NCBI RefSeq assembly: GCF_013003965.1
Contig: NZ_CP053069.1
Location: 1,767,419 to 1,831,418 of the forward strand
Direction: 5' to 3'
Origin: Usitatibacter rugosus
GTDB taxonomy: Bacteria > Pseudomonadota > Gammaproteobacteria > Burkholderiales > Usitatibacteraceae
DNA: 64,000 nt
Part shown: piece after piece, positions 1 to 64,000 of the stretch
Layout: the number at the start of each line of letters is the position of its first letter
Position numbering within the stretch: position 1 is the first letter of the stretch
Notes under the pieces: model-generated
Seen by the model: the letters and a program-made list of their open reading frames with translations, nothing else
Database searches by the model: none
What the model was told of the DNA's origin: nothing
Position numbers and translations under genes: made by a program

Positions 1-1782
1 GGCGGGCTCGCGGGCCAGCTCTACAAGCAGTTCGCGGTCACGGTGGCGGTCGCCGTGGTGATCTCCGGCTTCACGGCGCTGACCCTCACGCCGGCGCTGT
101 GCGCGCTGTTGCTCGAGGTCCACGACGAGGAGCCCAGGCTCTTCAAGCCCTTCAACCGGGCGTTCCACGCCCTTACGCAGCGCTTCCTCTCGGGCGTGAA
201 CCTCGCACTCGCCCGGCGCCTGGGCGCAGGGCTCTTCTTCCTCGGCATGCTCGCGGTCCTGGCGCTGCTCTTCTGGCGCGTTCCCTCGAGCTTCCTGCCG
301 CCCGAGGACCAGGGCTACCTCCTCGGCACGCTGCAGCTTCCCGACGGCGCCTCGATCCAGCGCACGAAGGTCACCGCCGAGAAGATGCAGAAGATCATCG
401 CCGACGAGCCGATCGTGGACCACGCCTTCGTCGTACCGGGGCGCGACCTGATCGGCGGCTCCAACAAGACCAACGCCGGCACCATGTTCATCCTGCTCAA
501 GGACTGGGACGACCGCACCAAGACCGCGCCGCAGCTCGCGATCGAGCTCACGAAGAAAGGCCAGGGCTTCACGGACGGCCAGGCGACCGTGTTCAACCCG
601 CCGTCGATCCGCGGCCTCGGCACCGCCGGCGGCTTCGAGTTCTATCTCCAGTCGCGCACCGACAACGACGTCCAGCGCCTCGGCGCGGCCACGCGCGCGG
701 TCGTCGATGCGCTCGCCGCCGATCCGCGCCTGCAGGGCATGGCCACTTTCTATCGCCCCACCGCGCCGCAGCTCTTCGCGGAAGTGGACCGCGAGAAGGC
801 CATCTCCATGGGCGTGGCTCCCGAGGAAGTCTTCTCGACGCTGCAGTCCACGTTCGGCACGCTGTACGTGAACGACTTCAACCTGAGCGGCCGCACATTG
901 CGCGTGCAGGTCCAGGCGGAACCGTCGCAGCGCTCGAGCCCCGAGCAACTGGGCGCCGTCTACGTGCGCTCGACCACCACGGGCGAGATGGTCCCGCTGC
1001 GCGCGCTGCTTCGCGTGCGCGAGACCGCGGGTCCCGAGCAGGTGGAGCGCTTCAACGGCTTCCTCGCCGCCAAGGTCCTCGGGTCCGGCAAGCCGGGCAT
1101 CAGCTCGGGCCAGGCGATCCAGGCGGTGGAAGAGGTGCTGTCGAAAGCGGTTCCGCCCGGCTACACGCTCGCGTGGAGCGGGCAGGCCTTCCAGGAGAAG
1201 CGAACCGGCAGCGCGTCCACGTTCGCCTTCGGCCTCGCCATCGTGATGGTCTTCCTGATCCTCGCAGCACTCTACGAACGCTGGCGGCTCCCGACGGCCG
1301 TGGTGCTCGCGGTGCCGTTCGCGGTGACCGGTGCGCTCGCCCTCGTGTGGGCACGCGGCATGGAGAACGACATCTACTTCCAGATCGGCCTCGTGGTGCT
1401 GATCGGCCTGGCCGCGAAGAACGCGATCCTGATCGTGGAATTCGCGCAGCAGGGGTTGCTGCGCGGCATGAGCGCCAAGGACGCCGCCGTGGACGCCGCA
1501 CGCCTGCGCTTCCGGCCGATCGTCATGACCTCCCTCGCGTTCGTCTTCGGCGTGATGCCGCTCGCCATCTCCTCGGGCGCGGGCTCCGCCGCCCGCCGCT
1601 CCATGGGCACCGGCGTCGTGGGCGGCATGCTCATCGCCACGTTCGTCGCCACGATCTTCGTGCCGCTCTTCTTCACGTGGTTCGCGAGCCGCCGCAGCAT
1701 GAGCGAGGCTTTCCACCACAAGGCGGTGGCCGAGGCGGATGCCGCCGCGGCCGCGCGCGCCGAGCCGGGAGCCGCGGAATGA
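1..1782 (+). CDS. RND multidrug efflux permease, C-terminal half (5' truncated by window)
   Basis: Inner-membrane drug/proton antiporter of the HAE1/AcrB class. The visible 593 residues start just before the helix containing LTLTPALCALLL, which corresponds to TM6 of AcrB, so roughly the first 450 residues lie outside the window. The remainder holds the second periplasmic porter/docking loop (SSFLPPEDQGY near the start, typical of this family) and the last group of membrane helices, ending in a charged Ala/Glu-rich tail. The stop codon overlaps the next start (ATGA at 1779-1782), so pump and outer-membrane channel are translationally coupled. The substrate cannot be inferred. Confidence 0.95.
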   Translation, partial: GGLAGQLYKQFAVTVAVAVVISGFTALTLTPALCALLLEVHDEEPRLFKPFNRAFHALTQRFLSGVNLALARRLGAGLFFLGMLAVLALLFWRVPSSFLPPEDQGYLLGTLQLPDGASIQRTKVTAEKMQKIIADEPIVDHAFVVPGRDLIGGSNKTNAGTMFILLKDWDDRTKTAPQLAIELTKKGQGFTDGQATVFNPPSIRGLGTAGGFEFYLQSRTDNDVQRLGAATRAVVDALAADPRLQGMATFYRPTAPQLFAEVDREKAISMGVAPEEVFSTLQSTFGTLYVNDFNLSGRTLRVQVQAEPSQRSSPEQLGAVYVRSTTTGEMVPLRALLRVRETAGPEQVERFNGFLAAKVLGSGKPGISSGQAIQAVEEVLSKAVPPGYTLAWSGQAFQEKRTGSASTFAFGLAIVMVFLILAALYERWRLPTAVVLAVPFAVTGALALVWARGMENDIYFQIGLVVLIGLAAKNAILIVEFAQQGLLRGMSAKDAAVDAARLRFRPIVMTSLAFVFGVMPLAISSGAGSAARRSMGTGVVGGMLIATFVATIFVPLFFTWFASRRSMSEAFHHKAVAEADAAAAARAEPGAAE

Positions 1783-3155
1783 AGCGCTTCCTCGTGATCG
1801 CGGTGGCCCTCGCGGTGTCGGGCTGCGCCATGGTTGGCCCCGACTACGAACGTCCCGGCACGCCGCTGCCCACGCAGTTCGAGGCGCAAGCCGCAACGGC
1901 GAGCCCGACGGCGGTCGCCGCGGACTGGTGGAAGGTGTACGGCGACGAGATGCTGAACGAGCTCATCGTCGAGTCTTTCGCGAACAACGCCGACCTCCAG
2001 GGCGCCACGGCCCGCGTGGAAGAAGCGGATGCGGTGCTCCGCGAGGCGCATTCGGCCCTCGTGCCGCTCGTGAACGGGCAACTCGGTGCCGCGCGCGGCC
2101 GCGTGCTCGGCAACACGCCGCCCGTGGGCAACGCCTTCACCGTCGGCGTCTCGGCGTCGTACGAGATCGACGTGTGGGGACGGCTTCGCCGCGGAGAACG
2201 TGCGGCGCAGGCGAACCTGCTCGCGAGCCGCTACGGCCGCGACACGGTGCAGATCACGCTTGCGGCCACGGTCGCGCGAACCTACTTCGGCGTGCGGGCG
2301 CTCGATGCACAGCAACGTGCCTCGCAAGAGATCCTGGACGCCGCCACCGAATCGCTCGACCTCGCCACCAAGCGGGCCGACGCAGGCCTCGTTCCCGCGC
2401 TCGACATCTACCAGGCCGGTTCACTTCGTTCCACCGCGTCGGCGCAGCTGAAGGAAGTTGCGCGCCTGCGCGCCGCGCTCGAGCACCAGTTGGGCGTGCT
2501 CACGGGCCGCCTCGACGTGAAGGTCCCCACGGGACGCCTGGTCTCGCTGCCGATCCCGCCGCAAGCACCCGCGGGCCTTCCCTCGCAGCTCCTCGAGCGC
2601 CGGCCCGACGTGCGCGAAGCGGAGCAGCGCCTGGTCTCCGCCACGGAGCTGATCGGTGTCGCCCGAGCCTCGCAATTTCCCACGCTCGACCTCACCGCCG
2701 CCTTCGGCATCGCGAACCCGCAGATCTCCGATCTCTTCACCACGGGCTCGCGCTTCTGGTCCGTGGGCGCGGGCCTCGTCGGCCCGATCATCGACGGCGG
2801 CCGCTACGCCGCGCGCACCGATCAAGCCACGGCCCAGGCGCGCCAGGCCGAGGCGTCGTATCGCAAATCGGTGCAGGAAGCGTTCCGGGACGTGGCCGAT
2901 GCGCTCAGCAACGTGCAGCTCGCGCAGGAGACGGAAGTCGAGCTGCAGCACCTGGTGGAGCAGGCTCGCCAGACGCTCACCCTCTCGCGGCAGCGCTACG
3001 AGAGCGGGTACTCGGCGTATCTGGAGGTGCTTGATGCGCAGCGCACGTTGAACGATTCGCAGATCCAGTTGATCCGCAATCGGCAGGCGCTCCTTTCCTT
3101 CACGGTGGACCTCATGGTCGCCCTCGGGGGCGGGTGGGACCCCTCACGGGCTTGA
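1779..3155 (+). CDS. NodT-family outer-membrane efflux lipoprotein
   Basis: TolC-like outer-membrane factor that completes the tripartite RND pump. The 458-residue product begins with a lipoprotein signal and lipobox (LAVSGC, Cys16), followed by the family start MVGPDYERPG. Two OEP repeats follow, with the characteristic ERRPDVREAEQRL segment and late segments SYRKSVQEAFRDVADAL and RYESGYSAYLEVLDAQRTL. The start overlaps the pump stop by 4 bp, so this frame, although open far upstream, is only used from 1779. Length and order are normal for an efflux operon whose membrane-fusion gene should lie left of the window. Confidence 0.96.
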   Translation: MKRFLVIAVALAVSGCAMVGPDYERPGTPLPTQFEAQAATASPTAVAADWWKVYGDEMLNELIVESFANNADLQGATARVEEADAVLREAHSALVPLVNGQLGAARGRVLGNTPPVGNAFTVGVSASYEIDVWGRLRRGERAAQANLLASRYGRDTVQITLAATVARTYFGVRALDAQQRASQEILDAATESLDLATKRADAGLVPALDIYQAGSLRSTASAQLKEVARLRAALEHQLGVLTGRLDVKVPTGRLVSLPIPPQAPAGLPSQLLERRPDVREAEQRLVSATELIGVARASQFPTLDLTAAFGIANPQISDLFTTGSRFWSVGAGLVGPIIDGGRYAARTDQATAQARQAEASYRKSVQEAFRDVADALSNVQLAQETEVELQHLVEQARQTLTLSRQRYESGYSAYLEVLDAQRTLNDSQIQLIRNRQALLSFTVDLMVALGGGWDPSRA

Positions 3156-3161
3156 ATGCAA

Positions 3162-3206
3162 CCCTTGAACCACGGAGGCACGGAGTCACGGAGGGCCACG
3201 GAGGAA
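3162..3206 (+). repeat. Left arm of inverted repeat pair A (flanks GxxExxY gene)
   Basis: A 45-bp segment beginning CCCTTGAACCACGGAGGCAC and built from near-repeats of CACGGAG. An inverted copy lies at 3676-3724 and two further copies lie at 6469-6654. Immediately downstream of the NodT stop and ending 5 bp before the stop codon of the minus-strand gene. Confidence 0.9.
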
Positions 3207-3211
3207 CAGGG

Positions 3212-3610
3212 TCAGTTGACGAGTTTTTTGATGCCTTGGCGAAGGTACGCAGCGTTGAAGTTGAGCAGGAGTCCGACGCGATAGTCGAGTAGCTTTAGAT
3301 GGGTCAGGAGCTGGGCCTCGTGGATGGGCAGGAGATGGTCAACGGCCTTGAGCTCGAGGACAACGGCATTCGCGACGACGAGATCCGCCCGATACGAGCA
3401 TTCGAGTTGTATGCCCTTGAAACAGATGGGCACGGCGACCTCCTGCTGGACCTCCAATCCCCGCAACTCCAGCTCTCGAACGAGGCAAGCCCGATAAGCG
3501 CTTTCCAGCAATCCGGGACCGAGGAATCGGTGCACCTCGATCGCACCCGCGAGGATCGTCTCGGTCATTTCCTTGTGTACGAGGGGCTTGGCGCGAAGTG
3601 TGGTCTCCAT
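3212..3610 (-). CDS. GxxExxY family protein (PD-(D/E)XK nuclease-like fold)
   Basis: Small protein of about 132 residues with the family hallmarks: AIEVHRFLGPGLLESAYRACL near the N terminus (the GxxExxY signature), CFKGIQLECSYRADLVV, a VVLELKAVD strand matching a PD-(D/E)XK-like core, and the C-terminal LLNFNA. Proteins of this family are widespread, their cellular role is not established. The start at 3610 (METTL) is chosen by length; ATGs at 3646 and 3568 are alternatives. The gene sits exactly between two inverted copies of a ~45-bp repeat, which suggests that gene and repeats move together. Confidence 0.85.
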   Translation of the reverse strand: METTLRAKPLVHKEMTETILAGAIEVHRFLGPGLLESAYRACLVRELELRGLEVQQEVAVPICFKGIQLECSYRADLVVANAVVLELKAVDHLLPIHEAQLLTHLKLLDYRVGLLLNFNAAYLRQGIKKLVN

Positions 3611-3675
3611 GACCTTCCAACGCCGACCCGGGCATTTCGCTGACATCCGTCCTTCGTAGCCTTCCGCCTTGCAAT

Positions 3676-3724
3676 TTCTCCGTGGCCCTCCGTGTCTCCG
3701 TGCCTCCGTGGTTCAAGGGGTCCC
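3676..3724 (-). repeat. Right arm of inverted repeat pair A
   Basis: Inverted copy of the 3162-3206 repeat (on the minus strand it reads CCCCTTGAACCACGGAGGCA onward). It differs from the left arm mainly in one position (CGGAGACAC versus CGGAGTCAC), the form also found in both arms of pair B at 6469-6654. It ends at GGGGTCCC, as does the right arm of pair B. Confidence 0.9.
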
Positions 3725-3844
3725 AAAGGCGCCGAAGGCGCGCTATATCCGCAAGAGCATAGCGACCGCTACAGATTTGACAGCGGCCCTGCGCAAGTCG
3801 CAGTGTGGGCAGGCAGCCATCCGCTACCTGAGGAGGTAACCCAC

Positions 3845-4312
3845 ATGCCCACGACAATAAATCTGAACGGCAAAGCGGTTTCGGTGGACGCTTCGCCGGA
3901 CACGCCCATGCTCTGGGTCCTTCGGGACCATCTCGGAATGACCGGTACCAAGTTCGGCTGCGGCGCGTCGCTGTGCGGCGCTTGCACCGTGCACGTCGAC
4001 GGCGTTCCCGCCCGCTCGTGCGTGACGCCAATGTCCGCAGTGGCCGGGAAAAAGGTAACAACCATCGAGGGCGTCAGCGGCAAGGTGGCGACCGCCGTGC
4101 AGGCCGCGTGGGACAAGGTGCAGGTTCCGCAGTGCGGCTACTGCCAGTCCGGCCAGGTGATGGCCGCCACGGCGCTCCTCACCAAGACGCCGAACCCCAC
4201 CGACGCGCAGATCGACGAGGCGATGAGCGGCAACATCTGTCGCTGCGGCACGTATGGCCGCGTTCGCACCGCCATCAAGGACGCCTCGAAATCACTGGGA
4301 GGAAAAGCATGA
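3845..4312 (+). CDS. iorA: (2Fe-2S)-binding small subunit of molybdenum hydroxylase (IorA-like)
   Basis: Electron-transfer subunit of a xanthine-oxidase-family enzyme, resembling isoquinoline 1-oxidoreductase alpha. The 155-residue protein has a plant-ferredoxin domain with Cys39, Cys44, Cys47 and Cys59 (GCGASLCGAC) and a [2Fe-2S] helical domain with Cys97, Cys100, Cys132 and Cys134 (QCGYC, ICRCG). A strong ribosome site (GAGGAGGT) precedes the ATG at 3845. Its stop overlaps the start of the large subunit (ATGA). There is no FAD subunit here, so electrons probably leave to a cytochrome or other acceptor, as in other two-subunit members. Substrate unknown. Confidence 0.93.
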   Translation: MPTTINLNGKAVSVDASPDTPMLWVLRDHLGMTGTKFGCGASLCGACTVHVDGVPARSCVTPMSAVAGKKVTTIEGVSGKVATAVQAAWDKVQVPQCGYCQSGQVMAATALLTKTPNPTDAQIDEAMSGNICRCGTYGRVRTAIKDASKSLGGKA

Positions 4313-6441
4313 GCGCGCTCCCCGTTACCCGTCGTGAATTCCTGAAGGTCTCTGCCGTCGCCGGCGGTGGGCTGATGATCGGCATCAACCTCGGCGCGAG
4401 TTCCACCGCCGAAGCCGCCGCCACTGCCGCCGGATTCGAGAACGCGTGGATCAAGATCACGCCCGACGACAAGATCACCTTCATCTGCCACCGCAACGAG
4501 ATGGGCCAGGACGTGCACACCTCGCTCGCGATGATGCTGGCCGACGAGCTGGGCGTCGATCCGCGCAAGGTCACGATCGTGCAGGCCGGCTCGAACCCGA
4601 AGCTCTACATCAACAAGCTGCTGGGCGGCCAGATCACCGGCGGCAGCACGAGCATCCGCGATGCGTGGGAACCGGTGCGCATGGCCGGTGCCAGCGCGCG
4701 CACGATGCTGGTCGGCGCCGCGGCCACGGAGTGGAAGGTGCCCGTGACCGAGGTCAAGACCGAGAACGGCATGGTCGTGCACGGCACGAAGAAGATTTCG
4801 TACGGCAAGCTCGCCACCGCGGCCGCCAAGCAGCCGGTGCCGGGTAGCGTCGCCATGCATTCGAAGTCGCAGATGACCGTGATCGGCACCAACGTCCCCC
4901 GCCTCGACGGCGCGGACAAGGCGCGCGGCAAGACGGTCTTCGGCATCGACGTGAAGCAGCCCGGCATGCTCTATGCCGCGATGCAGCACTCGCCCGTGAT
5001 CGGCGGCAAGGCCGTCTCCGTGGACAGCGCCGCCGCCGAGAAGATGAAGGGCGTGAAGAAGGTCGTGAACATCGGCGACGGCGTGGCCGTGATCGCCGAC
5101 CATTACTGGAGCGCACGCCAGGCCGCCGACGCGTTGAAAGTCACGTGGGACGACGGCCCGAGCGCCAAGGTGAGCACCGCTTCCGTATGGGCGACGCTCG
5201 AGAAGGCCAAGGACCGGCCTGGTTTCGTCGCCGGCAAGAAGGGTGACGTGACGGGCCCGTTGGCCAGCGGCGCGATCGAGGCGACGTACTCCTGCCAGAT
5301 GCTGTCGCACGCCACGCTCGAGCCGCAGAACTGCACCGCGCGCGTGACCAAGGACGGCATCGATGTCTGGGCGCCGACGCAGTTTCCGCAGGGCGCGGAA
5401 GGCACGGCCGCGGCGGTCTCGGGCATGAAGGCCGAGCAGATCCGCATTCATCCCCAGTTCATCGGCGGCGGCTTCGGGCGCAAGCTCGAGAACGACTTCA
5501 TCGCGCAGGCGGTGTTGATCGCGAAGGCGATGCCCGGCGTGCCGGTGAAGCTCACGTGGACGCGCCCCGAGGACATGAGCCACGACTTCTACCGTCCGCC
5601 CAGCCTGCACGTGATGAAGGCCGCGGTGAAGGACGGCAAGGTCGTCGCCTTCGCTTCCAAGATGATCTCGCCCTCGGTCACGGCGCGGGCGTTCCCGTCC
5701 GTCGTGAAGGACGGCAACGATCCCTTCATGACGGAGGGCCTGGTCAACTTCACCTACGACATCCCGAACGTGGAGCTGCGCTCGGTAATCGAGGAGGTGG
5801 GTGTCCGCGTCGGCTACTGGCGCTCGGTCAGCAACGCGCTGAACGCCTTCGCCACCGAGGGCTTCATGGACGAACTGGCGCAATCGGCGAAGCAGGATCC
5901 ACTCGCCTTCCGCCTCGCGATGCTGAACGGCATGCCGGCGCAGAAGGCCGCGCTGCAGAAGGCCGCGGAGCTCTCGGGCTACACGGCCACGCCCGCCAAG
6001 GGCCGGGCCTTCGGCGTCGCGTCGATGGAGTGCTACGACACGCACTGCGCGATGATCGCGGAGGTCTCCGACCAGGGCGGCAAGGTGAAGCTGGAGAAGA
6101 TCACCGTCGTCGCCGACGCGGGCCTCATCGTCCACCCGGACCAGGCGGTGGCCCAGCTCGAAGGCGGCATCGTGACCGGCCTCATCTCGACGCTGCGCAG
6201 CAAGATCACGCTCAAGGACGGCCGCGTGGAGCAGAGCAACTTCCACGACTTCCAGCTTCCGCGCATGACCGACGTGCCGCCGATTCAAGTGGCCTTCGTC
6301 GGCAATCGCGACAAGCCGGGCGGCCTGGGCGAAGTGGGCGTGCCGCTCGTGGCGCCGTGCGTGGCCAATGCGGTGTTCAACCTCACCGGGAAGCGCATCC
6401 GTGCGCTGCCGCTCGAGGATGGAGGTGTCACCTTCGCGTAG
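4309..6441 (+). CDS. iorB: Molybdopterin-binding large subunit, aldehyde/isoquinoline oxidoreductase type (IorB-like), Tat-exported
   Basis: Catalytic subunit of 710 residues. The N terminus carries a twin-arginine signal (TRREFLKVSAVAGGG, Arg8-Arg9), so the complex is probably folded and cofactor-loaded in the cytoplasm and exported to the periplasm, the small subunit travelling with it. Molybdopterin-domain motifs typical of this branch are present: QMLSHATLEPQNCTARV, GGGFGRKLENDF, VGYWRSVSNALNAFATEGFMDE, and GGLGEVGVPLVAPCVANAVF near the end. The start overlaps the iorA stop. No maturation chaperone gene is next to it. Confidence 0.94.
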   Translation: MSALPVTRREFLKVSAVAGGGLMIGINLGASSTAEAAATAAGFENAWIKITPDDKITFICHRNEMGQDVHTSLAMMLADELGVDPRKVTIVQAGSNPKLYINKLLGGQITGGSTSIRDAWEPVRMAGASARTMLVGAAATEWKVPVTEVKTENGMVVHGTKKISYGKLATAAAKQPVPGSVAMHSKSQMTVIGTNVPRLDGADKARGKTVFGIDVKQPGMLYAAMQHSPVIGGKAVSVDSAAAEKMKGVKKVVNIGDGVAVIADHYWSARQAADALKVTWDDGPSAKVSTASVWATLEKAKDRPGFVAGKKGDVTGPLASGAIEATYSCQMLSHATLEPQNCTARVTKDGIDVWAPTQFPQGAEGTAAAVSGMKAEQIRIHPQFIGGGFGRKLENDFIAQAVLIAKAMPGVPVKLTWTRPEDMSHDFYRPPSLHVMKAAVKDGKVVAFASKMISPSVTARAFPSVVKDGNDPFMTEGLVNFTYDIPNVELRSVIEEVGVRVGYWRSVSNALNAFATEGFMDELAQSAKQDPLAFRLAMLNGMPAQKAALQKAAELSGYTATPAKGRAFGVASMECYDTHCAMIAEVSDQGGKVKLEKITVVADAGLIVHPDQAVAQLEGGIVTGLISTLRSKITLKDGRVEQSNFHDFQLPRMTDVPPIQVAFVGNRDKPGGLGEVGVPLVAPCVANAVFNLTGKRIRALPLEDGGVTFA

Positions 6442-6442
6442 T

Positions 6443-6462
6443 CGCCGGGCGGTCGCCCGGCG
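6443..6462 (+). terminator. Hairpin after iorB (weak terminator candidate)
   Basis: A perfect 9-bp inverted repeat CGCCGGGCG/CGCCCGGCG with a 2-nt spacer begins one base after the iorB stop codon. It lacks a T-tract, so termination would be partial or Rho-assisted. Confidence 0.45.
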
Positions 6463-6468
6463 TTCGCT

Positions 6469-6654
6469 GCGCACTTGGGGCCCCTTGAACCACGGAGGCA
6501 CGGAGACACGGAGGGCCACGGAGGAATACTTGTTCGGTCGCGAGTGACATGACCGGCGATGGATCGCAATCGCTGGATATTGCGTCCCTACAAGCCTTTC
6601 TCCGTGGCCCTCCGTGTCTCCGTGCCTCCGTGGTTCAAGGGGTCCCAAGTGCGC
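6469..6654. repeat. Gene-less inverted repeat pair B (MITE-like palindrome)
   Basis: Two inverted copies of the same repeat that frames the GxxExxY gene: left arm 6469-6525, right arm 6598-6654. Here the complementarity extends outward through GCGCACTTGGGG on the left and CCCAAGTGCGC on the right, giving arms of about 57 bp with very few mismatches around a ~70-bp centre with no open frame. The form is that of a non-autonomous miniature element or a remnant of a GxxExxY cassette that lost its gene. The whole 258-bp gap between iorB and the hydrolase is occupied by the hairpin at 6443 and this element. Confidence 0.85.
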
Positions 6655-6699
6655 CGCGAGGCGCGTGAAGCGCGAGTAGCCACGGTGTAAGCTCCCTTC

Positions 6700-7959
6700 A
6701 TGCGAAAACTCCTTACCCTCCTCGCGTCCCTTCTCGTCGCCGGCTGCGCGACAACTCCGCCGCACGTGATGCCCACGCCGGCCATGTTCAAGGATCCCCG
6801 CCTGGACTTCACCAAGGCGGATTCCCCGGCCCTGCGCTCCACGCGCCTTCCCGTCTTCTACGCCACCACGCGCGCCGCGGCCCGTCCGGGCACGGAAGGC
6901 CACTACGTGAACTCGCCGGGCGAGGGCACGACCCTCGGCGTGGCGAACGTGCGCCTCGGCGAACCCGGCTGGACGTGGGACGACCTCATCGCCTCGGACA
7001 TCTCCAGCAGCGTCGACAAGATCCGCATCGGCGCGGTGGAAAGCGTGCAGGAGATCGCGACCTTGAAGGGCGGCGCGGAGCCGGACGAGGGCGAACGCCG
7101 CTTCATCGCCGCCATCGACGCGCAGATCGCCCGCTCCAACAACAAGGAAGTCGTGATGTACCTGCACGGCTACCGCGTCGAGTTCGACGAGGTCGCGGTG
7201 CAGATGGGCTCGTTCGCGCACTTCCTCGGCCACAGCGCGATGGTCACGTTCCAGTGGCCCACCGGCATGATGTTCTGGAACTACGTGACCGACTGCCCGC
7301 GAGCCGAGCGCTACATCCCGGACATCGAGCGCACGATCGCGCTGCTCGCCCACACGAAGGCCACCAAGATCAACCTCCTCGCGTACAGCTGCGGCTCGCC
7401 GCTGATGGCCGCCGCGCTCGCGAAGCTGCGGGCTCGCCACCCCGGGGAAAATCGCGACCAGCTGCAGAAACGCTATCGCATCGGCAACGTCATCTTCGCG
7501 GCCTCGGACGTGGACCTGAAGACCTTCGCGAGCGAATACGTGCCGCCGGCGTCCGATCTCTCCCAGCAGCTCATCATCTACGCGTCGCGCAACGACCGCG
7601 CGCTCGGGTTCTCGACGCTCATCGCCGGCGCCTCGCGTCTCGGACGGCCCGACATCAACGACCTGTCCACGGAGGAGATCGAGCGCCTGGCCGGGGAGAA
7701 GGGCCTGCAGTTCATCGACATCTCCGACGTGCGGGGCGCCCACGAGATGGGCGGCATGAAGGGCCACGGCTACTGGTACGCGAACGACTGGATCTCGACG
7801 GACATCACGCTGTCGTTGCGCCACCCCGTACCGCCCGAGAAGCGCTGCCTCGTGCCCAAGGGGAAGCAGAAGAAGGTGTGGGTGATGAGGGACGACTATC
7901 CGAAGTGCGTGGCCGACGAATTCCTCGTGGCCTTCCCGGCCCTGCGCCGAACGCCCTAG
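6700..7959 (+). CDS. DUF900-type alpha/beta-hydrolase lipoprotein
   Basis: Predicted lipoprotein of 419 residues (MRKLLTLLASLLVAGC lipobox, Cys16). The domain includes FYATTRAA after the linker, the oxyanion-region strand VVMYLHGYRVEF, a following FQWPTG, and a Ser nucleophile elbow in LLAYSCGSP, slightly altered from the usual S-x-G of the fold. A His candidate sits in GAHEMGG or MKGHGYWY. Family members act on unknown esters or lipids. The gene stands alone; its TAG stop is shared as CTAG with the convergent small gene at 7956-8285. Confidence 0.82.
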   Translation: MRKLLTLLASLLVAGCATTPPHVMPTPAMFKDPRLDFTKADSPALRSTRLPVFYATTRAAARPGTEGHYVNSPGEGTTLGVANVRLGEPGWTWDDLIASDISSSVDKIRIGAVESVQEIATLKGGAEPDEGERRFIAAIDAQIARSNNKEVVMYLHGYRVEFDEVAVQMGSFAHFLGHSAMVTFQWPTGMMFWNYVTDCPRAERYIPDIERTIALLAHTKATKINLLAYSCGSPLMAAALAKLRARHPGENRDQLQKRYRIGNVIFAASDVDLKTFASEYVPPASDLSQQLIIYASRNDRALGFSTLIAGASRLGRPDINDLSTEEIERLAGEKGLQFIDISDVRGAHEMGGMKGHGYWYANDWISTDITLSLRHPVPPEKRCLVPKGKQKKVWVMRDDYPKCVADEFLVAFPALRRTP

Positions 7960-8285
7960 TACTCCACGTCGTAGCGGATCCAGCGAATTTCCGAGCCGCC
8001 CGCTTCCTGGGATTCGTTCGAGGCGAGCATCTGTGCCTTCGTCATCACGGGCCTCCCGGGCACGCCGCGCTCGTGCACCGCACGCAGGGCGGGCTTCGAA
8101 GTGGTGGGGCAGGTGAGCCGGGCCGCCGCCAGAACCGCGCCCTGCGACTCGACCTGCGAGGCGATCTCGACCCGGCAGGAGGCGATCACCGTGGCGCTCA
8201 CGCCGATCGATGCCGTCCGCTGGCCGGCCTGCGCCGGGAGCGCGGCTGTCGCGAGGAGGATCACCAGGGGCAGGAGGAAACGCAT
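7956..8285 (-). CDS. Small secreted protein resembling a truncated spore-coat-U subunit
   Basis: A 109-residue product with a clear signal peptide (MRFLLPLVILLATAALPAQA). The mature N terminus, IGVSATVIASCRVE, is like the first strand of spore-coat-U pilins, and the end (WIRYDVEY) resembles a terminal beta-strand, but the middle of the domain is missing. It follows the pilus operon on the same strand after a 148-bp gap that contains one copy of the 17-bp motif (8319-8335), so it may have its own promoter. It could be a minor subunit, a degraded pilin or an unrelated secreted protein. Confidence 0.55.
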   Translation of the reverse strand: MRFLLPLVILLATAALPAQAGQRTASIGVSATVIASCRVEIASQVESQGAVLAAARLTCPTTSKPALRAVHERGVPGRPVMTKAQMLASNESQEAGGSEIRWIRYDVEY

Positions 8286-8318
8286 GCGCCCATGGTGATC
8301 GGCGGCGCGAAGCGCAAC

Positions 8319-8335
8319 TGACAACAATTGTGTCG
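8319..8335. promoter_or_regulatory. 17-bp operator-like motif, copy 1
   Basis: TGACAACAATTGTGTCG, an imperfect inverted repeat (GACA-N7-TGTC) upstream of the 7956-8285 gene. Three close relatives (consensus TGTCAACGATTGTGTCG) lie at 28813, 29007 and 29037. The binding protein is not known. Confidence 0.4.
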
Positions 8336-8433
8336 GGCGGGGCGAGGAATTCACAGGCCCAGCTTGGGCGCTACCTCATCCCCGGGGCATCGGGAAAAAC
8401 CTGATTCCGAGGCCGAAAAATCCTACAAAACGG

Positions 8434-8937
8434 CTAGTAATTCATCGTGAGGACGACGCTCCCGGTGTAGGTCCCCACCCGTACGTCCTGCCGCGCGGGA
8501 ATCCGCCCGTAGATGGTGTGGAACGCGAGCCGGACGGTGTTCTGCGCATTGAGCGGCTGGAGCGAGGTCGCCACGACCGAGGTGCCCCCGGTTCCGTTCC
8601 CCCAGATCGTGGCCGGGGTCATCGCCGGGGACGTGTAGAGGTTGTAGCGGATGGTATTGGCGCCGTTGTTCATCGTGCGGTTCGCGTAGGTGCCGCCGCC
8701 GACCGAAAGCGTCAGCGTGTAGGACACCGTCTCGGTATTCGGCGGCGGGTCGCGGGTGCAGATGATGAGGATATTGGTCGTCGAGTCGGTCGGCGTGGCA
8801 TCGAGGACGTCGTAGTTCCCGAAGTTCAGCGTCGACGAGAAGATCGAGCAATCGGCCGCGGCCAGCGCGGAGGGCGCGAACGCCAGGAGCGCGAGCGCGG
8901 CGAACGGGGTTCCGGCGAGGGTCTTCAGTCTCATCAT
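8434..8937 (-). CDS. Spore-coat protein U domain pilus subunit
   Basis: Secreted 167-residue single-domain subunit of an archaic chaperone-usher pilus. Signal peptide to about residue 27 (ends PSALAAA), then DCSIFSSTLNFGNYDVLD, the typical first half of an SCPU domain, and a final GTYTGSVVLTMNY strand. Its position last after the usher is where the Csu and CupE systems place the tip adhesin, but it has only one domain, whereas CsuE-type tips have two. ATG at 8937 overlaps the usher stop (ATGA); a second ATG follows at 8934. Confidence 0.85.
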   Translation of the reverse strand: MMRLKTLAGTPFAALALLAFAPSALAAADCSIFSSTLNFGNYDVLDATPTDSTTNILIICTRDPPPNTETVSYTLTLSVGGGTYANRTMNNGANTIRYNLYTSPAMTPATIWGNGTGGTSVVATSLQPLNAQNTVRLAFHTIYGRIPARQDVRVGTYTGSVVLTMNY

Positions 8938-11273
8938 CTCAGCCTGCAAGTGTAGGTCCCCAGGAGGGGTTGTGGATCGTCGCCGGGCTTGAACGGGATG
9001 GTGACCGCGCAGTTTCGCCCACCCCAGCTTACGCGTACCCGGTTGCTCGCCTGCAGCCCGGTGAGGTACGACTGCCCGCGCTCGGCGACCGGGAACTGAT
9101 CTCCCGTGTCCACGAGCGTCGCGATGCTGCCCGAGGGCAGGTCCTTGCCCGTCTCGTCGACGAAGTGGGCGATGCCGCCCAGCGACTGCTTCACCGGGAA
9201 GCGCACGACCACGCCGCTCTTGATGTAGGGCGTGGCGTCGAGCTTGAGCGTCAGCACCTCCGCGCTCATGGGGATGTCGAGCTGCTCGATGGAGAGCCGG
9301 TTCTGCTGGTAGGGACGCAGCCTCGAGATGAACAGGTTGCCGCCCGCGTTCGTGCGCCCGATCTCCTGGTTGTCGAGGTACACGCGCACGTTCGGGAACC
9401 CGGGGATCTGCACCAGGCCGAAGGCGTCCTCCACGCGGCGGCCCGCGATCAGCTCGTCGGCCATGTAGATCAGCGAGCCCGAGGCGCCGATGCGCGCCGA
9501 CGTGCTGTTGGCCTGGCGCGCCACCTCGAGGCTGTAGAGGCCGGCGCGGTTCTGGTAGCGGATGTCGGCGATGGCGCGCTCCTGGTCGGAGATGTCGATG
9601 CGGTAGCCGTATCCGTCGCCCGTGGGAAGGTTGCGCTGCAGGCCCACGCGATTCTCGGTGCGCCGCGTGCGGTCGGCCTCCGTCACCGTGCTGGTGACGC
9701 TCGCCGTCGTCACGAAGTCGATCGGCAGCGCGTAGCTCAGGAAGACCTGGTTGTTCCTCACGCCCGAGAGCGACTTCACCGCGGAGAGCGTGACGAAGCC
9801 CCAGTCCTTGAAGCTGTGCGTGAGCGTGAGCTGCGCGAACTCGATCGGTTCGTCGCGTACTCGCTCGATGAGCGCATAGCCCGCGCCGATCGACGATGCG
9901 CCGAGGCCGTAGCTCGCGAACGCCGAGATCTCGCGCCTTGAGGGCGGGATGTCGCCGTTGGCGACCGTGCGAAAGCTCTCCGAGGCGAGCTTCGCCTGGG
10001 CGCCGAAGTTGAAGGTCGTCGAGCGCCGCTCCCAGCCGTACACCCACAGGTGGCCTTCGCGCCGGTCGCGTTCGCCGTCGGGCTTGTCCTGCGACCACGC
10101 GCCCGCCGCGAAGAATTGCCCGATGGCGCCGAGCACCCACGTCGCGCCGCCGCCCACCGCCATGTGCTGGCGCGCGCCCTCGGCCGCGCCCTCGATCGTG
10201 AGGTCGTCGTTGATGCCGCGCCGCCACACGCCGGAGGCGAAGCCCGCGCCGTACTCGTTGCTCGCAATCCCGTAGTCCTCGCGCAAGGCCCCGGCCTGGA
10301 TCGTCCAGTCGTCGAGGCCGGGGCGGAGCAGCGTCGTGCTGCCGTAGAGCGATTGCATGTAGACCTGCTCGCGCCCCAGGAGGTCGCGCACCACGAGGCG
10401 AAGCTGTCCCTGGCCGCTCACGGTGGGGAGGTCGTTCAGCGTGAACGGCCCCGCGGGCACGTTGAGCGTGCTCGAGAGCACGTTGTTCACATAGACGTCG
10501 ACGGTGGAGGGCAGCGGCGTGGCGCCCGTCATCGCCGTGAGCGGATAGGTGATGAGCGTCGGCTGCGTCGCGAAGTTGGTGCCGTACTGGATGCCGCCGA
10601 AGCGCGTAAGCGGCGCCCACGCCGGAGCGCGCGTGATGGTGTCGCCGATGCGCCAGCTCGCAAGCGCCGAGGGCTGGTCGATCGTGAACAGCGTGTCCAG
10701 CCGCAGCAGCCCGCGGTCCGGCCCGTTCGCGTTGCCGAACGTGGACTGCGTGAAGACCCCGTACGGCGTGAAGATCCCCAGCTCCGCCTGGCCGCTGGTG
10801 AGATTCTTCGCCTGGCCCGCGGCGTCGGTCTGCTGCGAGATGAGGTCGTAGGTGAGGAAGGCGCCCGTGCCGGGACGCGTGGCATCGACCAGCGCGGGCG
10901 GCGGCAGCGTGATCTGCTGCGCGTTGAAGATCGCGGGCACCGCATCGATCGCGAGCGACTGGGTCAGCTCGTCGAACGCGTAACGCAGACCCTCGATGCC
11001 ATCCAGCGGATAGAAGTCATCCTTGTCGACGTGAACCGCCGATACGCGCGCGGCGAGATCGAGGCGCAGGCGCCTGGCCTCGGCGGCCCCAAGGAAGAAC
11101 TGCTTGCCTTCCGCGCCCGCGCGCAGGATCAGCGCGCCGTCGGAGACCGCTTCTCCGTTCAGGCGCAGCGCGACGAACGCCGGATACGGATTGACCAGCG
11201 TGTCCTGCGCCCAGGCATCGGCGAGCCCTGCGGCCGCGAGCAGCAGCGCCGCGAGGAACTGGCGAACCGTCAT
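8934..11273 (-). CDS. Archaic chaperone-usher pilus outer-membrane usher
   Basis: About 779 residues with a signal peptide (ends GLADAWAQ). It has the N-terminal chaperone-binding region, the plug-region motif PASVDVYVNN-like segment PSTVDVYVNNVLSSTL, a beta-barrel with TIQAGALREDYG, and C-terminal domains with RVYLDNQEIGRTNAGGN. The form matches CsuD/CupE5 ushers, which polymerise SCPU-type pilins through the outer membrane. The first in-frame Met with a signal peptide is at 11273, overlapping the chaperone stop by 4 bp; the open frame upstream of it is antisense noise. Confidence 0.93.
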   Translation of the reverse strand: MTVRQFLAALLLAAAGLADAWAQDTLVNPYPAFVALRLNGEAVSDGALILRAGAEGKQFFLGAAEARRLRLDLAARVSAVHVDKDDFYPLDGIEGLRYAFDELTQSLAIDAVPAIFNAQQITLPPPALVDATRPGTGAFLTYDLISQQTDAAGQAKNLTSGQAELGIFTPYGVFTQSTFGNANGPDRGLLRLDTLFTIDQPSALASWRIGDTITRAPAWAPLTRFGGIQYGTNFATQPTLITYPLTAMTGATPLPSTVDVYVNNVLSSTLNVPAGPFTLNDLPTVSGQGQLRLVVRDLLGREQVYMQSLYGSTTLLRPGLDDWTIQAGALREDYGIASNEYGAGFASGVWRRGINDDLTIEGAAEGARQHMAVGGGATWVLGAIGQFFAAGAWSQDKPDGERDRREGHLWVYGWERRSTTFNFGAQAKLASESFRTVANGDIPPSRREISAFASYGLGASSIGAGYALIERVRDEPIEFAQLTLTHSFKDWGFVTLSAVKSLSGVRNNQVFLSYALPIDFVTTASVTSTVTEADRTRRTENRVGLQRNLPTGDGYGYRIDISDQERAIADIRYQNRAGLYSLEVARQANSTSARIGASGSLIYMADELIAGRRVEDAFGLVQIPGFPNVRVYLDNQEIGRTNAGGNLFISRLRPYQQNRLSIEQLDIPMSAEVLTLKLDATPYIKSGVVVRFPVKQSLGGIAHFVDETGKDLPSGSIATLVDTGDQFPVAERGQSYLTGLQASNRVRVSWGGRNCAVTIPFKPGDDPQPLLGTYTCRLR

Positions 11274-12007
11274 TGCTTCCCGGGCGCGGCCTCCACCGGA
11301 ACTTCGGCGTCCACGTCGCCCGAGTCGGTGTGCGCGACGACGCGAAGCTTCCCCTTGGGCGCGCGCGAGAGCGGCAGCTGCCACGTGATCGTCTGCCGGG
11401 CCAGGATGTAGCGCGGTTGCTGCGACGAGGCGATCGCGACCTTGTCCTGCTCGTCCTGCACGGCGATGTCCAGCAGCTGGATGTGCGAGTTCGCGGGATT
11501 GGTCGCCACGAGCGTCACCTTGCCGTCGGCGACCTGCGCCTTCCAGACCGGCGCCAGCGTCTGCTTCACCTTCGGCGCGATGAACACGGGGATGCCGATG
11601 TTGAGTGCCACCTGCAGGCCCTGGAATCCCGGCTTCGGCGGCCCGGGCACCTCGGTGATGAAGAGGCGGAAGGTCTGCTGCGTGTCGCTGGGCTCGGCTC
11701 GGCGCAGGCCCACGCGCACGGTCTGGCTGCCGCCGGGCTGCAACGTGAAGATCGGCGGCGTGGCGATGAGGTCGGTGCTCGGGGTGTACGCGTCCTCGCC
11801 GTTCTCCTGCTTCCAGTTCACCGCGCGCAGCTGGACCACCACGCTGTCGGTGGTGGATTCGTTGCGAACGTTGACCGGAGCCGTCGGCGCGGACGGAGAA
11901 AGCTCAATCCGGACGGGGCTCACCTGGAACGACCCGGCAAGGGCCGATCCGGCGGCGGTGAGCAGCCCGGTCAGTGCGGCGAGGGGCAGGAGCAGCTTGA
12001 ATCGCAT
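11270..12007 (-). CDS. Periplasmic pilus chaperone (CsuC-like)
   Basis: A 245-residue PapD-like chaperone with a signal peptide (ends AGSALA). The first domain has FQVSPVRIELS and an NVRNESTTDSVVVQLRAVNW strand region; RLFITEVPGP closes domain one, as in archaic-pathway chaperones. It should donate a strand to SCPU pilins until they reach the usher. It is separated from the pilin genes upstream by a 144-bp gap with two hairpins, and overlaps the usher start by 4 bp. Confidence 0.93.
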   Translation of the reverse strand: MRFKLLLPLAALTGLLTAAGSALAGSFQVSPVRIELSPSAPTAPVNVRNESTTDSVVVQLRAVNWKQENGEDAYTPSTDLIATPPIFTLQPGGSQTVRVGLRRAEPSDTQQTFRLFITEVPGPPKPGFQGLQVALNIGIPVFIAPKVKQTLAPVWKAQVADGKVTLVATNPANSHIQLLDIAVQDEQDKVAIASSQQPRYILARQTITWQLPLSRAPKGKLRVVAHTDSGDVDAEVPVEAAPGKQ

Positions 12008-12055
12008 GGGGGAGTCTCGGCGAGGAACGTCGGAACCGTGAGCCTACCAAGAGAA

Positions 12056-12119
12056 AGCGCCCGAAGGCCGGGAGGGCAATCGGGCGCTGGAAACAAGCCA
12101 CGGAAGGGGGCCTTCCGTG
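12056..12119 (-). terminator. Two tandem hairpins between pilin and chaperone genes
   Basis: In minus-strand order: first a perfect 9-bp stem with a 3-nt loop (CACGGAAGG/CCTTCCGTG, 12099-12119), then a 9-bp stem AGCGCCCGA/TCGGGCGCT (12056-12088) followed by TTCTCTT. Together they look like leaky intrinsic termination or 3'-end protection that would leave the pilin mRNA more abundant than the chaperone-usher mRNA. Confidence 0.6.
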
Positions 12120-12151
12120 ACCTGGACTAGCCTGTTGTTGAAACGCAGTCG

Positions 12152-12652
12152 TTAGAACGTGATCGTCGCCGTCACGGTGTCCGTGTAGCTGCCGTTCGGG
12201 GCGCTCTGGCCGGCCGGGACCTGGCCGCACACGTTGTAGCTGCGCGAGGCGGTCGTCGGGGCGGCGGTGAGGGCGAAGCCCGGCACGGCGACCGGGAACG
12301 CGGTCACGTAGGCGCAGGCGGCACCGGCGGCGTTCGACGTCGGCTGGAACACGTCGTAGTTCAGGAAGTTCACGCCGCCGCTGATCATGCGGCGCTGGGC
12401 GCCGGAGACGTTCAGGCCGTTGTCGATGGCGACCGCGGGCGTGGCGCCGACGGTGCAGACGAGCTGGACCTGGCCCGTGCCGGCCTTGGCCGTCGCGGAC
12501 AGGGGGTCGTACACGCCGAAGGTGATCGGCACGGTCGTGAGGATGCAGTTGGCGCCGACGGTGGCGGTGACGGCGACGTTGCCCGTGGTCGTCGCGGCCA
12601 TGGCGGCCGAGGACGAGGCGATGAGGGCGGCGGCGATGAGGATCTTTTTCAT
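12152..12652 (-). CDS. Spore-coat protein U domain pilin (second subunit)
   Basis: A 166-residue secreted pilin with a short signal peptide ending SSAAMAATT. The SCPU domain starts VAVTATVGANCILTTVPITFGVYDPLSATAKAG and ends SYTDTVTATITF, nearly the same ending as the 12689 gene. Conserved Cys residues (NCIL, LVCTVG, CAYV, NVCGQV) fit the family. It follows the other pilin gene after 36 bp. With that gene it probably forms the shaft of the pilus. Confidence 0.9.
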   Translation of the reverse strand: MKKILIAAALIASSSAAMAATTTGNVAVTATVGANCILTTVPITFGVYDPLSATAKAGTGQVQLVCTVGATPAVAIDNGLNVSGAQRRMISGGVNFLNYDVFQPTSNAAGAACAYVTAFPVAVPGFALTAAPTTASRSYNVCGQVPAGQSAPNGSYTDTVTATITF

Positions 12653-12688
12653 GTTGGCTCCTGGAGCGTTCGTGAGGTTGGGGATTCG

Positions 12689-13198
12689 TTAGAACGTGAT
12701 GGTCGCGACCACGGTGTCCGTGTACGCGCCGACCGGGACGCTCACGCCCGCGGCGATCGAGCCGCAGAGGTTGAACGTGCGCGCGGCGGTGCTCGGCGCG
12801 GCCGGCAGGGCGAGGCCCGGGGTGGTGTTCGGGTAGTCGGTCGTCGCGCCCGTGCAGCTGGCGGCGGCGGCGGTCGAGGTCGGACGGTAGATGCTGTACG
12901 GCAGGAAGCTCGTGCCGTCCGTCATGCGACGCGTCGTGCTGAAGTTGGCACCGTTACCCAGCGCGACGGAGGGCGCCGTGCCCTGCGAGCAGGTGAGGGC
13001 GACCGAGCCGGTGGCCGTCGAGGCCGTGGCGGAGAGCGAGTCGTAGTTGCCGAACGCGATCGGCGTCGAGGTGACCGTGCAGTTCGCGATCACGGTGGTG
13101 GTCACGCCCACGTTGGTGCTGGTGGTCGCGGCCATCGAGGAGAAGGAAGCCGCGCAGAAAACCGCGGCGAGCGCTACCTGGATCTGTTTCGTCTTCAT
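12689..13198 (-). CDS. Spore-coat protein U domain pilin (first gene of pilus operon)
   Basis: A 169-residue secreted SCPU pilin. ATG at 13198 (MKTKQIQ) is preferred over the GTG at 13207 because AGGAG lies 8 bp before the ATG. The mature part starts ATTSTNVGVTTTVIANCTV and contains FGNYDSLSATA and a final TDTVVATITF. It is paralogous to the 12152 product and to CsuA/B-like subunits. As the first gene it is the probable major pilin. Confidence 0.91.
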   Translation of the reverse strand: MKTKQIQVALAAVFCAASFSSMAATTSTNVGVTTTVIANCTVTSTPIAFGNYDSLSATASTATGSVALTCSQGTAPSVALGNGANFSTTRRMTDGTSFLPYSIYRPTSTAAAASCTGATTDYPNTTPGLALPAAPSTAARTFNLCGSIAAGVSVPVGAYTDTVVATITF

Positions 13199-13491
13199 TT
13201 GTGTCACTCCTAGTCAAAGTGGGTTAGGTTTCATCGGAGCCCCGTTTCTTCCTGCACGTTTGCTCTCGAACAGGTGCCATTCTGCCTACGCACTTTGGAA
13301 AATTGAGTGGCGTAACGCACAGATTTGACTGGAGAAAAATTGGGTTTGTGATCGAAAAGGGGTGTTTGCTTACGCTGGTAGCGATTAGACGCCCAAATCG
13401 CCTACCGCTGTAAGAAAACCGGGCCTGTCCTACAAGGACGTCTCATTTTGGCCGATAGCGGCAGCCCGACCGGGGGCGCGAAGCTGGGCGC
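13199..13491. other. Intergenic region with divergent promoters (no gene)
   Basis: A 293-bp gap between the pilus operon (minus) and the SGNH hydrolase (plus). Apart from the AGGAG ribosome site for the pilin gene I see no gene. The stretch 13290-13400 is visibly AT-richer than its surroundings and is the likely place of the pilus promoter; I could not define -10/-35 boxes with confidence. Confidence 0.5.
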
Positions 13492-14220
13492 ATGTTGATC
13501 GCGCTCGCCCTGCTGCTGACCCTTCCGCTCCTGTTCATCGCCTCCCAGGCGGTGATGTACCTGCGGCGCATCCGCTTCTCCGAATCGCTGGTCGCCCGCT
13601 CGGTTTGCGCGCAGTCCGTGCCCGAGGACGCCCGCCGGACGCTGGTGGTGGTGGGCGACAGCCTCGCCGTGGGGGTGGGGGCGCGTGCCGAGGAGTCCGT
13701 GGCCGGCCGGGTGGCGGCCGCTTTCCCGCACGTCCGCGTCTTCAACTATTCAAAGGCGGGGGCCCGGGCGCGCGACGTGGCGGCCCAGCTCGCCCGCTAT
13801 CCGGACGGCAAGGCCGACGTGGTCCTGCTCCAGGTGTGCGCCAACGATGTCTGCGGCCTGCATCGCATCGACACGATCGAGGCCCAGCTCCGCGGCGTGA
13901 TCGGGACGGCCCACGGCCTGGGCGCCCGGGTGTTCCTGATGCCGGGCAACAACTTCTGCCTGGCTCCCTTCTTCATGTGGCCGGCCCAGCCGCTGCTCAC
14001 CTACCGGGCGATTCGGATCCGCTCAATGCTCTCGCGCCTGGCCGAGCAGACGGGGGTCGAGTTCGTTGACCTTATATATGACCGCCACGAAGACCCCTTC
14101 CTCCGGGAGCCCCAGCGCTACTTCAGCGAGGACCTGATCCATCCGTCCGCGGAGGGGTACGCGCACTACTTCTCGCAGCTGCTCGCCAAGGGGAAGCTCG
14201 ACCGCTACCTGTCGGCCTAG
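13492..14220 (+). CDS. SGNH/GDSL-family hydrolase, membrane-anchored
   Basis: A 242-residue esterase/lipase-like protein. Residues 1-24 form a hydrophobic N-terminal anchor. Catalytic Ser57 is in VVGDSLAVGVG (block I), Asn in VCANDVC is block III, and Asp214/His217 are in DLIHPS (block V). The likely reaction is hydrolysis of an ester, perhaps on lipid or cell-wall acyl groups, in the periplasm. It is convergent with the acyl-synthase-like gene; the two stops share a CTAG (14217-14220). Confidence 0.88.
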   Translation: MLIALALLLTLPLLFIASQAVMYLRRIRFSESLVARSVCAQSVPEDARRTLVVVGDSLAVGVGARAEESVAGRVAAAFPHVRVFNYSKAGARARDVAAQLARYPDGKADVVLLQVCANDVCGLHRIDTIEAQLRGVIGTAHGLGARVFLMPGNNFCLAPFFMWPAQPLLTYRAIRIRSMLSRLAEQTGVEFVDLIYDRHEDPFLREPQRYFSEDLIHPSAEGYAHYFSQLLAKGKLDRYLSA

Positions 14221-14939
14221 CCGGGCTGGAGGTGGCGCGCGGTGAGGGGCATGCCCATGGGATCGTCGAGGCTCAAGTGGCCCGTGGCCACGAACGCCTC
14301 GAGCGCGGCGCGATGGGTCGCCAATCCGGGGATGCGGCGTTCGAGGATCGGCCGTTGCTCCTGGAGATCGAGCCCCATCAGGACGCGCGGCAACGCCAGG
14401 CCGGCGACGGCTTCGGGCCCGGAGAGGATCTGCATGCCGAAGAGACGGCCGTGGAAACCGATCTGGTCTTCGCACACGGCGGTCAGCACCCATTTCGAGC
14501 GCCGCAACGAGGCCTGCGCGAGCACGCCCTTGAAGAGGTGGAAGCGTGCGGTGCGCGCTTCGTCCCCGCAGCCGGGACCGACGTGCGTCATGTCCATTTC
14601 GACGAACGAGGCATCGATGCCGAGCGCGGCTTCGATCTCGTGGGCGAACGCGCCCGCGGCCGGAAGCGGCGAGTGCCTGGGCGGGGTGCTTTCCATCACG
14701 CGCGCGGTCGCCGCGGGCCGGCCGTTGCGGCGAAGCAGCAGCGTCATCGCATAAGGCCTGTCGTCGTGCGCGTCGCCGAAGCGCGGAGGTGAGTCGTCCG
14801 CGATGTCGCCCCGCTCCAGCAGGGACACATAGCGGACTGCCCGCACGGCGTCCCAGTCATCCGCCGCGGCAACGCAATTCAGGCTGAAGGACGATGCAGG
14901 CAGGAAGGCCGGGGCGTTCATCGATTGCGGGCGTGTCAT
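14217..14939 (-). CDS. FeeM-like N-acyl amino acid / autoinducer synthase family protein
   Basis: A 240-residue cytoplasmic protein with features of the GNAT-fold FeeM/LuxI-like acyl-synthases: RPYAMTLLLRRNGRPAATARV (strand with conserved Arg), a Pro-rich loop, EIEAALG followed by FVEMDMTHVGPGC, a helix with FHLFKGVLAQASLRRSKWVLTAV, YG-like FGMQIL, and a final LMGLDLQEQ. Such enzymes join an acyl group from acyl-ACP to an amino acid or related amine. The start is uncertain: ATG 14939 is used, 14921 is possible. No LuxR-type regulator is adjacent. A distant GNAT of another role is the main alternative. Confidence 0.6.
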   Translation of the reverse strand: MTRPQSMNAPAFLPASSFSLNCVAAADDWDAVRAVRYVSLLERGDIADDSPPRFGDAHDDRPYAMTLLLRRNGRPAATARVMESTPPRHSPLPAAGAFAHEIEAALGIDASFVEMDMTHVGPGCGDEARTARFHLFKGVLAQASLRRSKWVLTAVCEDQIGFHGRLFGMQILSGPEAVAGLALPRVLMGLDLQEQRPILERRIPGLATHRAALEAFVATGHLSLDDPMGMPLTARHLQPG

Positions 14940-14976
14940 CCGAAGAACCGATGTTCGAAGGTTAGAACTGCGCGCG

Positions 14977-15005
14977 GAAAAATGCCCCACCCGGGCGGGT
15001 GGGGC
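14977..15005 (-). terminator. Rho-independent terminator of the dioxygenase operon
   Basis: Read on the minus strand it has a perfect 10-bp GC stem (GCCCCACCCG/CGGGTGGGGC, 14984-15005, 2-nt spacer) followed by ATTTTTCC. It lies 25 bp after the stop of the 2OG-oxygenase gene, so it should end that two-gene transcript before the FeeM-like gene. Confidence 0.85.
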
Positions 15006-15029
15006 TTCGGCTCGTGCACCGTGAACGAT

Positions 15030-15689
15030 TTACCGGAACGCCGGGCCGTGGATCCACGCGACCATGGCATGGCGAACGCCGCTCTCGATTCGCAGCACCC
15101 GATGCGGGATGTAGGCGGGAAACACGAGCACGCTGCCTCGCGCCCGGAATCCTTTCATCACGCCGTGCGGGCAGAGCTCCAGCTCGCCGCCGCGATAGTC
15201 CGCGGGATCGGAGAGCTGGATGGAGACGCTCAGCTTGCGGTTGGACGCGCGGCCCGCGGTGAGATCCGAATGCCACTCGAAGCCACCTCCGGCGCCGTAC
15301 TCGACGCAATGCAGCGGCTCACCGAATCCGGAGAGGTCGAACGCGAGGATGCCGTTGGCTTCATGCACCGCGCGCGCGACGCGATCGAAGATCCAGCGGT
15401 TGCCCGCTTCCTGCTCCATCCACGACGTGACGCAGACGCGGTAGGAGGGATCTTCCGAAGTGCAGCGCCCGTCCCAGCGCGGGCGCGAGCGGCCGAGCTC
15501 GATGATGCGCTCGCATTCCGCGGCATCGAACACACCCTCCAGCAACTGCACGTCCTGGAGATGGGGATTCGGCCGCAGGCGCTCGCCGCCGGGCGCGGTG
15601 AAGCCTTCGCCCGTGGGGTCGATGAAGGCGATGCCGCTGGACGACCCGGGAGGCGGAGCCCAGAGGAACGGCAGCTCGCGCGCGCTCAT
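15030..15689 (-). CDS. 2-oxoglutarate/Fe(II)-dependent dioxygenase (prolyl-4-hydroxylase type)
   Basis: A 219-residue P4H-like enzyme. The iron ligands are seen in FEWHSDLTAG (His and Asp) and in the distal His of YIPHRVLRI, with the 2-oxoglutarate-binding basic residue probably in SGVRHAMVAW. The N-terminal third (PNPHLQDVQLLEGVFDAAECERII) is typical of P4H domains. It probably hydroxylates a protein or peptide side chain; the substrate is unknown. ATG 15689 overlaps the stop of the preceding small gene (15686), so the two proteins are made together. Confidence 0.88.
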   Translation of the reverse strand: MSARELPFLWAPPPGSSSGIAFIDPTGEGFTAPGGERLRPNPHLQDVQLLEGVFDAAECERIIELGRSRPRWDGRCTSEDPSYRVCVTSWMEQEAGNRWIFDRVARAVHEANGILAFDLSGFGEPLHCVEYGAGGGFEWHSDLTAGRASNRKLSVSIQLSDPADYRGGELELCPHGVMKGFRARGSVLVFPAYIPHRVLRIESGVRHAMVAWIHGPAFR

Positions 15690-16093
15690 CGCGCGGGCGC
15701 TCCGAGCGCGGCGGAAACCTCCACGCAGCAGACCTCCGCATACACCATGCCCGCGGCCTGCAGCGCGGCCCACTTGTCCTTCATCTCTTGGATCGCCTGG
15801 TCGGCGGTGGCGTGGAAGCGGCCGATGCGCACGCGGCCTTCCGGATCGCCCTTCTGCAGCTCGGAGCGGCGGGCGGCGTCGGACTTCTCCAGCGGCTGGG
15901 AAATGCCGATCGCAACCGGAGCGTCGATGTCGCGATGGATCATGACGATGCCGGCAACGGGGCCCGCGGCGGCGCCCGCGCCAAGCGGGTTCGCGCGCCG
16001 AAACGTACTCGCCGTGGAAGCGCCACGCGAGTCCAGCGTGACGGACGAGGGGCCATACGCGACGCAGAAATAGGTCATCATTTGCGAATTCAT
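15686..16093 (-). CDS. Unknown 135-residue protein coupled to dioxygenase
   Basis: I do not recognise the family. The ATG at 16093 has a good ribosome site (AGGAG, 6-bp spacing). The product begins MNSQMMTYFCVAYGPSSV, has a Gly/Ala-rich turn (NPLGAGAAAGPVAG), a strand GIVMIHRDIDAPVAIGIS, a basic helix region QEMKDKWAALQAAGMVYAEVCCVEV, and no signal peptide or membrane helix. The 4-bp overlap with the dioxygenase start suggests a shared function, for example as substrate or accessory protein. Confidence 0.72.
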   Translation of the reverse strand: MNSQMMTYFCVAYGPSSVTLDSRGASTASTFRRANPLGAGAAAGPVAGIVMIHRDIDAPVAIGISQPLEKSDAARRSELQKGDPEGRVRIGRFHATADQAIQEMKDKWAALQAAGMVYAEVCCVEVSAALGAPAR

Positions 16094-16209
16094 GGGTATC
16101 TCCTGATTTGGGTGGCAGTAGAAGCAGACGGGATTGTTGCGGGCAGCGGGGATAGCGTAGGAGCGCGGGCGGAAAACTTCCCCGCCCACTTGGGGGGGGA
16201 CAAGGAGCG

Positions 16210-17220
16210 ATGCTTCGACCGATGATGTTGCCGCGTGCCGGCGCGACGAGAGCCATCGCGCTGCTGGCGGCGGGACTCGCGCTCGCGGGCGCGTGCACGG
16301 CGGGCGCGGCGGAGCGCCTGGTGCTCTACTTCAACGAAGACAACGAACGCGTGCAGGTCGCGTTGTCGCGGCTGCGCGCGGCGATGCTGAAGCAGGGCGT
16401 GGCGGCGAGGCACGAAGTTCGCGTCGAGCATGTCGCCGTCGACTACGCGGACCTCCCCGGCATCCGCCGTTCGCTGCGCGCCGCGCAGGCCCGGCATCCG
16501 GCGGCCATCGTCGCGGCCACCGCGGAGATCGCCCAGCTCGCGCGCGAGGAAGGAATCACCACGCCCCTCGTGTTCGGCATGCACCAGGATCCGATCACGC
16601 TCGGGCTCGCCGCTTCCTTCCGCAAGCCGGGCGGCACGATGACGGGCCTCACGCTCTACCGCGCCGACGAGGGCAAGCAGCTCGAGCTGCTGCGCGAGGT
16701 CGCGCCGCGTGCGACGCGGCTCGGCGTGCTGGTCGACGAATGGTGGGACCGGGGACCCTCGGATCGCCATCCCTCGGTCGAGGTGCTCGATCGCATCGCG
16801 GGGCCGCAGTTCGGCTTCCGGATGGAGTACTTCCGTGCCGATTCGCCCGCGGAAGTCGAAGCGGTCCTGCGAACGCCGAAGGCGCGGCTGATGGATGCCT
16901 GGTATGTGCCGCCGATCCGGATCGCCTTCGACCATCCGGCGCAGGTCGCGCGGTCGCTTTCGGCGACGGGCAAGCCCGCCCTCTACGCGCTCAGCCTGCT
17001 CGCCCAGCAGGGCGGGCTGGTTTCCTACCAGAGCGTGTTCGAGGATCCCTTCGAGAGCTGGGCGCAGATGATCGCGCTCGTCCTCGACGGATTCTCGCCC
17101 GGGGAGATCCCGGTCGAGCGCCCGCGCGTCTTCGAGCTCAGCGTGAACGTGGGCACCGCGCGCGCGCAGGGGATCGCCATCCCGAAATCCGTCCTGCTGA
17201 GGGCCACCCATTTCTACTGA
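16210..17220 (+). CDS. ABC-type periplasmic substrate-binding protein, probable sensor-kinase partner
   Basis: A 336-residue secreted protein of the ABC_sub_bind (PF04392-like) type. It has a signal peptide (ends ACTAGAAE), then two Rossmann-like lobes: VVAATAEIAQLAREEGITTPLVFGMHQDPITLGLA and a hinge with ATRLGVLVDEWWDRG, plus GLVSYQSVFEDPFESWAQM near the end. No permease or ATPase gene follows; the next gene is a Cache-containing histidine kinase, so ligand sensing is a more likely role than import. It is the first gene of a five-gene overlapping signalling operon. Confidence 0.82.
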   Translation: MLRPMMLPRAGATRAIALLAAGLALAGACTAGAAERLVLYFNEDNERVQVALSRLRAAMLKQGVAARHEVRVEHVAVDYADLPGIRRSLRAAQARHPAAIVAATAEIAQLAREEGITTPLVFGMHQDPITLGLAASFRKPGGTMTGLTLYRADEGKQLELLREVAPRATRLGVLVDEWWDRGPSDRHPSVEVLDRIAGPQFGFRMEYFRADSPAEVEAVLRTPKARLMDAWYVPPIRIAFDHPAQVARSLSATGKPALYALSLLAQQGGLVSYQSVFEDPFESWAQMIALVLDGFSPGEIPVERPRVFELSVNVGTARAQGIAIPKSVLLRATHFY

Positions 17221-19069
17221 GCCCGAGTCCTCACACCCGCCTGCGGCCTCGCGGGGACTCTTCCGCAAGTACGCCGCGGTCCTGCTGCTGCTGGTGGGCG
17301 GCACGCTCGTCGTATCCCAGCTGATCGGCGTGTCGTTCGACTACACGGAGATCCAGGAGTCCTCGACGGCCGCGCAGGCGCTGGAGGTCCGCTCGGCCGT
17401 CGACACGATCGACCAGCACATGCTCGGTATCGAGCGCCAGGTTCGCGAGGTGAGCGCGCTGCCGTGGAGCAGCGGACTGCTCGGAGCGGAAGACCGGCGC
17501 CAGGAGTACCAGCGCCTCATGAAGCTGGTGCCGGCGATCGCGGAGATCCGCTACGTCGACGCGCTCGGCGTCGAGCGAATCCGGGCCTCGCGCACGGAGC
17601 GCGACGTGATCGACGGCCGACAGCGCAGCGAGTCGGCGACGGAGCTGCGCGAGGCGCGAAGGACGGGATCCTATGTTTCGGAGGTTTACTTCGCGGAGGG
17701 ATCCGAGCCGTACACGACGTTCGCGTCGCGCGACCGCGATGGCCAGGGCGTGACGCTCGTCGCGATCAATCTCAAGTTCATCGGCGACGTCGTCTCGCGC
17801 ATCCGCATCGGGCACGCCGGCCGCGTGTACGTGGTCGACAGCGCGAGCCGACTGGTCGCGCATCCCAGCCAGAGCCTCGTGCTTCGCCAGACGAGCCTGC
17901 GCGACGCTCCGGCGTTCCGCTTCATCTCGAACCGGCTCGACAGCGAGCCCGGAACCGCCGTCTCCATGTTCGAATCGCTGGACCTCGACGGGCGCGAGGC
18001 GATGGTGTCGGCCGGACCGCTCTCGACTGCGCCGTGGGTCCTGGTCGCGGAGCAGCCCCGATCGGAGGTCCTCTCTCCTCTCTATAGCCGCCTCGTTCGC
18101 ACGGCGCTGCTCACGCTGGCGGGCCTGCTGCTGGCGATCGCGGCCAGCGCCATCCTCGCGCAGCGCCTCGCGAGCCCGATCCTGGCCGTGCGCAAGGGAG
18201 CCGAGCGCATCGCGCACGGCGACCTCTCGGCGCGCATCGACGTGCGCACCGGCGACGAGGTGGAGGCGCTCGCGCGCGAGTTCAACTTCATGGCCGACCA
18301 GCTCCAGGAGTACACGTCCGGGCTCCAGCAGAAGGTCGCGGCGAAGACCGCGGAGGTCGAGCTCGCCAACCGCCACAAGAGCGAGTTCCTCGCCAACATG
18401 TCGCACGAGCTGCGCACGCCCCTGAACGCCGTGATCGGCTTCTCGGATGCGCTGCGCGAGGAGATGTTCGGCAACCTGAACGCGAAGCAGATGGAATACG
18501 TGCGCGACATCCACGCGTCGGGGCAGCACCTGCTCTCGCTCATCAATGACATCCTCGATCTCGCGAAGATCGAGGCGGGTCGCATGGAGCTGGAGGTGAG
18601 GACGTTCGACGTCGCCACGGCGCTCGAGAATTGCCGGGCGCTGATTCGCGAGCGCGCGCACAACCAGCGCCTCACCCTCGAGTTCCGCCTGCCGCCCGCA
18701 CTGGGGCCGTGGAGGGCGGACGAGCGCAAGTTCAAGCAGATCATGCTGAACCTGCTGTCCAACGCGGTGAAGTTCACCCCCGCGGGCGGAACGGTCCGCG
18801 TCGAGGCTTCCAACGGCGGGGACTGGCTCGAGGTGCGCGTGAGCGACACGGGCCCGGGGATCGCGAAGGCCGACCAGGCGGCGATCTTCGAGGAATTCCG
18901 CCAGCTGCGCGCGGGCGGCGAGAAGGACGAAGGCTCGGGGCTGGGCCTCGCGCTCGCGCGCCGGCTGGTGGAGCTGCACGGCGGCGACATCGCGGTGGAC
19001 AGCGACGCCGGGCGCGGCGCGACCTTCACGGTGCGCCTGCCGCGGCGCGCGGCGGCCAACCGTGGGTAG
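17210..19069 (+). CDS. Sensor histidine kinase (dCache-HAMP-HisKA-HATPase)
   Basis: Membrane kinase: first TM (YAAVLLLLVGGTLVVSQLIGV), an extracytoplasmic Cache-like domain (EIRYVDALGVERIRA, RVYVVDSASRLVAHP), second TM (TALLTLAGLLLAIAASAILA), HAMP, HisKA with the phospho-His in NMSHELRTPLNAV, and HATPase boxes NLLSNAVKF, DTGPGIA and GSGLGLALA. No ATG, GTG or TTG lies between the in-frame stop at 17198 and the GTG at 17294, which would cut TM1 in half. The only good candidate is ATT at 17210, 6 bp after GAGGG, overlapping the previous gene. The coordinates use that ATT; the start is therefore uncertain. Confidence 0.85.
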   Translation: MSTEPESSHPPAASRGLFRKYAAVLLLLVGGTLVVSQLIGVSFDYTEIQESSTAAQALEVRSAVDTIDQHMLGIERQVREVSALPWSSGLLGAEDRRQEYQRLMKLVPAIAEIRYVDALGVERIRASRTERDVIDGRQRSESATELREARRTGSYVSEVYFAEGSEPYTTFASRDRDGQGVTLVAINLKFIGDVVSRIRIGHAGRVYVVDSASRLVAHPSQSLVLRQTSLRDAPAFRFISNRLDSEPGTAVSMFESLDLDGREAMVSAGPLSTAPWVLVAEQPRSEVLSPLYSRLVRTALLTLAGLLLAIAASAILAQRLASPILAVRKGAERIAHGDLSARIDVRTGDEVEALAREFNFMADQLQEYTSGLQQKVAAKTAEVELANRHKSEFLANMSHELRTPLNAVIGFSDALREEMFGNLNAKQMEYVRDIHASGQHLLSLINDILDLAKIEAGRMELEVRTFDVATALENCRALIRERAHNQRLTLEFRLPPALGPWRADERKFKQIMLNLLSNAVKFTPAGGTVRVEASNGGDWLEVRVSDTGPGIAKADQAAIFEEFRQLRAGGEKDEGSGLGLALARRLVELHGGDIAVDSDAGRGATFTVRLPRRAAANRG

Positions 19070-19451
19070 GCGGCTGCTGCTCGTCGAGGACGACGAGCGG
19101 AGCCGCCGACTGCTCGTCGACGTCCTCGGCTACTACGGATTCGAGGTCGTGTCCGTGGGAAGCGGCGAGGAAGCGATCGAGGTGGCGCGCCGATCCCTGC
19201 CGGACGCGGCGCTGCTCGACATCCAGCTGCCCGGCATCAGCGGCTTCGAAGTGCTGGCGGCGCTGCGCTCGATGCAGGGGACCGACCGGTTGCCGATCCT
19301 GGCCGTCACCGCATCGGTGATGCACGAGGAGCGCGCGCGCATCCTCGAGGCCGGATTCGACGCCTACGTTCCGAAACCCGTTAACATTCGGGAGCTCACC
19401 GAGTTGCTCCAGCGCTTGCTTCCTGAAAGCGGACCCCATGATCGCGGATAG
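19062..19451 (+). CDS. Single-domain response regulator (CheY-like receiver)
   Basis: A 129-residue receiver: acidic pair in LLVEDDERS, phospho-acceptor Asp53 in ALLDIQLPG, Thr in AVTAS and Lys in VPKPVN. No output domain, so it may pass phosphate on or act by protein contact. The GTG start overlaps the kinase stop by 8 bp, and its end overlaps the next gene by 14 bp, so it is probably the kinase's direct partner. Confidence 0.93.
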   Translation: MGRRLLLVEDDERSRRLLVDVLGYYGFEVVSVGSGEEAIEVARRSLPDAALLDIQLPGISGFEVLAALRSMQGTDRLPILAVTASVMHEERARILEAGFDAYVPKPVNIRELTELLQRLLPESGPHDRG

Positions 19452-20598
19452 CATCGAGGCCGTTAACGACGACGAGGCGAATCCCGGCCGCGTGCTGATC
19501 GTCGACGACACGCCGGGCAACGTGAAGATCCTCGAGGACCTGCTCGTCTACCACGGCTTCGACGTCGAGGTGGCGGTCGACGGCGAATCCGCGCTCGAGC
19601 ACCTGCATTCGATGTCGCCCGATGTCCTGTTGCTCGATGTGATGTTGCCCGGCATCAGCGGCTTCGAGGTCTGCCGGCGCATCCGAGCCGACGCGCGCCA
19701 TGCGCTGCTGCCCGTCGTCATGGTGACCGCGCTCGACAGCCGCGACGAGCGGGTCGAGGGGCTCGAGGCCGGCGCCGACGACTTCCTCTCCAAGCCCGTG
19801 AATCCGCCGGAGCTCCTCGCGCGCGTGAGGTCGCTGCTGCGCATCCGCCGCCTCTACGAGACGGTCCAGCGGCAGGCCGAGCAGCTCGCGTCGTGGAACC
19901 GCACCCTGGAGGCGCGCGTGGCCGAGCAGGTCGCGCACGTGGAGCGCCTGTCGCGCCTGAAGCGCTTCTTCTCGCCGCAGCTCACGGAGCTGATCCTCGC
20001 GGGAGGCGCCGACGATCCGCTGCAAAGCCACCGCCGCGAGATCACCGTCGTGTTCCTCGACTTGCGCGGCTTCAGCACGTTCGCCGAGGCCGCGGAGCCG
20101 GAAGAGGTGATGCGGGCCCTGCGCGAGTTCCACAGCGCGATGGGCTCGCGCATCCTCGAGTACCAGGCGACGCTGGAGCGGTTCACCGGCGACGGCATGA
20201 TGGTGTTCTTCAACGATCCGCTGCCGATCAACGAGCCCGCGCGCCGCGCCGTGGAGATGGCGTTCGCGATGCAGGGCGACGCGCTCAAGCTCTCGGCCCA
20301 GTGGAAGAAGCGCGGCTACGTGCTGGGCCTGGGCATCGGCATCGCCCAGGGCTACGCGACCGTGGGCGCGATCGGCTTCGAGGGCCGCATCGACTACGGC
20401 GCGATCGGGACCGTGACCAACCTCGCCAATCGCCTGTGCGACCTCGCCGGGCCGGGCGACATCCTCGCGGCGCAGCGCGTGCATGCGGAGGTGGAGGCCC
20501 TCGTCTTCTCCGAGGACCTGGGCGAGGTGCCCGTGCTCGGGCTCGCGCGCCCGGCGCACGCCTTCAAGCTCCTCGACTACCGAGACGAGAAGCGGTGA
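19438..20598 (+). CDS. Response regulator with class III adenylate cyclase output
   Basis: A 386-residue fusion. Receiver at 18-130 (VLIVDDTPG, Asp67, Lys119), a coiled linker (QRQAEQLASWNRTLEARVAEQ), then a class III cyclase domain at about 200-375: metal Asp208 (VVFLDLRGFS) and Asp252 (RFTGDGMMVFF), the substrate-side Asp319 (RIDYGAIG) and Asn328/Arg332 (TNLANRL). All catalytic residues are in place, so it should make cAMP (or cGMP) when phosphorylated. It overlaps the receiver gene before it and the LuxR gene after it. Confidence 0.93.
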   Translation: MIADSIEAVNDDEANPGRVLIVDDTPGNVKILEDLLVYHGFDVEVAVDGESALEHLHSMSPDVLLLDVMLPGISGFEVCRRIRADARHALLPVVMVTALDSRDERVEGLEAGADDFLSKPVNPPELLARVRSLLRIRRLYETVQRQAEQLASWNRTLEARVAEQVAHVERLSRLKRFFSPQLTELILAGGADDPLQSHRREITVVFLDLRGFSTFAEAAEPEEVMRALREFHSAMGSRILEYQATLERFTGDGMMVFFNDPLPINEPARRAVEMAFAMQGDALKLSAQWKKRGYVLGLGIGIAQGYATVGAIGFEGRIDYGAIGTVTNLANRLCDLAGPGDILAAQRVHAEVEALVFSEDLGEVPVLGLARPAHAFKLLDYRDEKR

Positions 20599-21701
20599 AG
20601 CAGACCGCGGTGCGCGCGCGCATCCGGCAACTGTGCTGCCTGGGCCTGCCGGGGGAGCTCCTGATGGCCTCGCTCCTGCCGGCACTGCGCGAGCTCGTGC
20701 CGAGCGATTCGGCCGGATTCTTCTGGGTCGACGAGCACGGGGGAATGACGAACCTCTACGCGGAGCGCCTCCTGCCCCCGGAGGTGATGTCGCTCTATTT
20801 CGAGCGCTACTACGAGGGTCGCGAGGCGTCCTTCCGCCGTGCCTTCTCCGAGCGTGCGCAGGCGCCCGACGGTGTCGTGTCGACCACGCCCGACGCGGAG
20901 ACCTGCAAGGGCGAGTACTACCAGGAAATCCTGCGCCGGCTCGACGCGCACCATGTCCTCTATGGGGTCGTGCGCGAACGTTCGACGCCGCTGGGGCAGA
21001 TCTCGCTCTACCGGCCGGCCGACGCCCCCGCGTTCACGCCACGGGAGCGCGCGGACCTCGCGAGCGTGATGCGCTACGTCGCCCACGGGATCGCGGCGAG
21101 CAGCGCCGGAGCGCCCGAGCCCGGTACGGCCTTCGCCTTCGAGGACACCGAGGACGAGGCGATGCTGGTCGTGGACCGCGAGGGCGTCGTCCGCCACGCC
21201 ACCGAGAAGGCGCGCAGGCTCGTGCTCCTCGCGACCACTTCGGAGATCAACCCATCCACGCTCGGTTCCGCCGTCAACGATCGCGCGGGCGCGGCGCTGA
21301 AGACCGCGTGCGAACGGCTCGCGGCCATCGAGCGCGGCGACGAGACCAGCGCGCCCACGCTGGTGCTCGAGTCGAAATGGGGCCGCTACGTGCTGCGGGC
21401 CTACTGGCTCGACGACGACCGCTCGGCTCACGCGCTGGTCGGCGTGCGCATCCAGCGCCAGGAGCCGATGATCCTGCGGTTCGTGCGCGCGATGGCGCGC
21501 CTGCCGCTCTCGCCGCAGCAGCGCGAGATCGCCCTGCTGCTCGCGCGCGGAGCGAGCAACCAGGACATCGCCGACAGCCTCGGCGTGTCGGGCAACACCG
21601 TGGCGTACCACATCAAGCAGCTGTTCCAGAAGCTCGACGTGCACGACCGCGCCGGCGCGGTGGCGCATATCGCTTCGGGGCGCACGTCGCTGCGCTCCTA
21701 G
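20595..21701 (+). CDS. LuxR-family transcriptional regulator
   Basis: A 368-residue protein with a C-terminal LuxR helix-turn-helix (LPLSPQQREIALLLARGASNQDIADSLGVSGNTVAYHIKQ split over residues about 296-345). The N-terminal 250 residues are an unassigned sensory region, possibly GAF/PAS-like, with LLMASLLPALRELVPSDSAGFFWVDEHGG near the start. Start is GTG at 20595 overlapping the cyclase stop (GTGA). Two near-identical palindromes at 24220 and 28901, each between signalling genes of this island, are candidates for its operators. Confidence 0.85.
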   Translation: MKQTAVRARIRQLCCLGLPGELLMASLLPALRELVPSDSAGFFWVDEHGGMTNLYAERLLPPEVMSLYFERYYEGREASFRRAFSERAQAPDGVVSTTPDAETCKGEYYQEILRRLDAHHVLYGVVRERSTPLGQISLYRPADAPAFTPRERADLASVMRYVAHGIAASSAGAPEPGTAFAFEDTEDEAMLVVDREGVVRHATEKARRLVLLATTSEINPSTLGSAVNDRAGAALKTACERLAAIERGDETSAPTLVLESKWGRYVLRAYWLDDDRSAHALVGVRIQRQEPMILRFVRAMARLPLSPQQREIALLLARGASNQDIADSLGVSGNTVAYHIKQLFQKLDVHDRAGAVAHIASGRTSLRS

Positions 21702-21705
21702 CGCT

Positions 21706-23607
21706 TCACGCCTTCGCGCCCGCGGAAACGCGCGGCAGGGTGAAGTGGAAGGTGGCCCCTTCGCCCGGCTTCGAATCCGCCCAGACGCGTCCTCCGTGCC
21801 GCTCGACGATGCGCGCCGCGAGCGCAAGCCCGATGCCGCTGCCGGGGAAGTCCGCGCCGTGCAGCCGCTGGAACACGCCGAAGAGCTTGGGTTGCGCGGC
21901 CGAGTCGAAGCCCACGCCGTTGTCGCGCACGAAGTAGATCTGCTCGGTGGCACTCGTGAGCGCGCCCACCTCCACGACCGGGCCGGAACCCTTCGAGGAA
22001 AACTTGATCGCGTTCGACAACAGGTTCGTCCACACCTGACGCAGCAGCACCGCGTCGCCCCAGGCGTGCGGCAGCGATCCGGCGTGGAAGTCGACCTCCA
22101 CTCCGGCATAGGGAGCGCGCTGCACCTCGAAGACCTCGGCCACCATCTCGCCCATGTCGACGTCCGCGGGCTGCATCGACGCCGCGCCGAGCCGCGAGAA
22201 CGCGAGCAGGCCCTCGATGAGGCCGACCATCTGCTGGGCTCGGCGCTCCACGACCGCGAGCTTGGAGCGGGCCTTGTCGTCCACGGCGCCGGCGAGCCCG
22301 CCGCCGATCAGCTGCACGAGCCCGATGATCGCGGTGAGCGGCGTGCGCAGGTCGTGCGACACGGAGTAGCTGAAGGCCTCCAGGTCCTTGTTCACTTCGC
22401 GCAACTGGGACGTGCGCTCGGCGACGCGCTGCTCGAGCTCGGCGTTCAGCCGGCGCAGGTCGCCCTCGGCGCTGCGCTGGTCGTCGATGTCGGTGACCGA
22501 GCCGATCCACTCGTCCACTTCGCCGCCGGTTTCGTCGATCGGCACGGCGCGCAGGTTGACGTAGCGATGGCGCCGCGAAGGCGCATGCCACAGTCGCGCA
22601 TCGACGTCGAAGGCTGCGCCGCGCGCAAGCGCTCGTCCCCAGGCCACGTCGAGGTCCTGCCGGTCTTCCGGGGCGAACGCCGCCCGCCAGCCGAGCCCGC
22701 CGGATTCCTCCCGGGACTGGCCGGTGTACGCGTGCCACGAGGGCTGCTCTTCGGTGAAGCGGCCCTTGCCGTCCGCGGTCCAGAGGATCGAGGTGATCGC
22801 GTGGACGAGCGTGCGGTTGCGCCGCTCGCTGTTGCCGAGCGCGGCCTGGGCCTGGCGCCGGTCGGCGATCTCCTGCTCCAGCGCGACGTTCGACGTCTCG
22901 AGCACCTGCGCCCGGCGCTCGACTTCCTCCAGCATCGCGTTGAAGGCGTCGACGAGGTGGCCGATCTCGTCGTTCGAGGCCCGCGTGGCGCGAAGCGAGA
23001 AATCACGCTGGTCCATCACCCTTCGGGCAACGTCGCTCACCGCGAGGATCGGCCGCGTGACGACCGACTGCAGCCAGTCCGACAGGACCCAGGCGACCAG
23101 CAGGCTCGCGAGCATCACGACAGCGAGGATGGCGAGGTAGTTGAACAGGCGCTCGTAGAGCTCGTAGCGCGCGCGCACGTACACGGTGCCCACGATCTCG
23201 TTGTTCTCGATGATGCGGCGAAAGACCGAGACCTCGCGCCCGTGCACCTCGTAGCCGTCGGCGCCCGGCAGCGGCGGGAACGCGGCCGCGGCCTTCGGGT
23301 CCACGGAATAGCTCGTGAAGAGCTTGCCCTTGGTCGTGTACAGGGCCGCGGCGGTAAAGCGCGGCCGCGTCTTCAGCAGCGAGAGGTCGTCGCGCGCCGC
23401 GCTGAGGTCGTCGAACGCGAGCGCCGGGATGCTGGCGCGCCCGAGGATCTCCGCTTGCGTGATCACGTCGTCGACGGAGGCGACGTGGTAGTTGCGCAGG
23501 TCGTAGGCCACCATGCCGATGCCGGCCACGAGCAGGGCCGCGGCCGTCGAGGCGAGCACCACGGCGACGATCTTCGCGCGCAGCGTCTGGAGACGAATGC
23601 CCGGCAT
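21706..23607 (-). CDS. Sensor histidine kinase (CHASE8-like, HAMP, PAS, HisKA)
   Basis: A 633-residue kinase. TM1 (IVAVVLASTAAALLVAGIGMVAY), a periplasmic sensor with ASVDDVITQAEILGRASIPALAFDD (the CHASE8 pattern), TM2 (YLAILAVVMLASLLVAWVLS), HAMP, coiled coil, a PAS domain with PAC tail (GGEVDEWIGSVTDID), HisKA (SYSVSHDLRTPLTAI) and HATPase (NLLSNAIKFS, GSGIGLALA). YfiR-like proteins commonly act with such a sensor. Its ATG overlaps the YfiR stop (ATGA), so they form one operon. Confidence 0.93.
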   Translation of the reverse strand: MPGIRLQTLRAKIVAVVLASTAAALLVAGIGMVAYDLRNYHVASVDDVITQAEILGRASIPALAFDDLSAARDDLSLLKTRPRFTAAALYTTKGKLFTSYSVDPKAAAAFPPLPGADGYEVHGREVSVFRRIIENNEIVGTVYVRARYELYERLFNYLAILAVVMLASLLVAWVLSDWLQSVVTRPILAVSDVARRVMDQRDFSLRATRASNDEIGHLVDAFNAMLEEVERRAQVLETSNVALEQEIADRRQAQAALGNSERRNRTLVHAITSILWTADGKGRFTEEQPSWHAYTGQSREESGGLGWRAAFAPEDRQDLDVAWGRALARGAAFDVDARLWHAPSRRHRYVNLRAVPIDETGGEVDEWIGSVTDIDDQRSAEGDLRRLNAELEQRVAERTSQLREVNKDLEAFSYSVSHDLRTPLTAIIGLVQLIGGGLAGAVDDKARSKLAVVERRAQQMVGLIEGLLAFSRLGAASMQPADVDMGEMVAEVFEVQRAPYAGVEVDFHAGSLPHAWGDAVLLRQVWTNLLSNAIKFSSKGSGPVVEVGALTSATEQIYFVRDNGVGFDSAAQPKLFGVFQRLHGADFPGSGIGLALAARIVERHGGRVWADSKPGEGATFHFTLPRVSAGAKA

Positions 23608-24185
23608 CAGTTCGCCCCCGCGCGCAGGTTGGTCGCGGCGGCGAGCAGGCGCGAGCTGAGCTTGATGCCGCGCTGCTCGGCCGAATCCATCGACACCTCG
23701 AAACGCACCTTGCCGTCGGTGACGGCGAAGTTGATGACGCTGCCCTGCGCGAGCGCGCCCTTCGAATCGGTCACCACGAGGGTGGGCTGCCTGGCACTGC
23801 CGCGGATCGCGGCGGCCGCCGCGGAGCGCGAAGCGAAGAGCACGTGCGCCCGCGGGAGGGGCTCGCCTTCACGCACCCGCCGCACCTCGATCGGCCGCGT
23901 GCCGAGCTGGCGGCCCGCGACGACTTCGGCGAGGTCCGCGGCGAGCGCATCCGCGTCGAGGACGGCGATGACGACGGGAGACTCGGGTTTCTCGAAAGAG
24001 CTTTCGGGCCACTCGACGTAGCCCGCGAACTTGTAGAGGTACGCGGCCTTGATGCGCCGCTCGGCCGTAGCGGCGTCATCGGCGCGGGCAGGGAGGGGAT
24101 GGCAAAGTCCCGTGCCCGCGAGCACGAGGCACGAGAGTGCTGCGAGCGCCGCGCGCCGCCCCGTGGAATGTCGAGGCTCCACCAT
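23607..24185 (-). CDS. YfiR/DUF4154-family periplasmic protein
   Basis: A 192-residue secreted protein with signal peptide (about residues 10-35) and the DUF4154 signatures KAAYLYKFAGYVEWP, VVIAVLDADALAADL, AHVLFASRS, LVVTDSKG and GKVRFEVSMDSAEQRGIKLSSRLL. YfiR of Pseudomonas binds and restrains an inner-membrane partner; by position the partner here is the overlapping CHASE8-like kinase. The ATG at 24185 faces the TonB receptor gene; the 107-bp gap between them carries the palindrome at 24220. Confidence 0.93.
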   Translation of the reverse strand: MVEPRHSTGRRAALAALSCLVLAGTGLCHPLPARADDAATAERRIKAAYLYKFAGYVEWPESSFEKPESPVVIAVLDADALAADLAEVVAGRQLGTRPIEVRRVREGEPLPRAHVLFASRSAAAAAIRGSARQPTLVVTDSKGALAQGSVINFAVTDGKVRFEVSMDSAEQRGIKLSSRLLAAATNLRAGAN

Positions 24186-24219
24186 GCGATGCAGTCTAGG
24201 GGCGCGCGTGCGGACCCAC

Positions 24220-24241
24220 CCCACCTGTGCGGGTAGTGTCG
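24220..24241. promoter_or_regulatory. Palindromic operator candidate, copy 1
   Basis: CCCACCTGTGCGGGTAGTGTCG, centred on ACCTGTGCGGGT, a near palindrome. It matches the 28901-28922 site at 19 of 22 positions. It lies in the divergent gap between yfiR-kinase and the TonB receptor gene, 52 bp before the latter's start. LuxR-type regulators bind 12-20-bp palindromes of this kind; the LuxR gene at 20595 is a candidate. Confidence 0.45.
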
Positions 24242-24292
24242 CCGCGATCGGCGTGCCGCTAGCCTCTCGCAAGGAACCGCGAAGGAGATGGC

Positions 24293-26191
24293 GTGGCTGT
24301 TTCAGCCTGTGATCGACGTTGGCGTGCGGCGCGTGCGTGGCCGATGGCCATGGCCGTCGCGATGACACCCGCGTTCGCCGCGGTGCCCTCGACCGATCGC
24401 CTCGCCGATCTCTCGCTCGAGCAGCTGGCCGACCTCGAGATCACGTCGGTGTCGAAGCGGCCCGAGCGCCTGCAGGATGCGCCCGCGTCGATCTACGTGA
24501 TCACGGCCGAGGACATCCGCCGATCGGGCGTCACGCGCCTTCCCGAAGCGCTGCGGCTGGCACCCAACCTGCAGGTGGCGCAGGTGACCACGAACCAGTG
24601 GGCGATCAGTGCGCGCGGCTTCAACAATGCGATCGGCAACAAGCTGCTGGTCCTGGTCGACGGGCGCACGGTGTACACGCCGCTTTTTTCCGGCGTCTTC
24701 TGGGACGCGCAGGACGTGGCGCTCGAGGACGTCGAGCGCATCGAGGTGATCAGCGGCCCGGGCGCCACGCTCTGGGGCGCCAACGCGGTGAACGGCGTGA
24801 TCAACGTGATCACGCGATCGGCGGGCGATACGCAGGGCGCGGCCGTGACGCTTGCCGGCGGCAGCCGCATCACCGCGGGCGAGGCGCGGTTCGGCGCGCG
24901 GTTCGACAACGGCCTCGCCTACCGGGTCTACGCGCTCGGCTACGACGAGGACGCCACCGAGCACCAGGACGGCACCTCGTCCAACGACGAATGGCGGAAG
25001 GCCCAGGTGGGCTTCCGCGCCGACTGGGGCGATCCGTCTTCGCGCTTCACGCTGCAGGGCGACCTCTACCGGGGCAAGGTCGACGCCACCGTGCCGCTGC
25101 TCGAGAACTCGGGCGGGAACCTGCTGGCCCGCTGGAGCCGGCAACAAGGCGACGGCTCCCGCAACAGCCTGCAGCTCTACTACGACCACACGTATCGCAG
25201 CGATCCGATCACGTTCGCCGATCGCATGGACATCCTCGACGTGGAGTACCTGCAGGCCTTCGCGCCGATGGGACGGCACGCCGTGCAATGGGGCGGCGGG
25301 TATCGGGCCGCGCGCGACCAGACGCAACCCCGCCTGCTGACCGCGTTCATTCCGCAGGACCGCAACCTCTACTGGGGCAACGTGTTCGTTCAGGACGAGG
25401 TCACGCTGTCGCCCGAGCTTCGCCTCACCGCGGGCCTGAAGCTCGAGACCAACGTGTACACCGGCCTTGAAGTGCTGCCGAACGTGCGCATCGCGTGGAC
25501 GCTGAAGCCCGACCAGCTCGCGTGGGCCGCCTACTCGCGCGCGGTGCGGGCCCCGGCCCGCCTCGATCGCGAGTTCTACTTTCCCGGCCGGCCGCCGTAC
25601 TTCATCCTCGGCGGCCCCAACGTGCAGTCGGAGCTCGCCAACGTGATCGAGGCGGGCTACCGCGTGCAGGCGGGCGAGGCGTTCGGCCTTTCGGTCACGG
25701 CGTACTACACGAAGTGGGATCGCCTGCGCAGCGGCCAGCCGGCGCCCGCGGTCGTGGAGAACAAGATCGACGGGGATACGACCGGCCTCGAGGCCTGGGC
25801 CAGCTACCGGCCGTTCGGCGCGTGGCGGTTGAGCGCCGGCGGCTTCCTGCTGAACCAGGACCTGCGCGTGAAGCCGGGCAGCACGGACCCCGTGGGCCCG
25901 AGCGCGTTGGGCAACGATCCGAAGCGCCAGTGGATGCTGCGCTCCACGCACAACCTCGGCCGCAGCGTGGAGCTCGACATGCGCGCGCGCTACGTGGGCG
26001 AGCTGCCGTCGCCGCGCGTTCCGTCGTACACGGCGTTCGACGCATCGCTCGGATGGCGCGTGACGCCCGCGCTCGAGATCTCGCTCGTCGTGAACAACGC
26101 GTTCGACGCCGGACACATCGAGTTCCAGGATCCCGCGTCGGCCAGCGTGATCGAGCGCAGCGTCTTCGCGAAGGTCGTCTGGAGGATGTGA
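24293..26191 (+). CDS. TonB-dependent outer-membrane receptor
   Basis: A 632-residue receptor with a signal peptide (ends PAFAAVP), a plug domain (ASIYVITAEDIRRSGVT, LAPNLQVAQV, FSGVFWDAQDVALEDVERIEV, GPGATLWGANAVNGVINVIT) and a 22-strand-type barrel ending in VFAKVVWRM. GTG at 24293 is used because AAGGAG lies 6 bp upstream. The type with ADLEITSVSKRPERLQDAP is often encoded next to yfiR and a kinase, which suggests uptake or sensing of a ligand reported to YfiR. It is not of the siderophore subfamily. Confidence 0.92.
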   Translation: MAVSACDRRWRAARAWPMAMAVAMTPAFAAVPSTDRLADLSLEQLADLEITSVSKRPERLQDAPASIYVITAEDIRRSGVTRLPEALRLAPNLQVAQVTTNQWAISARGFNNAIGNKLLVLVDGRTVYTPLFSGVFWDAQDVALEDVERIEVISGPGATLWGANAVNGVINVITRSAGDTQGAAVTLAGGSRITAGEARFGARFDNGLAYRVYALGYDEDATEHQDGTSSNDEWRKAQVGFRADWGDPSSRFTLQGDLYRGKVDATVPLLENSGGNLLARWSRQQGDGSRNSLQLYYDHTYRSDPITFADRMDILDVEYLQAFAPMGRHAVQWGGGYRAARDQTQPRLLTAFIPQDRNLYWGNVFVQDEVTLSPELRLTAGLKLETNVYTGLEVLPNVRIAWTLKPDQLAWAAYSRAVRAPARLDREFYFPGRPPYFILGGPNVQSELANVIEAGYRVQAGEAFGLSVTAYYTKWDRLRSGQPAPAVVENKIDGDTTGLEAWASYRPFGAWRLSAGGFLLNQDLRVKPGSTDPVGPSALGNDPKRQWMLRSTHNLGRSVELDMRARYVGELPSPRVPSYTAFDASLGWRVTPALEISLVVNNAFDAGHIEFQDPASASVIERSVFAKVVWRM

Positions 26192-26219
26192 AGCGCTGTA
26201 GTGCCGCGGGGCGTGCGAC

Positions 26220-27551
26220 CTAGGCGCGCGGCAGCTCGAAGTAGAAGACCGTCTGCGCGTCCGTCGCCGATTCGTAGCCGATCGTGCCCCCCATCCGCTG
26301 GACGAGGGCCTTGCACAACGCGAGGCCCAGGCCGCGGTTGGCGGGAGCGCCGTCGGCCGTGGGGCCGCGCTGCGGCGGCACGAAGGGCGCGAAGACGTAG
26401 GGACGGAACTGGGGCGTGATGCCCGGCCCGGTGTTGTGCACCTCGAAACGCACGGTTGTTTGCGCGGCGCGCGCGGCGATGCGGACGTCGGTGCCATCGT
26501 TGGCGAACCGGCATGCGTTGGTGCCCAGGTGGCGCAGCACCTGGAGCAGGCGGCGCCGGTCGCAACGCACCGCGGGGATGTCGCCGGGCACGTCGCACAC
26601 GATGCCGATGTCGCGATCGTTCAATGCGCGCAAGGCGGCCGCAGCTTCCTCGACCACGGGGGCCACGGCATGGTCGTCGATGCGCGTGCTGAGGCCGCCG
26701 GCGTCGATCTGGTGCAGGTCGGTCAGGTCGTTCACCAGGCGTTCGAGGCGCCCGGCGTTGCGATGCGCGGCCTTCACCAGCGCCGCCGCGGCCGAAGGCA
26801 GCGTGCCGCCCAACCCGTCGGCGAGCAGCGCCAGCGCGCCCGAGATCGAGGTGAGGGGTGTGCGCAGCTCGTGGCTCGCCGTCGACATGAACGCGGAGCG
26901 CAATGTGTCGAGCTCCTTGATGGAGCTCACGTCGTGGTGCATGCCGTAGATGCCCTTCACGGCGCCGGTGGAATCGTGGTGCGGCACGAAGCTGCATTCG
27001 AGGATGGCGGACGTGCCATCCGACTGTGTCTGCTGGCGCTCGAAGCGCACGGCTTCCCCGCGAAGCGCGCGTTCGATCCACGGCCGCGTCTGTGCCCACG
27101 CCTCGGCATCCAGGACTTCGCTCGCATGCCGGCCCTGGATCTGCTCGGAGCGCTTGCCCACGGCTTCGACGAAGTGACGGTTGTGGAAGAGGATGTTCGC
27201 GTCGCGATCGAGGTAGCAGACCATGCCCGGCATGAGGTCCACCAGGCGTCCGACCCAGGCTCGTCCGTCGCGCAGCCGCGTCTCGGCGCGGTCGCGCCGG
27301 CGGCGGTGGCGGCGCGCCAGCAGGGCGGCGCCGATGATCGCTCCGGCGCCGGCGACGGCGCCCGCGAGGAGGATCGCGGTGGCCCCGCGCGACCAGTCGA
27401 TCGCATCGCGGCACGCGTCCACGAGGCGCAGGCCCGTCACCGAGACGGTGAGGATCGACAGGAGGCCGACGGCGCCGGCGACGCCCGCGGCGCGGTCATA
27501 GACCGCGTCCGGTGTTCGTCGCTCGCGCACGCGCGGGTCGTTGGAGATCAT
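26220..27551 (-). CDS. Sensor histidine kinase (2 TM, PAS, HisKA, HATPase)
   Basis: A 443-residue kinase with two adjacent membrane helices (VGLLSILTVSVTGLRLV and AILLAGAVAGAGAIIGAALL) and almost no periplasmic loop, so it senses from the membrane or cytoplasm. A PAS domain follows (LVDLMPGMVCYLDRDANILF) with PAC, then HisKA (MSTASHELRTPLTSI) and a HATPase (NTGPGIT, GLGLALCKAL); the N box is altered (HLGTNACRF). It is the last gene of a minus-strand operon with the receiver at 27562 and the degenerate receiver at 28020. Confidence 0.92.
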   Translation of the reverse strand: MISNDPRVRERRTPDAVYDRAAGVAGAVGLLSILTVSVTGLRLVDACRDAIDWSRGATAILLAGAVAGAGAIIGAALLARRHRRRRDRAETRLRDGRAWVGRLVDLMPGMVCYLDRDANILFHNRHFVEAVGKRSEQIQGRHASEVLDAEAWAQTRPWIERALRGEAVRFERQQTQSDGTSAILECSFVPHHDSTGAVKGIYGMHHDVSSIKELDTLRSAFMSTASHELRTPLTSISGALALLADGLGGTLPSAAAALVKAAHRNAGRLERLVNDLTDLHQIDAGGLSTRIDDHAVAPVVEEAAAALRALNDRDIGIVCDVPGDIPAVRCDRRRLLQVLRHLGTNACRFANDGTDVRIAARAAQTTVRFEVHNTGPGITPQFRPYVFAPFVPPQRGPTADGAPANRGLGLALCKALVQRMGGTIGYESATDAQTVFYFELPRA

Positions 27552-27561
27552 GGCGTGTCCT

Positions 27562-27975
27562 TCAGCCCGCCGCGGCCACGCCGTGGTGGCGCTTCCAGAT
27601 CGCGAGGATCTGCGCGGACAGGCCGCGCGCGTCGAAGGGCTTGGTGAGCACGTCCAGCGCGCCGGCGGCGATCAGCTCACCGCGCCGGGACTCGCTCACC
27701 GAAGCCGTCATGTACACCACGCCGATCTCTTCTCCCCCGGGGCGCCTGCGCAGCTCCTGCATGAACGCGAGCCCGTTCATGCCCGGCATCATCCAGTCGA
27801 GCACGATCAGCTGGGGCTTGAACGCGGCGACCGCCTTCAGGCCTTCCGTTCCGCCCAGGGCGGTCTCGACCTCGAAGCCGCCGTAGCCTTCGAGGGCGGT
27901 CTTGCCGATCATGAGGATGTCCTCGTCGTCATCGACCTGCAGGATGCGGGTGAGGGTGGGTGCGCTGGTGTCCAT
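27562..27975 (-). CDS. Single-domain response regulator
   Basis: A 137-residue receiver with ILQVDDDEDI, phospho-Asp60 (IVLDWMMPGMNG), Thr in YMTAS and Lys in LTKPFD. It lies 10 bp before the kinase gene, so the pair is a two-component system without a DNA-binding output. Start ATG 27975, with an AAGGGA ribosome site. Confidence 0.93.
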   Translation of the reverse strand: MDTSAPTLTRILQVDDDEDILMIGKTALEGYGGFEVETALGGTEGLKAVAAFKPQLIVLDWMMPGMNGLAFMQELRRRPGGEEIGVVYMTASVSESRRGELIAAGALDVLTKPFDARGLSAQILAIWKRHHGVAAAG

Positions 27976-28019
27976 CGGGGATCCCTTTCTTGTAGGTGAG
28001 ATCGTTGTGGTGCGTTGCA

Positions 28020-28748
28020 TCAGGCCGGGGTCGGTTCCGTGTCCAGCGCGTGCCACCGCAGCGACGCGCGCTCGACCTTCTCGGCCAGGTTGACGGGAAT
28101 GGTGGCGCACGTGACGAACGAGTGGTAGCCCGTCATCTCGTGGCGCAGCACGGGCTTGCGGCGGCGCGGATCGGCATTCAGGTGGCAGAGGTGCTCCGCG
28201 TAGAGGATCTCCGAGACCGCCTCGGCGCCCGCTTGCGAATCCTCGATCTGCACCAGCAGCTCCTTCTCTCCGGTCACGCGATTACGCACCAGCAGCAGGT
28301 GCGCGTTGCGCAGCTCGCCCATGTGGCGGATCGCCTCGTAGGCATCGTGCGGAAAATCGGCGGGGATCGCGGAGCCGTCCTTCGCGCGCGAGCTGCCGAT
28401 GCGCTCGGCCGGGGGAAGCAGCACGCGGGCGATCACCTGGTCCAGCTCGTGCAGGTACTCCGCGACCGCCTTGGCGGAGGGCGGGTCGTCGAAGGTCGTG
28501 CCCATCACGACCAGTCGGACGCCGTGGCGATCGCGGCACAGGTCCAGGCCGCAGGCGAACTCCGCGGCACGGCAGGCGACGGCGGGGCTGCGCACGATCA
28601 CCAGCAGGTCCTGTCCGGGCGGGACCTCGCACGGCGCCCCGTCGACCGACTCGATCACGCCCGCGTTTTCGCCGAGCGCCGAGAGATGCGGGCGGATCGC
28701 CTTGCGCAGCTCCGCATCCGGCTCGACGACGTAGATTCGCGTCTTCAT
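28020..28748 (-). CDS. Unknown protein with a degenerate receiver-like N terminus
   Basis: A 242-residue protein, ATG at 28748 chosen for GGAG 8 bp upstream. The first 20 residues (TRIYVVEPDAELRKAIRPHL) copy the start of a receiver, with EPD replacing the acidic pair, but no phospho-acceptor strand LLDxxMP follows; instead there is a predicted Rossmann-like region (LLVIVRSPAVACRAAEFACG, GVRLVVMGTTFDD). The C-terminal half (HLLLVRNRVTGEKELLVQIEDSQAG) has no family I recognise. First gene of the operon with the receiver (27562) and kinase (26220), so probably a regulatory partner. Confidence 0.75.
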   Translation of the reverse strand: MKTRIYVVEPDAELRKAIRPHLSALGENAGVIESVDGAPCEVPPGQDLLVIVRSPAVACRAAEFACGLDLCRDRHGVRLVVMGTTFDDPPSAKAVAEYLHELDQVIARVLLPPAERIGSSRAKDGSAIPADFPHDAYEAIRHMGELRNAHLLLVRNRVTGEKELLVQIEDSQAGAEAVSEILYAEHLCHLNADPRRRKPVLRHEMTGYHSFVTCATIPVNLAEKVERASLRWHALDTEPTPA

Positions 28749-28812
28749 GTTCGTCACTCCACTCGGTTCGTTGTCCACGGTACTCATGGTAGGGAAAGGG
28801 CTGGCGGGGGAC

Positions 28813-28829
28813 TGTCAACGATTGTGTCG
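28813..28829. promoter_or_regulatory. 17-bp operator-like motif, copy 2
   Basis: TGTCAACGATTGTGTCG, preceded by AC, 65 bp upstream of the 28748 start. One of three copies in the 315-bp divergent gap 28749-29063, which holds no gene. Confidence 0.45.
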
Positions 28830-28900
28830 ACGGCCCCGCCCCGGGCTGGAAGGCCGTGGCGCCCTCGGTGGAGGCCGAAATGTCCTCGGCCAGGGCTTTT

Positions 28901-28922
28901 CCCACCCGCGCGGGTAGTGGCG
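28901..28922. promoter_or_regulatory. Palindromic operator candidate, copy 2
   Basis: CCCACCCGCGCGGGTAGTGGCG, centred on the perfect palindrome ACCCGCGCGGGT, in the middle of the divergent gap between the 28020 operon and the Hpt/OmpR operon. Nearly the same as the 24220 site. Confidence 0.45.
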
Positions 28923-29006
28923 CGAGAAAAACCAGCGGGGTATCGGTAGGGACGGCGAAGAAGGCCGCGATGTTGCGAGCCTGGGTAATCGGACGGGCGC
29001 GAGGAC

Positions 29007-29023
29007 TGTCAACGATTGTTTCG
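29007..29023. promoter_or_regulatory. 17-bp operator-like motif, copy 3
   Basis: TGTCAACGATTGTTTCG, one mismatch from copy 2, also preceded by AC; 30 bp (start to start) before copy 4, i.e. close to three helical turns, in front of the Hpt gene. Confidence 0.45.
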
Positions 29024-29036
29024 CCGCGCGCCCGAA

Positions 29037-29053
29037 TGTCAACGAACGTGTCG
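29037..29053. promoter_or_regulatory. 17-bp operator-like motif, copy 4
   Basis: TGTCAACGAACGTGTCG, two mismatches from copy 2. Its end touches the GGAGG ribosome site of the Hpt gene, so a protein bound here could block translation start-proximal transcription. Confidence 0.4.
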
Positions 29054-29063
29054 GAGGCAGGAA

Positions 29064-29348
29064 TTGCAAACCGGACAAGTCGACTCGCGCCTGAAGGCGC
29101 TGTTGCCGCAATTCATCGCTCGCTGCGAGCGTGATTCAGGCGCGGCGCTCGCCGCGCTGGACGCGGGAGACTACGACACGATCTTCACGCTCGGCCACCG
29201 GCTCACCGGCGCGGGCGGCGCGTATGGATTCGACGACATCTCGGAGATCGGCCGCGGGCTGCAGCGCGCGGCGCGCGGCGCCGATGCCGCGTCGATCCGC
29301 GAGCTCGCGCAGGCGCTGATGCGCCGCGCCGAAGAGATCCGCGGCTGA
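29064..29348 (+). CDS. Histidine phosphotransfer (Hpt) domain protein
   Basis: A 94-residue Hpt protein. TTG at 29064 is chosen because GGAGG lies 6 bp upstream; an upstream TTG at 29016 overlaps motif copy 3 and has no ribosome site. Phospho-acceptor His45 is in FTLGHRLTGAGGAYGF, the normal Hpt signature, followed by ISEIGRGLQRAA. It probably shuttles phosphate between a kinase of this island and the OmpR-type regulator encoded 11 bp downstream. Confidence 0.88.
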   Translation: MQTGQVDSRLKALLPQFIARCERDSGAALAALDAGDYDTIFTLGHRLTGAGGAYGFDDISEIGRGLQRAARGADAASIRELAQALMRRAEEIRG

Positions 29349-29359
29349 AGGAGGCCACC

Positions 29360-30046
29360 ATGCGCCTCCTGCTCCTCGAAGACGATCCCGACCAGCTCGC
29401 GATCGCGAAGCTCTGGCTGGAAGAGCACGGCCACGTGGTGCACGGTTTCACGCGCGGAGGCGATGCGATGAAGGCCGTCGACCGCGACACGTTCGACCTC
29501 GCGATCCTCGACTGGATGGTCCCCGACGTGACCGGCGAGGAGGTGCTGCGCTGGGTGCGCAAGCGCGACGTCCACCTGCCCGTCGTGTTCGCGACCGCGA
29601 AGGACGAGGAGGAGGAGATCGTCCACATCCTCGGGCTCGGTGCCGACGACTACCTGGTGAAGCCGCTACGCCGCCTCGAGTTCCTGGCGCGAGTGGATGC
29701 CATCGGCCGCCGCCATGGCGTGCGCAAGCCCAAGAGCGAGGCGCTGGAAGCGGGACCCTACCGCGTCGATCCGCGCCTGCGCGTGATCACGCTCGAGGAT
29801 CGCGTCGTGAAGATGACGCCGCGCATGATCGAGGTCGCGCTGGTCCTCTTCGGAAAACGGGGCGAGCTCGTATCACGGGCCCAACTCTACGAGCAGGTGT
29901 GGGGCCGGCGCGAGCAACTCGACACGCGCACCGTGGATACGCATGTGAGCCGGCTTCGCCAGGCGCTGGAGCTCGACGGCCGCCATGGCTGGAGGCTCAC
30001 CAGCGTCTACCAGCACGGCTACCGCATCGAGGAAAGCGCCGTCTAG
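29360..30046 (+). CDS. OmpR/PhoB-family response regulator
   Basis: A 228-residue regulator: receiver with LLLEDDPDQ, Asp51 (AILDWMVPD), Thr in FATAK and Lys in LVKPLRR; then a winged-helix output (MTPRMIEVALVLF, RAQLYEQVWGRR, TVDTHVSRLRQALEL, TSVYQHGYRIE). Good ribosome site (GAAGGAGG). It follows the Hpt gene. It is convergent with the 30047 gene, stops abutting. Confidence 0.95.
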   Translation: MRLLLLEDDPDQLAIAKLWLEEHGHVVHGFTRGGDAMKAVDRDTFDLAILDWMVPDVTGEEVLRWVRKRDVHLPVVFATAKDEEEEIVHILGLGADDYLVKPLRRLEFLARVDAIGRRHGVRKPKSEALEAGPYRVDPRLRVITLEDRVVKMTPRMIEVALVLFGKRGELVSRAQLYEQVWGRREQLDTRTVDTHVSRLRQALELDGRHGWRLTSVYQHGYRIEESAV

Positions 30047-30526
30047 CTACGCGAGCAACTGCGTCAATCGCCGGCCGAAGACCTTGGCCTGGACCTCGCC
30101 GAGGGCTTTGGCGATCGCGGCGTCGTAGGCGTCGCGCAACCCGCGCAGGTCGTCCAGCGTGCCTGCCCGCTCCAGCTTCATCGTGAAGAAGAAGGACTTG
30201 ATCCCCATCGCGTCGACGATGGTGACGTTCATGAAATCCTTGGCCGAGCGGAAGCGCTCGAACGCGCCCGTCGCGTGGGGTCCATTGGCGGGAACGCTCA
30301 TCATCGCCGCCTCGCGCACCTGCTCGACGAGTCCGAGGCGCATCAGCTCCTCGAGGAAGTTCTGCGGGGCGCCGACCTTCTCGGCTTCGTCGCGGACCGT
30401 CGGTTCGTCCTGCGCACCGTCGATCAGGATCAGCATCGTGCGCACTCGCGGGTTCAGCTTGAGCTTGCGCGCGCCGACCTCGGCCACGCCAAGGTTGGTC
30501 TTTCGGTATACGGCTCCGGAGCTCAT
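30047..30526 (-). CDS. Unknown 159-residue protein with winged-helix-like N terminus
   Basis: Start ATG 30526 with a strong AGGAGG 6 bp upstream. The N-terminal 70 residues (YRKTNLGVAEVGARKLKLNPRVR, MLILIDGAQ, LEELMRLGLVEQV) resemble a small helical/winged domain found in several unannotated betaproteobacterial proteins, in which a KT-x-G-x-x-E segment and a LILIDG strand recur. The rest (SAKDFMNVTIVDAMGIKSFFFTMKLERAG) is helical. No catalytic motif, no signal peptide. Monocistronic between the regulator and the siderophore receptor. Confidence 0.72.
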   Translation of the reverse strand: MSSGAVYRKTNLGVAEVGARKLKLNPRVRTMLILIDGAQDEPTVRDEAEKVGAPQNFLEELMRLGLVEQVREAAMMSVPANGPHATGAFERFRSAKDFMNVTIVDAMGIKSFFFTMKLERAGTLDDLRGLRDAYDAAIAKALGEVQAKVFGRRLTQLLA

Positions 30527-30716
30527 CTCGTTCCTCCTGTCGGGAAACTTTCGTTGTGGGCCCATCGTTATCCGGGAGTCCCGGGGTTGCGTGTGAAAGA
30601 ACGCACAGCGAAACACGGCGCCGTATTTCGGTTGTAAGGAATCGGCTAAACTTCGCGCTGCCGCAGAGACGCCAGCCAGCCTCGCCAGCTCTCTCCATGA
30701 AACCCAAGGAGAAAGC

Positions 30717-32849
30717 ATGTCCCCCGCTGGCGCCCGCCCGTATTCCCTGTCCCCGCTCGTCCTTGCCGTAGCCGCCGCACTCGGCGCGCTGCAGGCTCAC
30801 GCGCAGTCCACGCCATCCCCGCAGGTCCTCCCCGAAGTCACCGTCAAGGCCTCGCCCTCGGAGGCCCGGCCCAAGGAGGCGGAGAGCGGAGCGCTCGGCG
30901 ACCTGCCGCTCCTGTCCACGCCGTTCTCGATCAACGTCGTCACCCGCGAGCTGATCGAGAACCAGCAGGCTTCGTTCCTCGGCGACTTCCTCAAGAACGA
31001 TCCTTCGGCCGCCATCGGCAACGTGGTGGTGAGCTTCGCGACGCTGCGCGGCTTCGCGCTCGGCACCGACGGGTTCCTCCTGAACGGCATGCGCCTGGGC
31101 TACCCGCTTTCGGACGGCCGCGTCGCGATGCAGGCTTTCGAGCGCGTCGATGTCCTGAAGGGTGCGAGCGCGTTCCTCTACGGCCTCGGCAGCACCGGCA
31201 GCCTGGGTGGCGCGATCAACTACGTTCCGAAGGCTCCCCCCGAGCGCCCGGTACGCGATGTCGCGCTGACCTACGACTCGAAGTCGCAGCTCGGCATCTC
31301 GGTCGACGTGGGTGATCGCCTGGGCGCCCAGCGCGAATTCGGCTATCGCGTGAACGTCGGCTTCCGCGACGGCGACACTGCCGTCGACGAGATGTCGTGG
31401 AAGCAGACGTTCGTCTCGGCGCTCGCGGACTGGCGTATCGCGCGCGACGTCGTCCTGCAGGCGGGCGTCTATTACTCGAAGAACGACTTCAAGAACATGA
31501 CGCCCTTCTTCGTCGGCGTGAGTGATCCGGAGGGAAACCCGATCGCGATCCCCTCGGCGCCGGACACGAGCCGCAGCATCACTCCGTCGTGGAGCCGGTT
31601 CGGCCAGGAATCGACGATCGGCTGGCTGCGTGCGGACTGGGCCTTCGCGAAGGACTGGTCGGCCTCGTTCCACTACGGAGCGGGCCGCGACGATCGTCCC
31701 AACGACGGCACGCAGGACACGCGCTTCGGATCGATCGGCAGCACCACGGGCGACACGCTGCTCTTCGCGAGCGAAGAGCGTTCGCGCACCGACGTGCAGG
31801 CGTTGCAGGCGCTGGTCCACGGGACGTTCGCGACCGGATCGATCCAGCACCAGGTCTCGCTGGGCGCGTCGGAGTACGAGCAGAAGGGTTATTCGAGCTT
31901 CTCGGTCGTCGGCTTCGTCCCCGGCAACCTCTATACGGGTTCGGGCAGCGTGCCCCAGGGCCCTTTCGTTCCGATCGACGGCATGCCCTACACGGGCAAG
32001 ACGAAGTCCTCGAGCTTCCTCGTGAGCGACATCGTCGGCTTCGGCGAGCAGTGGTCCGTGCTCGTGGGCGGACGCCAGGCGAAGGTCACCGCTTACGACG
32101 ACGCGAATACCGTCGTGCCGGGCGGGGAGATCTCGAAGTTCACGCCGGTGGGCGCGGTGATGTTCAAGCCGACCGCGAGCTCGCTCGTCTATTTCAACTA
32201 TGCGCAGGGCCTGGAGCCCGGCGGCACGGCGCCGGTGGATGCGGCGAACGCGAACGAGGTGCTGCGTCCGCTCGTGACCGAGCAGTACGAGATCGGCGCG
32301 AAGTTCGACACTGGCACCCTTGGCCTCACCGCCGCGATCTTCGACATGAAGAAGCCGCTGCAATTTCGCGACGCTTCGAACCGCTGGGTCGAAGGTGGCG
32401 AGCAACGCCACAAGGGTCTCGAGCTCGTCGTCACCGGCCAGATCACGCCGCAGCTTCGCGTCGTGTCGGGCCTCATGTACCTCGATGCGAAGCAGGAGGG
32501 CACGGGCTCGTCCGCGACGGATGGCAAGCGCGTGCCGGGCGTGCCCGAGTGGACGGCCAACGCTTATCTCGACTACCAGGTCGCGGCCGTGCCCGGTCTC
32601 TTCGTGAACGCCGGCGTGTACTACAGCGACAAGCAGTACTTCGACGTGGCCAACGTGCAGTCGATCCCGTCGTGGACGCGCGTGGACATCGGTGGTCGCT
32701 ACCAGACGCGTATCGCCGGCAAGCCCACGACGTTCTACCTCGCGGTGGAAAACGTCGGCGGCCGCGACTACTGGGCCAGCGCGCTGGGCAGCGCCCTCAC
32801 GCTGGGAGATCCGCTCACCGTGAAGGCCACGGCGCGCATGTCCTTCTGA
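30717..32849 (+). CDS. TonB-dependent siderophore receptor
   Basis: A 710-residue receptor with signal peptide (ends LQAHAQ), a plug domain with STPFSINVVTRELIENQQA, FERVDVLKGASAFLYG and GGAINYVPKAP, and a barrel that ends in TVKATARMSF with the usual terminal Phe. The plug sequence is that of the siderophore (FhuA/FpvA-like) class. Strong AAGGAG before the ATG. No siderophore synthesis or Fur box that I could identify nearby. Confidence 0.93.
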   Translation: MSPAGARPYSLSPLVLAVAAALGALQAHAQSTPSPQVLPEVTVKASPSEARPKEAESGALGDLPLLSTPFSINVVTRELIENQQASFLGDFLKNDPSAAIGNVVVSFATLRGFALGTDGFLLNGMRLGYPLSDGRVAMQAFERVDVLKGASAFLYGLGSTGSLGGAINYVPKAPPERPVRDVALTYDSKSQLGISVDVGDRLGAQREFGYRVNVGFRDGDTAVDEMSWKQTFVSALADWRIARDVVLQAGVYYSKNDFKNMTPFFVGVSDPEGNPIAIPSAPDTSRSITPSWSRFGQESTIGWLRADWAFAKDWSASFHYGAGRDDRPNDGTQDTRFGSIGSTTGDTLLFASEERSRTDVQALQALVHGTFATGSIQHQVSLGASEYEQKGYSSFSVVGFVPGNLYTGSGSVPQGPFVPIDGMPYTGKTKSSSFLVSDIVGFGEQWSVLVGGRQAKVTAYDDANTVVPGGEISKFTPVGAVMFKPTASSLVYFNYAQGLEPGGTAPVDAANANEVLRPLVTEQYEIGAKFDTGTLGLTAAIFDMKKPLQFRDASNRWVEGGEQRHKGLELVVTGQITPQLRVVSGLMYLDAKQEGTGSSATDGKRVPGVPEWTANAYLDYQVAAVPGLFVNAGVYYSDKQYFDVANVQSIPSWTRVDIGGRYQTRIAGKPTTFYLAVENVGGRDYWASALGSALTLGDPLTVKATARMSF

Positions 32850-32962
32850 CGCCGGTCGAGGCGCGCCCTGCTGGGCGGGATCGGATGCCGGGTGCATAGG
32901 GCTCGCCACGCAGCGTTCGTGTAGGGTGGCGAGGGCAAGCTACCCGAAAGGAATCCGTCACC

Positions 32963-34489
32963 GTGGAAGCGTTTCTCCGACCCGCGAAATCCGCGTTCTC
33001 ACGCGTACCGTTGCCGCTGGCCTTCACCGCTGTCTCGGTGCTGTTCCTCATGCCCGCGGCTTTCCTCGCGTTTTCGCTCGGCGGCGCGGGCCTCGCGGCG
33101 CTCGCAGGCGCGCAGCCCGTGTCGGCGGCTCTCGCGGTCCTCGCGCTCCTCGTTGCGCCGTACCTGCTCGCCGGTCTCTACGCCTGGGCGCGCGACAGCC
33201 TCCAGGTGCTCGCGGTCGGCATCGACCGGCTCGGCAGCGGTGACCTGAGCGCCATCGACGCCGATGCGCACCACGGCGAAATTGGCCACCTCGTGGAATC
33301 GCTGGGCCAGACGAAGGCGCGGCTCGCCGGCATCGTGACCCGCGTGCGTACCGGCTCCGACGCGATCCTCATAGCGGCTTCGGAGATCGCCTCGGCGAAC
33401 GCGGACCTCTCGCGCCGCACCGAAGCACAGGCATCGACCCTCGAGCAGACCTCCGCGAGCACGGAGCAGATCGCGGCCACCATCGCGCGGAACGCCGAAG
33501 GCTGCAAGCGCGCGGATGCGCTGGCCACGCGCACGACCGCGGTCGCGGCGCAGGCGGCGGTCGACATGCGCGCCGTCGTGCAGAAGATGGGCGAGCTGGA
33601 GGAAGGCGCCCGGCGCTCGGTGGAGATCATCGGCGTGATCAACAAGATCGCCGCGCAGACCAACATCCTCGCCATCAATGCCGCCGTGGAGGCGGCGCGC
33701 GCGGGCGATCGGGGGCGGGAATTCGCGGTGGTCGCGGTCGAGGTGCGCGAGCTGGCCGGGCGTTGCGCGGAAGCGGCGCGGCAGATCCGTACGCTGCTGG
33801 ATGCGTCGGCCGCCGGCGTGAAGGGCGGCGTGGCGCTGGTCGATCGCGTGGGCAAGACGATGGACGAGGCGGCCGAGAGCGTGCGCGAGGTGGGCGTCAT
33901 CGTGAAGGACATGGCCGGCGCCCTGGCCGAGCAGACCGAGGGCATCGACGAGATCAACCGCGCGATCGTGCACCTGGACGAGATGACGCAGCAGAACGCC
34001 GCGCTGGTCGAGGAAGCGGCGGCCTCCGGCGAGTCGTTCCGCGGGGAAGCCGCGCGGCTCTCGGCGCTGGTGGACAACTTCAAGACGGATCGCGGCGAGG
34101 CGCGCGGCCGGGCGATCGGCCTCGTGAAGCGCGCCGTCATGCACATCGGCGTGGCCGGGCCGGAGCGCGCCTTCAACGATTTCGAGCGCAAGGACGGTGG
34201 CTTCTGGGACGGTGAGCTGTACGTGCTCGTGACCGACCTCGAGTACAAACGGCGCGCGCATGGCGCGAATCCGTCGTACCGCGGCCAGAACGTGTACGAG
34301 ACGCGCGACGAGGCCGGCAAGCTCTACTGGCGCGAGATCGTCGAGATGGTCCGCCAGCGCGGCACGGGCTGGTGCGACTACACGGGGACGCACCCCAGGA
34401 CAAAGAAGCGCGAGCCGAAGTCGCTCTACGTGGAACGCGCCGGCAACTTCATCGTCGGCGTCGGGATCTACAAGGAGGCGGGACTCTAG
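32963..34489 (+). CDS. Methyl-accepting chemotaxis protein with C-terminal Cache-like sensor
   Basis: A 508-residue chemoreceptor with GTG start. Two N-terminal membrane helices (LAFTAVSVLFLMPAAFLAF and SAALAVLALLVAPYLLAGLY) separated by only a short loop, a HAMP-like stretch, and the signalling hairpin near residues 225-265 (INKIAAQTNILAINAAVEAA, FAVVAVEVRELA). After the signalling domain there is an extra ~125-residue segment (VMHIGVAGPERAFNDFERKDGGFW, YRGQNVYETRDEAG, GNFIVGVGIY) of the sCache type, which usually sits in the periplasm but here is cytoplasmic. Shares its stop (CTAG) with the convergent exporter gene. Confidence 0.9.
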   Translation: MEAFLRPAKSAFSRVPLPLAFTAVSVLFLMPAAFLAFSLGGAGLAALAGAQPVSAALAVLALLVAPYLLAGLYAWARDSLQVLAVGIDRLGSGDLSAIDADAHHGEIGHLVESLGQTKARLAGIVTRVRTGSDAILIAASEIASANADLSRRTEAQASTLEQTSASTEQIAATIARNAEGCKRADALATRTTAVAAQAAVDMRAVVQKMGELEEGARRSVEIIGVINKIAAQTNILAINAAVEAARAGDRGREFAVVAVEVRELAGRCAEAARQIRTLLDASAAGVKGGVALVDRVGKTMDEAAESVREVGVIVKDMAGALAEQTEGIDEINRAIVHLDEMTQQNAALVEEAAASGESFRGEAARLSALVDNFKTDRGEARGRAIGLVKRAVMHIGVAGPERAFNDFERKDGGFWDGELYVLVTDLEYKRRAHGANPSYRGQNVYETRDEAGKLYWREIVEMVRQRGTGWCDYTGTHPRTKKREPKSLYVERAGNFIVGVGIYKEAGL

Positions 34490-35916
34490 TCCGCCTCGGC
34501 GGGGACCACGCCGGCACCGCTCACGCTCGCGCCATCGGTGGGCCGCAACGTCCAGAACGACAGCGACGAGAGGATCGTGAGGCCGCCCAGCGTGAGGAAC
34601 GTGTGGTGCAGCGCGTTGATCACGGCCGTGGGGTTGGTCTGCGACACGTTGCCGAGATACCAGCCCGCGACGAGCGACCCACATGCGAGGCCGAAGCTGA
34701 GCGAGATCTGCTGCAGCGTGCTCGCGATGGAGCTCGCCATGCTCGCATCCGGCGCGTCGATGTCCGCATAGGCCATCGAGTTCATGCCCGAGAACTGCAG
34801 GGAGTTGAAGAAGCCCTGCGCGAGGCCTAGCAACACGATGAAGGCGACAGGTGTCGTTGCGTCGATGCGCGCGAACATCGCGATCGTGACGCCCATCATC
34901 ACCGTGTTCACCATCAGCACGCGCCGATAGCCGAACGCCTTCAGGATGCGCACGGACACGAACTTCATGCCCATGGCCGCGATGGCCGCCGGCATCATCA
35001 ACAATCCCGCTTGCCACGCGGGCATGCCGAGGCCCAACTGGTAGAGCAGAGGCAGCAGGAACGGAAGGCCGCCAACGCCGAGGCGCGTTACGAACCCGCC
35101 GGCCACGGAGACGCGGAAGGTCCGCACGCGAAAGAGCGAGAGCTTGAGCAGCGGGAACTTCGCGCCCCGCGCATGCAGGAAATATCCGACCAGCAGCGCG
35201 ACGGAGACCAGGAAAAGGATCGCCGCCGTGGTCGGGTCCAGCGTGTGCTCGCCGAAGATCTCGAGCAGCCACGAGAGCAGCGCCATGCCGCTGCCGAAGA
35301 GGATCAGCCCGACGACATCCAGCGGACGCACGTGGTCGCTGCGATAGTCCGGCATGTACTTGTGGATCACGTAGAGCGCCACGAGGCCCACCGGCACATT
35401 GACGAAGAAGATCTCGCGCCACGAGAGCCAGTGCACGATGAGGCCGCCGACCGTCGGACCGAGGAGCGGGCCGATCAGCGCCGGGATGATCACGAAGTTC
35501 ATCGCCACCAGCAGCTCCGACTTCGCGAACGTGCGGATGATCGTGAGGCGGCCCACGGGCATCATCATCGCCGCGCTGATGCCCTGGAGGATGCGCGTGG
35601 CCACGAGCATGGGCACGTTGACCGCGAGGCCGCACAGAATCGACGACACCGTGAACAGTGCGACGGCGAACATGAAGACGCGCCGCGTGCCGAACCGGTC
35701 CGCCATCCAGCCGCTGATCGGGATGCCCACCGCGAGCGCGATGATGTAGCTCGTGACCACGGCTTTCAGGCTCAACGGCGTTACCTGGAGGCTCGCGGCC
35801 ATCGCCGGGATGGCGGTGTTGACGATGGTCGAGTCGAGCTGCTCCATGAACAGCGCGGTCGCGACCACCCAGGGCAGGTAGGTCTTGATGCTGCGGGCGG
35901 GTACGGGTGAGTTCAC
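34486..35916 (-). CDS. MFS transporter, DHA2 (EmrB/QacA) family
   Basis: A 476-residue inner-membrane exporter with 14 predicted helices. Motif D1-like MEQLDSTIVNTAIPAMAASL in TM1, motif A (GWMADRFGTRR) after TM2, and motif C (IPALIGPLLGPTVGGLI) in TM5. GTG at 35916 is the only initiator before TM1, 5 bp after the cupin gene stop. Exports drugs or related amphiphiles by proton antiport. No TetR-type regulator next to it; the cupin lipoprotein gene is upstream in the same direction. Confidence 0.92.
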   Translation of the reverse strand: MNSPVPARSIKTYLPWVVATALFMEQLDSTIVNTAIPAMAASLQVTPLSLKAVVTSYIIALAVGIPISGWMADRFGTRRVFMFAVALFTVSSILCGLAVNVPMLVATRILQGISAAMMMPVGRLTIIRTFAKSELLVAMNFVIIPALIGPLLGPTVGGLIVHWLSWREIFFVNVPVGLVALYVIHKYMPDYRSDHVRPLDVVGLILFGSGMALLSWLLEIFGEHTLDPTTAAILFLVSVALLVGYFLHARGAKFPLLKLSLFRVRTFRVSVAGGFVTRLGVGGLPFLLPLLYQLGLGMPAWQAGLLMMPAAIAAMGMKFVSVRILKAFGYRRVLMVNTVMMGVTIAMFARIDATTPVAFIVLLGLAQGFFNSLQFSGMNSMAYADIDAPDASMASSIASTLQQISLSFGLACGSLVAGWYLGNVSQTNPTAVINALHHTFLTLGGLTILSSLSFWTLRPTDGASVSGAGVVPAEAD

Positions 35917-35921
35917 GGAAG

Positions 35922-36380
35922 CTATTGATCGCCCTCGGTGGGGAGACGGCCGTCGCGCTTGCCGGCCCAGACGATGAAGAGCAGGCACTCGTCCGTCAGG
36001 CACGGATCCGCATGCGTCTTGCCTCCCGGCTGGAACCAATAGCTGCCGGGGTTGAGGGGCTTGCCATCGGCTGCCGCTTGTCCCTTGCCCAAGTGCTTCA
36101 TGGTTCCCTGGAGGACGACCAGCTGGTAGTCGGAGGAATGAATGTGCGGCGTGCCGCCGCCCTTCCTCAGCCGCATCAGCATCGCGGAGGGCCCCGAGGT
36201 CGGGTCACCGCTCAGCACCGCGACTTGAGTACCGTTCGGCGACGCCGGGTCCACCGGCACGAATTGCGCGGCCTCGATCGGGACGACGATCATGCTCTCG
36301 CCCAGCGGCTGCACGCTGGATGACGCACAGCCTGCCAACAGACTCGTCATTACGACCAGCAAACATTTTCCTGCGTGCAT
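35922..36380 (-). CDS. Cupin-domain lipoprotein
   Basis: A 152-residue lipoprotein (lipobox SLLAGC) with one cupin fold: GTPHIHSSDYQLVVLQG (motif 1 with His residues) and GSYWFQPGGKTHADPCL (motif 2). Resembles DUF4437-type proteins. Possible metal-bound enzyme or sensor in the envelope. It precedes the MFS gene by 5 bp, suggesting co-expression. Confidence 0.83.
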   Translation of the reverse strand: MHAGKCLLVVMTSLLAGCASSSVQPLGESMIVVPIEAAQFVPVDPASPNGTQVAVLSGDPTSGPSAMLMRLRKGGGTPHIHSSDYQLVVLQGTMKHLGKGQAAADGKPLNPGSYWFQPGGKTHADPCLTDECLLFIVWAGKRDGRLPTEGDQ

Positions 36381-36411
36381 TGGGGACCTCCACTAGTTGC
36401 CGCGTAGTTTG

Positions 36412-37782
36412 TCAGGGCGTCCCGCCGAGCGCACGGCGCAGGAATTCGATCGTGCGCGTCCAGGCCTCGGCTTGCGCCCGCGCATTCGCTTCGGGTGTTC
36501 CGCCGGTCTTCCGCAATCCGGTGTTGTAAGTCGTCGTGGGCGCATAGCCGGTGTCGTAGAGCGAATGGCCTGCGTCGCGGAAGATCAACGCCTCCGTTTG
36601 CAATCCCGCGGCCTTGCGGCTCTCGACGATGTTCCGCGCCATCGCACCGGAGGGCCACATCTGGTCGTCGTCCGCGCCGATCACGAGGAGGGGCACGCGG
36701 ATGCGTTCCACGGGCACCCGTGCCGGCGCCACGCGGTCCGGATACTTGGCCCGTCCTTGTTCAAACGTCCGGCGAAGGATGACCGGCTCCTGCCGCTCGA
36801 AGCCCTTCAACTCCTCCTCGTAGCCGACCAGCGGCACGAACGGCAGCGGCTTTCCTCGCAGCGAGAATGTCGAGCGCGTGCCGAGCTCGACACCGGGCCC
36901 CCAGCCATCCCACACGAGGTCGGAAGGGACGCTGGCAACGACCGCCGCCGGCCACTCGAGATGCGCGGCTCCAAGCAGCACGAGCAGCGCGCCCATCGAC
37001 GTGCCATGCAGGGCGATTCGCTTTGAATCGACTTCGGGACGCGTCGCGAGCCATGCCCGCGCGCGATCGAGCGTTTCCACGGGCATGTCGGCCCACTCGG
37101 CCGGAAGAGCGGGGATCTCGCGCGTACCCGTGCGTGAGTCCGGTGGGGAGAACACGGGCAGCGCGAGCACTGCGAAACCGTGCGATGCCAGCGGGGCGGC
37201 GGCGGTCGTCACGAGCGAGCCGCCTTCCGAGCCGCCGATGACCACGATGGCCGGGCGCTTCTTCGTGCCAGGAAGGGTGGCGAATACCGCGCCCGGCAGG
37301 GAGTCGACGGCGATCGTCAGCACTTCCGGCAGTGAAGGCACGAGACGGACGCGGGACGTGGCTTGTTGTTTCGTTGCGATGTGCAGCTCGAACCGGACTT
37401 CGCTCGTGTCCACGGACCCCGGCTCCGCACGTTCGACTCCCGCCAAGGGCTGCATCGACCAGAACGGGCCACGGGGATCGGCTCCGACGTAGGTGCCCCT
37501 CAACGAAGGCGCCGTGCGGAGATCGACACGACCGTCGTCGTCGGCCTTGAACACCGCCTCCGATCGAAACAGGCGGGGCCGCGGGCGCTGGGTCGATACC
37601 GGCGCAAACCAGCGTTGCGCGGAAAGCGTGACCTCGCTGCGCGGTGGAACTCCGGCGATCGAAAGATGGATGGCGTTGCCATCGAGCACGACGGGGCCGG
37701 GCTCGATTCGGATCACGGGTTCGGCGGCCGCGGTGAAGGCGGCGAACGCTCCCAGCGCGGCGATGGTTCTCAGCGTCGTCAT
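36412..37782 (-). CDS. Acyl-CoA thioester hydrolase / BAAT C-terminal family protein, secreted
   Basis: A 456-residue alpha/beta-hydrolase with a signal peptide (ends FTAAA). The N-terminal domain (residues 25-130) is the beta-rich acyl-CoA thioesterase/BAAT N domain (VPPRSEVTLSAQRW, GTYVGADPRGPFWSMQPL). The C domain has GGSEGG, a nucleophile elbow HGTSMGALL, acid in VIGADDDQMWPSG and His in DAGHSLY. In eukaryotes the family conjugates bile acids; the bacterial secreted forms probably hydrolyse esters, substrate unknown. Confidence 0.86.
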   Translation of the reverse strand: MTTLRTIAALGAFAAFTAAAEPVIRIEPGPVVLDGNAIHLSIAGVPPRSEVTLSAQRWFAPVSTQRPRPRLFRSEAVFKADDDGRVDLRTAPSLRGTYVGADPRGPFWSMQPLAGVERAEPGSVDTSEVRFELHIATKQQATSRVRLVPSLPEVLTIAVDSLPGAVFATLPGTKKRPAIVVIGGSEGGSLVTTAAAPLASHGFAVLALPVFSPPDSRTGTREIPALPAEWADMPVETLDRARAWLATRPEVDSKRIALHGTSMGALLVLLGAAHLEWPAAVVASVPSDLVWDGWGPGVELGTRSTFSLRGKPLPFVPLVGYEEELKGFERQEPVILRRTFEQGRAKYPDRVAPARVPVERIRVPLLVIGADDDQMWPSGAMARNIVESRKAAGLQTEALIFRDAGHSLYDTGYAPTTTYNTGLRKTGGTPEANARAQAEAWTRTIEFLRRALGGTP

Positions 37783-37834
37783 GCGGTTCGGCCGGATTGC
37801 CTTCGGTTTCGACTTCGTTCAGATTGGCGGCCAC

Positions 37835-37966
37835 ATGAAGACGACGGCCCACTGTTTTCTGATCCTTTTCACCTGCGCCGGTTCAGCCGCGGCCGAAGAG
37901 GAGATTCCCGTCGAATACTACGACGTCCGGGCATGCGACCGATGTTCGATATTTTTCGTAAGATGA
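37835..37966 (+). CDS. Possible 43-residue secreted peptide, coupled to next gene
   Basis: ATG at 37835 opens a short frame with a good signal peptide (MKTTAHCFLILFTCAGSAAA) and a mature part rich in acidic residues, ending in ACDRCSIFFVR, with a CxxC pair. Its TGA overlaps the ATG at 37963 (ATGA), the coupling used throughout this window. That supports it being translated, though no ribosome site better than GGCGG precedes it and I know no homologue. Confidence 0.4.
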   Translation: MKTTAHCFLILFTCAGSAAAEEEIPVEYYDVRACDRCSIFFVR

Positions 37967-39855
37967 GGGCCATGCGATCCCTCTTCGCGTTCCTGGCCCT
38001 GGCGTGCGCCCCTTGCGTGGCATCGGCCTTGATGTCGATCCGGATGAACGAGCCGGTCAACTCGCTTCCCGTGAACTACGGGATCTCGGGGCCGTTCTCG
38101 GTGACCGTGCTGGACGGCGGCCGGCCGAAGGCCGGGGTCCTCGTCGATTTCTCTTCGGGCTCGTGCCCGGGTTTCACCGGACCCAATATCGGCGCCCTGA
38201 CCGATGCCAACGGCCGCGCAAGCTCGCCCTCCATGGGAGGTGTGAGTTCCCAGCCGGGTACTTGCGAGGCTACGGCCTGGCTGTCGAGCGATCCGACCGT
38301 CTCCGCGACCTTCCGCATCGTGATCTATCGCGGGGCGGACGTCATGATCACGCCGTTCTCGGTGGAGTCGTACTTCGGGGAAACCTTCGAGATCCCGGTC
38401 CAGATCACGGACAGGCTTGGACGCACGCTGGGCGGCAACACCATCAGCGTCGTGCCCGACGGCGTCGATTCGGAGGTGATCACGGAAGGGCTCCTGTTCA
38501 AGACGGATTCCGAGGGCCGCTACACCATTCGCGGGAAGAACCGCTCGAATACGCCGGGCAGCTATCGGCTTCGCCTCAATTTCAATTCCGAGAACAACTC
38601 CCCGCCGCACGTGATCCAGATGACGCAGAAGGTGCGTCCACCGTCGCCACCCCCCTCGGGAGGAAACGGGAGCGGCACCGTCGCGATCGCTTCGGCTTCA
38701 GGCGCGGTGACGCGCGTGCGGGCATACCAGGAACACCCCAATGCCCCACCGTGCTCGATCTCGAACGCACGGCGGATCGAGCCCGGCTCTTCTTCGAATC
38801 CGGACATTGCCGCGCTTCCCGCGGATGTTCGCCAGGTCGGCTTTGCCGTGGCCTTCGAGATCGATTGCAGGCCCAACGCGACGCCGCCGATCGTGCGCAT
38901 CGAGCTCCCCGAGGATTTGCCGGCGCGCGGGAGCATCTACACCTACGGCAATACCTTCCTGACCGAAACGAAGTTCTGGAAGCCCTTCTACACCCGGGTG
39001 ATCGATCGGCGCACCCTCGAGACGACCATGATCGACGGGCAAGGAGCCGATACCAATGCCAGCCCGTTCCCTGATGGAATCATTCGAGTGTTTGCGGCCT
39101 TCGGCGTAGGGAAAACCTTTCATGACATGTGGTGGGGAGGTCCCGAGCAGAATGGGTGGGGCCTGAGCTATGCGCAGCACGGCACCGCGATTTTCGGTGC
39201 GCTGTTCGTCTATGACGATACGGGCGCGCCGACCTGGCACTTGGTGCAGGGAGCGGATGGGTTCTTCGCGCCGACCTCGCGTCGAGGCGCGGGGCTTCGA
39301 TACCTCCCGACGGGCTCGCCGTACTTCGCCTATGATCCCGCACGCTTCGCGGTAGGTCCGGACATCGGCACGGTTTCCCTGGAGGAATTCGGTGCCGGAG
39401 GGATGTCGCAACTGACGATCAGCGCGCTGGAAGGGCAGGTCTTCAAGCCGATATTCACCGTACCCGTGATGCGTCACGAATTCGGCCGGCCCGGTAGTGC
39501 CACCTATCCCGACGTGAGCGACATGTGGTGGGCCGGCCCGAGCCAGAACGGCTGGGGCCTCGCGATCCACCAGCGCGACTCCGTCCTGTTCTCCGTCTGG
39601 TACACGTACGACGCGGCGGGCAACCGTACGTGGTTCGCGATGCCCGATGGGACATGGACGGCGCCCGACACGTATGCGGGCCGCGTCTACCGCACGAGGA
39701 GCTCGGCCTGGCTGACGGGTTCGTACGATGCCTCGCAGTTCAAGGCCACCGACGTGGGTTCCTTCGAGCTGCGGTTCGCGGGCGACAACGTGACCTTCAC
39801 GTATGACGTCGAAGGGCATCGCGGCTCGCACGTGCTTTCGCGCTTGTCCTTCTAG
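37963..39855 (+). CDS. Secreted protein with Ig-like N terminus and two WWG-P-GWG repeats
   Basis: About 630 residues with a signal peptide (ends CVASALM). The start at 37963 overlaps the small ORF stop; 37972 is an alternative. Residues 25-225 contain two bacterial Ig-like/invasin-like strands (PKAGVLVDFSSGSCPGFTG, TLGGNTISVVP), then a Pro/Gly linker. The C-terminal part has two copies of a module: DMWWGGPEQNGWGLSYAQHG with FVYDDTGAPTWHLV, and DMWWAGPSQNGWGLAIHQRD with YTYDAAGNRTWFAM. Such tandem modules are common in secreted proteins of betaproteobacteria; their role is unknown. Confidence 0.85.
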   Translation: MRAMRSLFAFLALACAPCVASALMSIRMNEPVNSLPVNYGISGPFSVTVLDGGRPKAGVLVDFSSGSCPGFTGPNIGALTDANGRASSPSMGGVSSQPGTCEATAWLSSDPTVSATFRIVIYRGADVMITPFSVESYFGETFEIPVQITDRLGRTLGGNTISVVPDGVDSEVITEGLLFKTDSEGRYTIRGKNRSNTPGSYRLRLNFNSENNSPPHVIQMTQKVRPPSPPPSGGNGSGTVAIASASGAVTRVRAYQEHPNAPPCSISNARRIEPGSSSNPDIAALPADVRQVGFAVAFEIDCRPNATPPIVRIELPEDLPARGSIYTYGNTFLTETKFWKPFYTRVIDRRTLETTMIDGQGADTNASPFPDGIIRVFAAFGVGKTFHDMWWGGPEQNGWGLSYAQHGTAIFGALFVYDDTGAPTWHLVQGADGFFAPTSRRGAGLRYLPTGSPYFAYDPARFAVGPDIGTVSLEEFGAGGMSQLTISALEGQVFKPIFTVPVMRHEFGRPGSATYPDVSDMWWAGPSQNGWGLAIHQRDSVLFSVWYTYDAAGNRTWFAMPDGTWTAPDTYAGRVYRTRSSAWLTGSYDASQFKATDVGSFELRFAGDNVTFTYDVEGHRGSHVLSRLSF

Positions 39856-39863
39856 TCCGAGCC

Positions 39864-40355
39864 ATGACGGCATCGCGAATCATCGTTACGGGCGGCACGT
39901 TCGACAAGCAGTACGACGCGATCAAGGGCGAGCTGACCTTTGGCTCGACGCACTTGCCTGCGATCCTGGAGCAGGCGCGATCGACGATCCCGATCGCCAT
40001 CGAGGTCAACCAACTGATCGACAGCCTCCACATGACCGCCGAGGATCGCGTGCGTGTGCTGGAGGCATGCCGTGCAGCGCCCGAGCAGGCGATCGTCGTG
40101 ATCCACGGAACGGACACGATGGCCGAGACGGCCCGAGTGGTGGGTGAGGCAAAGCTCGGCAAGGTCATCGTCTTCACCGGCGCGATGATTCCCTACGCGG
40201 TCCAGGGTTCCGACGCCTTGTTCAACCTGGGGTTTGCACTGGCGAGCGCCCAAACCCTGGCGGCCGGCGTTTACGTGGCGATGAACGCGCGGATCTTCGC
40301 CTGGGACAAGGTGCGCAAGGACAAGGTCGACGGCGTTTTTGTGCCCGGCCCTTAG
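39864..40355 (+). CDS. Asparaginase N-terminal domain protein (single domain)
   Basis: A 163-residue protein equal to the N-terminal domain of type I/II L-asparaginases. It keeps the first catalytic Thr (VTGGTFDKQYD) and the second motif (VVIHGTDTMAETA) plus VIVFTGAMIPY. Full-length asparaginases are about 330 residues with a second domain that completes the active site; that half is absent. Short stand-alone forms exist in proteobacteria, so this is probably not a truncation. It starts 8 bp after the repeat-protein stop. Confidence 0.85.
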   Translation: MTASRIIVTGGTFDKQYDAIKGELTFGSTHLPAILEQARSTIPIAIEVNQLIDSLHMTAEDRVRVLEACRAAPEQAIVVIHGTDTMAETARVVGEAKLGKVIVFTGAMIPYAVQGSDALFNLGFALASAQTLAAGVYVAMNARIFAWDKVRKDKVDGVFVPGP

Positions 40356-40518
40356 CTGGGGACCTCGGCGAGCGCTCTTTGCGGAAGCGATCTCCCACTT
40401 TTCGGGCGCCAAGTGGTATTACTACATCTCGTGCTCGCCGACGGTATCGTCTTGCCAACGGTAGCAGAGCAGACCCTGAACGGGTGTGCGGCACGTCACA
40501 GGGACAGATCGGCCCCTC

Positions 40519-40800
40519 ATGCCTGACCACATGTTCGAATGCGAAGTGAAGAAGCAATTCCTCGTCGGGGAGAGGAGGGTATGGCGCTGGACTTCGGTGC
40601 CTGTCACGAAGGTCTTCGACGCCGCGCCCCAGCACGTCCGCTGCTTGTATTGCCACGGTGCCGTCAGGGTGCACAAGCAGAAGGTTGCCCATGGCCCCCA
40701 GGACCACGTCGAGCACACGTCGAGGACGGACTCGGAGGGATGCCCAGCCGGACACTACTTCCTGGGGAAGCCGCGCCTCTCGTCAGAACCCGTCAAATAA
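40519..40800 (+). CDS. Small putative zinc-binding protein
   Basis: A 93-residue protein from ATG 40519 (40531 also possible). It has CLYCHGAVRVHKQ, a CxxC followed by His, and HGPQDHVEHTSRTDSEGC, with another Cys and His (PAGHYFLG), which together look like a small metal site. I recall similar sequences as unnamed proteins of proteobacteria, not as a described family. The 163-bp gap before it (40356-40518) shows no gene. It is convergent with the exonuclease gene. Confidence 0.6.
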   Translation: MPDHMFECEVKKQFLVGERRVWRWTSVPVTKVFDAAPQHVRCLYCHGAVRVHKQKVAHGPQDHVEHTSRTDSEGCPAGHYFLGKPRLSSEPVK

Positions 40801-40807
40801 GCACTGG

Positions 40808-41641
40808 CTATCGTGCCGCCGCCTTGCAGCATCGCTCGAACAGCTTCGGATCGCCGATCTTTTCCGCCATCGCGGCAAACGCATCGGTGGGTCCGCGCCA
40901 GCGCAACTCGTCCACGTTGTCGAACAAGCGCGCATCGCGCCGCAACGTCGCGAGCTTCTTGAACAGGAGTGCCTGTTCCCGGTTCCCTCCCAACACGTCG
41001 GGCGGAAAGTCCTCGAGGGCTCCATGCTTCGCGATGAGCCGTGCGGCTCCAACGCGTCCGATGCCTTCGATCCCGGGATAGCCGTCCGCGGTGTCGCCGA
41101 CCAGCGCGAGGAAGTCCGGAATGCGCTCGGGATCGACGCCGTACTTCGCGCGCACACCGGCGGCATCGAGGATCGTGTTCGCCTTGCGCAGCACCTGCAC
41201 CACCCGGCTGCCTTGCACGCACTGCGCGAGATCCTTGTCCGGCGTCCAGATGCAGACCTGCCCGACGCTCTCATCTGCAGCCGCCAAGTGCGCTGCCGAC
41301 GCGAGCGCGTCGTCCGCCTCCAGTTCCACCATGGGCCAGACGGTAACTCCCATCGCGTCGAGCGCGTGCTCCAGCGGGGCGAATTGCTTCCGCAACGCCG
41401 GCTCGATGCCCTCGCCGGTCTTGTAGTCCGGCCAGAGCGCGTTCCGAAACGATTCGATGACGTGGTCGGTGCCGACGCCGACATGGGTCGCGCCCTTTTC
41501 CATCATCTCGAGGATCGAGTGCAGCACGCCGGCGACGGCGCCGAGGGGTGCAGGGCCGTTCTTCTCGAAGCGCAGGCGCCCATAGAACTGGCGGTACAGC
41601 TCGTAGGTGCCGTCGATGAGGTGGACGGAAAGTGGTGGCAT
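40808..41641 (-). CDS. 5'-3' exonuclease (FEN/Pol I N-terminal type)
   Basis: A 277-residue nuclease. Start HLIDGTYELYRQFYG (first metal Asp), FRNALWPDYKTG, VELEADDALASAA and IWTPDKDLAQCV (acidic clusters), and the helix-3-turn region SGVDPERIPDFLALVGDTADGYPGIEGIGRVGAARLI. This is the flap-endonuclease domain in stand-alone form; it removes RNA/DNA flaps. ATG 41641. It lies just left of the integrative element and is chromosomal. Confidence 0.92.
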   Translation of the reverse strand: MPPLSVHLIDGTYELYRQFYGRLRFEKNGPAPLGAVAGVLHSILEMMEKGATHVGVGTDHVIESFRNALWPDYKTGEGIEPALRKQFAPLEHALDAMGVTVWPMVELEADDALASAAHLAAADESVGQVCIWTPDKDLAQCVQGSRVVQVLRKANTILDAAGVRAKYGVDPERIPDFLALVGDTADGYPGIEGIGRVGAARLIAKHGALEDFPPDVLGGNREQALLFKKLATLRRDARLFDNVDELRWRGPTDAFAAMAEKIGDPKLFERCCKAAAR

Positions 41642-41651
41642 GGGGCCGCGG

Positions 41652-42101
41652 CTATGGCGTGAACAGGAAGCGGCTGTCGTCCTTGCGGCAGGGCGCCAGC
41701 AACTTGCCGTCGGGGACGGCGGGGGCCGCGCATTTCCACGCGATGCCGGCGCCCGATGCGACGGGCGTGAGATGGACCACCGCACGGTCGTGGCGCTCGC
41801 CCAGCGTGATGTGGACGATCCCGTTCGTATCCATCGCGACGGAACGCAAGCCGTTCGCGGCCGGCGGTGGGGGCATCGTCCCCTGGCCGAGCAGCGCGCG
41901 CTCGACTTCGAGGCGCCACGGGCCGAGGTCGTAGAGGATCGATGCGATCTCGTTGCGCGTCCTGCTGCTGTAGTGGTACGAAATGGACGCGTAGAACGGA
42001 AGCACGACGACCGGCCCGACAACCAAGGTGATGAGCAGGCGCCGGCGCCACGGCCGGTCGGCAGCGGCGGCAATCGGGTCGGTGTGCAAAGGACTCTCCA
42101 C
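41652..42101 (-). CDS. Pilin-like membrane protein without prepilin peptidase site
   Basis: A 149-residue protein with one N-terminal helix (LLITLVVGPVVVLPFYASI) after a basic segment RPWRRR. The C terminus, NGIVHITLG, then GAGIAWKCAAP, then KLLAPCR, has the pattern of the last strands of minor type IV pilins (GxxWxC ... LPxxC). No G-F-T-L-x-E cleavage motif precedes the helix, so it is not a processed pilin. GTG 42101 is used (AGGAG 8 bp upstream); an upstream ATG at 42140 would overlap the attL repeat. Confidence 0.65.
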   Translation of the reverse strand: MESPLHTDPIAAAADRPWRRRLLITLVVGPVVVLPFYASISYHYSSRTRNEIASILYDLGPWRLEVERALLGQGTMPPPPAANGLRSVAMDTNGIVHITLGERHDRAVVHLTPVASGAGIAWKCAAPAVPDGKLLAPCRKDDSRFLFTP

Positions 42102-42125
42102 GGTGCGCGCTCCTGCGTATGAGAG

Positions 42126-42170
42126 TGGCGCCCCGAACACGAATCGAACGTGCGACCTGCCCCTTAGGAG
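42126..42170. repeat. attL: 3' tRNA-Arg fragment, 45-bp direct repeat
   Basis: Identical over 45 bp to 52581-52625, i.e. the 3' half of the tRNA-Arg(CCT) gene including the encoded CCA, in the same orientation. Identity stops at 42171/52626. The tRNA 5' half is absent here, so this is the displaced tRNA end left by integration. Confidence 0.95.
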
Positions 42171-42180
42171 AGGGTTTTAT

Positions 42181-42300
42181 GCACTTACCGATTCGCTCTG
42201 AGCCGCCGGTTTCATAGTGAAGATGTGAGCAAGCTGCGTCCGGTTGTGTCCCGGTAAGTGCTAGTATGTACGCCATTCTGCACTTACGGTGCACTTACGG
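42181..42300. promoter_or_regulatory. Left arm-type integrase binding sites (GCACTTACSG x4)
   Basis: Four copies of a 10-bp motif GCACTTAC(C/G)G within 120 bp of the core site: 42181-42190, 42252-42261 (inverted), and the direct pair 42280-42289 and 42291-42300 just before the integrase start. Two further copies lie at the other end (52518, 52529). Position at both inside ends of the element fits the P and P' arm sites of lambda-type integrases. The 146-bp gap 42171-42316 holds no gene. Confidence 0.7.
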
Positions 42301-42316
42301 AAAAGGGTCCACGGCA

Positions 42317-43516
42317 ATGGCGTTGAAGATCAACAAGACGGCGGTGAAGGAGGCGAAAGCCGGTGACAAGCCGCAAGAGTTGAGGTTTGAGGATGGGTTG
42401 ATTCTGCGCGTCCAACCGAGTGGCGTGCGCACCTATTACGTGGAAGTGGCGCGCGGCAAGCGCGTGCGCATCGGCCGCGTGGGCACCGTAACCCCTGCGA
42501 TGGCAGCGGAGGCCGCGAAAAGACTCTCCGTGAAGGTGATGGGCGAGGGCGTTGAGGCGGTGATGCCCGTGCGCGCCATCACGTTGGAAAAATTCATCGC
42601 GGATGTTTATGAGCCCTTCGTGGAGCACGAGCATCGGCGCGGCAAGCGCACCGCCGAGGATTTGCGCCGCAGTTTCGCTGACCTGTTGAGCACAAAGCTT
42701 GACCGCATCACCTCGCGTGAGCTTGATGCGTGGGTGCGTGGACGCCGGGAGGATGGCGTGAAGGCCGCCACCATCGCGCGAGAGGCAAATCAATTGCAAG
42801 GCGCACTTCGCTTCGCGGTAGAGCGCAAGCACCTGAAGGTGTCTCCCTTCGACACGTGGAAAGCGCCCAACGTGCCGCAAGGCAACGTGGAGCGCTACCT
42901 CACCACGCAGGAGAAAGCCGCTATTCGCAAGGCGCTTTCAGACCGGGACCGCCAACAAGCGCGCGAGCGTGCGAGTGCGAACAAGTGGCGGCGCGAGCGC
43001 CGTTATCCCGAGCTTCCCATGGTTGCAGATCACGTAATGCCAATGGTGCTCGTGCTGCTCAACACAGGCATGCGCTATGGCGAGGTTGTCAAGTTGGAAT
43101 GGCAAGCGGTGAACCTAACCACGCGCACGATTACTGTAGTGGGTGAAAAGGCAAAGGCCGGGCGCGGAAGAATCATTCAGTTGAATGATGAGGCGCTGAA
43201 GGTACTCACCACGTGGCGGGCCCTCACCAATCGCACGACCGGGCTTGTGTTTCAGTGCGATGGCGAGCCCATCAAGTCCATAAAGACGGCTTGGAAAACG
43301 ATCAAGAAAATGAGCGGTGTGGAAAACGTGCGCATTCACGACCTGCGGCACGACTTCGCTAGCAGCATCGTGCAACGCGGCGGAAGCGTCTACGTGGTGC
43401 AGAAGTTGTTGGGGCACGGCAACGTTTCGCAGACGATGCGATATGCGCACCTCGCGGATGAGCAGGCCGCCAAGGCCGTGGCGTTGCTTGATGGACACAA
43501 GCGCGGCGGCCGATGA
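42317..43516 (+). CDS. int: Tyrosine-family site-specific integrase
   Basis: About 399 residues with ATG 42317 (MALKINKTAVKEA; a start further upstream at 42266 would overlap the arm sites). N-terminal arm-binding DUF4102-like part (ELRFEDGLILRVQPSGVRTYYVEV), core-binding domain, and catalytic domain with Arg in NTGMRYGEVVKLEW, His-x-x-Arg in HDLRHDFASS, His in LLGHGN and Tyr in TMRYAHL. It should integrate the element at the tRNA-Arg gene. It is adjacent to attL, as usual. Confidence 0.94.
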   Translation: MALKINKTAVKEAKAGDKPQELRFEDGLILRVQPSGVRTYYVEVARGKRVRIGRVGTVTPAMAAEAAKRLSVKVMGEGVEAVMPVRAITLEKFIADVYEPFVEHEHRRGKRTAEDLRRSFADLLSTKLDRITSRELDAWVRGRREDGVKAATIAREANQLQGALRFAVERKHLKVSPFDTWKAPNVPQGNVERYLTTQEKAAIRKALSDRDRQQARERASANKWRRERRYPELPMVADHVMPMVLVLLNTGMRYGEVVKLEWQAVNLTTRTITVVGEKAKAGRGRIIQLNDEALKVLTTWRALTNRTTGLVFQCDGEPIKSIKTAWKTIKKMSGVENVRIHDLRHDFASSIVQRGGSVYVVQKLLGHGNVSQTMRYAHLADEQAAKAVALLDGHKRGGR

Positions 43517-43580
43517 GGGAAGGGGTGCTTGCACCCCATTAGTTTTCTCAATCGCGGATTTTGCGAGTTAGCAATCCGCA

Positions 43581-43620
43581 GCACATCGCATCACACCGCA
43601 TAGCACCGCATCACGTTGCA
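43581..43620. repeat. Four 10-bp tandem repeats before excisionase gene
   Basis: Units GCACATCGCA, TCACACCGCA, TAGCACCGCA, TCACGTTGCA, i.e. a 10-bp period close to one helical turn, between the integrase and the excisionase-like gene. Candidate for cooperative protein binding or bent DNA; not CRISPR. Confidence 0.6.
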
Positions 43621-43670
43621 ACCTTCGCACGTGGCACTTTCAATTGGCGTTTTTCTGTCGCTGCTTGGTA

Positions 43671-43720
43671 CCGTGTGAGTCCCTGCGTACACCGAAACAC
43701 GGTGAGACGCACTCACACGG
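43671..43720 (+). promoter_or_regulatory. Inverted repeat upstream of excisionase-like gene
   Basis: A perfect 10-bp inverted repeat CCGTGTGAGT (43671-43680) and ACTCACACGG (43711-43720) with an inner 5-bp stem CACCG/CGGTG (43691-43705), ending 8 bp before the ATG at 43729. It may be an operator or a structured leader that hides the ribosome site. Confidence 0.5.
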
Positions 43721-43728
43721 GAAGCGTC

Positions 43729-43941
43729 ATGCACACCAAGCTGAAGTCACCCTCGCGCCCGCGCCGCATCGCGCTCACCGTTGAAGAAGCACTTGAAACG
43801 GGCGCGTTCAACAGCCGCACTCACCTGTACAACGCCCTCAAGGATGGCGAGGTGAAAAGTTGGAGGGCGGGCAAGCGGCGCAAGATTTTGGCCGACAGCA
43901 TTGACGCCTACGTGGCGCGAAAGCTTCGGGAGGCCGCGTGA
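43729..43941 (+). CDS. Excisionase/AlpA-like helix-turn-helix protein
   Basis: A 70-residue DNA-binding protein with an excisionase-type winged helix: RRIALTVEEALETG, SRTHLYNALKDGEVKSWRAGKRRKI and a final helix SIDAYVARKL. Such proteins direct excision and may activate the integrase promoter. The frame is open further upstream, but the ATG at 43729 follows the inverted repeat. Stop overlaps the GTG of the next gene. Confidence 0.8.
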   Translation: MHTKLKSPSRPRRIALTVEEALETGAFNSRTHLYNALKDGEVKSWRAGKRRKILADSIDAYVARKLREAA

Positions 43942-44132
43942 AAGGCCCCGCGCTCAACAAGCTGATGACCTCGCGGCAACTACGCCGAAGCTTGAAGCGC
44001 TCGCGCGACGGCCTGCTGCGTATTCAACTGCCGCCACGACTCGGCAATGCGTTCAACACGGTGCGCGCGCCAATCACGGGCCTTCTGCCCATTGCAGACC
44101 CACCGGAAATAAAAACCCCGCCACACCTCTGA
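43938..44132 (+). CDS. Unknown 64-residue basic protein
   Basis: GTG at 43938 overlaps the stop of the excisionase-like gene (GTGA). The product (ALNKLMTSRQLRRSLKRSRDG, then LPPRLGNAF) is strongly basic and Pro-rich with no known family. Its last codons lie inside the hairpin at 44116-44139. Small basic proteins in this place are common in satellites, but I cannot assign it. Confidence 0.5.
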   Translation: MKGPALNKLMTSRQLRRSLKRSRDGLLRIQLPPRLGNAFNTVRAPITGLLPIADPPEIKTPPHL

Positions 44133-44139
44133 GGCGGGG
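44116..44139 (-). terminator. GC hairpin with minus-strand T-tract
   Basis: CCCCGCC/GGCGGGG (44116-44122, 44133-44139) with a 10-nt loop. On the minus strand it is followed by TTTTTATTT, an intrinsic terminator form; on the plus strand, where all element genes are, it lacks a T-tract and would act at most as an attenuator before the primase gene. Confidence 0.55.
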
Positions 44140-44152
44140 TAGGACTTCCCCA

Positions 44153-46390
44153 ATGGAGCACCGCGAGCAGTCCAAGGCTAGTCCACCCGTGGGCCTATCC
44201 GCAAGCGTTAGGGCCATTTCCGCTCTCTATTCGTTGGACGCGGGCATGCCGCGTGAACCGTGGTTCAAGGTGTGTTGCGCGTGCAAAGACGCGGGCGTTG
44301 GTGAGGATGAATTTCTCAAGTGGTGTGAGCAGGGCGCGAACTTCAACCGCGCCGATGCGATAGCCGCATACCGAAACGCGAAGCCCATGGCGGGCGGTGT
44401 CACCTCGGCCACGCTCTTCATGATGGCGCGGGATTCCGGATGGGACCCCGAGCGTGCGCACGGTGGTAACGGTGCGAGCGGTGTGCGCAACGCGCACGCC
44501 AGGGCGAGCGCGCCGCTACCGAAAGAGGAACCGCCGCCCACGGACCCGCGCCCTGTGTGGGATGCGTGCCAAGAGGTGCACGTGCATCCGTACACAACGC
44601 GCAAGAAAATCGGCACGCATGGTGCGCGCGTGAACGCCACCGGGTGGCTCGTGGTGCCGTATCACAACCGTGAGCGGCAACTGCAAACGCTCCAATACAT
44701 CGCAGCGGACGGCACCAAACGATTCCTTGCCGGTGCCAAGGCCAAGGGCTCGGTGTGCATCGTGGGCGAGTTGAGCGGAGCGCACACCGTGTGCGTGGCC
44801 GAGGGCTTCGCTACCGCGTGCGCGATCAACGAGGCGAGCGGCATGCCGGTGTTGGTTTCGGGCTCGCGCGTCACGATGCCCGAAGGCGCACTAATTGCCC
44901 GCCATTTCGCACCAAACGCGGCCATCGTGATCTTTGCGGACAGGGGTGACTTGTCTGTACCCATGGAAGCGGCGCGTGCCGTGCAGGGGCGCCTAGCGCT
45001 TCCCGGGCCTGAGGATTCACAGGACGGTTATGACGCGGCGGATTGGATCATTGAGGGTGCTACGCCCGCCGAGGTGCGCGCGCGGATCGAGCAGGCCGAG
45101 CCTGTCCCCCCGCTTCCTTCAACGCACACCAATGCACACACTGCACGCAACGTGATCGCGGCGGCACGCGATGCGGAACCCGGCACTGTCGGCCCGTACC
45201 TCGTTGATGGAAGGCGCAACATCCTTCCGAATCTCACCAACGTGCGCACCTTCATCGCGGCCGGTGGCATCGGCGAGTTGAGGGAGGATCGCTTCACCGG
45301 TGAGGTGGTTTGGAACGGCAAGCCTTTGCAGGGCGAAAGTGCCTTTTCGGAAATCACGGTGGCACTGCAAAGCGCGGTGATAGAGGCGCGCCGCCCGTTC
45401 ATGAAAGTCACCACGCCCTTAGTGCAAGAGGCCGCAATGATGGCTGCCACCGCCGACCCCTTTAACTCGGCGGCCGATTGGCTCGCCACGTTGCCCCACG
45501 ATGGCACCGAGCGCACGCCGCGATTCCTCGCGGACGTGTGCGACCTTGAGGCCACGGACTACTTGCAAGGCGTGAGCAAGTATTTTTGGCTCGGCATGGC
45601 GCTACGCATGGTGCATCCCGGCGCGCAGGTGGACAGCATCATCACGCTCGTGGGCCCGCAGGGAATCGGCAAGTCATCGCTCGCGCGCATCGTGGGCGGT
45701 GAGTATTACGGGGCCGTGGGCCTCGGCGATATTGGCTCAAAGGATTGGTGTCTCTCGCTGCGCGGCAAAATACTCGTTGAGCTTGATGAGTTGAGCGGGC
45801 ATTCACGCGCGGAGCTAGAGAACACCAAGGCGGTGCTCACGCGGCCGACAGACAACTATCGCAAGCCATACGGCAAGACCACGGTTGCGGTGCCACGCAC
45901 GTGCGTGATGATGGGCACCACCAATGAAAAGCAATTCTTAATGGACACGTCGGGCAATCGCCGATGGTTTCCGGTGCAGTGCAAGCGCCCATTTGCCTTG
46001 GACGTTGCGCGGGCTTTGAGGTTGGCATGCTTCGCCGAAGCGTATGCCCTTGTGAAGCAAGGACTACCCGACACGTGGCACACGGTGGCCGGTGCGGAGG
46101 GCAAGCAGGCCGAGCACACAGCACCTGACCCGTGGGTTGATGCATTGGATGAGCGCTTGCGCGACTCACAGGCGAACCCGGGCGAGTTGCCTACGGAAAT
46201 CACCAACAACGCGCTCTACCGGGCGTTGGGCATCCCGGCCGAGCGGCAAACAGGCGGCTACACCGGGAAGCGCCTGACCGCCGTGATGCGGACCTTGGGA
46301 TACGGCCGAGGTTGGGTGGATAACCCGAGCGGGAAGGGCAAGCAACAGCGCGGGTTCATCCTCGACAGCGAGGGCGGCGATGCCGAGTGA
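44153..46390 (+). CDS. Primase/VapE-type helicase replication protein
   Basis: A 745-residue replication protein. The N-terminal 85 residues match a PriCT-2 primase C-terminal domain (PWFKVCCACKDAGVGEDEFLKWC, ATLFMMARDSGWD); residues about 130-300 form a Toprim-like region with VCVAEGFATACAINEASG and VIFADRGD; the C half is a VapE superfamily-3-like helicase with Walker A GPQGIGKSS (about 501), Walker B ILVELDELS (about 541), and MMGTTNEKQFLMDTSGNRRWFPV. It should open and prime the iteron region that follows directly. Start at 44153 is inside an otherwise open frame. Confidence 0.88.
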   Translation: MEHREQSKASPPVGLSASVRAISALYSLDAGMPREPWFKVCCACKDAGVGEDEFLKWCEQGANFNRADAIAAYRNAKPMAGGVTSATLFMMARDSGWDPERAHGGNGASGVRNAHARASAPLPKEEPPPTDPRPVWDACQEVHVHPYTTRKKIGTHGARVNATGWLVVPYHNRERQLQTLQYIAADGTKRFLAGAKAKGSVCIVGELSGAHTVCVAEGFATACAINEASGMPVLVSGSRVTMPEGALIARHFAPNAAIVIFADRGDLSVPMEAARAVQGRLALPGPEDSQDGYDAADWIIEGATPAEVRARIEQAEPVPPLPSTHTNAHTARNVIAAARDAEPGTVGPYLVDGRRNILPNLTNVRTFIAAGGIGELREDRFTGEVVWNGKPLQGESAFSEITVALQSAVIEARRPFMKVTTPLVQEAAMMAATADPFNSAADWLATLPHDGTERTPRFLADVCDLEATDYLQGVSKYFWLGMALRMVHPGAQVDSIITLVGPQGIGKSSLARIVGGEYYGAVGLGDIGSKDWCLSLRGKILVELDELSGHSRAELENTKAVLTRPTDNYRKPYGKTTVAVPRTCVMMGTTNEKQFLMDTSGNRRWFPVQCKRPFALDVARALRLACFAEAYALVKQGLPDTWHTVAGAEGKQAEHTAPDPWVDALDERLRDSQANPGELPTEITNNALYRALGIPAERQTGGYTGKRLTAVMRTLGYGRGWVDNPSGKGKQQRGFILDSEGGDAE

Positions 46391-46834
46391 TCGGGCACGG
46401 TCCCGCAACAGTGCAGCAACACTAGGCTCCTTCGCAAGCGCCCCGCTGCTGTGGTGCCATCGCGGTTACAACAGTTGGCTACCGTGGGCAACGGTAGATG
46501 AAATCGGAACCGTTGCCGACTGTAGCAACAGTAGCAACAGTAGATTTCTAGAAACTAGTGAGAATGTGATTATTGTAGATATACGCGCGCGCGTAGTACG
46601 TGAATGCACGTTGCGGGAAGTGTTGGGCATTCCAACCGTTGCTACTGTTGCACTGTTGCTGAGGCCGGGGCAGGCAGGCACGGTGGGGGGTTCCCGCAAA
46701 AGTGCAGCGCCTCGCCCAACGAGCGGGGCCCGCCCACGAATAACCTATCGAGGCGCGAAAGCGGCAACTCCGATCCCCGCCGATGACCGTGCCCGAGGTG
46801 GTGAATCTCACCAAGTGCCGCGCGCGGGTGCTCC
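46391..46834. other. Iteron-rich noncoding region, candidate replication origin
   Basis: A 444-bp stretch with repeats of GCAACAGT/GTAGCAACA: 46405, 46416, 46488, and the tandem pair 46522-46539 on the left, and inverted copies (CCGTTGCTACTGTTGC 46636-46651, ACTGTTGC 46652-46659) on the right. Between them is an AT-rich centre (46541-46585, with TTTCTAGAAA) and an alternating purine-pyrimidine run ATACGCGCGCGCGTA (46580-46594). TCCCGCAACAGTGCAGC at 46401 recurs as TCCCGCAAAAGTGCAGC at 46692. Location after a primase-helicase gene fits an element origin. A plus-strand frame across it (46380-46838) has no coding character. Confidence 0.65.
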
Positions 46835-47332
46835 ATGACTGCCCGGCAACGCAGCACCACAGGGGTGGCCCGCGACCTTGAGCACATCAAGCAGGCGCAT
46901 GCGCTCGCGCTACCGCTCACCGAGCCCGCCACCGTGGAGCACGCGCGCTTGTCGGCCGCCTATCTCGGGAGCCTGCCGGGTGATGAACGCTCGCGCCCTG
47001 GCGCGCGCGCACTCGCCGCGACCGCCGCAACGATCACGTTAGCCATTGACCACCTCGCCCGTGAATTGGCATTGCGTGGCGCAGTCTGTCCTGACGGTTC
47101 GGCACATCCGCTCACGCGGAGCCTCGTTTCCCTAACGTCAGCGCAGATTGCGTGCCTTCGTGCGATGCGCGCTCTACCCACGCTAGACGCGCGCGTCATT
47201 CGCAACTGTGCCACGTTGGAGGCGCACTTCCGGGGCGGTGACTTGCAGCACCCCGCTAGCGCTACGCATCCACCGGTGGATTGGGTCAGTCAACTCAACG
47301 ATGAGGGGAAGCGAGGTACACATGAGCAATGA
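46835..47332 (+). CDS. Unknown 165-residue protein of the element
   Basis: First gene after the origin-like region, ATG 46835. No family recognised. Largely helical, Ala-rich: DLEHIKQAHALALPL, LAATAATITLAIDHLARELALRG and SAQIACLRAMRALPTLDARVI. No signal peptide or membrane helix. Its end overlaps the next gene by 11 bp. The position and helical form recall small satellite proteins, but no evidence ties it to packaging. Confidence 0.65.
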   Translation: MTARQRSTTGVARDLEHIKQAHALALPLTEPATVEHARLSAAYLGSLPGDERSRPGARALAATAATITLAIDHLARELALRGAVCPDGSAHPLTRSLVSLTSAQIACLRAMRALPTLDARVIRNCATLEAHFRGGDLQHPASATHPPVDWVSQLNDEGKRGTHEQ

Positions 47333-47618
47333 AATCACCTCCCACGGTTTCACCGCCGCCGAGGTTGGGCAAATCATGGGCGGACCGATGCCGCCAAAGG
47401 ACGAACCCGAGCAGCGCCGTGCCTATGCCGAGCTTGCCCGCATCCGTCTGCGCAAGTTTGATCACAAGCGCTTTCTCGTGGCGAGCCTGCTGCTAGATGC
47501 GCCGGACGACTTGCTAGACGAGTGGGCCGCCATGTCGCACGAGGAAACGCTACGGCAGCGCGCCATTGCACTGCGCGAGCGCGCGCAATCAACCATCAAC
47601 CGGGAGGATCAAGCATGA
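47322..47618 (+). CDS. Unknown 98-residue protein of the element
   Basis: ATG 47322 overlaps the previous gene by 11 bp. Product begins MSNEITSHGFTAAEVGQIMG; then a charged helical segment (YAELARIRLRKFDHKRFLVASLLL) and an acidic turn DAPDDLLDEWAAM. No family recognised. Stop overlaps the next ATG (ATGA at 47615). Confidence 0.65.
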   Translation: MSNEITSHGFTAAEVGQIMGGPMPPKDEPEQRRAYAELARIRLRKFDHKRFLVASLLLDAPDDLLDEWAAMSHEETLRQRAIALRERAQSTINREDQA

Positions 47619-48349
47619 GGATTCCCACCTTCACCGTTTCAGGACAGGTGCGCACCGTGGGGTGCGCCGCGCCTATTGCCATCGCCAAGCACGCGCGCAC
47701 GCGCTTTGCCGCGCTTGATGAAATGGATGACTCGGCGCAAATCACGCGCACGCTTGTTGAGGGCTGCCATGCGCTCGTGGACGCCGCGCGCGCCGCGAAG
47801 GCGTTGGACGATGTGCACGCGACCCTCGTTGATATGCGGCGGGCCCTTGATGGCGATGCCGGGTGCGAGCTTCGGCACGATGCCGTGCGCGAGGCGCGTG
47901 ACCTGCGCCTGCGCCGTGATGCCGTTCGGCGCGCCGCACCGGATCACGAAGTGGCGAGCCTTGATGAACTCGGGGAAGAGTTGAGCGCTGCTACCGGCAA
48001 GGTACTCACCGCACGCGAAGCCGCATGGGATGCCACGCACGAGGCAGGCCGCGTTGCGGCGTGGACCCTTCACCCGGCGCTTACTCGGTGCTCGGATGTG
48101 GGCATGACGTTGCGCGTGGCTGCGCGTGCAGGCCTGCTGCCGCCCACGATAGACCGCAACCTGGCCTTCGGCCCGGTAGCGGATCGCAACGCTCCCGAGG
48201 GCACGCCCGCACGCAACAGCGCCGATGCATTGGCGTGCGTCCTGCTCGCAAGTTGTGATGCCAACAAAGACCGGCGCGCCGAAGAGCAGCGCGTTGGGCG
48301 TGAGCTAGTGGCGCGAATCACTGCACTCATTGCGGAGGAACTCGCATGA
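47615..48349 (+). CDS. Unknown 244-residue protein of the element
   Basis: Good ribosome site (GGGAGGA) before ATG 47615, whose ATGA overlaps the previous stop. Helical, charged: ARTRFAALDEMDDSAQITRTLVE, AARAAKALDDVHATLVDMRRAL, REARDLRLRRDAVRRAAPD, LGEELSAATGKVLTAREAAWDATHE. This suggests a coiled-coil or bundle. No family recognised. The next gene starts by a 4-bp overlap. Confidence 0.65.
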   Translation: MRIPTFTVSGQVRTVGCAAPIAIAKHARTRFAALDEMDDSAQITRTLVEGCHALVDAARAAKALDDVHATLVDMRRALDGDAGCELRHDAVREARDLRLRRDAVRRAAPDHEVASLDELGEELSAATGKVLTAREAAWDATHEAGRVAAWTLHPALTRCSDVGMTLRVAARAGLLPPTIDRNLAFGPVADRNAPEGTPARNSADALACVLLASCDANKDRRAEEQRVGRELVARITALIAEELA

Positions 48350-48609
48350 ACGATATGGAGCGAAGAATCTACGACAACCTCGGCACTGTGCTGCGCGAGA
48401 GATTCGCGGAAATAGAAAAGCAGGTGAACCGCACCGATCGCGCGGCAAATCTCATCAAGACCGTGGAAGGCTTGCGCATTGATGAGTCCATCGCGGGCCT
48501 GCGCAGTTGGCTCTACACGATTGCGCATAAACGCTCGGCGCTTGTTGACGCGCGCACGAGCACGCCCGCGCCGTGGCTCGCCGAGTTGGACGCGGGAGGC
48601 TCGCCATGA
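48346..48609 (+). CDS. Unknown 87-residue protein of the element
   Basis: ATG 48346 overlaps the previous stop. Product with an N-terminal helix (RRIYDNLGTVLRERFAEIEKQV) and RSWLYTIAHKRSALVDA in the middle. No signal peptide, no recognised domain. Ends with a 4-bp overlap into the next gene. Confidence 0.6.
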   Translation: MNDMERRIYDNLGTVLRERFAEIEKQVNRTDRAANLIKTVEGLRIDESIAGLRSWLYTIAHKRSALVDARTSTPAPWLAELDAGGSP

Positions 48610-49190
48610 GGCACTTGAGCTCTACGCACGAAGTGCTGCACATCGTTGATGCCGCCGCGGCCCTCGCCACAATGCCCGGGGTGTCTAGCGCACTCGTGAA
48701 GGCGCATATCCACTTTGAGGATGATGACCCCATGGGGAACGCTCATGTGGCCTTCACGTTTATGAAGCCCGCGTACACGAGGGAACTAAGTGCACAGGAA
48801 AAGCGGCGCGTGCTTCAGTGTTGCGCGTGCGGCCCGTTGGGATTTTTTCGGAGCCGCGAGCAAATCGGGATGGCAATTCTCGAGGGCCGCCAACGTGAGC
48901 AAATGTCAGAGGTTGACTGCAAGCTTGCCGGGGACATTTCCGCGATTGATCAATTCGTCATGGGAGCGGTGGCCTTTGATTGGCTCACCCTCTACGGCCA
49001 CCGCATCGGGGAGTTGCACAAGCTGCTCACCTCGTGGGCGGTACGGTTCCACGGCCCGCTAGCCATCCCCGTTTCCGCCGTTTGCCCGCCCGAGCTTGCG
49101 GGAAGGCTCTTGCGCAATGCGCGTGCTCAGGTGCCGCATTGCCTGCCACCGGCGGCAACATTTTTGCGCATTGCGGGAGTGGCGGCATGA
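48606..49190 (+). CDS. Unknown 194-residue protein of the element
   Basis: ATG 48606 in a 4-bp overlap. Product has two adjacent Cys in LQCCACGPLGFFRS, the only Cys-rich spot in this gene set, and a C-terminal region HRIGELHKLLTSWAVRF. The middle shows DISAIDQFVMGAVAFDWLTLY. This CCxC plus nearby His could be a metal site, but no family is recognised. Ends with a 4-bp overlap (49187-49190). Confidence 0.62.
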   Translation: MRHLSSTHEVLHIVDAAAALATMPGVSSALVKAHIHFEDDDPMGNAHVAFTFMKPAYTRELSAQEKRRVLQCCACGPLGFFRSREQIGMAILEGRQREQMSEVDCKLAGDISAIDQFVMGAVAFDWLTLYGHRIGELHKLLTSWAVRFHGPLAIPVSAVCPPELAGRLLRNARAQVPHCLPPAATFLRIAGVAA

Positions 49191-49432
49191 GCGCTAGCCG
49201 TGTGATTCCCGTGACCATCATCAACAAGCATCCCATTTCAGAGGAGTCGGACACCATGAACCTCACCACGGACCCGCTGCCCGCCGAAGTTGTTGCCGCT
49301 GCTCGACGCGCGGGCTTCATCGTCCGCCCAAGCGCGGTGCCGGATTGCTTTGACCTGTACCGCGAGGACGGCACGGTAAGCGCGGCCTGCGTTTCGCGCG
49401 AGAGTGTGGAGACAGCCGCGCGCGCATGGTGA
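49187..49432 (+). CDS. Unknown 81-residue protein of the element
   Basis: ATG 49187 overlaps the previous stop; a second Met lies at 49256 (MNLTTDPLPAEVVAAARRAG). The C-terminal part (AGFIVRPSAVPDCFDLYREDGTVSA) looks like a small alpha/beta domain. Family unknown. Confidence 0.55.
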   Translation: MSASRVIPVTIINKHPISEESDTMNLTTDPLPAEVVAAARRAGFIVRPSAVPDCFDLYREDGTVSAACVSRESVETAARAW

Positions 49433-49438
49433 GGTGAC

Positions 49439-49699
49439 GTGGCAGCACCGATAAACCTCCCTCTCTTCGTGCAGGTTCTGCCGAGCGGCGGCCGCGTGCC
49501 GACCATTGCCCGGCCGCTCGGGCGAGACATTGCTACGCCGGGTGAACTGCTCGGCCCGGCATTGCCGCCGCGCTACGGCATGATCACTCGTGGGGCTTTC
49601 AACGAGGATTCGCTGACACGGCGCGGATGGACCCCGGATGCCGCCGCCGCTGCTGTGGGTGTATCCGCGTGGGGCGTGAATTGGTGGGGAAAGGTCTGA
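49439..49699 (+). CDS. Unknown 86-residue protein of the element
   Basis: GTG at 49439, with GAGGTGA overlapping the upstream gene end by position. Product begins MAAPINLPLFVQVLPSGGRV and ends SAWGVNWWGKV; Pro/Gly-rich, no known family. Last of the seven-gene overlapping block; a 50-bp gap separates it from the XRE-ImmA gene. Confidence 0.5.
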   Translation: MAAPINLPLFVQVLPSGGRVPTIARPLGRDIATPGELLGPALPPRYGMITRGAFNEDSLTRRGWTPDAAAAAVGVSAWGVNWWGKV

Positions 49700-49749
49700 C
49701 GGCCGAGGGGGTCCTTTGCGGTTGGCATCCCCCGCCCACATAATGGCTA

Positions 49750-50958
49750 ATGGCTACGCGCGTGAGGGCCCGGGTAAAGGGCCAATTACTGATTTGGGCG
49801 CGGGAAAGCGTCGGACTCTCGCCGAGCGCTGTTGCCAAACGGCTTAAGGTCAAGCCGGAAGTTATTGAGGCGTGGGAGGCGAATTCCGCCGCACCCACCG
49901 TCAAGCAACTTCAAAACCTCGCGGACCTCTACAAGCGCCCGCTAGGCGTTTTCTATCTCGCCGAGCCGCCGCTTTCATTCCAACCGATGAAGGACTTTAG
50001 GCGCATGCCCGGCAGAGGGATGCGCACTCTGTCCTATGAGTTGGCGCTTGAGATTCGCCTCGCCCACCAACAGCGGCTGCTAGCGATTGAACTTGCCGAA
50101 GAGTCGGGCGAGCCACCACCGCCGTTCACGCCTCGCGCCACGCTCGCCGACGATCCTGAGAGAGTTGGCCTGCAAATTCGTGAACTGCTAGGGGCCACCG
50201 AGGACGATAGGACGCATTGGGCTTCCGACAAGGAAGGGTACACGGCACTCAATACGTGGCGAGCCCGGATTGAAAAGATTGGCGTGCTTGTTTTTCAGGC
50301 TCAACGTGTTTCTTCGGATGAGGCCTCAGGATTTGCGATCGCGGAATCGCCCATGCCCGCGATAGTGGTGAGCCGCTCGGATACACCTCGGCGACGGACG
50401 TTCAGCCTGCTTCACGAATTCGCGCACCTGATGTTGCGAGTTAGTGGAGTTTCGGAAATTGACGTGGATGCTGCGCGCCCTCCCGAGGACCTGGCCGTAG
50501 AAGTTTTCTGCAATCGCGTTGCGTCCGCAGTGCTGATGCCGCGTGACCTATTTGTTGCTGAGGCTATCATCCGCACGCATCGCTCCGGCCCGGAGAGTTG
50601 GAGTGATGAGGACATTACGAACCTGTCGCACCGATATGGCGTGAGCAGAGAGGTTGTGGTGCGGAGAATGCTCACGTTCAACTTAACCACTCAGCGTTTC
50701 TACACGACGAAGCGCGAGCAATACAAAAAAGCGTTTGAGACGTGGACGCGCGAGAAAAAGGCGAAGATGCGCGCGAGCAAGAAGCAGTTTGCCAAGAATC
50801 CTCCGCGCGATGCTCTATCCAATCTCGGGCAACCACTCGTTAGGCGAATTCTTGAGAGCTACTACCAAGATCGCTTGTCGCTTAGTGACGTATCGAGCTA
50901 TCTCGGAATTCGCGCGAGGCACGTTGAGAAGTTAGAGAGCATGGTGGGTGGCCCGTAA
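49750..50958 (+). CDS. XRE-family helix-turn-helix with ImmA/IrrE metallopeptidase domain
   Basis: A 402-residue fusion: N-terminal Cro/C1-type HTH (LSPSAVAKRLKVKPEVIEAWEA region, residues 22-60), followed by an ImmA/IrrE (DUF955) protease with zinc-binding HEFAH (FSLLHEFAHLMLRVS) and FCNRVASAVLMPRDLF. The HTH-IrrE type is often paired with a DUF4411 protein, as here (next gene starts 1 bp after the stop). It may be antitoxin-like, controlling the pair's promoter. It could also regulate the element's own genes, as ImmA does with phage repressors. Confidence 0.9.
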   Translation: MATRVRARVKGQLLIWARESVGLSPSAVAKRLKVKPEVIEAWEANSAAPTVKQLQNLADLYKRPLGVFYLAEPPLSFQPMKDFRRMPGRGMRTLSYELALEIRLAHQQRLLAIELAEESGEPPPPFTPRATLADDPERVGLQIRELLGATEDDRTHWASDKEGYTALNTWRARIEKIGVLVFQAQRVSSDEASGFAIAESPMPAIVVSRSDTPRRRTFSLLHEFAHLMLRVSGVSEIDVDAARPPEDLAVEVFCNRVASAVLMPRDLFVAEAIIRTHRSGPESWSDEDITNLSHRYGVSREVVVRRMLTFNLTTQRFYTTKREQYKKAFETWTREKKAKMRASKKQFAKNPPRDALSNLGQPLVRRILESYYQDRLSLSDVSSYLGIRARHVEKLESMVGGP

Positions 50959-51441
50959 GTGGCGGCGAATCCCTCCTACAGCATTGACACAAGCTCGCTG
51001 ATTCATGCGTGGCGGCGAACCTATCCGCCTAGGAACTTCCCGCTTTTTTGGAAGTACCTTCACGAACTCGGCGAGGAAGGAAGGCTGTTTTCTTCCGCCG
51101 AGGTGCTTCGTGAGCTCAAGAAAAAAGATGATGAGTTGCACGATTGGTGCAAGAAGCGCTCCGGTTGTTTTCTACCCATTGACGATGACCAACAATCGCA
51201 CGTGTCCGAAATCATGACTAAGTATCCGCGCCTTGTGGACACTGCGACGGGCCGCTCTGCTGCCGACCCCTTCGTGATTGCGGTGGCGCGCATGCGTGAT
51301 CCGCGCCTTATCGTGGTGTCAGAGGAAAACAAGGGGAAGCTCAACTCCCCCAAAGTGCCTGACGTGTGCGCGGGAGAGGGCATTCAATGTATTCAGCTAG
51401 TGAAGCTGATCGAGACTGAGAATTGGGTCTTTAGCGGATAG
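50959..51441 (+). CDS. DUF4411 family protein, PIN-like nuclease, probable toxin of TA pair
   Basis: A 160-residue protein with GTG start directly after the XRE-ImmA stop. PIN-like acidic residues are visible in SYSIDTSSLIHAW, in SSAEVLRELKKKDDEL and in ADPFVIAVARM. The members that I know are adjacent to HTH-ImmA genes. RNA cleavage is the inferred activity; not proven for this family here. Encoded on the AT-richer right side of the element. Confidence 0.82.
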   Translation: MAANPSYSIDTSSLIHAWRRTYPPRNFPLFWKYLHELGEEGRLFSSAEVLRELKKKDDELHDWCKKRSGCFLPIDDDQQSHVSEIMTKYPRLVDTATGRSAADPFVIAVARMRDPRLIVVSEENKGKLNSPKVPDVCAGEGIQCIQLVKLIETENWVFSG

Positions 51442-51502
51442 CAGCGGAAACTCGGCGCACGTATTTTGAATTTTCCGTGGCCCCTCACGACACGACCAAG
51501 GC

Positions 51503-52513
51503 ATGGAACCGGAAATCCTCTCGATAGCGTCGTACTTGGGTCTTTGGTTCGTGGTGTACAGAGCCATTCGGTTTCTGTTTGACAGGGCCGAGGCCGACGC
51601 CTCTCCCGCCATGCGGACCGATTGGATACGTTGGATTCATAGAGACACGCCGCAACGGGTGGTCAATCGACTGCCCAAGATGTTCATCGAGACATTTGAC
51701 AGGCTGTTTGGTTACCGTGCATTTAGTTTTGGCTTTTTCCTTCGCTCGTCTGTTGTTACGGTGGTCGCTCTTAGCATGTTGCTTTTGGCTTGGGCGGCGT
51801 TCCGCCCGGATCAGGCCGTGCAGGCTGCAGTGGTGTTGGTGAAGCGGGATGGCTCGCTATTGGGTTTGTTGTTGGCGATAGTCCTGTGGCTCATCTTCGC
51901 AACGCTATTGAACGTCATTCCCGACTACCTTTCTGTCGTCAAGAGTAGGGCGCTCATCGGTGCAGCAGCACGTACCTCATCATCAACAAAATTCGTAGGA
52001 CTTGTACTTGCGGATATCGCCTTGAGCGCGTTGTTGGGACTCCTAGCCACCGCGCTTGTCGCATACGTTGTTTGGTTGTTCTTCCCGTTCTATCTGCCGA
52101 ATTTTGGTAGTAGCTGGAAAGCAATTTCCACCAACTTAAACTTCAGCTTCATTACCTTCCAAGACTTCCTAGACATCCTTTCCCTTAAGGCAAACCCCGG
52201 CATACAAATGACGTGGGTTTTTTTTGATTCGGCGGGAGTGAAGCAGGGCGAGTGGAAGGAAACGGGCGGCAACCTCGTACCGATTGGTGTGAATTTCTAT
52301 GCCACCTTCTTTACCACCTTGTGGATGGGCATTTTTATGAGCGCGACTAGTTGGGTTCGTATCTACCCGCGAGCGCTAGCGATTGGCGATTGGTTTCGCC
52401 GCGCATTCAATGTGAATGAAAAGCCCTTCCAATCCTTGGGAACGATGATTGCGGTTTGGGCGAGCGTTGGATTTTTGATCGGGCTAGTTCTGCTTCTTGT
52501 GGCGCGGTTCTAG
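51503..52513 (+). CDS. Unknown multi-pass membrane protein (cargo of element)
   Basis: A 336-residue protein with about six membrane helices (for example SSVVTVVALSMLLLAWAAF, LGLLLAIVLWLIFATLLNVI, LVLADIALSALLGLLATALV, FYATFFTTLWMGIFMSATSW). A ~75-residue hydrophilic loop follows helix 4 (FGSSWKAISTNLNFSFITFQ to about residue 265). No family recognised. It is the last gene before attR, has a lower GC and more AT-rich codons than the chromosome, and stands alone, a usual site for exchangeable cargo such as phage defence or superinfection exclusion; no direct evidence for that. Confidence 0.7.
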   Translation: MEPEILSIASYLGLWFVVYRAIRFLFDRAEADASPAMRTDWIRWIHRDTPQRVVNRLPKMFIETFDRLFGYRAFSFGFFLRSSVVTVVALSMLLLAWAAFRPDQAVQAAVVLVKRDGSLLGLLLAIVLWLIFATLLNVIPDYLSVVKSRALIGAAARTSSSTKFVGLVLADIALSALLGLLATALVAYVVWLFFPFYLPNFGSSWKAISTNLNFSFITFQDFLDILSLKANPGIQMTWVFFDSAGVKQGEWKETGGNLVPIGVNFYATFFTTLWMGIFMSATSWVRIYPRALAIGDWFRRAFNVNEKPFQSLGTMIAVWASVGFLIGLVLLLVARF

Positions 52514-52517
52514 CATT

Positions 52518-52538
52518 GCACTTACCGCGCACTTACGC
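52518..52538. promoter_or_regulatory. Right arm-type integrase sites (GCACTTACSS x2)
   Basis: Two adjacent copies, GCACTTACCG (52518-52527) and GCACTTACGC (52529-52538), one base apart as in the 42280/42291 pair, 43 bp before the attR core. They are the P' arm counterpart of the left sites. Confidence 0.65.
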
Positions 52539-52580
52539 CGATGAGGCGGGACCGTCATTCGTCGTAAGTATTTGATTTAT

Positions 52581-52656
52581 TGGCGCCCCGAACACGAATC
52601 GAACGTGCGACCTGCCCCTTAGGAGGGGGCTGCTCTATCCACTGAGCTACCGGGGC
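52581..52656 (-). tRNA. tRNA-Arg(CCT), attachment site of the element
   Basis: A 76-nt tRNA including encoded CCA. 7-bp acceptor stem (GCCCCGG with TCGGGGC, last pair G-T), D arm GCTCAGTGGATAGAGC, anticodon arm with loop CTCCTAA so anticodon CCT, T arm GCACG-TTCGATT-CGTGT. The 45-bp 3' part is duplicated at attL. The 3' half now present was therefore supplied by the element, restoring a full gene at its right end. Confidence 0.95.
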
Positions 52657-52731
52657 GCTGCGGGCGAAATTATCGCATGCACGCCCTTGTAGGACGAAGG
52701 AACCGCGCGCGTCGCAGCCTGTCTTCAAACC

Positions 52732-53775
52732 ATGGGGATCTCGCGCACCTCGATGAAGTGGCTTGCAGCGGCAACCATGGCGGTGGCCGTGTCGAGTTGC
52801 GGGGGCGATGGCGGCAATGACGGCCCGCCGCCACCCCCACCGCCCGTCGTGACGCTGGAGTCGGTTGCCGTGGTCGATGGCCGTCACATGGCGGCGGATC
52901 GATCCGGAAACTTGTACACGTTCGGACCTACGGGCAACGGGTTGGAGTTCGTCGTCACGAAGATCACACCCTCCGGCGCGATCGTTCGGCTGTTCGTTGT
53001 GGTGGCCAATCCCGGGGCCATAGCGACGGACGCGGCGGGCAACGTGTATGTCGGCGACAACCAGTTTTGCTCCGGGATCGGCGACTGCACGCGCAACCCC
53101 GTCTCGATTTTCCAGAAGATCGCGACCGACGGCACCGTCACTCCGATCCCGGTCGTGAAGAGCAGCGACCAATCGGATATGGACATCCGGCATGTCACCG
53201 GCATCGCAGTCGACGCTGCGGGCTCCCTCTATTTTTCCGATGGGGGGCGCGCGACGATTCGCAAGCTCACTCCGGATGGCGACCTCACCGCGGTCGCGGG
53301 AATGCCCGGCGTGTCGTACGAGGCCGACGGCGTCGGGCGTGAGGCACGCTTCGCCAATCCGGTCGGCATCGCCATCGATGCGGCAGGAAATCTCTTCGTG
53401 GGCGACACCGGGGGCAACACCATCCGCAAGGTGACGCCGACGGGAATCGTGACGACTGTCGCCGGCTTGCCCTTCGTCTCGGGCTACGTCGATGGCCCGC
53501 CGTCGATTGCGACCTTCCGCGTCCCGTACCAGGTGGCCGTGGACGCCCGCGGCAACGTGTATGTCGCCGACGGCGGCAGCGCGCTGATCCGAAAGGTGTC
53601 GCCGGCCGGCGTTGTTTCCACGGTGGCCGGCACGGGCGGAGTCCTGGGCTTCCAGGCGGGACCCGCACCGGGCGTGATCGACCGCCCGTACGGCATTGCG
53701 ATCGTGGGCAACGACCTGTTCTTCACGCAGGCCGCGCGAATCGCCGCCGCGCGCAACGCAGCCTCGCCGCAATGA
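52732..53775 (+). CDS. NHL-repeat lipoprotein
   Basis: A 347-residue lipoprotein (lipobox in AVAVSSCGG) with a Pro linker (seven Pro) and five or more NHL/Teneurin-type beta-propeller repeats, e.g. IAVDAAGSLYFSDGG, IAIDAAGNLFVGDTGGNTIRKVT and VAVDARGNVYVADGGSALIRKVS. Such propellers bind other molecules; role unknown. ATG 52732; in front of it is the tRNA-Arg gene on the other strand. Confidence 0.88.
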   Translation: MGISRTSMKWLAAATMAVAVSSCGGDGGNDGPPPPPPPVVTLESVAVVDGRHMAADRSGNLYTFGPTGNGLEFVVTKITPSGAIVRLFVVVANPGAIATDAAGNVYVGDNQFCSGIGDCTRNPVSIFQKIATDGTVTPIPVVKSSDQSDMDIRHVTGIAVDAAGSLYFSDGGRATIRKLTPDGDLTAVAGMPGVSYEADGVGREARFANPVGIAIDAAGNLFVGDTGGNTIRKVTPTGIVTTVAGLPFVSGYVDGPPSIATFRVPYQVAVDARGNVYVADGGSALIRKVSPAGVVSTVAGTGGVLGFQAGPAPGVIDRPYGIAIVGNDLFFTQAARIAAARNAASPQ

Positions 53776-53878
53776 CTTTTGTCACAAATCACCGGTAAGC
53801 ATCGTTGTTGGTCCCGTTCAGGACCGACCTCCCTCGCAGGGTGTTAGCTGGGGGTGTCCCACATCCCGGGAGTTGCCG

Positions 53879-54226
53879 ATGCGTATCGCCGCGTTGTCGC
53901 TGTGCCTGTCCGTGCTCGTCGCCCCGTCGGCCTTCGCCGGCCTGACCCAGGACGACATGACGCGGGTGATCTCGAGGCTTGACCTCGAACGGATGCGAAG
54001 CGAGGCGCACGCCCGCTGCGTGACCGACGTGCCGGCGGCGATCGAGTGGCTGCGCGATCCGATCATCGACCAGTATTGCCTTTTGCGTCACGGTGCGACG
54101 CGCAAGACCGGTCTCTTCCTCGGCGTGCGGCTCTCGGTGGAGCTCGAGCACGACGGCAAGACGGCCCAGGCGGCGATCGTCGACCAGTTGCTCGACGTGC
54201 AGGAAGCGTCGAACGAAGGGCGCTGA
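53879..54226 (+). CDS. Unknown 115-residue secreted protein
   Basis: Signal peptide (ALSLCLSVLVAPSAFAG), mature part GLTQDDMTRVISRLDLERMRSEAHARC and two Cys (ARCVTD, DQYCLLRHG) that could form a disulfide. No family recognised. The TGA ends 7 bp before the TRAP permease stop on the other strand, so the genes converge. The 103-bp gap upstream (53776-53878) has no gene. Confidence 0.65.
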   Translation: MRIAALSLCLSVLVAPSAFAGLTQDDMTRVISRLDLERMRSEAHARCVTDVPAAIEWLRDPIIDQYCLLRHGATRKTGLFLGVRLSVELEHDGKTAQAAIVDQLLDVQEASNEGR

Positions 54227-54233
54227 GCCTCGA

Positions 54234-56822
54234 TCAGGCGGCGGCGACCCTTCGAATTCGCCGCCCCTGGAGGAACCACACCAGCCACGCGATCAGCGCC
54301 GCGGGGATGAACACCCAATGCGGCGACGGGCGCTGCGGGTTCGGCAGCTTCAGCTCGACGATCTTCGAGCCCTGTTCCACGCCCAGTTTCTTCGCGCGGC
54401 TGCCGAACCTCACGTTGGCGACCGTGAGCTCGTTGCCGAGCTGCGCGAGCGTGACGCCGGCATTCTTGATCTTCTCGCGGCCGTCCTTGCCTTCGCCCAT
54501 CGGGATGGCGACGGTCTTGCGGACTTGCTTGCCCTCGATGTTCTCGCCCGCCGTGGACACTACGAGCCACTCGTCGGTGGCGAGCTTGTCGGCCACCTCG
54601 TAGATGCGGCTCGGTATGGCCGGCACGTACTCGGGCTGGATCATGTCGACCACGTAGTCGGGCCGGAAGAACAGGAACGTCGCGGCGAGCAGCAGCACCA
54701 CCTCGAGGATCGTGCACTTGGTGCGGAAATAGAACATCGTCGCCGCCGCGAAGAGCAGCGAGGCCGTGGTGGCGGAGAGGCACACGAAGAAGATGTCCCA
54801 CCACGTCGCCACGCCGATCAGCAGGATCTGCGGGTTGAAGATGAAGACGAACGGCAGCAGCGCCGTCCTCATGCTGTACCACGTGGCCTGCCAGCCGGTT
54901 GCGTTGGGGTCGGCGCCGGAGATCGCGGCGGCCGCGTAGGACGCGAGGCCCACCGGCGGCGTCACGTCCGCCATGATCCCGAAGTAGAAGACGAAGAGGT
55001 GCACGGCGATGAGCGGGATCACGAGGTCGCTTCGCGCGCCCAGCTCCACGATCACCGGCGCCATCAGCGTGGCGACCAGGATGTAGTTCGCGGTGGTCGG
55101 CACGCCTGCGCCCAGGAGCAGGCAGATCACGCCCGTGAGGATGAGCATCAGCAACACGTTGCCCGCGGAGATGAGCTCGACGAAGTCCGTCATCATCAGG
55201 CCCATGCCGGTGAGCGTGATCGCGCCCACGATGAGGCCCGCGGAGGCACACGCGACACCGATGCCGATCATGTTGCGGGCGCCCAGCACGAAGCCCTTCC
55301 ACAGCGTGGCGAGGCCCTGCTTGAAGCCGGCGGCGATCGTGCCCGTCTTGCGGAAGAAGTTCACCAGCGGCGGCTGGATCACCACGAGCGCCATCGAGGT
55401 GGCCGTCGCCCAGAAGGCGGACGTGCCCGGCGAGAGCTCTTCCACCATCAGGCACCAGAGCAGCACGACGATGGGAATGAAGAAATGCAGGCCCGCGCGC
55501 ACGGTGGGCCACGGCCGCGGCAACTTGAAGAGCTTGGCGCCCGGCTCGTCGATCGGAAGGTCCGGATAGCGCGACGAATAGGCGAGCAGGCCCAGGTAGG
55601 CGCCGAACGTGAGGATCGCAAGTGCCCAGGTGGCGTTCTCGCCGAAGACCCAGCGCACGGCCACGATCGAGTACCAGACGGCGCCGAGCGCGATCACCGT
55701 GCCGGCGATGCCCATGCCCCAGCCGATGATGCGGTCCTTCCACGTCACCTCGTAGCCGCGCGGGATCGGCTGCAGGTCGTACTTCAGCGCCTCGAGGTGG
55801 ACGATGTAGAAGAGCGCGATGTACGAGATCACCGCGGGCAGCAATGCGTGCTTGATGATGTCCGTGTACGGGATGCCCACGTACTCGACCATCAGGAAAG
55901 CCGCGGCGCCCATCACCGGCGGCATGATCTGCCCGTTGATCGACGAGGCGGCCTCGATGGCGCCGGCCTTCACGCCCGAATAGCCGGTGCGCTTCATCAG
56001 TGGGATCGTGAAGATGCCGCCGGAGACGACGTTCGAGACCGACGAGCCCGACACCACGCCGTTCAGCGCCGAGGAGACCACGGCCACCTTCGCCGGCCCG
56101 CCGCGCAAATGGCCGAGGAGGGCGAGCGACACCTGCAGCATGTAGTTGCCCGCGCCCGCGAGGTCGAGCAGCGTGCCGAACAGCACGAAGAGGAAGATGA
56201 ACTGGACCGAGACGCCGATCGCGACGCCGTACACGCCCTCCGTCGTGAGCCAGAAATGCGAGACGAAGCGAGAGAGCGAGGCGCCCTTGTGCGCGATCAC
56301 GTCCGGCATGAAAGGCCCGGCGAAGACGTAGAGCAGGAAGAGCCCCGTCGTGATGAGCATGCCGAAGCCCATCGCGCGGCGCGTGGCTTCCAGCATGATG
56401 ATCACGCCCGTGAGGCCTACCGCGAGGTCCATCGTCGTGGGCTTGCCCGGACGCGTGGCGAGATCGTTGTAGAAGAGGAAGAGATAGGCCGCGCAGAAGC
56501 CGCCCACGACCGCGAGAACCCAATCGGTCCAGGGCACGACGGTGCGCGACGACTTCTTGAATGCCGGAAAGGCGATGAACGCGAGGAAGACGGAGAACGC
56601 GAGGTGGATCGCGCGCGCTTCCGTGTCGTTGAAGATGCCGAAGCCGAAGACGAACGGGAGCGGCGAGGCGTACCAGACCTGGAACAGCGACCACATCGCC
56701 GCGACGATCGCGAAGAAGGCCCCGACCTTGCCGACCGGTTCACGTCCGCCGAGGTCGGCTTCCTTCACCAGCTGGTCGAGCTCCTCGCTCGATGCAGCCA
56801 CCGCAATCGGCTCTACGGCCAT
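54234..56822 (-). CDS. TRAP transporter fused permease (DctQM, TAXI type)
   Basis: An 862-residue inner-membrane protein fusing the 4-helix DctQ and 12-helix DctM domains, as in TAXI-TRAP systems. DctM hallmarks: SVQFIFLFVLFGTLLDLAGAG, SGSSVSNVVSGGIFTIPLMK, ASSINGQIMPPVMGAAAFLM and GAGVPTTANYILVATLMAP, ADVTPPVGLASYAAAAIS. A cytoplasmic or periplasmic tail of ~150 residues follows. ATG 56822 (GGGGA 6 bp upstream) preferred over ATG 56828. Imports a small acid by ion symport with the binding protein at 56904. Confidence 0.95.
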   Translation of the reverse strand: MAVEPIAVAASSEELDQLVKEADLGGREPVGKVGAFFAIVAAMWSLFQVWYASPLPFVFGFGIFNDTEARAIHLAFSVFLAFIAFPAFKKSSRTVVPWTDWVLAVVGGFCAAYLFLFYNDLATRPGKPTTMDLAVGLTGVIIMLEATRRAMGFGMLITTGLFLLYVFAGPFMPDVIAHKGASLSRFVSHFWLTTEGVYGVAIGVSVQFIFLFVLFGTLLDLAGAGNYMLQVSLALLGHLRGGPAKVAVVSSALNGVVSGSSVSNVVSGGIFTIPLMKRTGYSGVKAGAIEAASSINGQIMPPVMGAAAFLMVEYVGIPYTDIIKHALLPAVISYIALFYIVHLEALKYDLQPIPRGYEVTWKDRIIGWGMGIAGTVIALGAVWYSIVAVRWVFGENATWALAILTFGAYLGLLAYSSRYPDLPIDEPGAKLFKLPRPWPTVRAGLHFFIPIVVLLWCLMVEELSPGTSAFWATATSMALVVIQPPLVNFFRKTGTIAAGFKQGLATLWKGFVLGARNMIGIGVACASAGLIVGAITLTGMGLMMTDFVELISAGNVLLMLILTGVICLLLGAGVPTTANYILVATLMAPVIVELGARSDLVIPLIAVHLFVFYFGIMADVTPPVGLASYAAAAISGADPNATGWQATWYSMRTALLPFVFIFNPQILLIGVATWWDIFFVCLSATTASLLFAAATMFYFRTKCTILEVVLLLAATFLFFRPDYVVDMIQPEYVPAIPSRIYEVADKLATDEWLVVSTAGENIEGKQVRKTVAIPMGEGKDGREKIKNAGVTLAQLGNELTVANVRFGSRAKKLGVEQGSKIVELKLPNPQRPSPHWVFIPAALIAWLVWFLQGRRIRRVAAA

Positions 56823-56840
56823 GTGCATTCCCCAGGAAAT

Positions 56841-56898
56841 CAATAAAGGGGTCAGACCACTTTATTCGCGTGAATAAAGTGGTCTGACCCCTTTATTG
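56841..56898. repeat. Perfect palindromic REP-like repeat, 26-bp arms
   Basis: CAATAAAGGGGTCAGACCAC plus TTTATT (56841-56866), 6-nt loop CGCGTG, and its exact reverse complement (56873-56898). Similar GGGGTCAGACC... units occur in many proteobacteria near REP-associated transposases; no transposase is next to this one. It fills the 81-bp gap between the TAXI binding-protein gene and the permease gene and can fold into a strong hairpin that could limit read-through. Confidence 0.85.
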
Positions 56899-56903
56899 AG
56901 GTG

Positions 56904-57875
56904 TTACTTGATCCAGCCTTTTTCTTTGTAGTACTTGGCGGCGCCCGGATGCAGCGGGGCCGACAGGCCGTTCTTCACCATCTCCTCGGGCTTCAGGTTC
57001 GCGAGGGCCGGGTGGAGTTTCTTGAATTCCTCGAAGTTGTCGAAGACCGCCTTCACGACCGCGTACACCTGCTCATCCGGAACCTTGGCGGAGGTGACGA
57101 GCGTGGCGAGCACGCCGTAGGTCTTCGTCTCCTGCGGGTTGTTCGGATACAGGCCCGCGGGGATCGTGGCGTAGGCGTAGTAGGGCTTCTCGGCAACGAG
57201 CTTGTCCACGGCCGGGCCGGTGACGGACACGAGCTTCGCGCCGCAGGAGGTCGTCGGGTCCTGGATGTTCGCGGACGGGTGGCCCACGCCGTAGAAGAAG
57301 CCGTCGATCTTGCCGTCGCAGAGCGCCGCGCCGTGCTCGTCGGCCTTCAGCTCGGAGGCGAGCGAGAAGTCTGTGAGCTTCCAGCCCATCGCGGCGATCA
57401 GCTCTTCCAGCGAGGCCCGCGTGCCGGAGCCCGGGTTGCCGACGTTGAACTTCTTGCCCTTGAAGTCGGCCAACGACTTGGCGTTCACTTCCTTGCGGGC
57501 GAGCACCGTGAACGGCTCCGGGTGCAGGCTCATGATCGAGCGCAGGTCGCCGAAGGCGCCGTCCTTGAACTGCGCGATGCCCTTCACCGCGTTGTATGCG
57601 ACGTCGGACTGCGTCGTGCCCATGTCGAGCTCGCCGGCCTTGATGGTGTTCACGTTGAACACCGAGCCGCCCGTGGATTCGACCGAGCAGCGGATGCCGT
57701 GCTTCGCGCGGTCCTTGTTCACGAGGCGGCAGATCGCGCCGCCCGCGGCGTAGTACACGCCGGTGACGCCGCCCGTGCCGATGGTGATGAATTTCTGCTG
57801 AGCCGACGCATCGGGCATCACGAACGCAGCGCCGAGCGCGGCGCAAAGCGCCAGGGTCTTGATGGGGTTTTTCAT
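56904..57875 (-). CDS. TAXI-family TRAP transporter solute-binding protein
   Basis: A 323-residue periplasmic protein with a signal peptide (ends MPDASAQ) and the TAXI marks [51 protein letters not shown] and [16 protein letters not shown]. It captures a small carboxylate or amino acid for the fused permease. Start ATG 57875 with AGGAG. Encoded between the permease and aminotransferase genes. Confidence 0.95.
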
Positions 57876-57889
57876 TGGACTGCTCCTAG

Positions 57890-59230
57890 TTAGGCCGCGT
57901 GCTTCAGGGCATGCGTGCCGGTCTCGATGGCCCGGGCGAGCTTGTCGACGATCTCGTCGATTTGCGCCTCGGTGCAGATGAAGGGCGGGGCGAGCAACAC
58001 GTGGTCGCCGGTCACGCCGTCGATGGTGCCGCCCATGGGGTAGCAGAGCAGGCCCTGGTTCATGGCCTCGCTCTTCACTTTCGCATGGAGCTTCAACGCG
58101 GGGTCGAAAGGCTTCTTCGTGGCGCGGTCGGCCACCAGTTCGACGCCGCGGAAGAGGCCGCGGCCGCGAAGGTCTCCCACGTACGGACTGTTGATGAAGG
58201 TCTCGTGCAGGCGCTTCTCGAGGTACGCGCCGAGCGACTGCACCTGCTCGATCAGCTTGTCGCGTGCGAAGACCTTTTGCACAGCGAGCGCAGCGGCACA
58301 CGCCGTGGCGTGCCCTATATAGGTATGTCCGTGCTGGAACATGCCGGTGCCCTTGCGGAAGGCTTCGACGATGCGCGAGGACGCGAGCACGGCGCCGATG
58401 GGCTGGTAGCCGCCGCCGAGGCCCTTCGCGATCGCCATCAGGTCCGGGCGCACGCCTTCCTGGTCCACCGCGTGGAGCGAGCCGGTGCGGCCCATGCCGC
58501 ACATCACCTCGTCCGCGATGAAGAGGATGCCGTAGCGATCGCAGATCTGGCGCACGCGCTTGAAGTACCCCGGCGTGGCCGTCACCGCACCAAGCGTGGC
58601 GCCCACGACGGGCTCCGCGATGAACGCGATGATCTTGCGCGGCCCGATGCGCTGGATCTCGCCTTCGAGCTCGTCACCCAGGCGCTGGCTGTATTGCTCC
58701 GGCGTCTCGCCATCGCGGCGGTCCCGATATTCGTAGCAGGGCGACACGCGGCCGACATCGATGAGGATCGGCGCGAATTGCTTCCGCCGCCACTCGTTGC
58801 CGCCGACGGCGAGCGCTCCCAGCGTGTTGCCGTGATAGCTCTGCCGGCGTGCGATGAAGATGGAGCGCTCCGGTTCACCCGTCTCGACGTAGTACTGGCG
58901 CGCCATCTTGAGCGCGGCCTCGATCGCCTCCGAGCCGCCGGAGACGAAGTACACGTGGCCGATGCCGGGCGGGGCTTTCGCGATCAACGTGTCCGCGAGT
59001 TCCTCGGCGACATCCGTGGTGAAGAAGCTGGTGTGCGCGTACGCGACCTTGTCGATCTGCGCGTGCATCGCGGCCAGCACATCCGGGTGTCCGTGGCCGA
59101 GGCACGAGACCGCCGCGCCGCCGGAGCCGTCGATGTATTGCTTCCCCTCACGATCCGTGAGATAGACCCCCTGCGCGGAGACGGCGAATGGCAGGGTGCC
59201 GCGAAGGCTGCGGTGGATGATTTTGCTCAT
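57890..59230 (-). CDS. Class III aminotransferase (PLP-dependent)
   Basis: A 446-residue enzyme with the class III signature: [27 protein letters not shown] (the Asp that binds the pyridine N), the Schiff-base Lys in [15 protein letters not shown], and [18 protein letters not shown] 59230 is used rather than the upstream TTG. It probably acts on an omega-amino acid or amine; the neighbours suggest the imported TRAP substrate is its substrate or product. 14 bp to the TAXI gene. Confidence 0.93.
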
Positions 59231-59278
59231 GGAGAAACTCAAGCATAACCCGCCCGCGCAAGATATGTGAAAGGTTGC

Positions 59279-59797
59279 CTAGCTGTTCGGTTTGGAACGC
59301 GCCTTCGGGGCTTCGCCCGGCCCGATCGTCCCGAGGCCGTCCGTTCGCGGCAGCGACCACGGGCCGATCTCGGGGATCTCGAGGCCCAACGATCTCAGGT
59401 ATCGCTTGGCCTCCTCGGTCGCCGGGTCCATGGGACGAAAGCCACTCAGGAAACGAATGTCCACCGCACTCTGGCCGTTGGTCCAGAGGGAGGACTCCGG
59501 AATGTCGTCCTCCGGCCAGGGCTCCATCAACTTCGACCACGCGAGGTCGCCCATGAGCTTGATACCGACCGTTGCCATTGCCGCGGCACGAAAGGCCGCA
59601 TCGACCGCCCAGTTCGTTGCGATCGGGCCGCGGAAGTCGCTTCCGAGGCCAGTCAGCATCCGGGCGATCTCGGCTTCCACGCGCTGCTTCTCGACATCGG
59701 TCAACCGCTCGTCGTAGTGCGCCCCGAGCATGACGAGCACCGCCGCATTGAAGGTGCGATCTTGCCTCCGCTTGCGAGAGCTATTGAAGGGCCACAT
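59279..59797 (-). CDS. Unknown 172-residue protein
   Basis: Begins MWPFNSSRKRRQD, then FNAAVLVMLGAHYDERLTDVEKQRVEAEIARML and WAVDAAFRAAAMATVGIKLM, a mostly helical protein without signal peptide or known family. C terminus Pro/Gly-rich. Upstream of the aminotransferase on the same strand with a 48-bp gap; may be co-transcribed. Confidence 0.65.
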   Translation of the reverse strand: MWPFNSSRKRRQDRTFNAAVLVMLGAHYDERLTDVEKQRVEAEIARMLTGLGSDFRGPIATNWAVDAAFRAAAMATVGIKLMGDLAWSKLMEPWPEDDIPESSLWTNGQSAVDIRFLSGFRPMDPATEEAKRYLRSLGLEIPEIGPWSLPRTDGLGTIGPGEAPKARSKPNS

Positions 59798-59876
59798 GCC
59801 GAATCCATTGTAGCCGCGGCGCCGCGCGTTCCGCGCGTATCATGGCGCGTGAAAAATCACGTTCCGGGAGTTTGAG

Positions 59877-60218
59877 ATGGCAGACCTGATCAAGACCGAC
59901 ACCACCGTGGGCACCGGCGCCGAAGCCAGCTCCGGTCCTATTTCCGTTCACTACACGGGATGGCTGCACGATCCGTCGAAGCCCGACGGCAAGGGCAGCA
60001 AGTTCGACAGCTCCGTGGATCGCGGCCAGCCGTTCGGCTTCCACCTCGGCGGCGGGCAGGTGATCCGGGGTTGGGACGAAGGCGTGAAGGGCATGAAGGT
60101 CGGCGGCAAGCGGACCCTCATCATTCCGCCTGAGATGGGCTATGGCGCGCGCGGCGCGGGCGGTGTGATTCCTCCGAACGCCACGCTGGTGTTCGACGTG
60201 GAACTGCTGAAAGCCTGA
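59877..60218 (+). CDS. FKBP-type peptidyl-prolyl isomerase
   Basis: A 113-residue cytoplasmic PPIase: [42 protein letters not shown] (conserved FKBP core), [30 protein letters not shown]. Single domain with no flap or tail, as in small bacterial FKBPs. It helps refold proline-limited substrates. Close to the next gene by 5 bp. Confidence 0.95.
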
Positions 60219-60223
60219 CGGCC

Positions 60224-61333
60224 GTGGGCTCGCCGGCCTCCCGCAAGAGCGGGCTCATCATCGCGGTCGTCGTCGTGGCCGCGGCGATCGCCCTGGGTGT
60301 CGTCATCTATCGGGGCGGCGCTGCCGGCAACCGCCCCGACGCTGCGTCTTCTGGGGCATCGAGCCCCGGGAGCGTTTCGGGCCGCAACGGCAAGCTCTCG
60401 ACGGATGCCGTGCTTTCGATCGCCCCGGGCACCGGCGCGAAGCAAGCGCCCAAGCGAGTGCTGAGCCCCACGCTGCAGGAATACGCGAACGCCAAGTCGT
60501 ACGGCGCGCTTTACCAGCGCATCAATGCCTCGACCACGCGCACGCCGGAAGAGCAGTGGATGCTGGCGCAGATGCTCGAGCGCTGTGCGAAGAGCAAGGA
60601 GCGGCCGCGCGAAGGTCCGCGCTGGGCGCTCGGCGGCGATGATGCAAAGGCGCGCTTTGCCGCGTCGCTCTCGCCCAAGGATCCGGATCGCGAGAAGCGC
60701 CTCGCTGCCTTCGAGCAGATCAACAGCGACCTTTGCTCGGGCGTGGGCGACGTGGAAGTAACCGACGCGGAGATCGACAAGCTCTACGAGCTGGGCGCCG
60801 CCGGTGGCGATCCCAAGGCGAGGGCCGGCCAGGTTCGGCGCGACCTCATGCGCCAAGGGCAAGGTCCCGACGGCAAGTACCGATTCGATCCCACGAAGAT
60901 GCCGACCATCACGGACACGCAGGTCGATACGTTGAAGCAGAGTTTCGCTTCAGGCGATCCGTATGCGATGCAGGCTGCAGTCTCCACGTTCGGCTTCCCG
61001 ATGCAGAACCTGAGCCTCCGGGTTGGCGCTGACGAGCTGCCGATCAATGCCAACGCTCTCTACAACGCGGCCACGCTCGCGGCCTGCGACTATGGCTATC
61101 CCTGTGGTCCGGATTCGCGGCAGCTGCTGCAAGCGTGCGCAATGCAGGGCCAGTGCGGCGCGACGGACTACCGCGAGTACGTCTTCTTCTACGGGAGCTC
61201 GCCGGCGACCTCGCAGCTCATCGGTGCTTACAACGTCGCGCTCGCCAACGCGGCTCGCACCGGCGACTGGAGCTACTTCACGTTTCACCGCGGCCCGCCG
61301 CCCAACATCGCCGGCTACTCGACGCGGCCCTAG
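60224..61333 (+). CDS. Unknown membrane-anchored protein
   Basis: A 369-residue protein with GTG start, one N-terminal TM (LIIAVVVVAAAIALGVVIYRG), a Gly/Ser linker, then a helical Sel1-like-looking domain: YGALYQRINASTTRTPEEQWMLAQML, DLCSGVGDVEVTDAEIDKLYELGAAGGDPKARAG, and several Cys in the end (ACDYGYPCGPDSRQLLQACAMQGQC). The pattern of short helices suggests tetratricopeptide/Sel1-like repeats, but no consensus is sure. 5 bp after the FKBP gene, so co-expressed. Stop shared (CTAG) with the 61330 gene. Confidence 0.68.
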   Translation: MGSPASRKSGLIIAVVVVAAAIALGVVIYRGGAAGNRPDAASSGASSPGSVSGRNGKLSTDAVLSIAPGTGAKQAPKRVLSPTLQEYANAKSYGALYQRINASTTRTPEEQWMLAQMLERCAKSKERPREGPRWALGGDDAKARFAASLSPKDPDREKRLAAFEQINSDLCSGVGDVEVTDAEIDKLYELGAAGGDPKARAGQVRRDLMRQGQGPDGKYRFDPTKMPTITDTQVDTLKQSFASGDPYAMQAAVSTFGFPMQNLSLRVGADELPINANALYNAATLAACDYGYPCGPDSRQLLQACAMQGQCGATDYREYVFFYGSSPATSQLIGAYNVALANAARTGDWSYFTFHRGPPPNIAGYSTRP

Positions 61334-61563
61334 CTCGTCTTCGCCGTGCCGCGGATGTTCATCGCGGCGAGCGCGAACTGCAGCACCACGAGCGCGATCG
61401 CGCCCGCGTAGAAGCCCCACACGACCCACAGCACGTTGCTGCCCAGGAAGGTCCAGAAGCCCACGTTGCGGCGGCGCTTGTCGTTGGAGCCGACCAGCCA
61501 CGCGGCGGCGATCGTCGCGACCATCGCCGGCCATTGGATCGCATCGAGCCAGTCGATGCTCAT
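61330..61563 (-). CDS. Small membrane protein, 77 residues
   Basis: Two to three short membrane helices (WPAMVATIAAAWLVG, GFWTFLGSNVLWVVWGFYAGAIALVVLQFALAAMNIRG). Related to unnamed PQ-loop-like/transporter-like small proteins. ATG 61563 overlaps the stop of the endonuclease/phosphatase gene (ATGA), last in the minus-strand operon with phospholipase. Confidence 0.7.
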   Translation of the reverse strand: MSIDWLDAIQWPAMVATIAAAWLVGSNDKRRRNVGFWTFLGSNVLWVVWGFYAGAIALVVLQFALAAMNIRGTAKTS

Positions 61564-62243
61564 CCGAGGTCGAGCGTGGCGACGATCGGCAGGTGGTCGG
61601 AAGCCTGGCGGGCGAGGGCGCTGCGGTGAACGGCGAGCTTCTTGAGGATGCCCTTCGGGCTCGCGTAGATGCGGTCGAGCGCGAACACGGGCCGGCCCGC
61701 AGGGAACGTCGGCGGGGCGGGCAGCTCGTCGAAGTACTTGCGCAGGCGCATCAGCGGACGACCCCACAGGTACCACTCATTGAGATCGCCGAGCAGGATC
61801 TCGTGGTCGAGCTTGGTCTCGGTGAAGAGCGTCAGGAGCCGCTCCACCTGCGCCCGCCGTTCGGCCGGCCGCAATCCGAGGTGCGTCGCGACGACGTGCA
61901 GGCGATGACCGTTATAGGGAATGTTGGCCGCGATCGCCCCGCGCGGCTCGCGGCGCGACCACGTGAGGTCCAGCAACTGGAACGACGTGGCGGGCCAGCG
62001 CGAGAGCATGAGGTTCCCGTAGTGGCGGCTCGCCTGCATCAGCGTCTTGCCCGCGATGGGCGTGAGCCCCGTCTCCCCGGCGAGCCAATCGAACATGTCC
62101 ACGCCGTTGCGGCCCGACTCCACTTCCTGCAGCGCGATGATGTCCGGATCGATCTCGCGGATCACGTCGCGGATGCGCTCCGGTGCGTGCTGCCGGTCGC
62201 GCCCGACGGCGCCGTGCACGTTGTACGAAGCGATGCGGATCAA
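61560..62243 (-). CDS. Endonuclease/exonuclease/phosphatase family protein
   Basis: A 227-residue EEP-fold enzyme: IRIASYNVHGAVG (metal Asn), IIALQEVES (metal Glu), VVATHLGLRP (catalytic His), ILLGDLNEW (Asp/Asn) and ASDHLPIVATL (catalytic His). TTG at 62243 overlaps the upstream TGA (TTGA); a GTG at 62276 is an alternative. Likely a phosphodiesterase acting on lipid head-groups or nucleic acid. Overlaps the phospholipase gene. Confidence 0.88.
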   Translation of the reverse strand: MIRIASYNVHGAVGRDRQHAPERIRDVIREIDPDIIALQEVESGRNGVDMFDWLAGETGLTPIAGKTLMQASRHYGNLMLSRWPATSFQLLDLTWSRREPRGAIAANIPYNGHRLHVVATHLGLRPAERRAQVERLLTLFTETKLDHEILLGDLNEWYLWGRPLMRLRKYFDELPAPPTFPAGRPVFALDRIYASPKGILKKLAVHRSALARQASDHLPIVATLDLG

Positions 62244-64000
62244 GCGGGCCGCCGCGCTTTCTCGCGCAGCAGCCACCGTTGGCCCGCGAAGGCGATGCCC
62301 GCGAAGACCGCGATCGCCGCGCCCACGATCCAGTAGTTCGGATGCGCACCGTTGCGCAGCGCGTCCAGCACCTGGTCGCCCAGCACCGCGGTCGCAATGA
62401 GGCCCGGCAACATGCCTGCCGCGGTGCCTATCAGGAAATCACGTGCCTTCACGCGGATCGCGCCCGCGATGATGCTGACGACTTGAAAGGGCGCGATGGG
62501 CACCAGGCGGACGAGGGTCATCGCCACGAGGCCGCGGCGCTGCAGGAAGTGTGTGACGCGCTCCATCCGCGGCCCGACGAAGCGATGCACCCGGTCGCGA
62601 TCGAACGCGCGGCCGAGGAAGTACCCGACCATCGCCGCGAAGAGGATGCCGGAGATCGAAAGCAGCGCCCCGACCTTGGCACCGAAGGCCACGACGGAGG
62701 CGAGCGTAATGAGCGGCCGCGGGAACATCACGAAGCTGGCCGGCGTGTACGCAATGAAGATGAGCGGCGCCATCCACCAGTAGTCCGAGGCCCGGTCGGC
62801 CCAGTCTGCGACGGACTGCGGCGTCACGATGTCCTTCAGCGGCGTGTAGCGCCACGCCAGCGTGAGCGCGACCACGGCGAGGATCACGCCCGCGATGGGG
62901 ATGATCTTCCGGCTCACGGCTTTCGTATCCCGCGGCGCGAATTCTCCGACCAGCTTGTCGAGCGAGATCGGCTTCTCGGGGTCGGCGAAGCTCGCGATCG
63001 CCTGCGAGACGCCCTCCGAGACTTCCTTGTCCTCGAGGCGGCGCATGCCGCGCTGGTCGCTGGAGAGCGCTTCCACCACGGCCGCGATGGAGCCGCGCTG
63101 CTCGAGCTCGCGCTCCACGGTCTCGATGTCGCTGTCGCAATGCTCGGCGAGCAGCGTGTCGCGCGCGGTGCGGATGGCCTTGCGGACATCGTCGCGTCCC
63201 TCGGCGTGGATCACGAGGTCGCACTCGGTATCGAGGCCCATGGAACGGTTGGAGAGGTTCGCCGATCCCACCCGCAGCCATTCGTCGTCGGCGATCATCA
63301 CCTTCGAGTGCAGGTCCACGCACGTGCCTTCCTCGAGGCCGCAAATGTCCGGATAGAAGGCGTGGAAGCGGCCGTGCTTGTCGCGCTGGCGCAGGTCTTT
63401 CACGATGTGCGTGCGCAGCAGGTGCATCGTCACTTCCTCGAGCCAGCCGTGCGAGAGCTTGCGGGTCACGAGCACGATCTCGGGGCCGTCGGGCTCGTCG
63501 AGCCGTGCGCCCAGCGCCTTGCCGATCGCCTCCGACGTGAAGTACTGGTTCTCGAGGTAGATGTAGTCCTTGGCCTTGGCGATCATGTCGAGGTAGAGCT
63601 TCTCGACGTCGCGGATTTCCTTCTCGCCTTCCTGTTCCGGATACGTGCAGGCAACGCCCACGTTCACGTCGGTGAACTGCGGCTCGATGTGCTCCGGCCA
63701 CGGATCCTGCGTGGTGGGGAAGGTGCGGATCGTCTCGCCGGTCGCGAAGCGCCAACGCTGCCGGGCCACGCGTGCCACGGCCGAAGCGGCCTCGCCGTCG
63801 ACCAGCATCATCACGTCATGGAAGGGCGGGTAGCCGTTGCCGTCGCAGCAGCGGCGGGAATCCTTGGGCTTGTGGTCGTGCGTGTCCCAGCGCTTCGAGG
63901 TGATGTCCAGGCCGCCGACGAACGCGATCTTGTCGTCGATCACCAGGATCTTCTGGTGGTGCGAGCCCGCGAAGGGGTGGGTGTCGTCGTAGCGGAACTG
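62240..64000 (-). CDS. Phospholipase D fused to VTT/DedA domain (5' end outside window)
   Basis: Partial, at least 586 residues. N part: two PLD catalytic motifs, HxK in GSHHQKILVIDDK at the window edge and HSKVMIADDEWLRVGSANLSNRSMG, as in PLD/cardiolipin-synthase enzymes. C part: VTT (SNARE-associated/DedA) membrane domain with about six helices (IAGVILAVVALTLAWRY, FVMFPRPLITLASVVAFGAK, FQVVSIIAGAIRVKARDFLIG). The fusion implies phosphatidyl transfer or hydrolysis at the membrane with lipid transport. First of a three-gene operon. Confidence 0.92.
   Translation of the reverse strand, partial: QFRYDDTHPFAGSHHQKILVIDDKIAFVGGLDITSKRWDTHDHKPKDSRRCCDGNGYPPFHDVMMLVDGEAASAVARVARQRWRFATGETIRTFPTTQDPWPEHIEPQFTDVNVGVACTYPEQEGEKEIRDVEKLYLDMIAKAKDYIYLENQYFTSEAIGKALGARLDEPDGPEIVLVTRKLSHGWLEEVTMHLLRTHIVKDLRQRDKHGRFHAFYPDICGLEEGTCVDLHSKVMIADDEWLRVGSANLSNRSMGLDTECDLVIHAEGRDDVRKAIRTARDTLLAEHCDSDIETVERELEQRGSIAAVVEALSSDQRGMRRLEDKEVSEGVSQAIASFADPEKPISLDKLVGEFAPRDTKAVSRKIIPIAGVILAVVALTLAWRYTPLKDIVTPQSVADWADRASDYWWMAPLIFIAYTPASFVMFPRPLITLASVVAFGAKVGALLSISGILFAAMVGYFLGRAFDRDRVHRFVGPRMERVTHFLQRRGLVAMTLVRLVPIAPFQVVSIIAGAIRVKARDFLIGTAAGMLPGLIATAVLGDQVLDALRNGAHPNYWIVGAAIAVFAGIAFAGQRWLLREKARRPA

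Follow-up and report, generated by a model that had tools for sequence, protein, structure and literature searches.

Phage satellites are usually spotted through known genes, and cassettes built from unknown genes therefore go unread. P4-like satellites have Psu, Sid and Delta-type genes, and cfPICIs have capsid genes of their own. Gram-negative PICIs, described in Enterobacteriaceae and Pasteurellaceae, are laid out rightward, with an integrase, a regulator, a primase-helicase, an origin, interference or packaging genes and 3' accessory genes, and terS is present in some of them (PMC6092414). Their origin lies directly after the replication gene, with sets of iterons flanking an AT-rich stretch, as set out in section 6 of the same source (PMC6092414). 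Further marks of the group are a specific attachment site that prophages do not use, an AlpA-type activator, genes with orthologues in other PICIs, and induction, interference and packaging into infectious particles that depend on a helper. PICMIs have a core of integrase, alpA-type HTH protein (the model for which admits PF12728) and primase, lie beside fis and are reduced in their gene content (PMC10803314).

The locus described here lies in a 64-kb stretch of the Usitatibacter rugosus chromosome, hereafter the window. It resembles the Gram-negative PICIs as outlined in PMC6092414 in its integrase, small regulator or excisionase-like protein, primase-helicase, iteron origin and 3' accessory genes, in its rightward direction and in having no recognisable structural or lysis genes. 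In our view the element is likely to be a PICI-like phage satellite that has integrated here and that carries a TerS-linked, undescribed cassette. The preliminary description had suggested a new satellite lineage. Since the gene order, the rightward direction and the origin layout are those of the Gram-negative PICIs covered by that account (PMC6092414), the kind of element is already known and only part of the suggestion stands: the novelty lies in a five-gene cassette that also occurs in another element of the same chromosome (hereafter E2).

Boundaries, core genes and cargo

The element spans positions 42126-52625 (10.5 kb), with a predicted circle of 10,455 bp, and is framed by a direct repeat (42126-42174 and 52581-52629) in which 48 of 49 bases are identical, the first 45 without exception. 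attL (42126-42170), the tRNA-Arg 3' half copied at the far end, equals attR (52581-52625) at 45/45 bases; attR belongs to the intact tRNA-Arg(CCT) gene (52581-52656, minus strand), the integration target, and makes up its 3' half. Just inside lie repeats of the motif GCACTTACSG, with four exact copies on the left (42181-42300; at 42181, 42252 on the minus strand, 42280 and 42291) and one exact copy plus one with a mismatch at the right end (52518-52538). All five exact copies in the window fall at most 130 bp inside the repeat copies (four left, one right), a count that is descriptive because the motif was picked by eye from the element's own ends. Allowing one mismatch gives 11 sites against 5.3 expected, and as many were found in none of 100 shuffles. 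Their position and their repetition at both ends suggest that these arm-type repeats are putative integrase binding sites. The preliminary description had proposed a satellite-like element with these ends and no structural genes, framed by a repeat of the tRNA-Arg(CCT) 3' half; the att repeat, the arm-type repeats inside both ends and the profile scans below bear this out.

The comparison with relatives that it proposed turned up no clean empty site. In one complete relative inspected closely (G004), the tRNA side matches over 103 bp exactly and the match ends at the outer end of the repeat. The second repeat copy is absent from the 40 kb read, but the flanks are rearranged, with the gene of the left flank some 17 kb off, so that G004 does not provide a clean empty site. 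In four of five other genomes of the genus the repeat has one strong match (95-98%); G002 has a second match, on another contig. A 14-kb stretch, read as ORFs only, lies at the same tRNA-Arg(CCT) in G042.

All 14 called genes are on the plus strand, in the order integrase, excisionase-like protein, primase-VapE helicase, iteron origin, seven unplaced genes, XRE-ImmA/DUF4411 pair and membrane protein. The tyrosine integrase (42317-43516, 399 aa) matches PF00589 (8.6e-29), PF13356 (5.1e-7) and phrog_1 (4.2e-60). It is followed by a small HTH protein of excisionase/AlpA-like type (43729-43941, 70 aa) whose matches to PF12728 (1.2e-4) and TIGR01764 (3.6e-5) are both below the curated cut-offs, and by orf3 (43938-44132, 64 aa), a candidate gene without family. 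The primase-helicase (44153-46390, 745 aa) has a VapE-like domain (PF05272, 1.2e-50) and PriCT_2 (PF08707, 1.5e-7), with a weak Toprim match (PF13362, 0.0054) below cut-off. Directly 3' of it, as is also the case for the replication gene of E2, lies an origin-like region (46391-46834) with GCAACAGT iterons at 46405, 46525 and 46534 on the plus strand and at 46644 and 46652 on the minus strand. Its AT-richest 30 bp (46544-46573, 73% AT) have iterons on both sides (46405-46541 and 46644-46659). All five window copies of this octamer, which like the arm-type motif was picked after inspection of its region, lie within 46405-46659, and none of 100 window shuffles holds five. The integration and replication genes and the origin-like region named in the preliminary description are thus all present, the excisionase-like protein at below-cut-off scores.

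The cargo, also named there, lies at the 3' end. It consists of an XRE-ImmA/IrrE protein (49750-50958, 402 aa; PF06114, 3.6e-16), a DUF4411 protein and putative PIN-like toxin (50959-51441, 160 aa; PF14367, 6.9e-36; PIN, 0.038, below cut-off) and a membrane protein with about six hydrophobic segments and no family (51503-52513), all on the plus strand. The adjacent XRE-ImmA and DUF4411 genes match two chains of one solved complex, PDB 9vzy (chain A, 1.3e-58; chain D, 2.2e-26), which suggests a putative toxin-antitoxin pair. The first gene also matches the RmrA models of RosmerTA, a pair of RmrA and RmrT, in PADLOC (3.2e-17), but the second has no PADLOC match. The pair is ordinary cargo.

A five-gene cassette shared with a sibling element

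Between the origin and the cargo lie seven genes, with ATGA overlaps at four consecutive junctions from orf7 to orf11: orf6 (46835-47332, 165 aa), orf7 (47322-47618, 98 aa), orf8 (47615-48349, 244 aa), orf9 (48346-48609, 87 aa), orf10 (48606-49190, 194 aa), orf11 (49187-49432, 81 aa) and orf12 (49439-49699, 86 aa), all on the plus strand. Their products had been called unplaceable, and profile searches agree, with no Pfam match above cut-off, no PHROGs match better than 0.036, none in PADLOC for six of the seven (orf11 left out) and none in NCBIfam for orf6, orf8, orf10 and orf12. The Pfam and PHROGs scans of the element's proteins also gave no phage structural or lysis gene, no match to TerL, portal, capsid or tail, and no Psu, Sid or Delta-type gene. 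Sequence searches of solved structures with orf6, orf8, orf10, the cassette profile and the membrane protein returned nothing better than E 0.1, and the orf8 model (pLDDT 52.5, pTM 0.29) was too poor for a fold search.

E2 lies outside the window, in tRNA-Ser(GCT) (G000:C1 1165469-1176295, 10.8 kb), with a 24-bp exact repeat of the tRNA 3' end at its ends and a predicted circle of 10,803 bp. Its integrase, replication genes and iterons all differ from those of the first element. Its iterons (14005-14101 and 14141-14174) lie around 14113-14142, a stretch of only 60% AT. The gene order is integrase, AAA_25 helicase-like protein, TerS, homologues of orf8-orf12 in the same order and an Eco57I-type methyltransferase, the core being rightward and the cargo on the other strand. 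Five of the seven unplaced genes thus have homologues in E2, and none of 1000 shuffles reaches any of the five scores: orf8 (38% over 242 aa, tblastn 2e-34, Z 49.8), orf9 (Z 22.2; no tblastn hit at E 0.05), orf10 (33% over 182 aa, 5e-21, Z 35.3), orf11 (38% over 81 columns, 1.5e-10, Z 22.4) and orf12, the best conserved (58% over 79 aa, 2e-24, Z 41.7). No counterpart of orf7 was found in E2, where the slot held by orf6 and orf7 is occupied by TerS (PF05119, 6.8e-9; phrog_83 terminase small subunit, 1.4e-15). This is the only PF05119 match in the genome and no PF04860 portal was found there, so the E2 TerS does not come from a resident prophage of that portal type. The earlier statement that there is no terminase gene therefore holds by sequence for the first element but not for E2. 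Because TerS heads the same cassette there, the idea of a block without a terminase link is weakened. With orf8-orf12 shared and TerS in place of orf6 and orf7, the unplaced genes probably form a cassette that is transferable and linked to packaging, and since the replication genes and iterons differ, it is not bound to one replicon.

A likeness of orf6 itself to TerS, suggested by eye, did not survive. A profile of ten TerS, including that of E2 (picked from 15 loci, of which five were dropped because they were unclear or differed greatly in length), scored -0.9 bits in hmmsearch, with 432 of 1000 shuffles equal; pairwise against the E2 TerS, 249 of 1000 shuffles scored as well. With hhalign, orf6 reached 0.64% against the ten TerS, two non-TerS proteins of the element scored higher (0.88% and 1.02%), and 200 shuffles had a 95th percentile of 0.60% and a maximum of 1.8%. 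The best of five single-sequence models of orf6 (pLDDT 70.9, pTM 0.67; the other four at pLDDT 40.7-56.8) gave no PDB or BFVD match at E 0.001. Four of the best 50 BFVD rows carry the name terminase small subunit (ranks 3, 6, 17 and 38), which may be taken as a hint only.

The cassette is known from two instances, both in one genome. In phage records, orf6, orf7, orf8-orf12 and the E2 orf8-orf12 and TerS had no match at E 0.1. Searches of viral contigs with orf8, orf10 and two alignment patterns matched 9, 0, 81 and 29 stretches, respectively, and with a primase pattern 5; in genome contigs, orf10 matched 60 stretches and an orf12 alignment 260. None was confirmed. An orf8-orf12 profile found its own genome alone among 28 genomes of the family and, among 399 of the order, its own and G391, the latter with a match that looks like chance (E 0.006, 14.7 bits). 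In two of the cassette searches, the 399-genome one included, no more than two candidates were scored in each genome, and the other of these two, with a single-sequence chimera as query, overlooked E2 even in its own genome; absence of the cassette elsewhere is therefore weak evidence. We recognised no printed account of an orf8-orf12 cassette in a literature search made in general terms.

Comparison with described satellites and rival explanations

Set against described systems, the two elements depart from Gram-negative PICIs in that orf8-orf12 belong to no described family, that the HTH protein has no AlpA-specific match (no AlpA model is listed at E 1 in Pfam) and that TerS, optional in PICIs, is recognised in E2 but not in the first element. 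The integrase, HTH and primase core is common to the first element and the PICMIs described in PMC10803314, but this element lies in tRNA-Arg with a seven-gene block rather than next to fis with a reduced gene set (PMC10803314). The absence of any capsid, portal or TerL match separates it from cfPICIs. In E2, TerS and a group of small genes follow the origin, an arrangement similar to the packaging/capsid operon of SaPIs, but no Pfam or PHROGs match ties orf8-orf12 to SaPI proteins, the two having been compared through profiles only.

No helper phage was found, and this, together with the lack of a PF04860 portal in the genome, would also suit an integrative element or defence island that replicates by itself, is not packaged by phage, relies on excision and rare co-transfer to move, and uses the cassette for replication control or maintenance. 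The block adjoins the origin-like region in both elements, the cargo comprises a putative toxin-antitoxin pair and membrane protein in the first and a methyltransferase in E2, and orf6 is not recognisable as TerS. Such an explanation nevertheless appears unlikely, as TerS heads the E2 cassette and the cassette is common to elements with differing replication genes and iterons. To our knowledge, TerS has no use outside packaging.

We regard it as highly improbable that the locus is the remnant of a prophage after loss of its structural genes, as the integrase, the phage-type primase and the TerS of E2 might suggest, because two elements of similar length retain the same five-gene order, genes whose starts and stops overlap, and att and arm-type sites that are intact, and neither has a TerL, portal, capsid, tail or lysis match among its scanned proteins (for E2, ten against Pfam and eight against PHROGs). 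An integrative mobilisable element that depends on a conjugative helper for its transfer, with which the size, the cargo and the seven unplaced genes would be compatible, is if anything slightly less probable still: no relaxase or conjugation family was found among the proteins scanned (Pfam, NCBIfam), and orf6, orf8-orf12 and the E2 orf8-orf12 have no tblastn match in 72,556 plasmid records.

A possible role for the cassette

As a PICI-like phage satellite, the element would be triggered by a helper phage in the cell, upon which the integrase and the excisionase-like protein would cut out the 10,455-bp circle and the primase-helicase would copy it, starting at the iteron origin. The coupled genes orf6-orf12, among which orf6 (with orf7) may stand in for TerS, would steer helper packaging, head assembly or both to satellite DNA, and the 3' cargo, with its putative toxin-antitoxin pair and membrane protein, may protect the host or stabilise the element. 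More tentatively, and with rather less confidence than we place in the satellite itself, orf8-orf12 could be a portable, undescribed hijack cassette with interchangeable DNA-recognition subunits, P27 TerS in E2 and the unrelated or extremely diverged orf6 and orf7 here, swapped between unrelated replicons to suit genome or helper.

Two elements on one chromosome with different integrases, targets and replication genes offer a natural comparison, in which the hijack function has a good candidate in the common part, orf8-orf12, and the choice of the DNA to be packaged an equally good one in the differing part, TerS or orf6 and orf7. If this holds true, the cassette would add five protein families, all new, that act in packaging or in the redirection of capsids, and would give a handle on further satellites.

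Boundaries and architecture of the tRNA-Arg(CCT) element

The candidate phage satellite E1 occupies 42126-52625, and the direct repeat of the tRNA-Arg 3' half said to frame it in the preliminary description is real and exact over 45/45 bp. Positions 42126-42174 and 52581-52629 are equal at 48 of 49 bases, the first 45 being identical; the right-hand one belongs to an intact, minus-strand tRNA-Arg(CCT), of which it makes up the 3' half. The decamer GCACTTACSG, a motif chosen by eye from the ends of E1, has five exact copies in the 64-kb window, all lying inward of the two repeat copies by no more than 130 bp, a placement that would be expected for integrase arm sites. GC content is 0.606 in E1 and 0.677 across the remaining window, and the predicted circle measures 10,455 bp. 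Comparison of the site with the complete relative G004 is incomplete, since the flanks are rearranged there.

E1 opens at its 5' end with an integrase, an excisionase-like HTH protein (profile matches under curated cut-offs) and a PriCT_2-Toprim-VapE primase-helicase. The following stretch without a called gene (46391-46834) holds all five of the window's GCAACAGT octamers, a number reached in none of 100 shuffles, and these iterons lie to the left and right of the 30 bp richest in AT within it (46544-46573). Seven packed genes follow, orf6-orf12 (46835-49699; gene starts in E1 were our choice), with ATGA overlaps at four junctions from orf7 through orf11; none of the seven has a Pfam match over cut-off, and PHROGs gave nothing better than 0.036. 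At the 3' end, two proteins, XRE-ImmA and DUF4411, match one chain each of the solved complex 9vzy. Adjoining this putative toxin-antitoxin pair at the cargo end is a membrane protein (51503-52513) that has about six hydrophobic segments, fits no family and is possibly encoded by an undescribed defence gene.

Gram-negative PICIs (phage-inducible chromosomal islands), as published, run rightward through int, a regulator and pri-rep to an origin, an AT-rich region between two iteron sets, and carry interference genes (terS in some) and accessory genes without structural genes (PMC6092414). E1 agrees with these architectural points wherever they are testable; terS, optional in PICIs, is not seen in it by sequence, and its regulator is not demonstrably AlpA. 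Because the placement also comes from genes and architecture rather than helper-dependent behaviour, we term E1 PICI-like.

A sibling element and a shared cassette

A search of the U. rugosus genome for PF05119 (P27 small-terminase family) gave a single match, far outside the window, and its neighbourhood revealed a second satellite-like element on this chromosome, E2, at tRNA-Ser(GCT) (G000:C1 1165469-1176295; L095:10470 to L096:1296). E2 is bounded by a 24-bp exact repeat of the tRNA-Ser(GCT) 3' end, predicting a circle of 10,803 bp, and five of the six GTTTGCAY octamers in the 40 kb read lie near its two ends. Its tyrosine integrase differs from that of E1 within the same broad family (weak match, E 0.01), and is accompanied by an HTH_17-like protein (match under cut-off), a primase-like zinc-region protein and a helicase-like AAA_25 protein. 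E2 has iterons of its own: of 11 GTCCGAA copies in the 40 kb, nine cluster between positions 14005-14168 of that sequence, some of them spaced 11 bp apart, and flank a segment of modest AT richness (60%). After them come a terminase small subunit (TerS; PF05119 6.8e-9, over cut-off; phrog_83 terminase small subunit 1.4e-15) and homologues of orf8, orf9, orf10, orf11 and orf12 in the order of E1. An Eco57I-type methyltransferase, taken as cargo, and two unplaced proteins occupy the end of E2 on the opposite strand.

Pairwise Z scores between the elements are 49.8 (orf8), 22.2 (orf9), 35.3 (orf10), 22.4 (orf11) and 41.7 (orf12), none of these five scores being attained by any of 1000 shuffles. 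With tblastn (E 0.05), four of the five cassette proteins were reported; orf9 and every non-cassette E1 protein were not. The elements thus differ in integrases, targets, replication genes and iterons and have orf8-orf12 in common, headed by a packaging gene in one of them, so the simplest reading is that this cassette would serve packaging or head redirection.

The slot of orf6 and orf7 in E1 is that of TerS in E2. Profile, profile-profile and pairwise tests of orf6 as a diverged TerS stayed at the level of shuffles or unrelated element proteins, leaving that identification unsupported. Single-sequence modelling gave orf6 a helical structure, one of the five models reaching fair confidence, and four of the 50 viral fold matches listed are named terminase small subunit, none of them significant. 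Consequently, only its position makes orf6 a candidate TerS.

Distribution, putative helper and use of the site

The cassette profile matched the U. rugosus genome alone among 28 family genomes, and that genome plus one chance-like match among 399 order genomes. Cassette proteins had no match in 50,697 phage or 72,556 plasmid records, and scanning viral and genome contigs with sequence patterns yielded no confirmed relative. The wide searches had little depth, with no more than two candidates per genome being scored and the scans relying on exact motifs; the cassette is therefore likely, rather than proven, to be rare. The PF04860 portal, present in three of 28 family genomes, was absent from the U. 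rugosus genome by search, which leaves an external phage, or one with a different class of portal, as the putative helper.

The genus mate G002 carries the 45-bp tRNA-Arg(CCT) 3' half a second time, without mismatch, near a contig end (C340; L075:5720-5764), and another element may have used the site there. In G042, 14 kb (L072:2631-16758) separate tRNA-Arg(CCT) from another copy of its 3' half, both copies being 93% identical to the 45-bp E1 repeat; this stretch includes several large ORFs and, at its far end, a distantly related integrase (23%). The tRNA-Arg(CCT) gene thus seems to be a hotspot for more than E1. At a contig end in G052 (C73; L070:4881-5962), a partial integrase with ~35% identity lies immediately within a 98% match to the att repeat, so the integrase-site pairing may be common to several families of the order. 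Two other order genomes, G057 (L097) and G034 (L098), have a PF05119 TerS ~2 to 4 kb from a primase relative, and the primase-TerS neighbourhood may therefore be a recurrent one.
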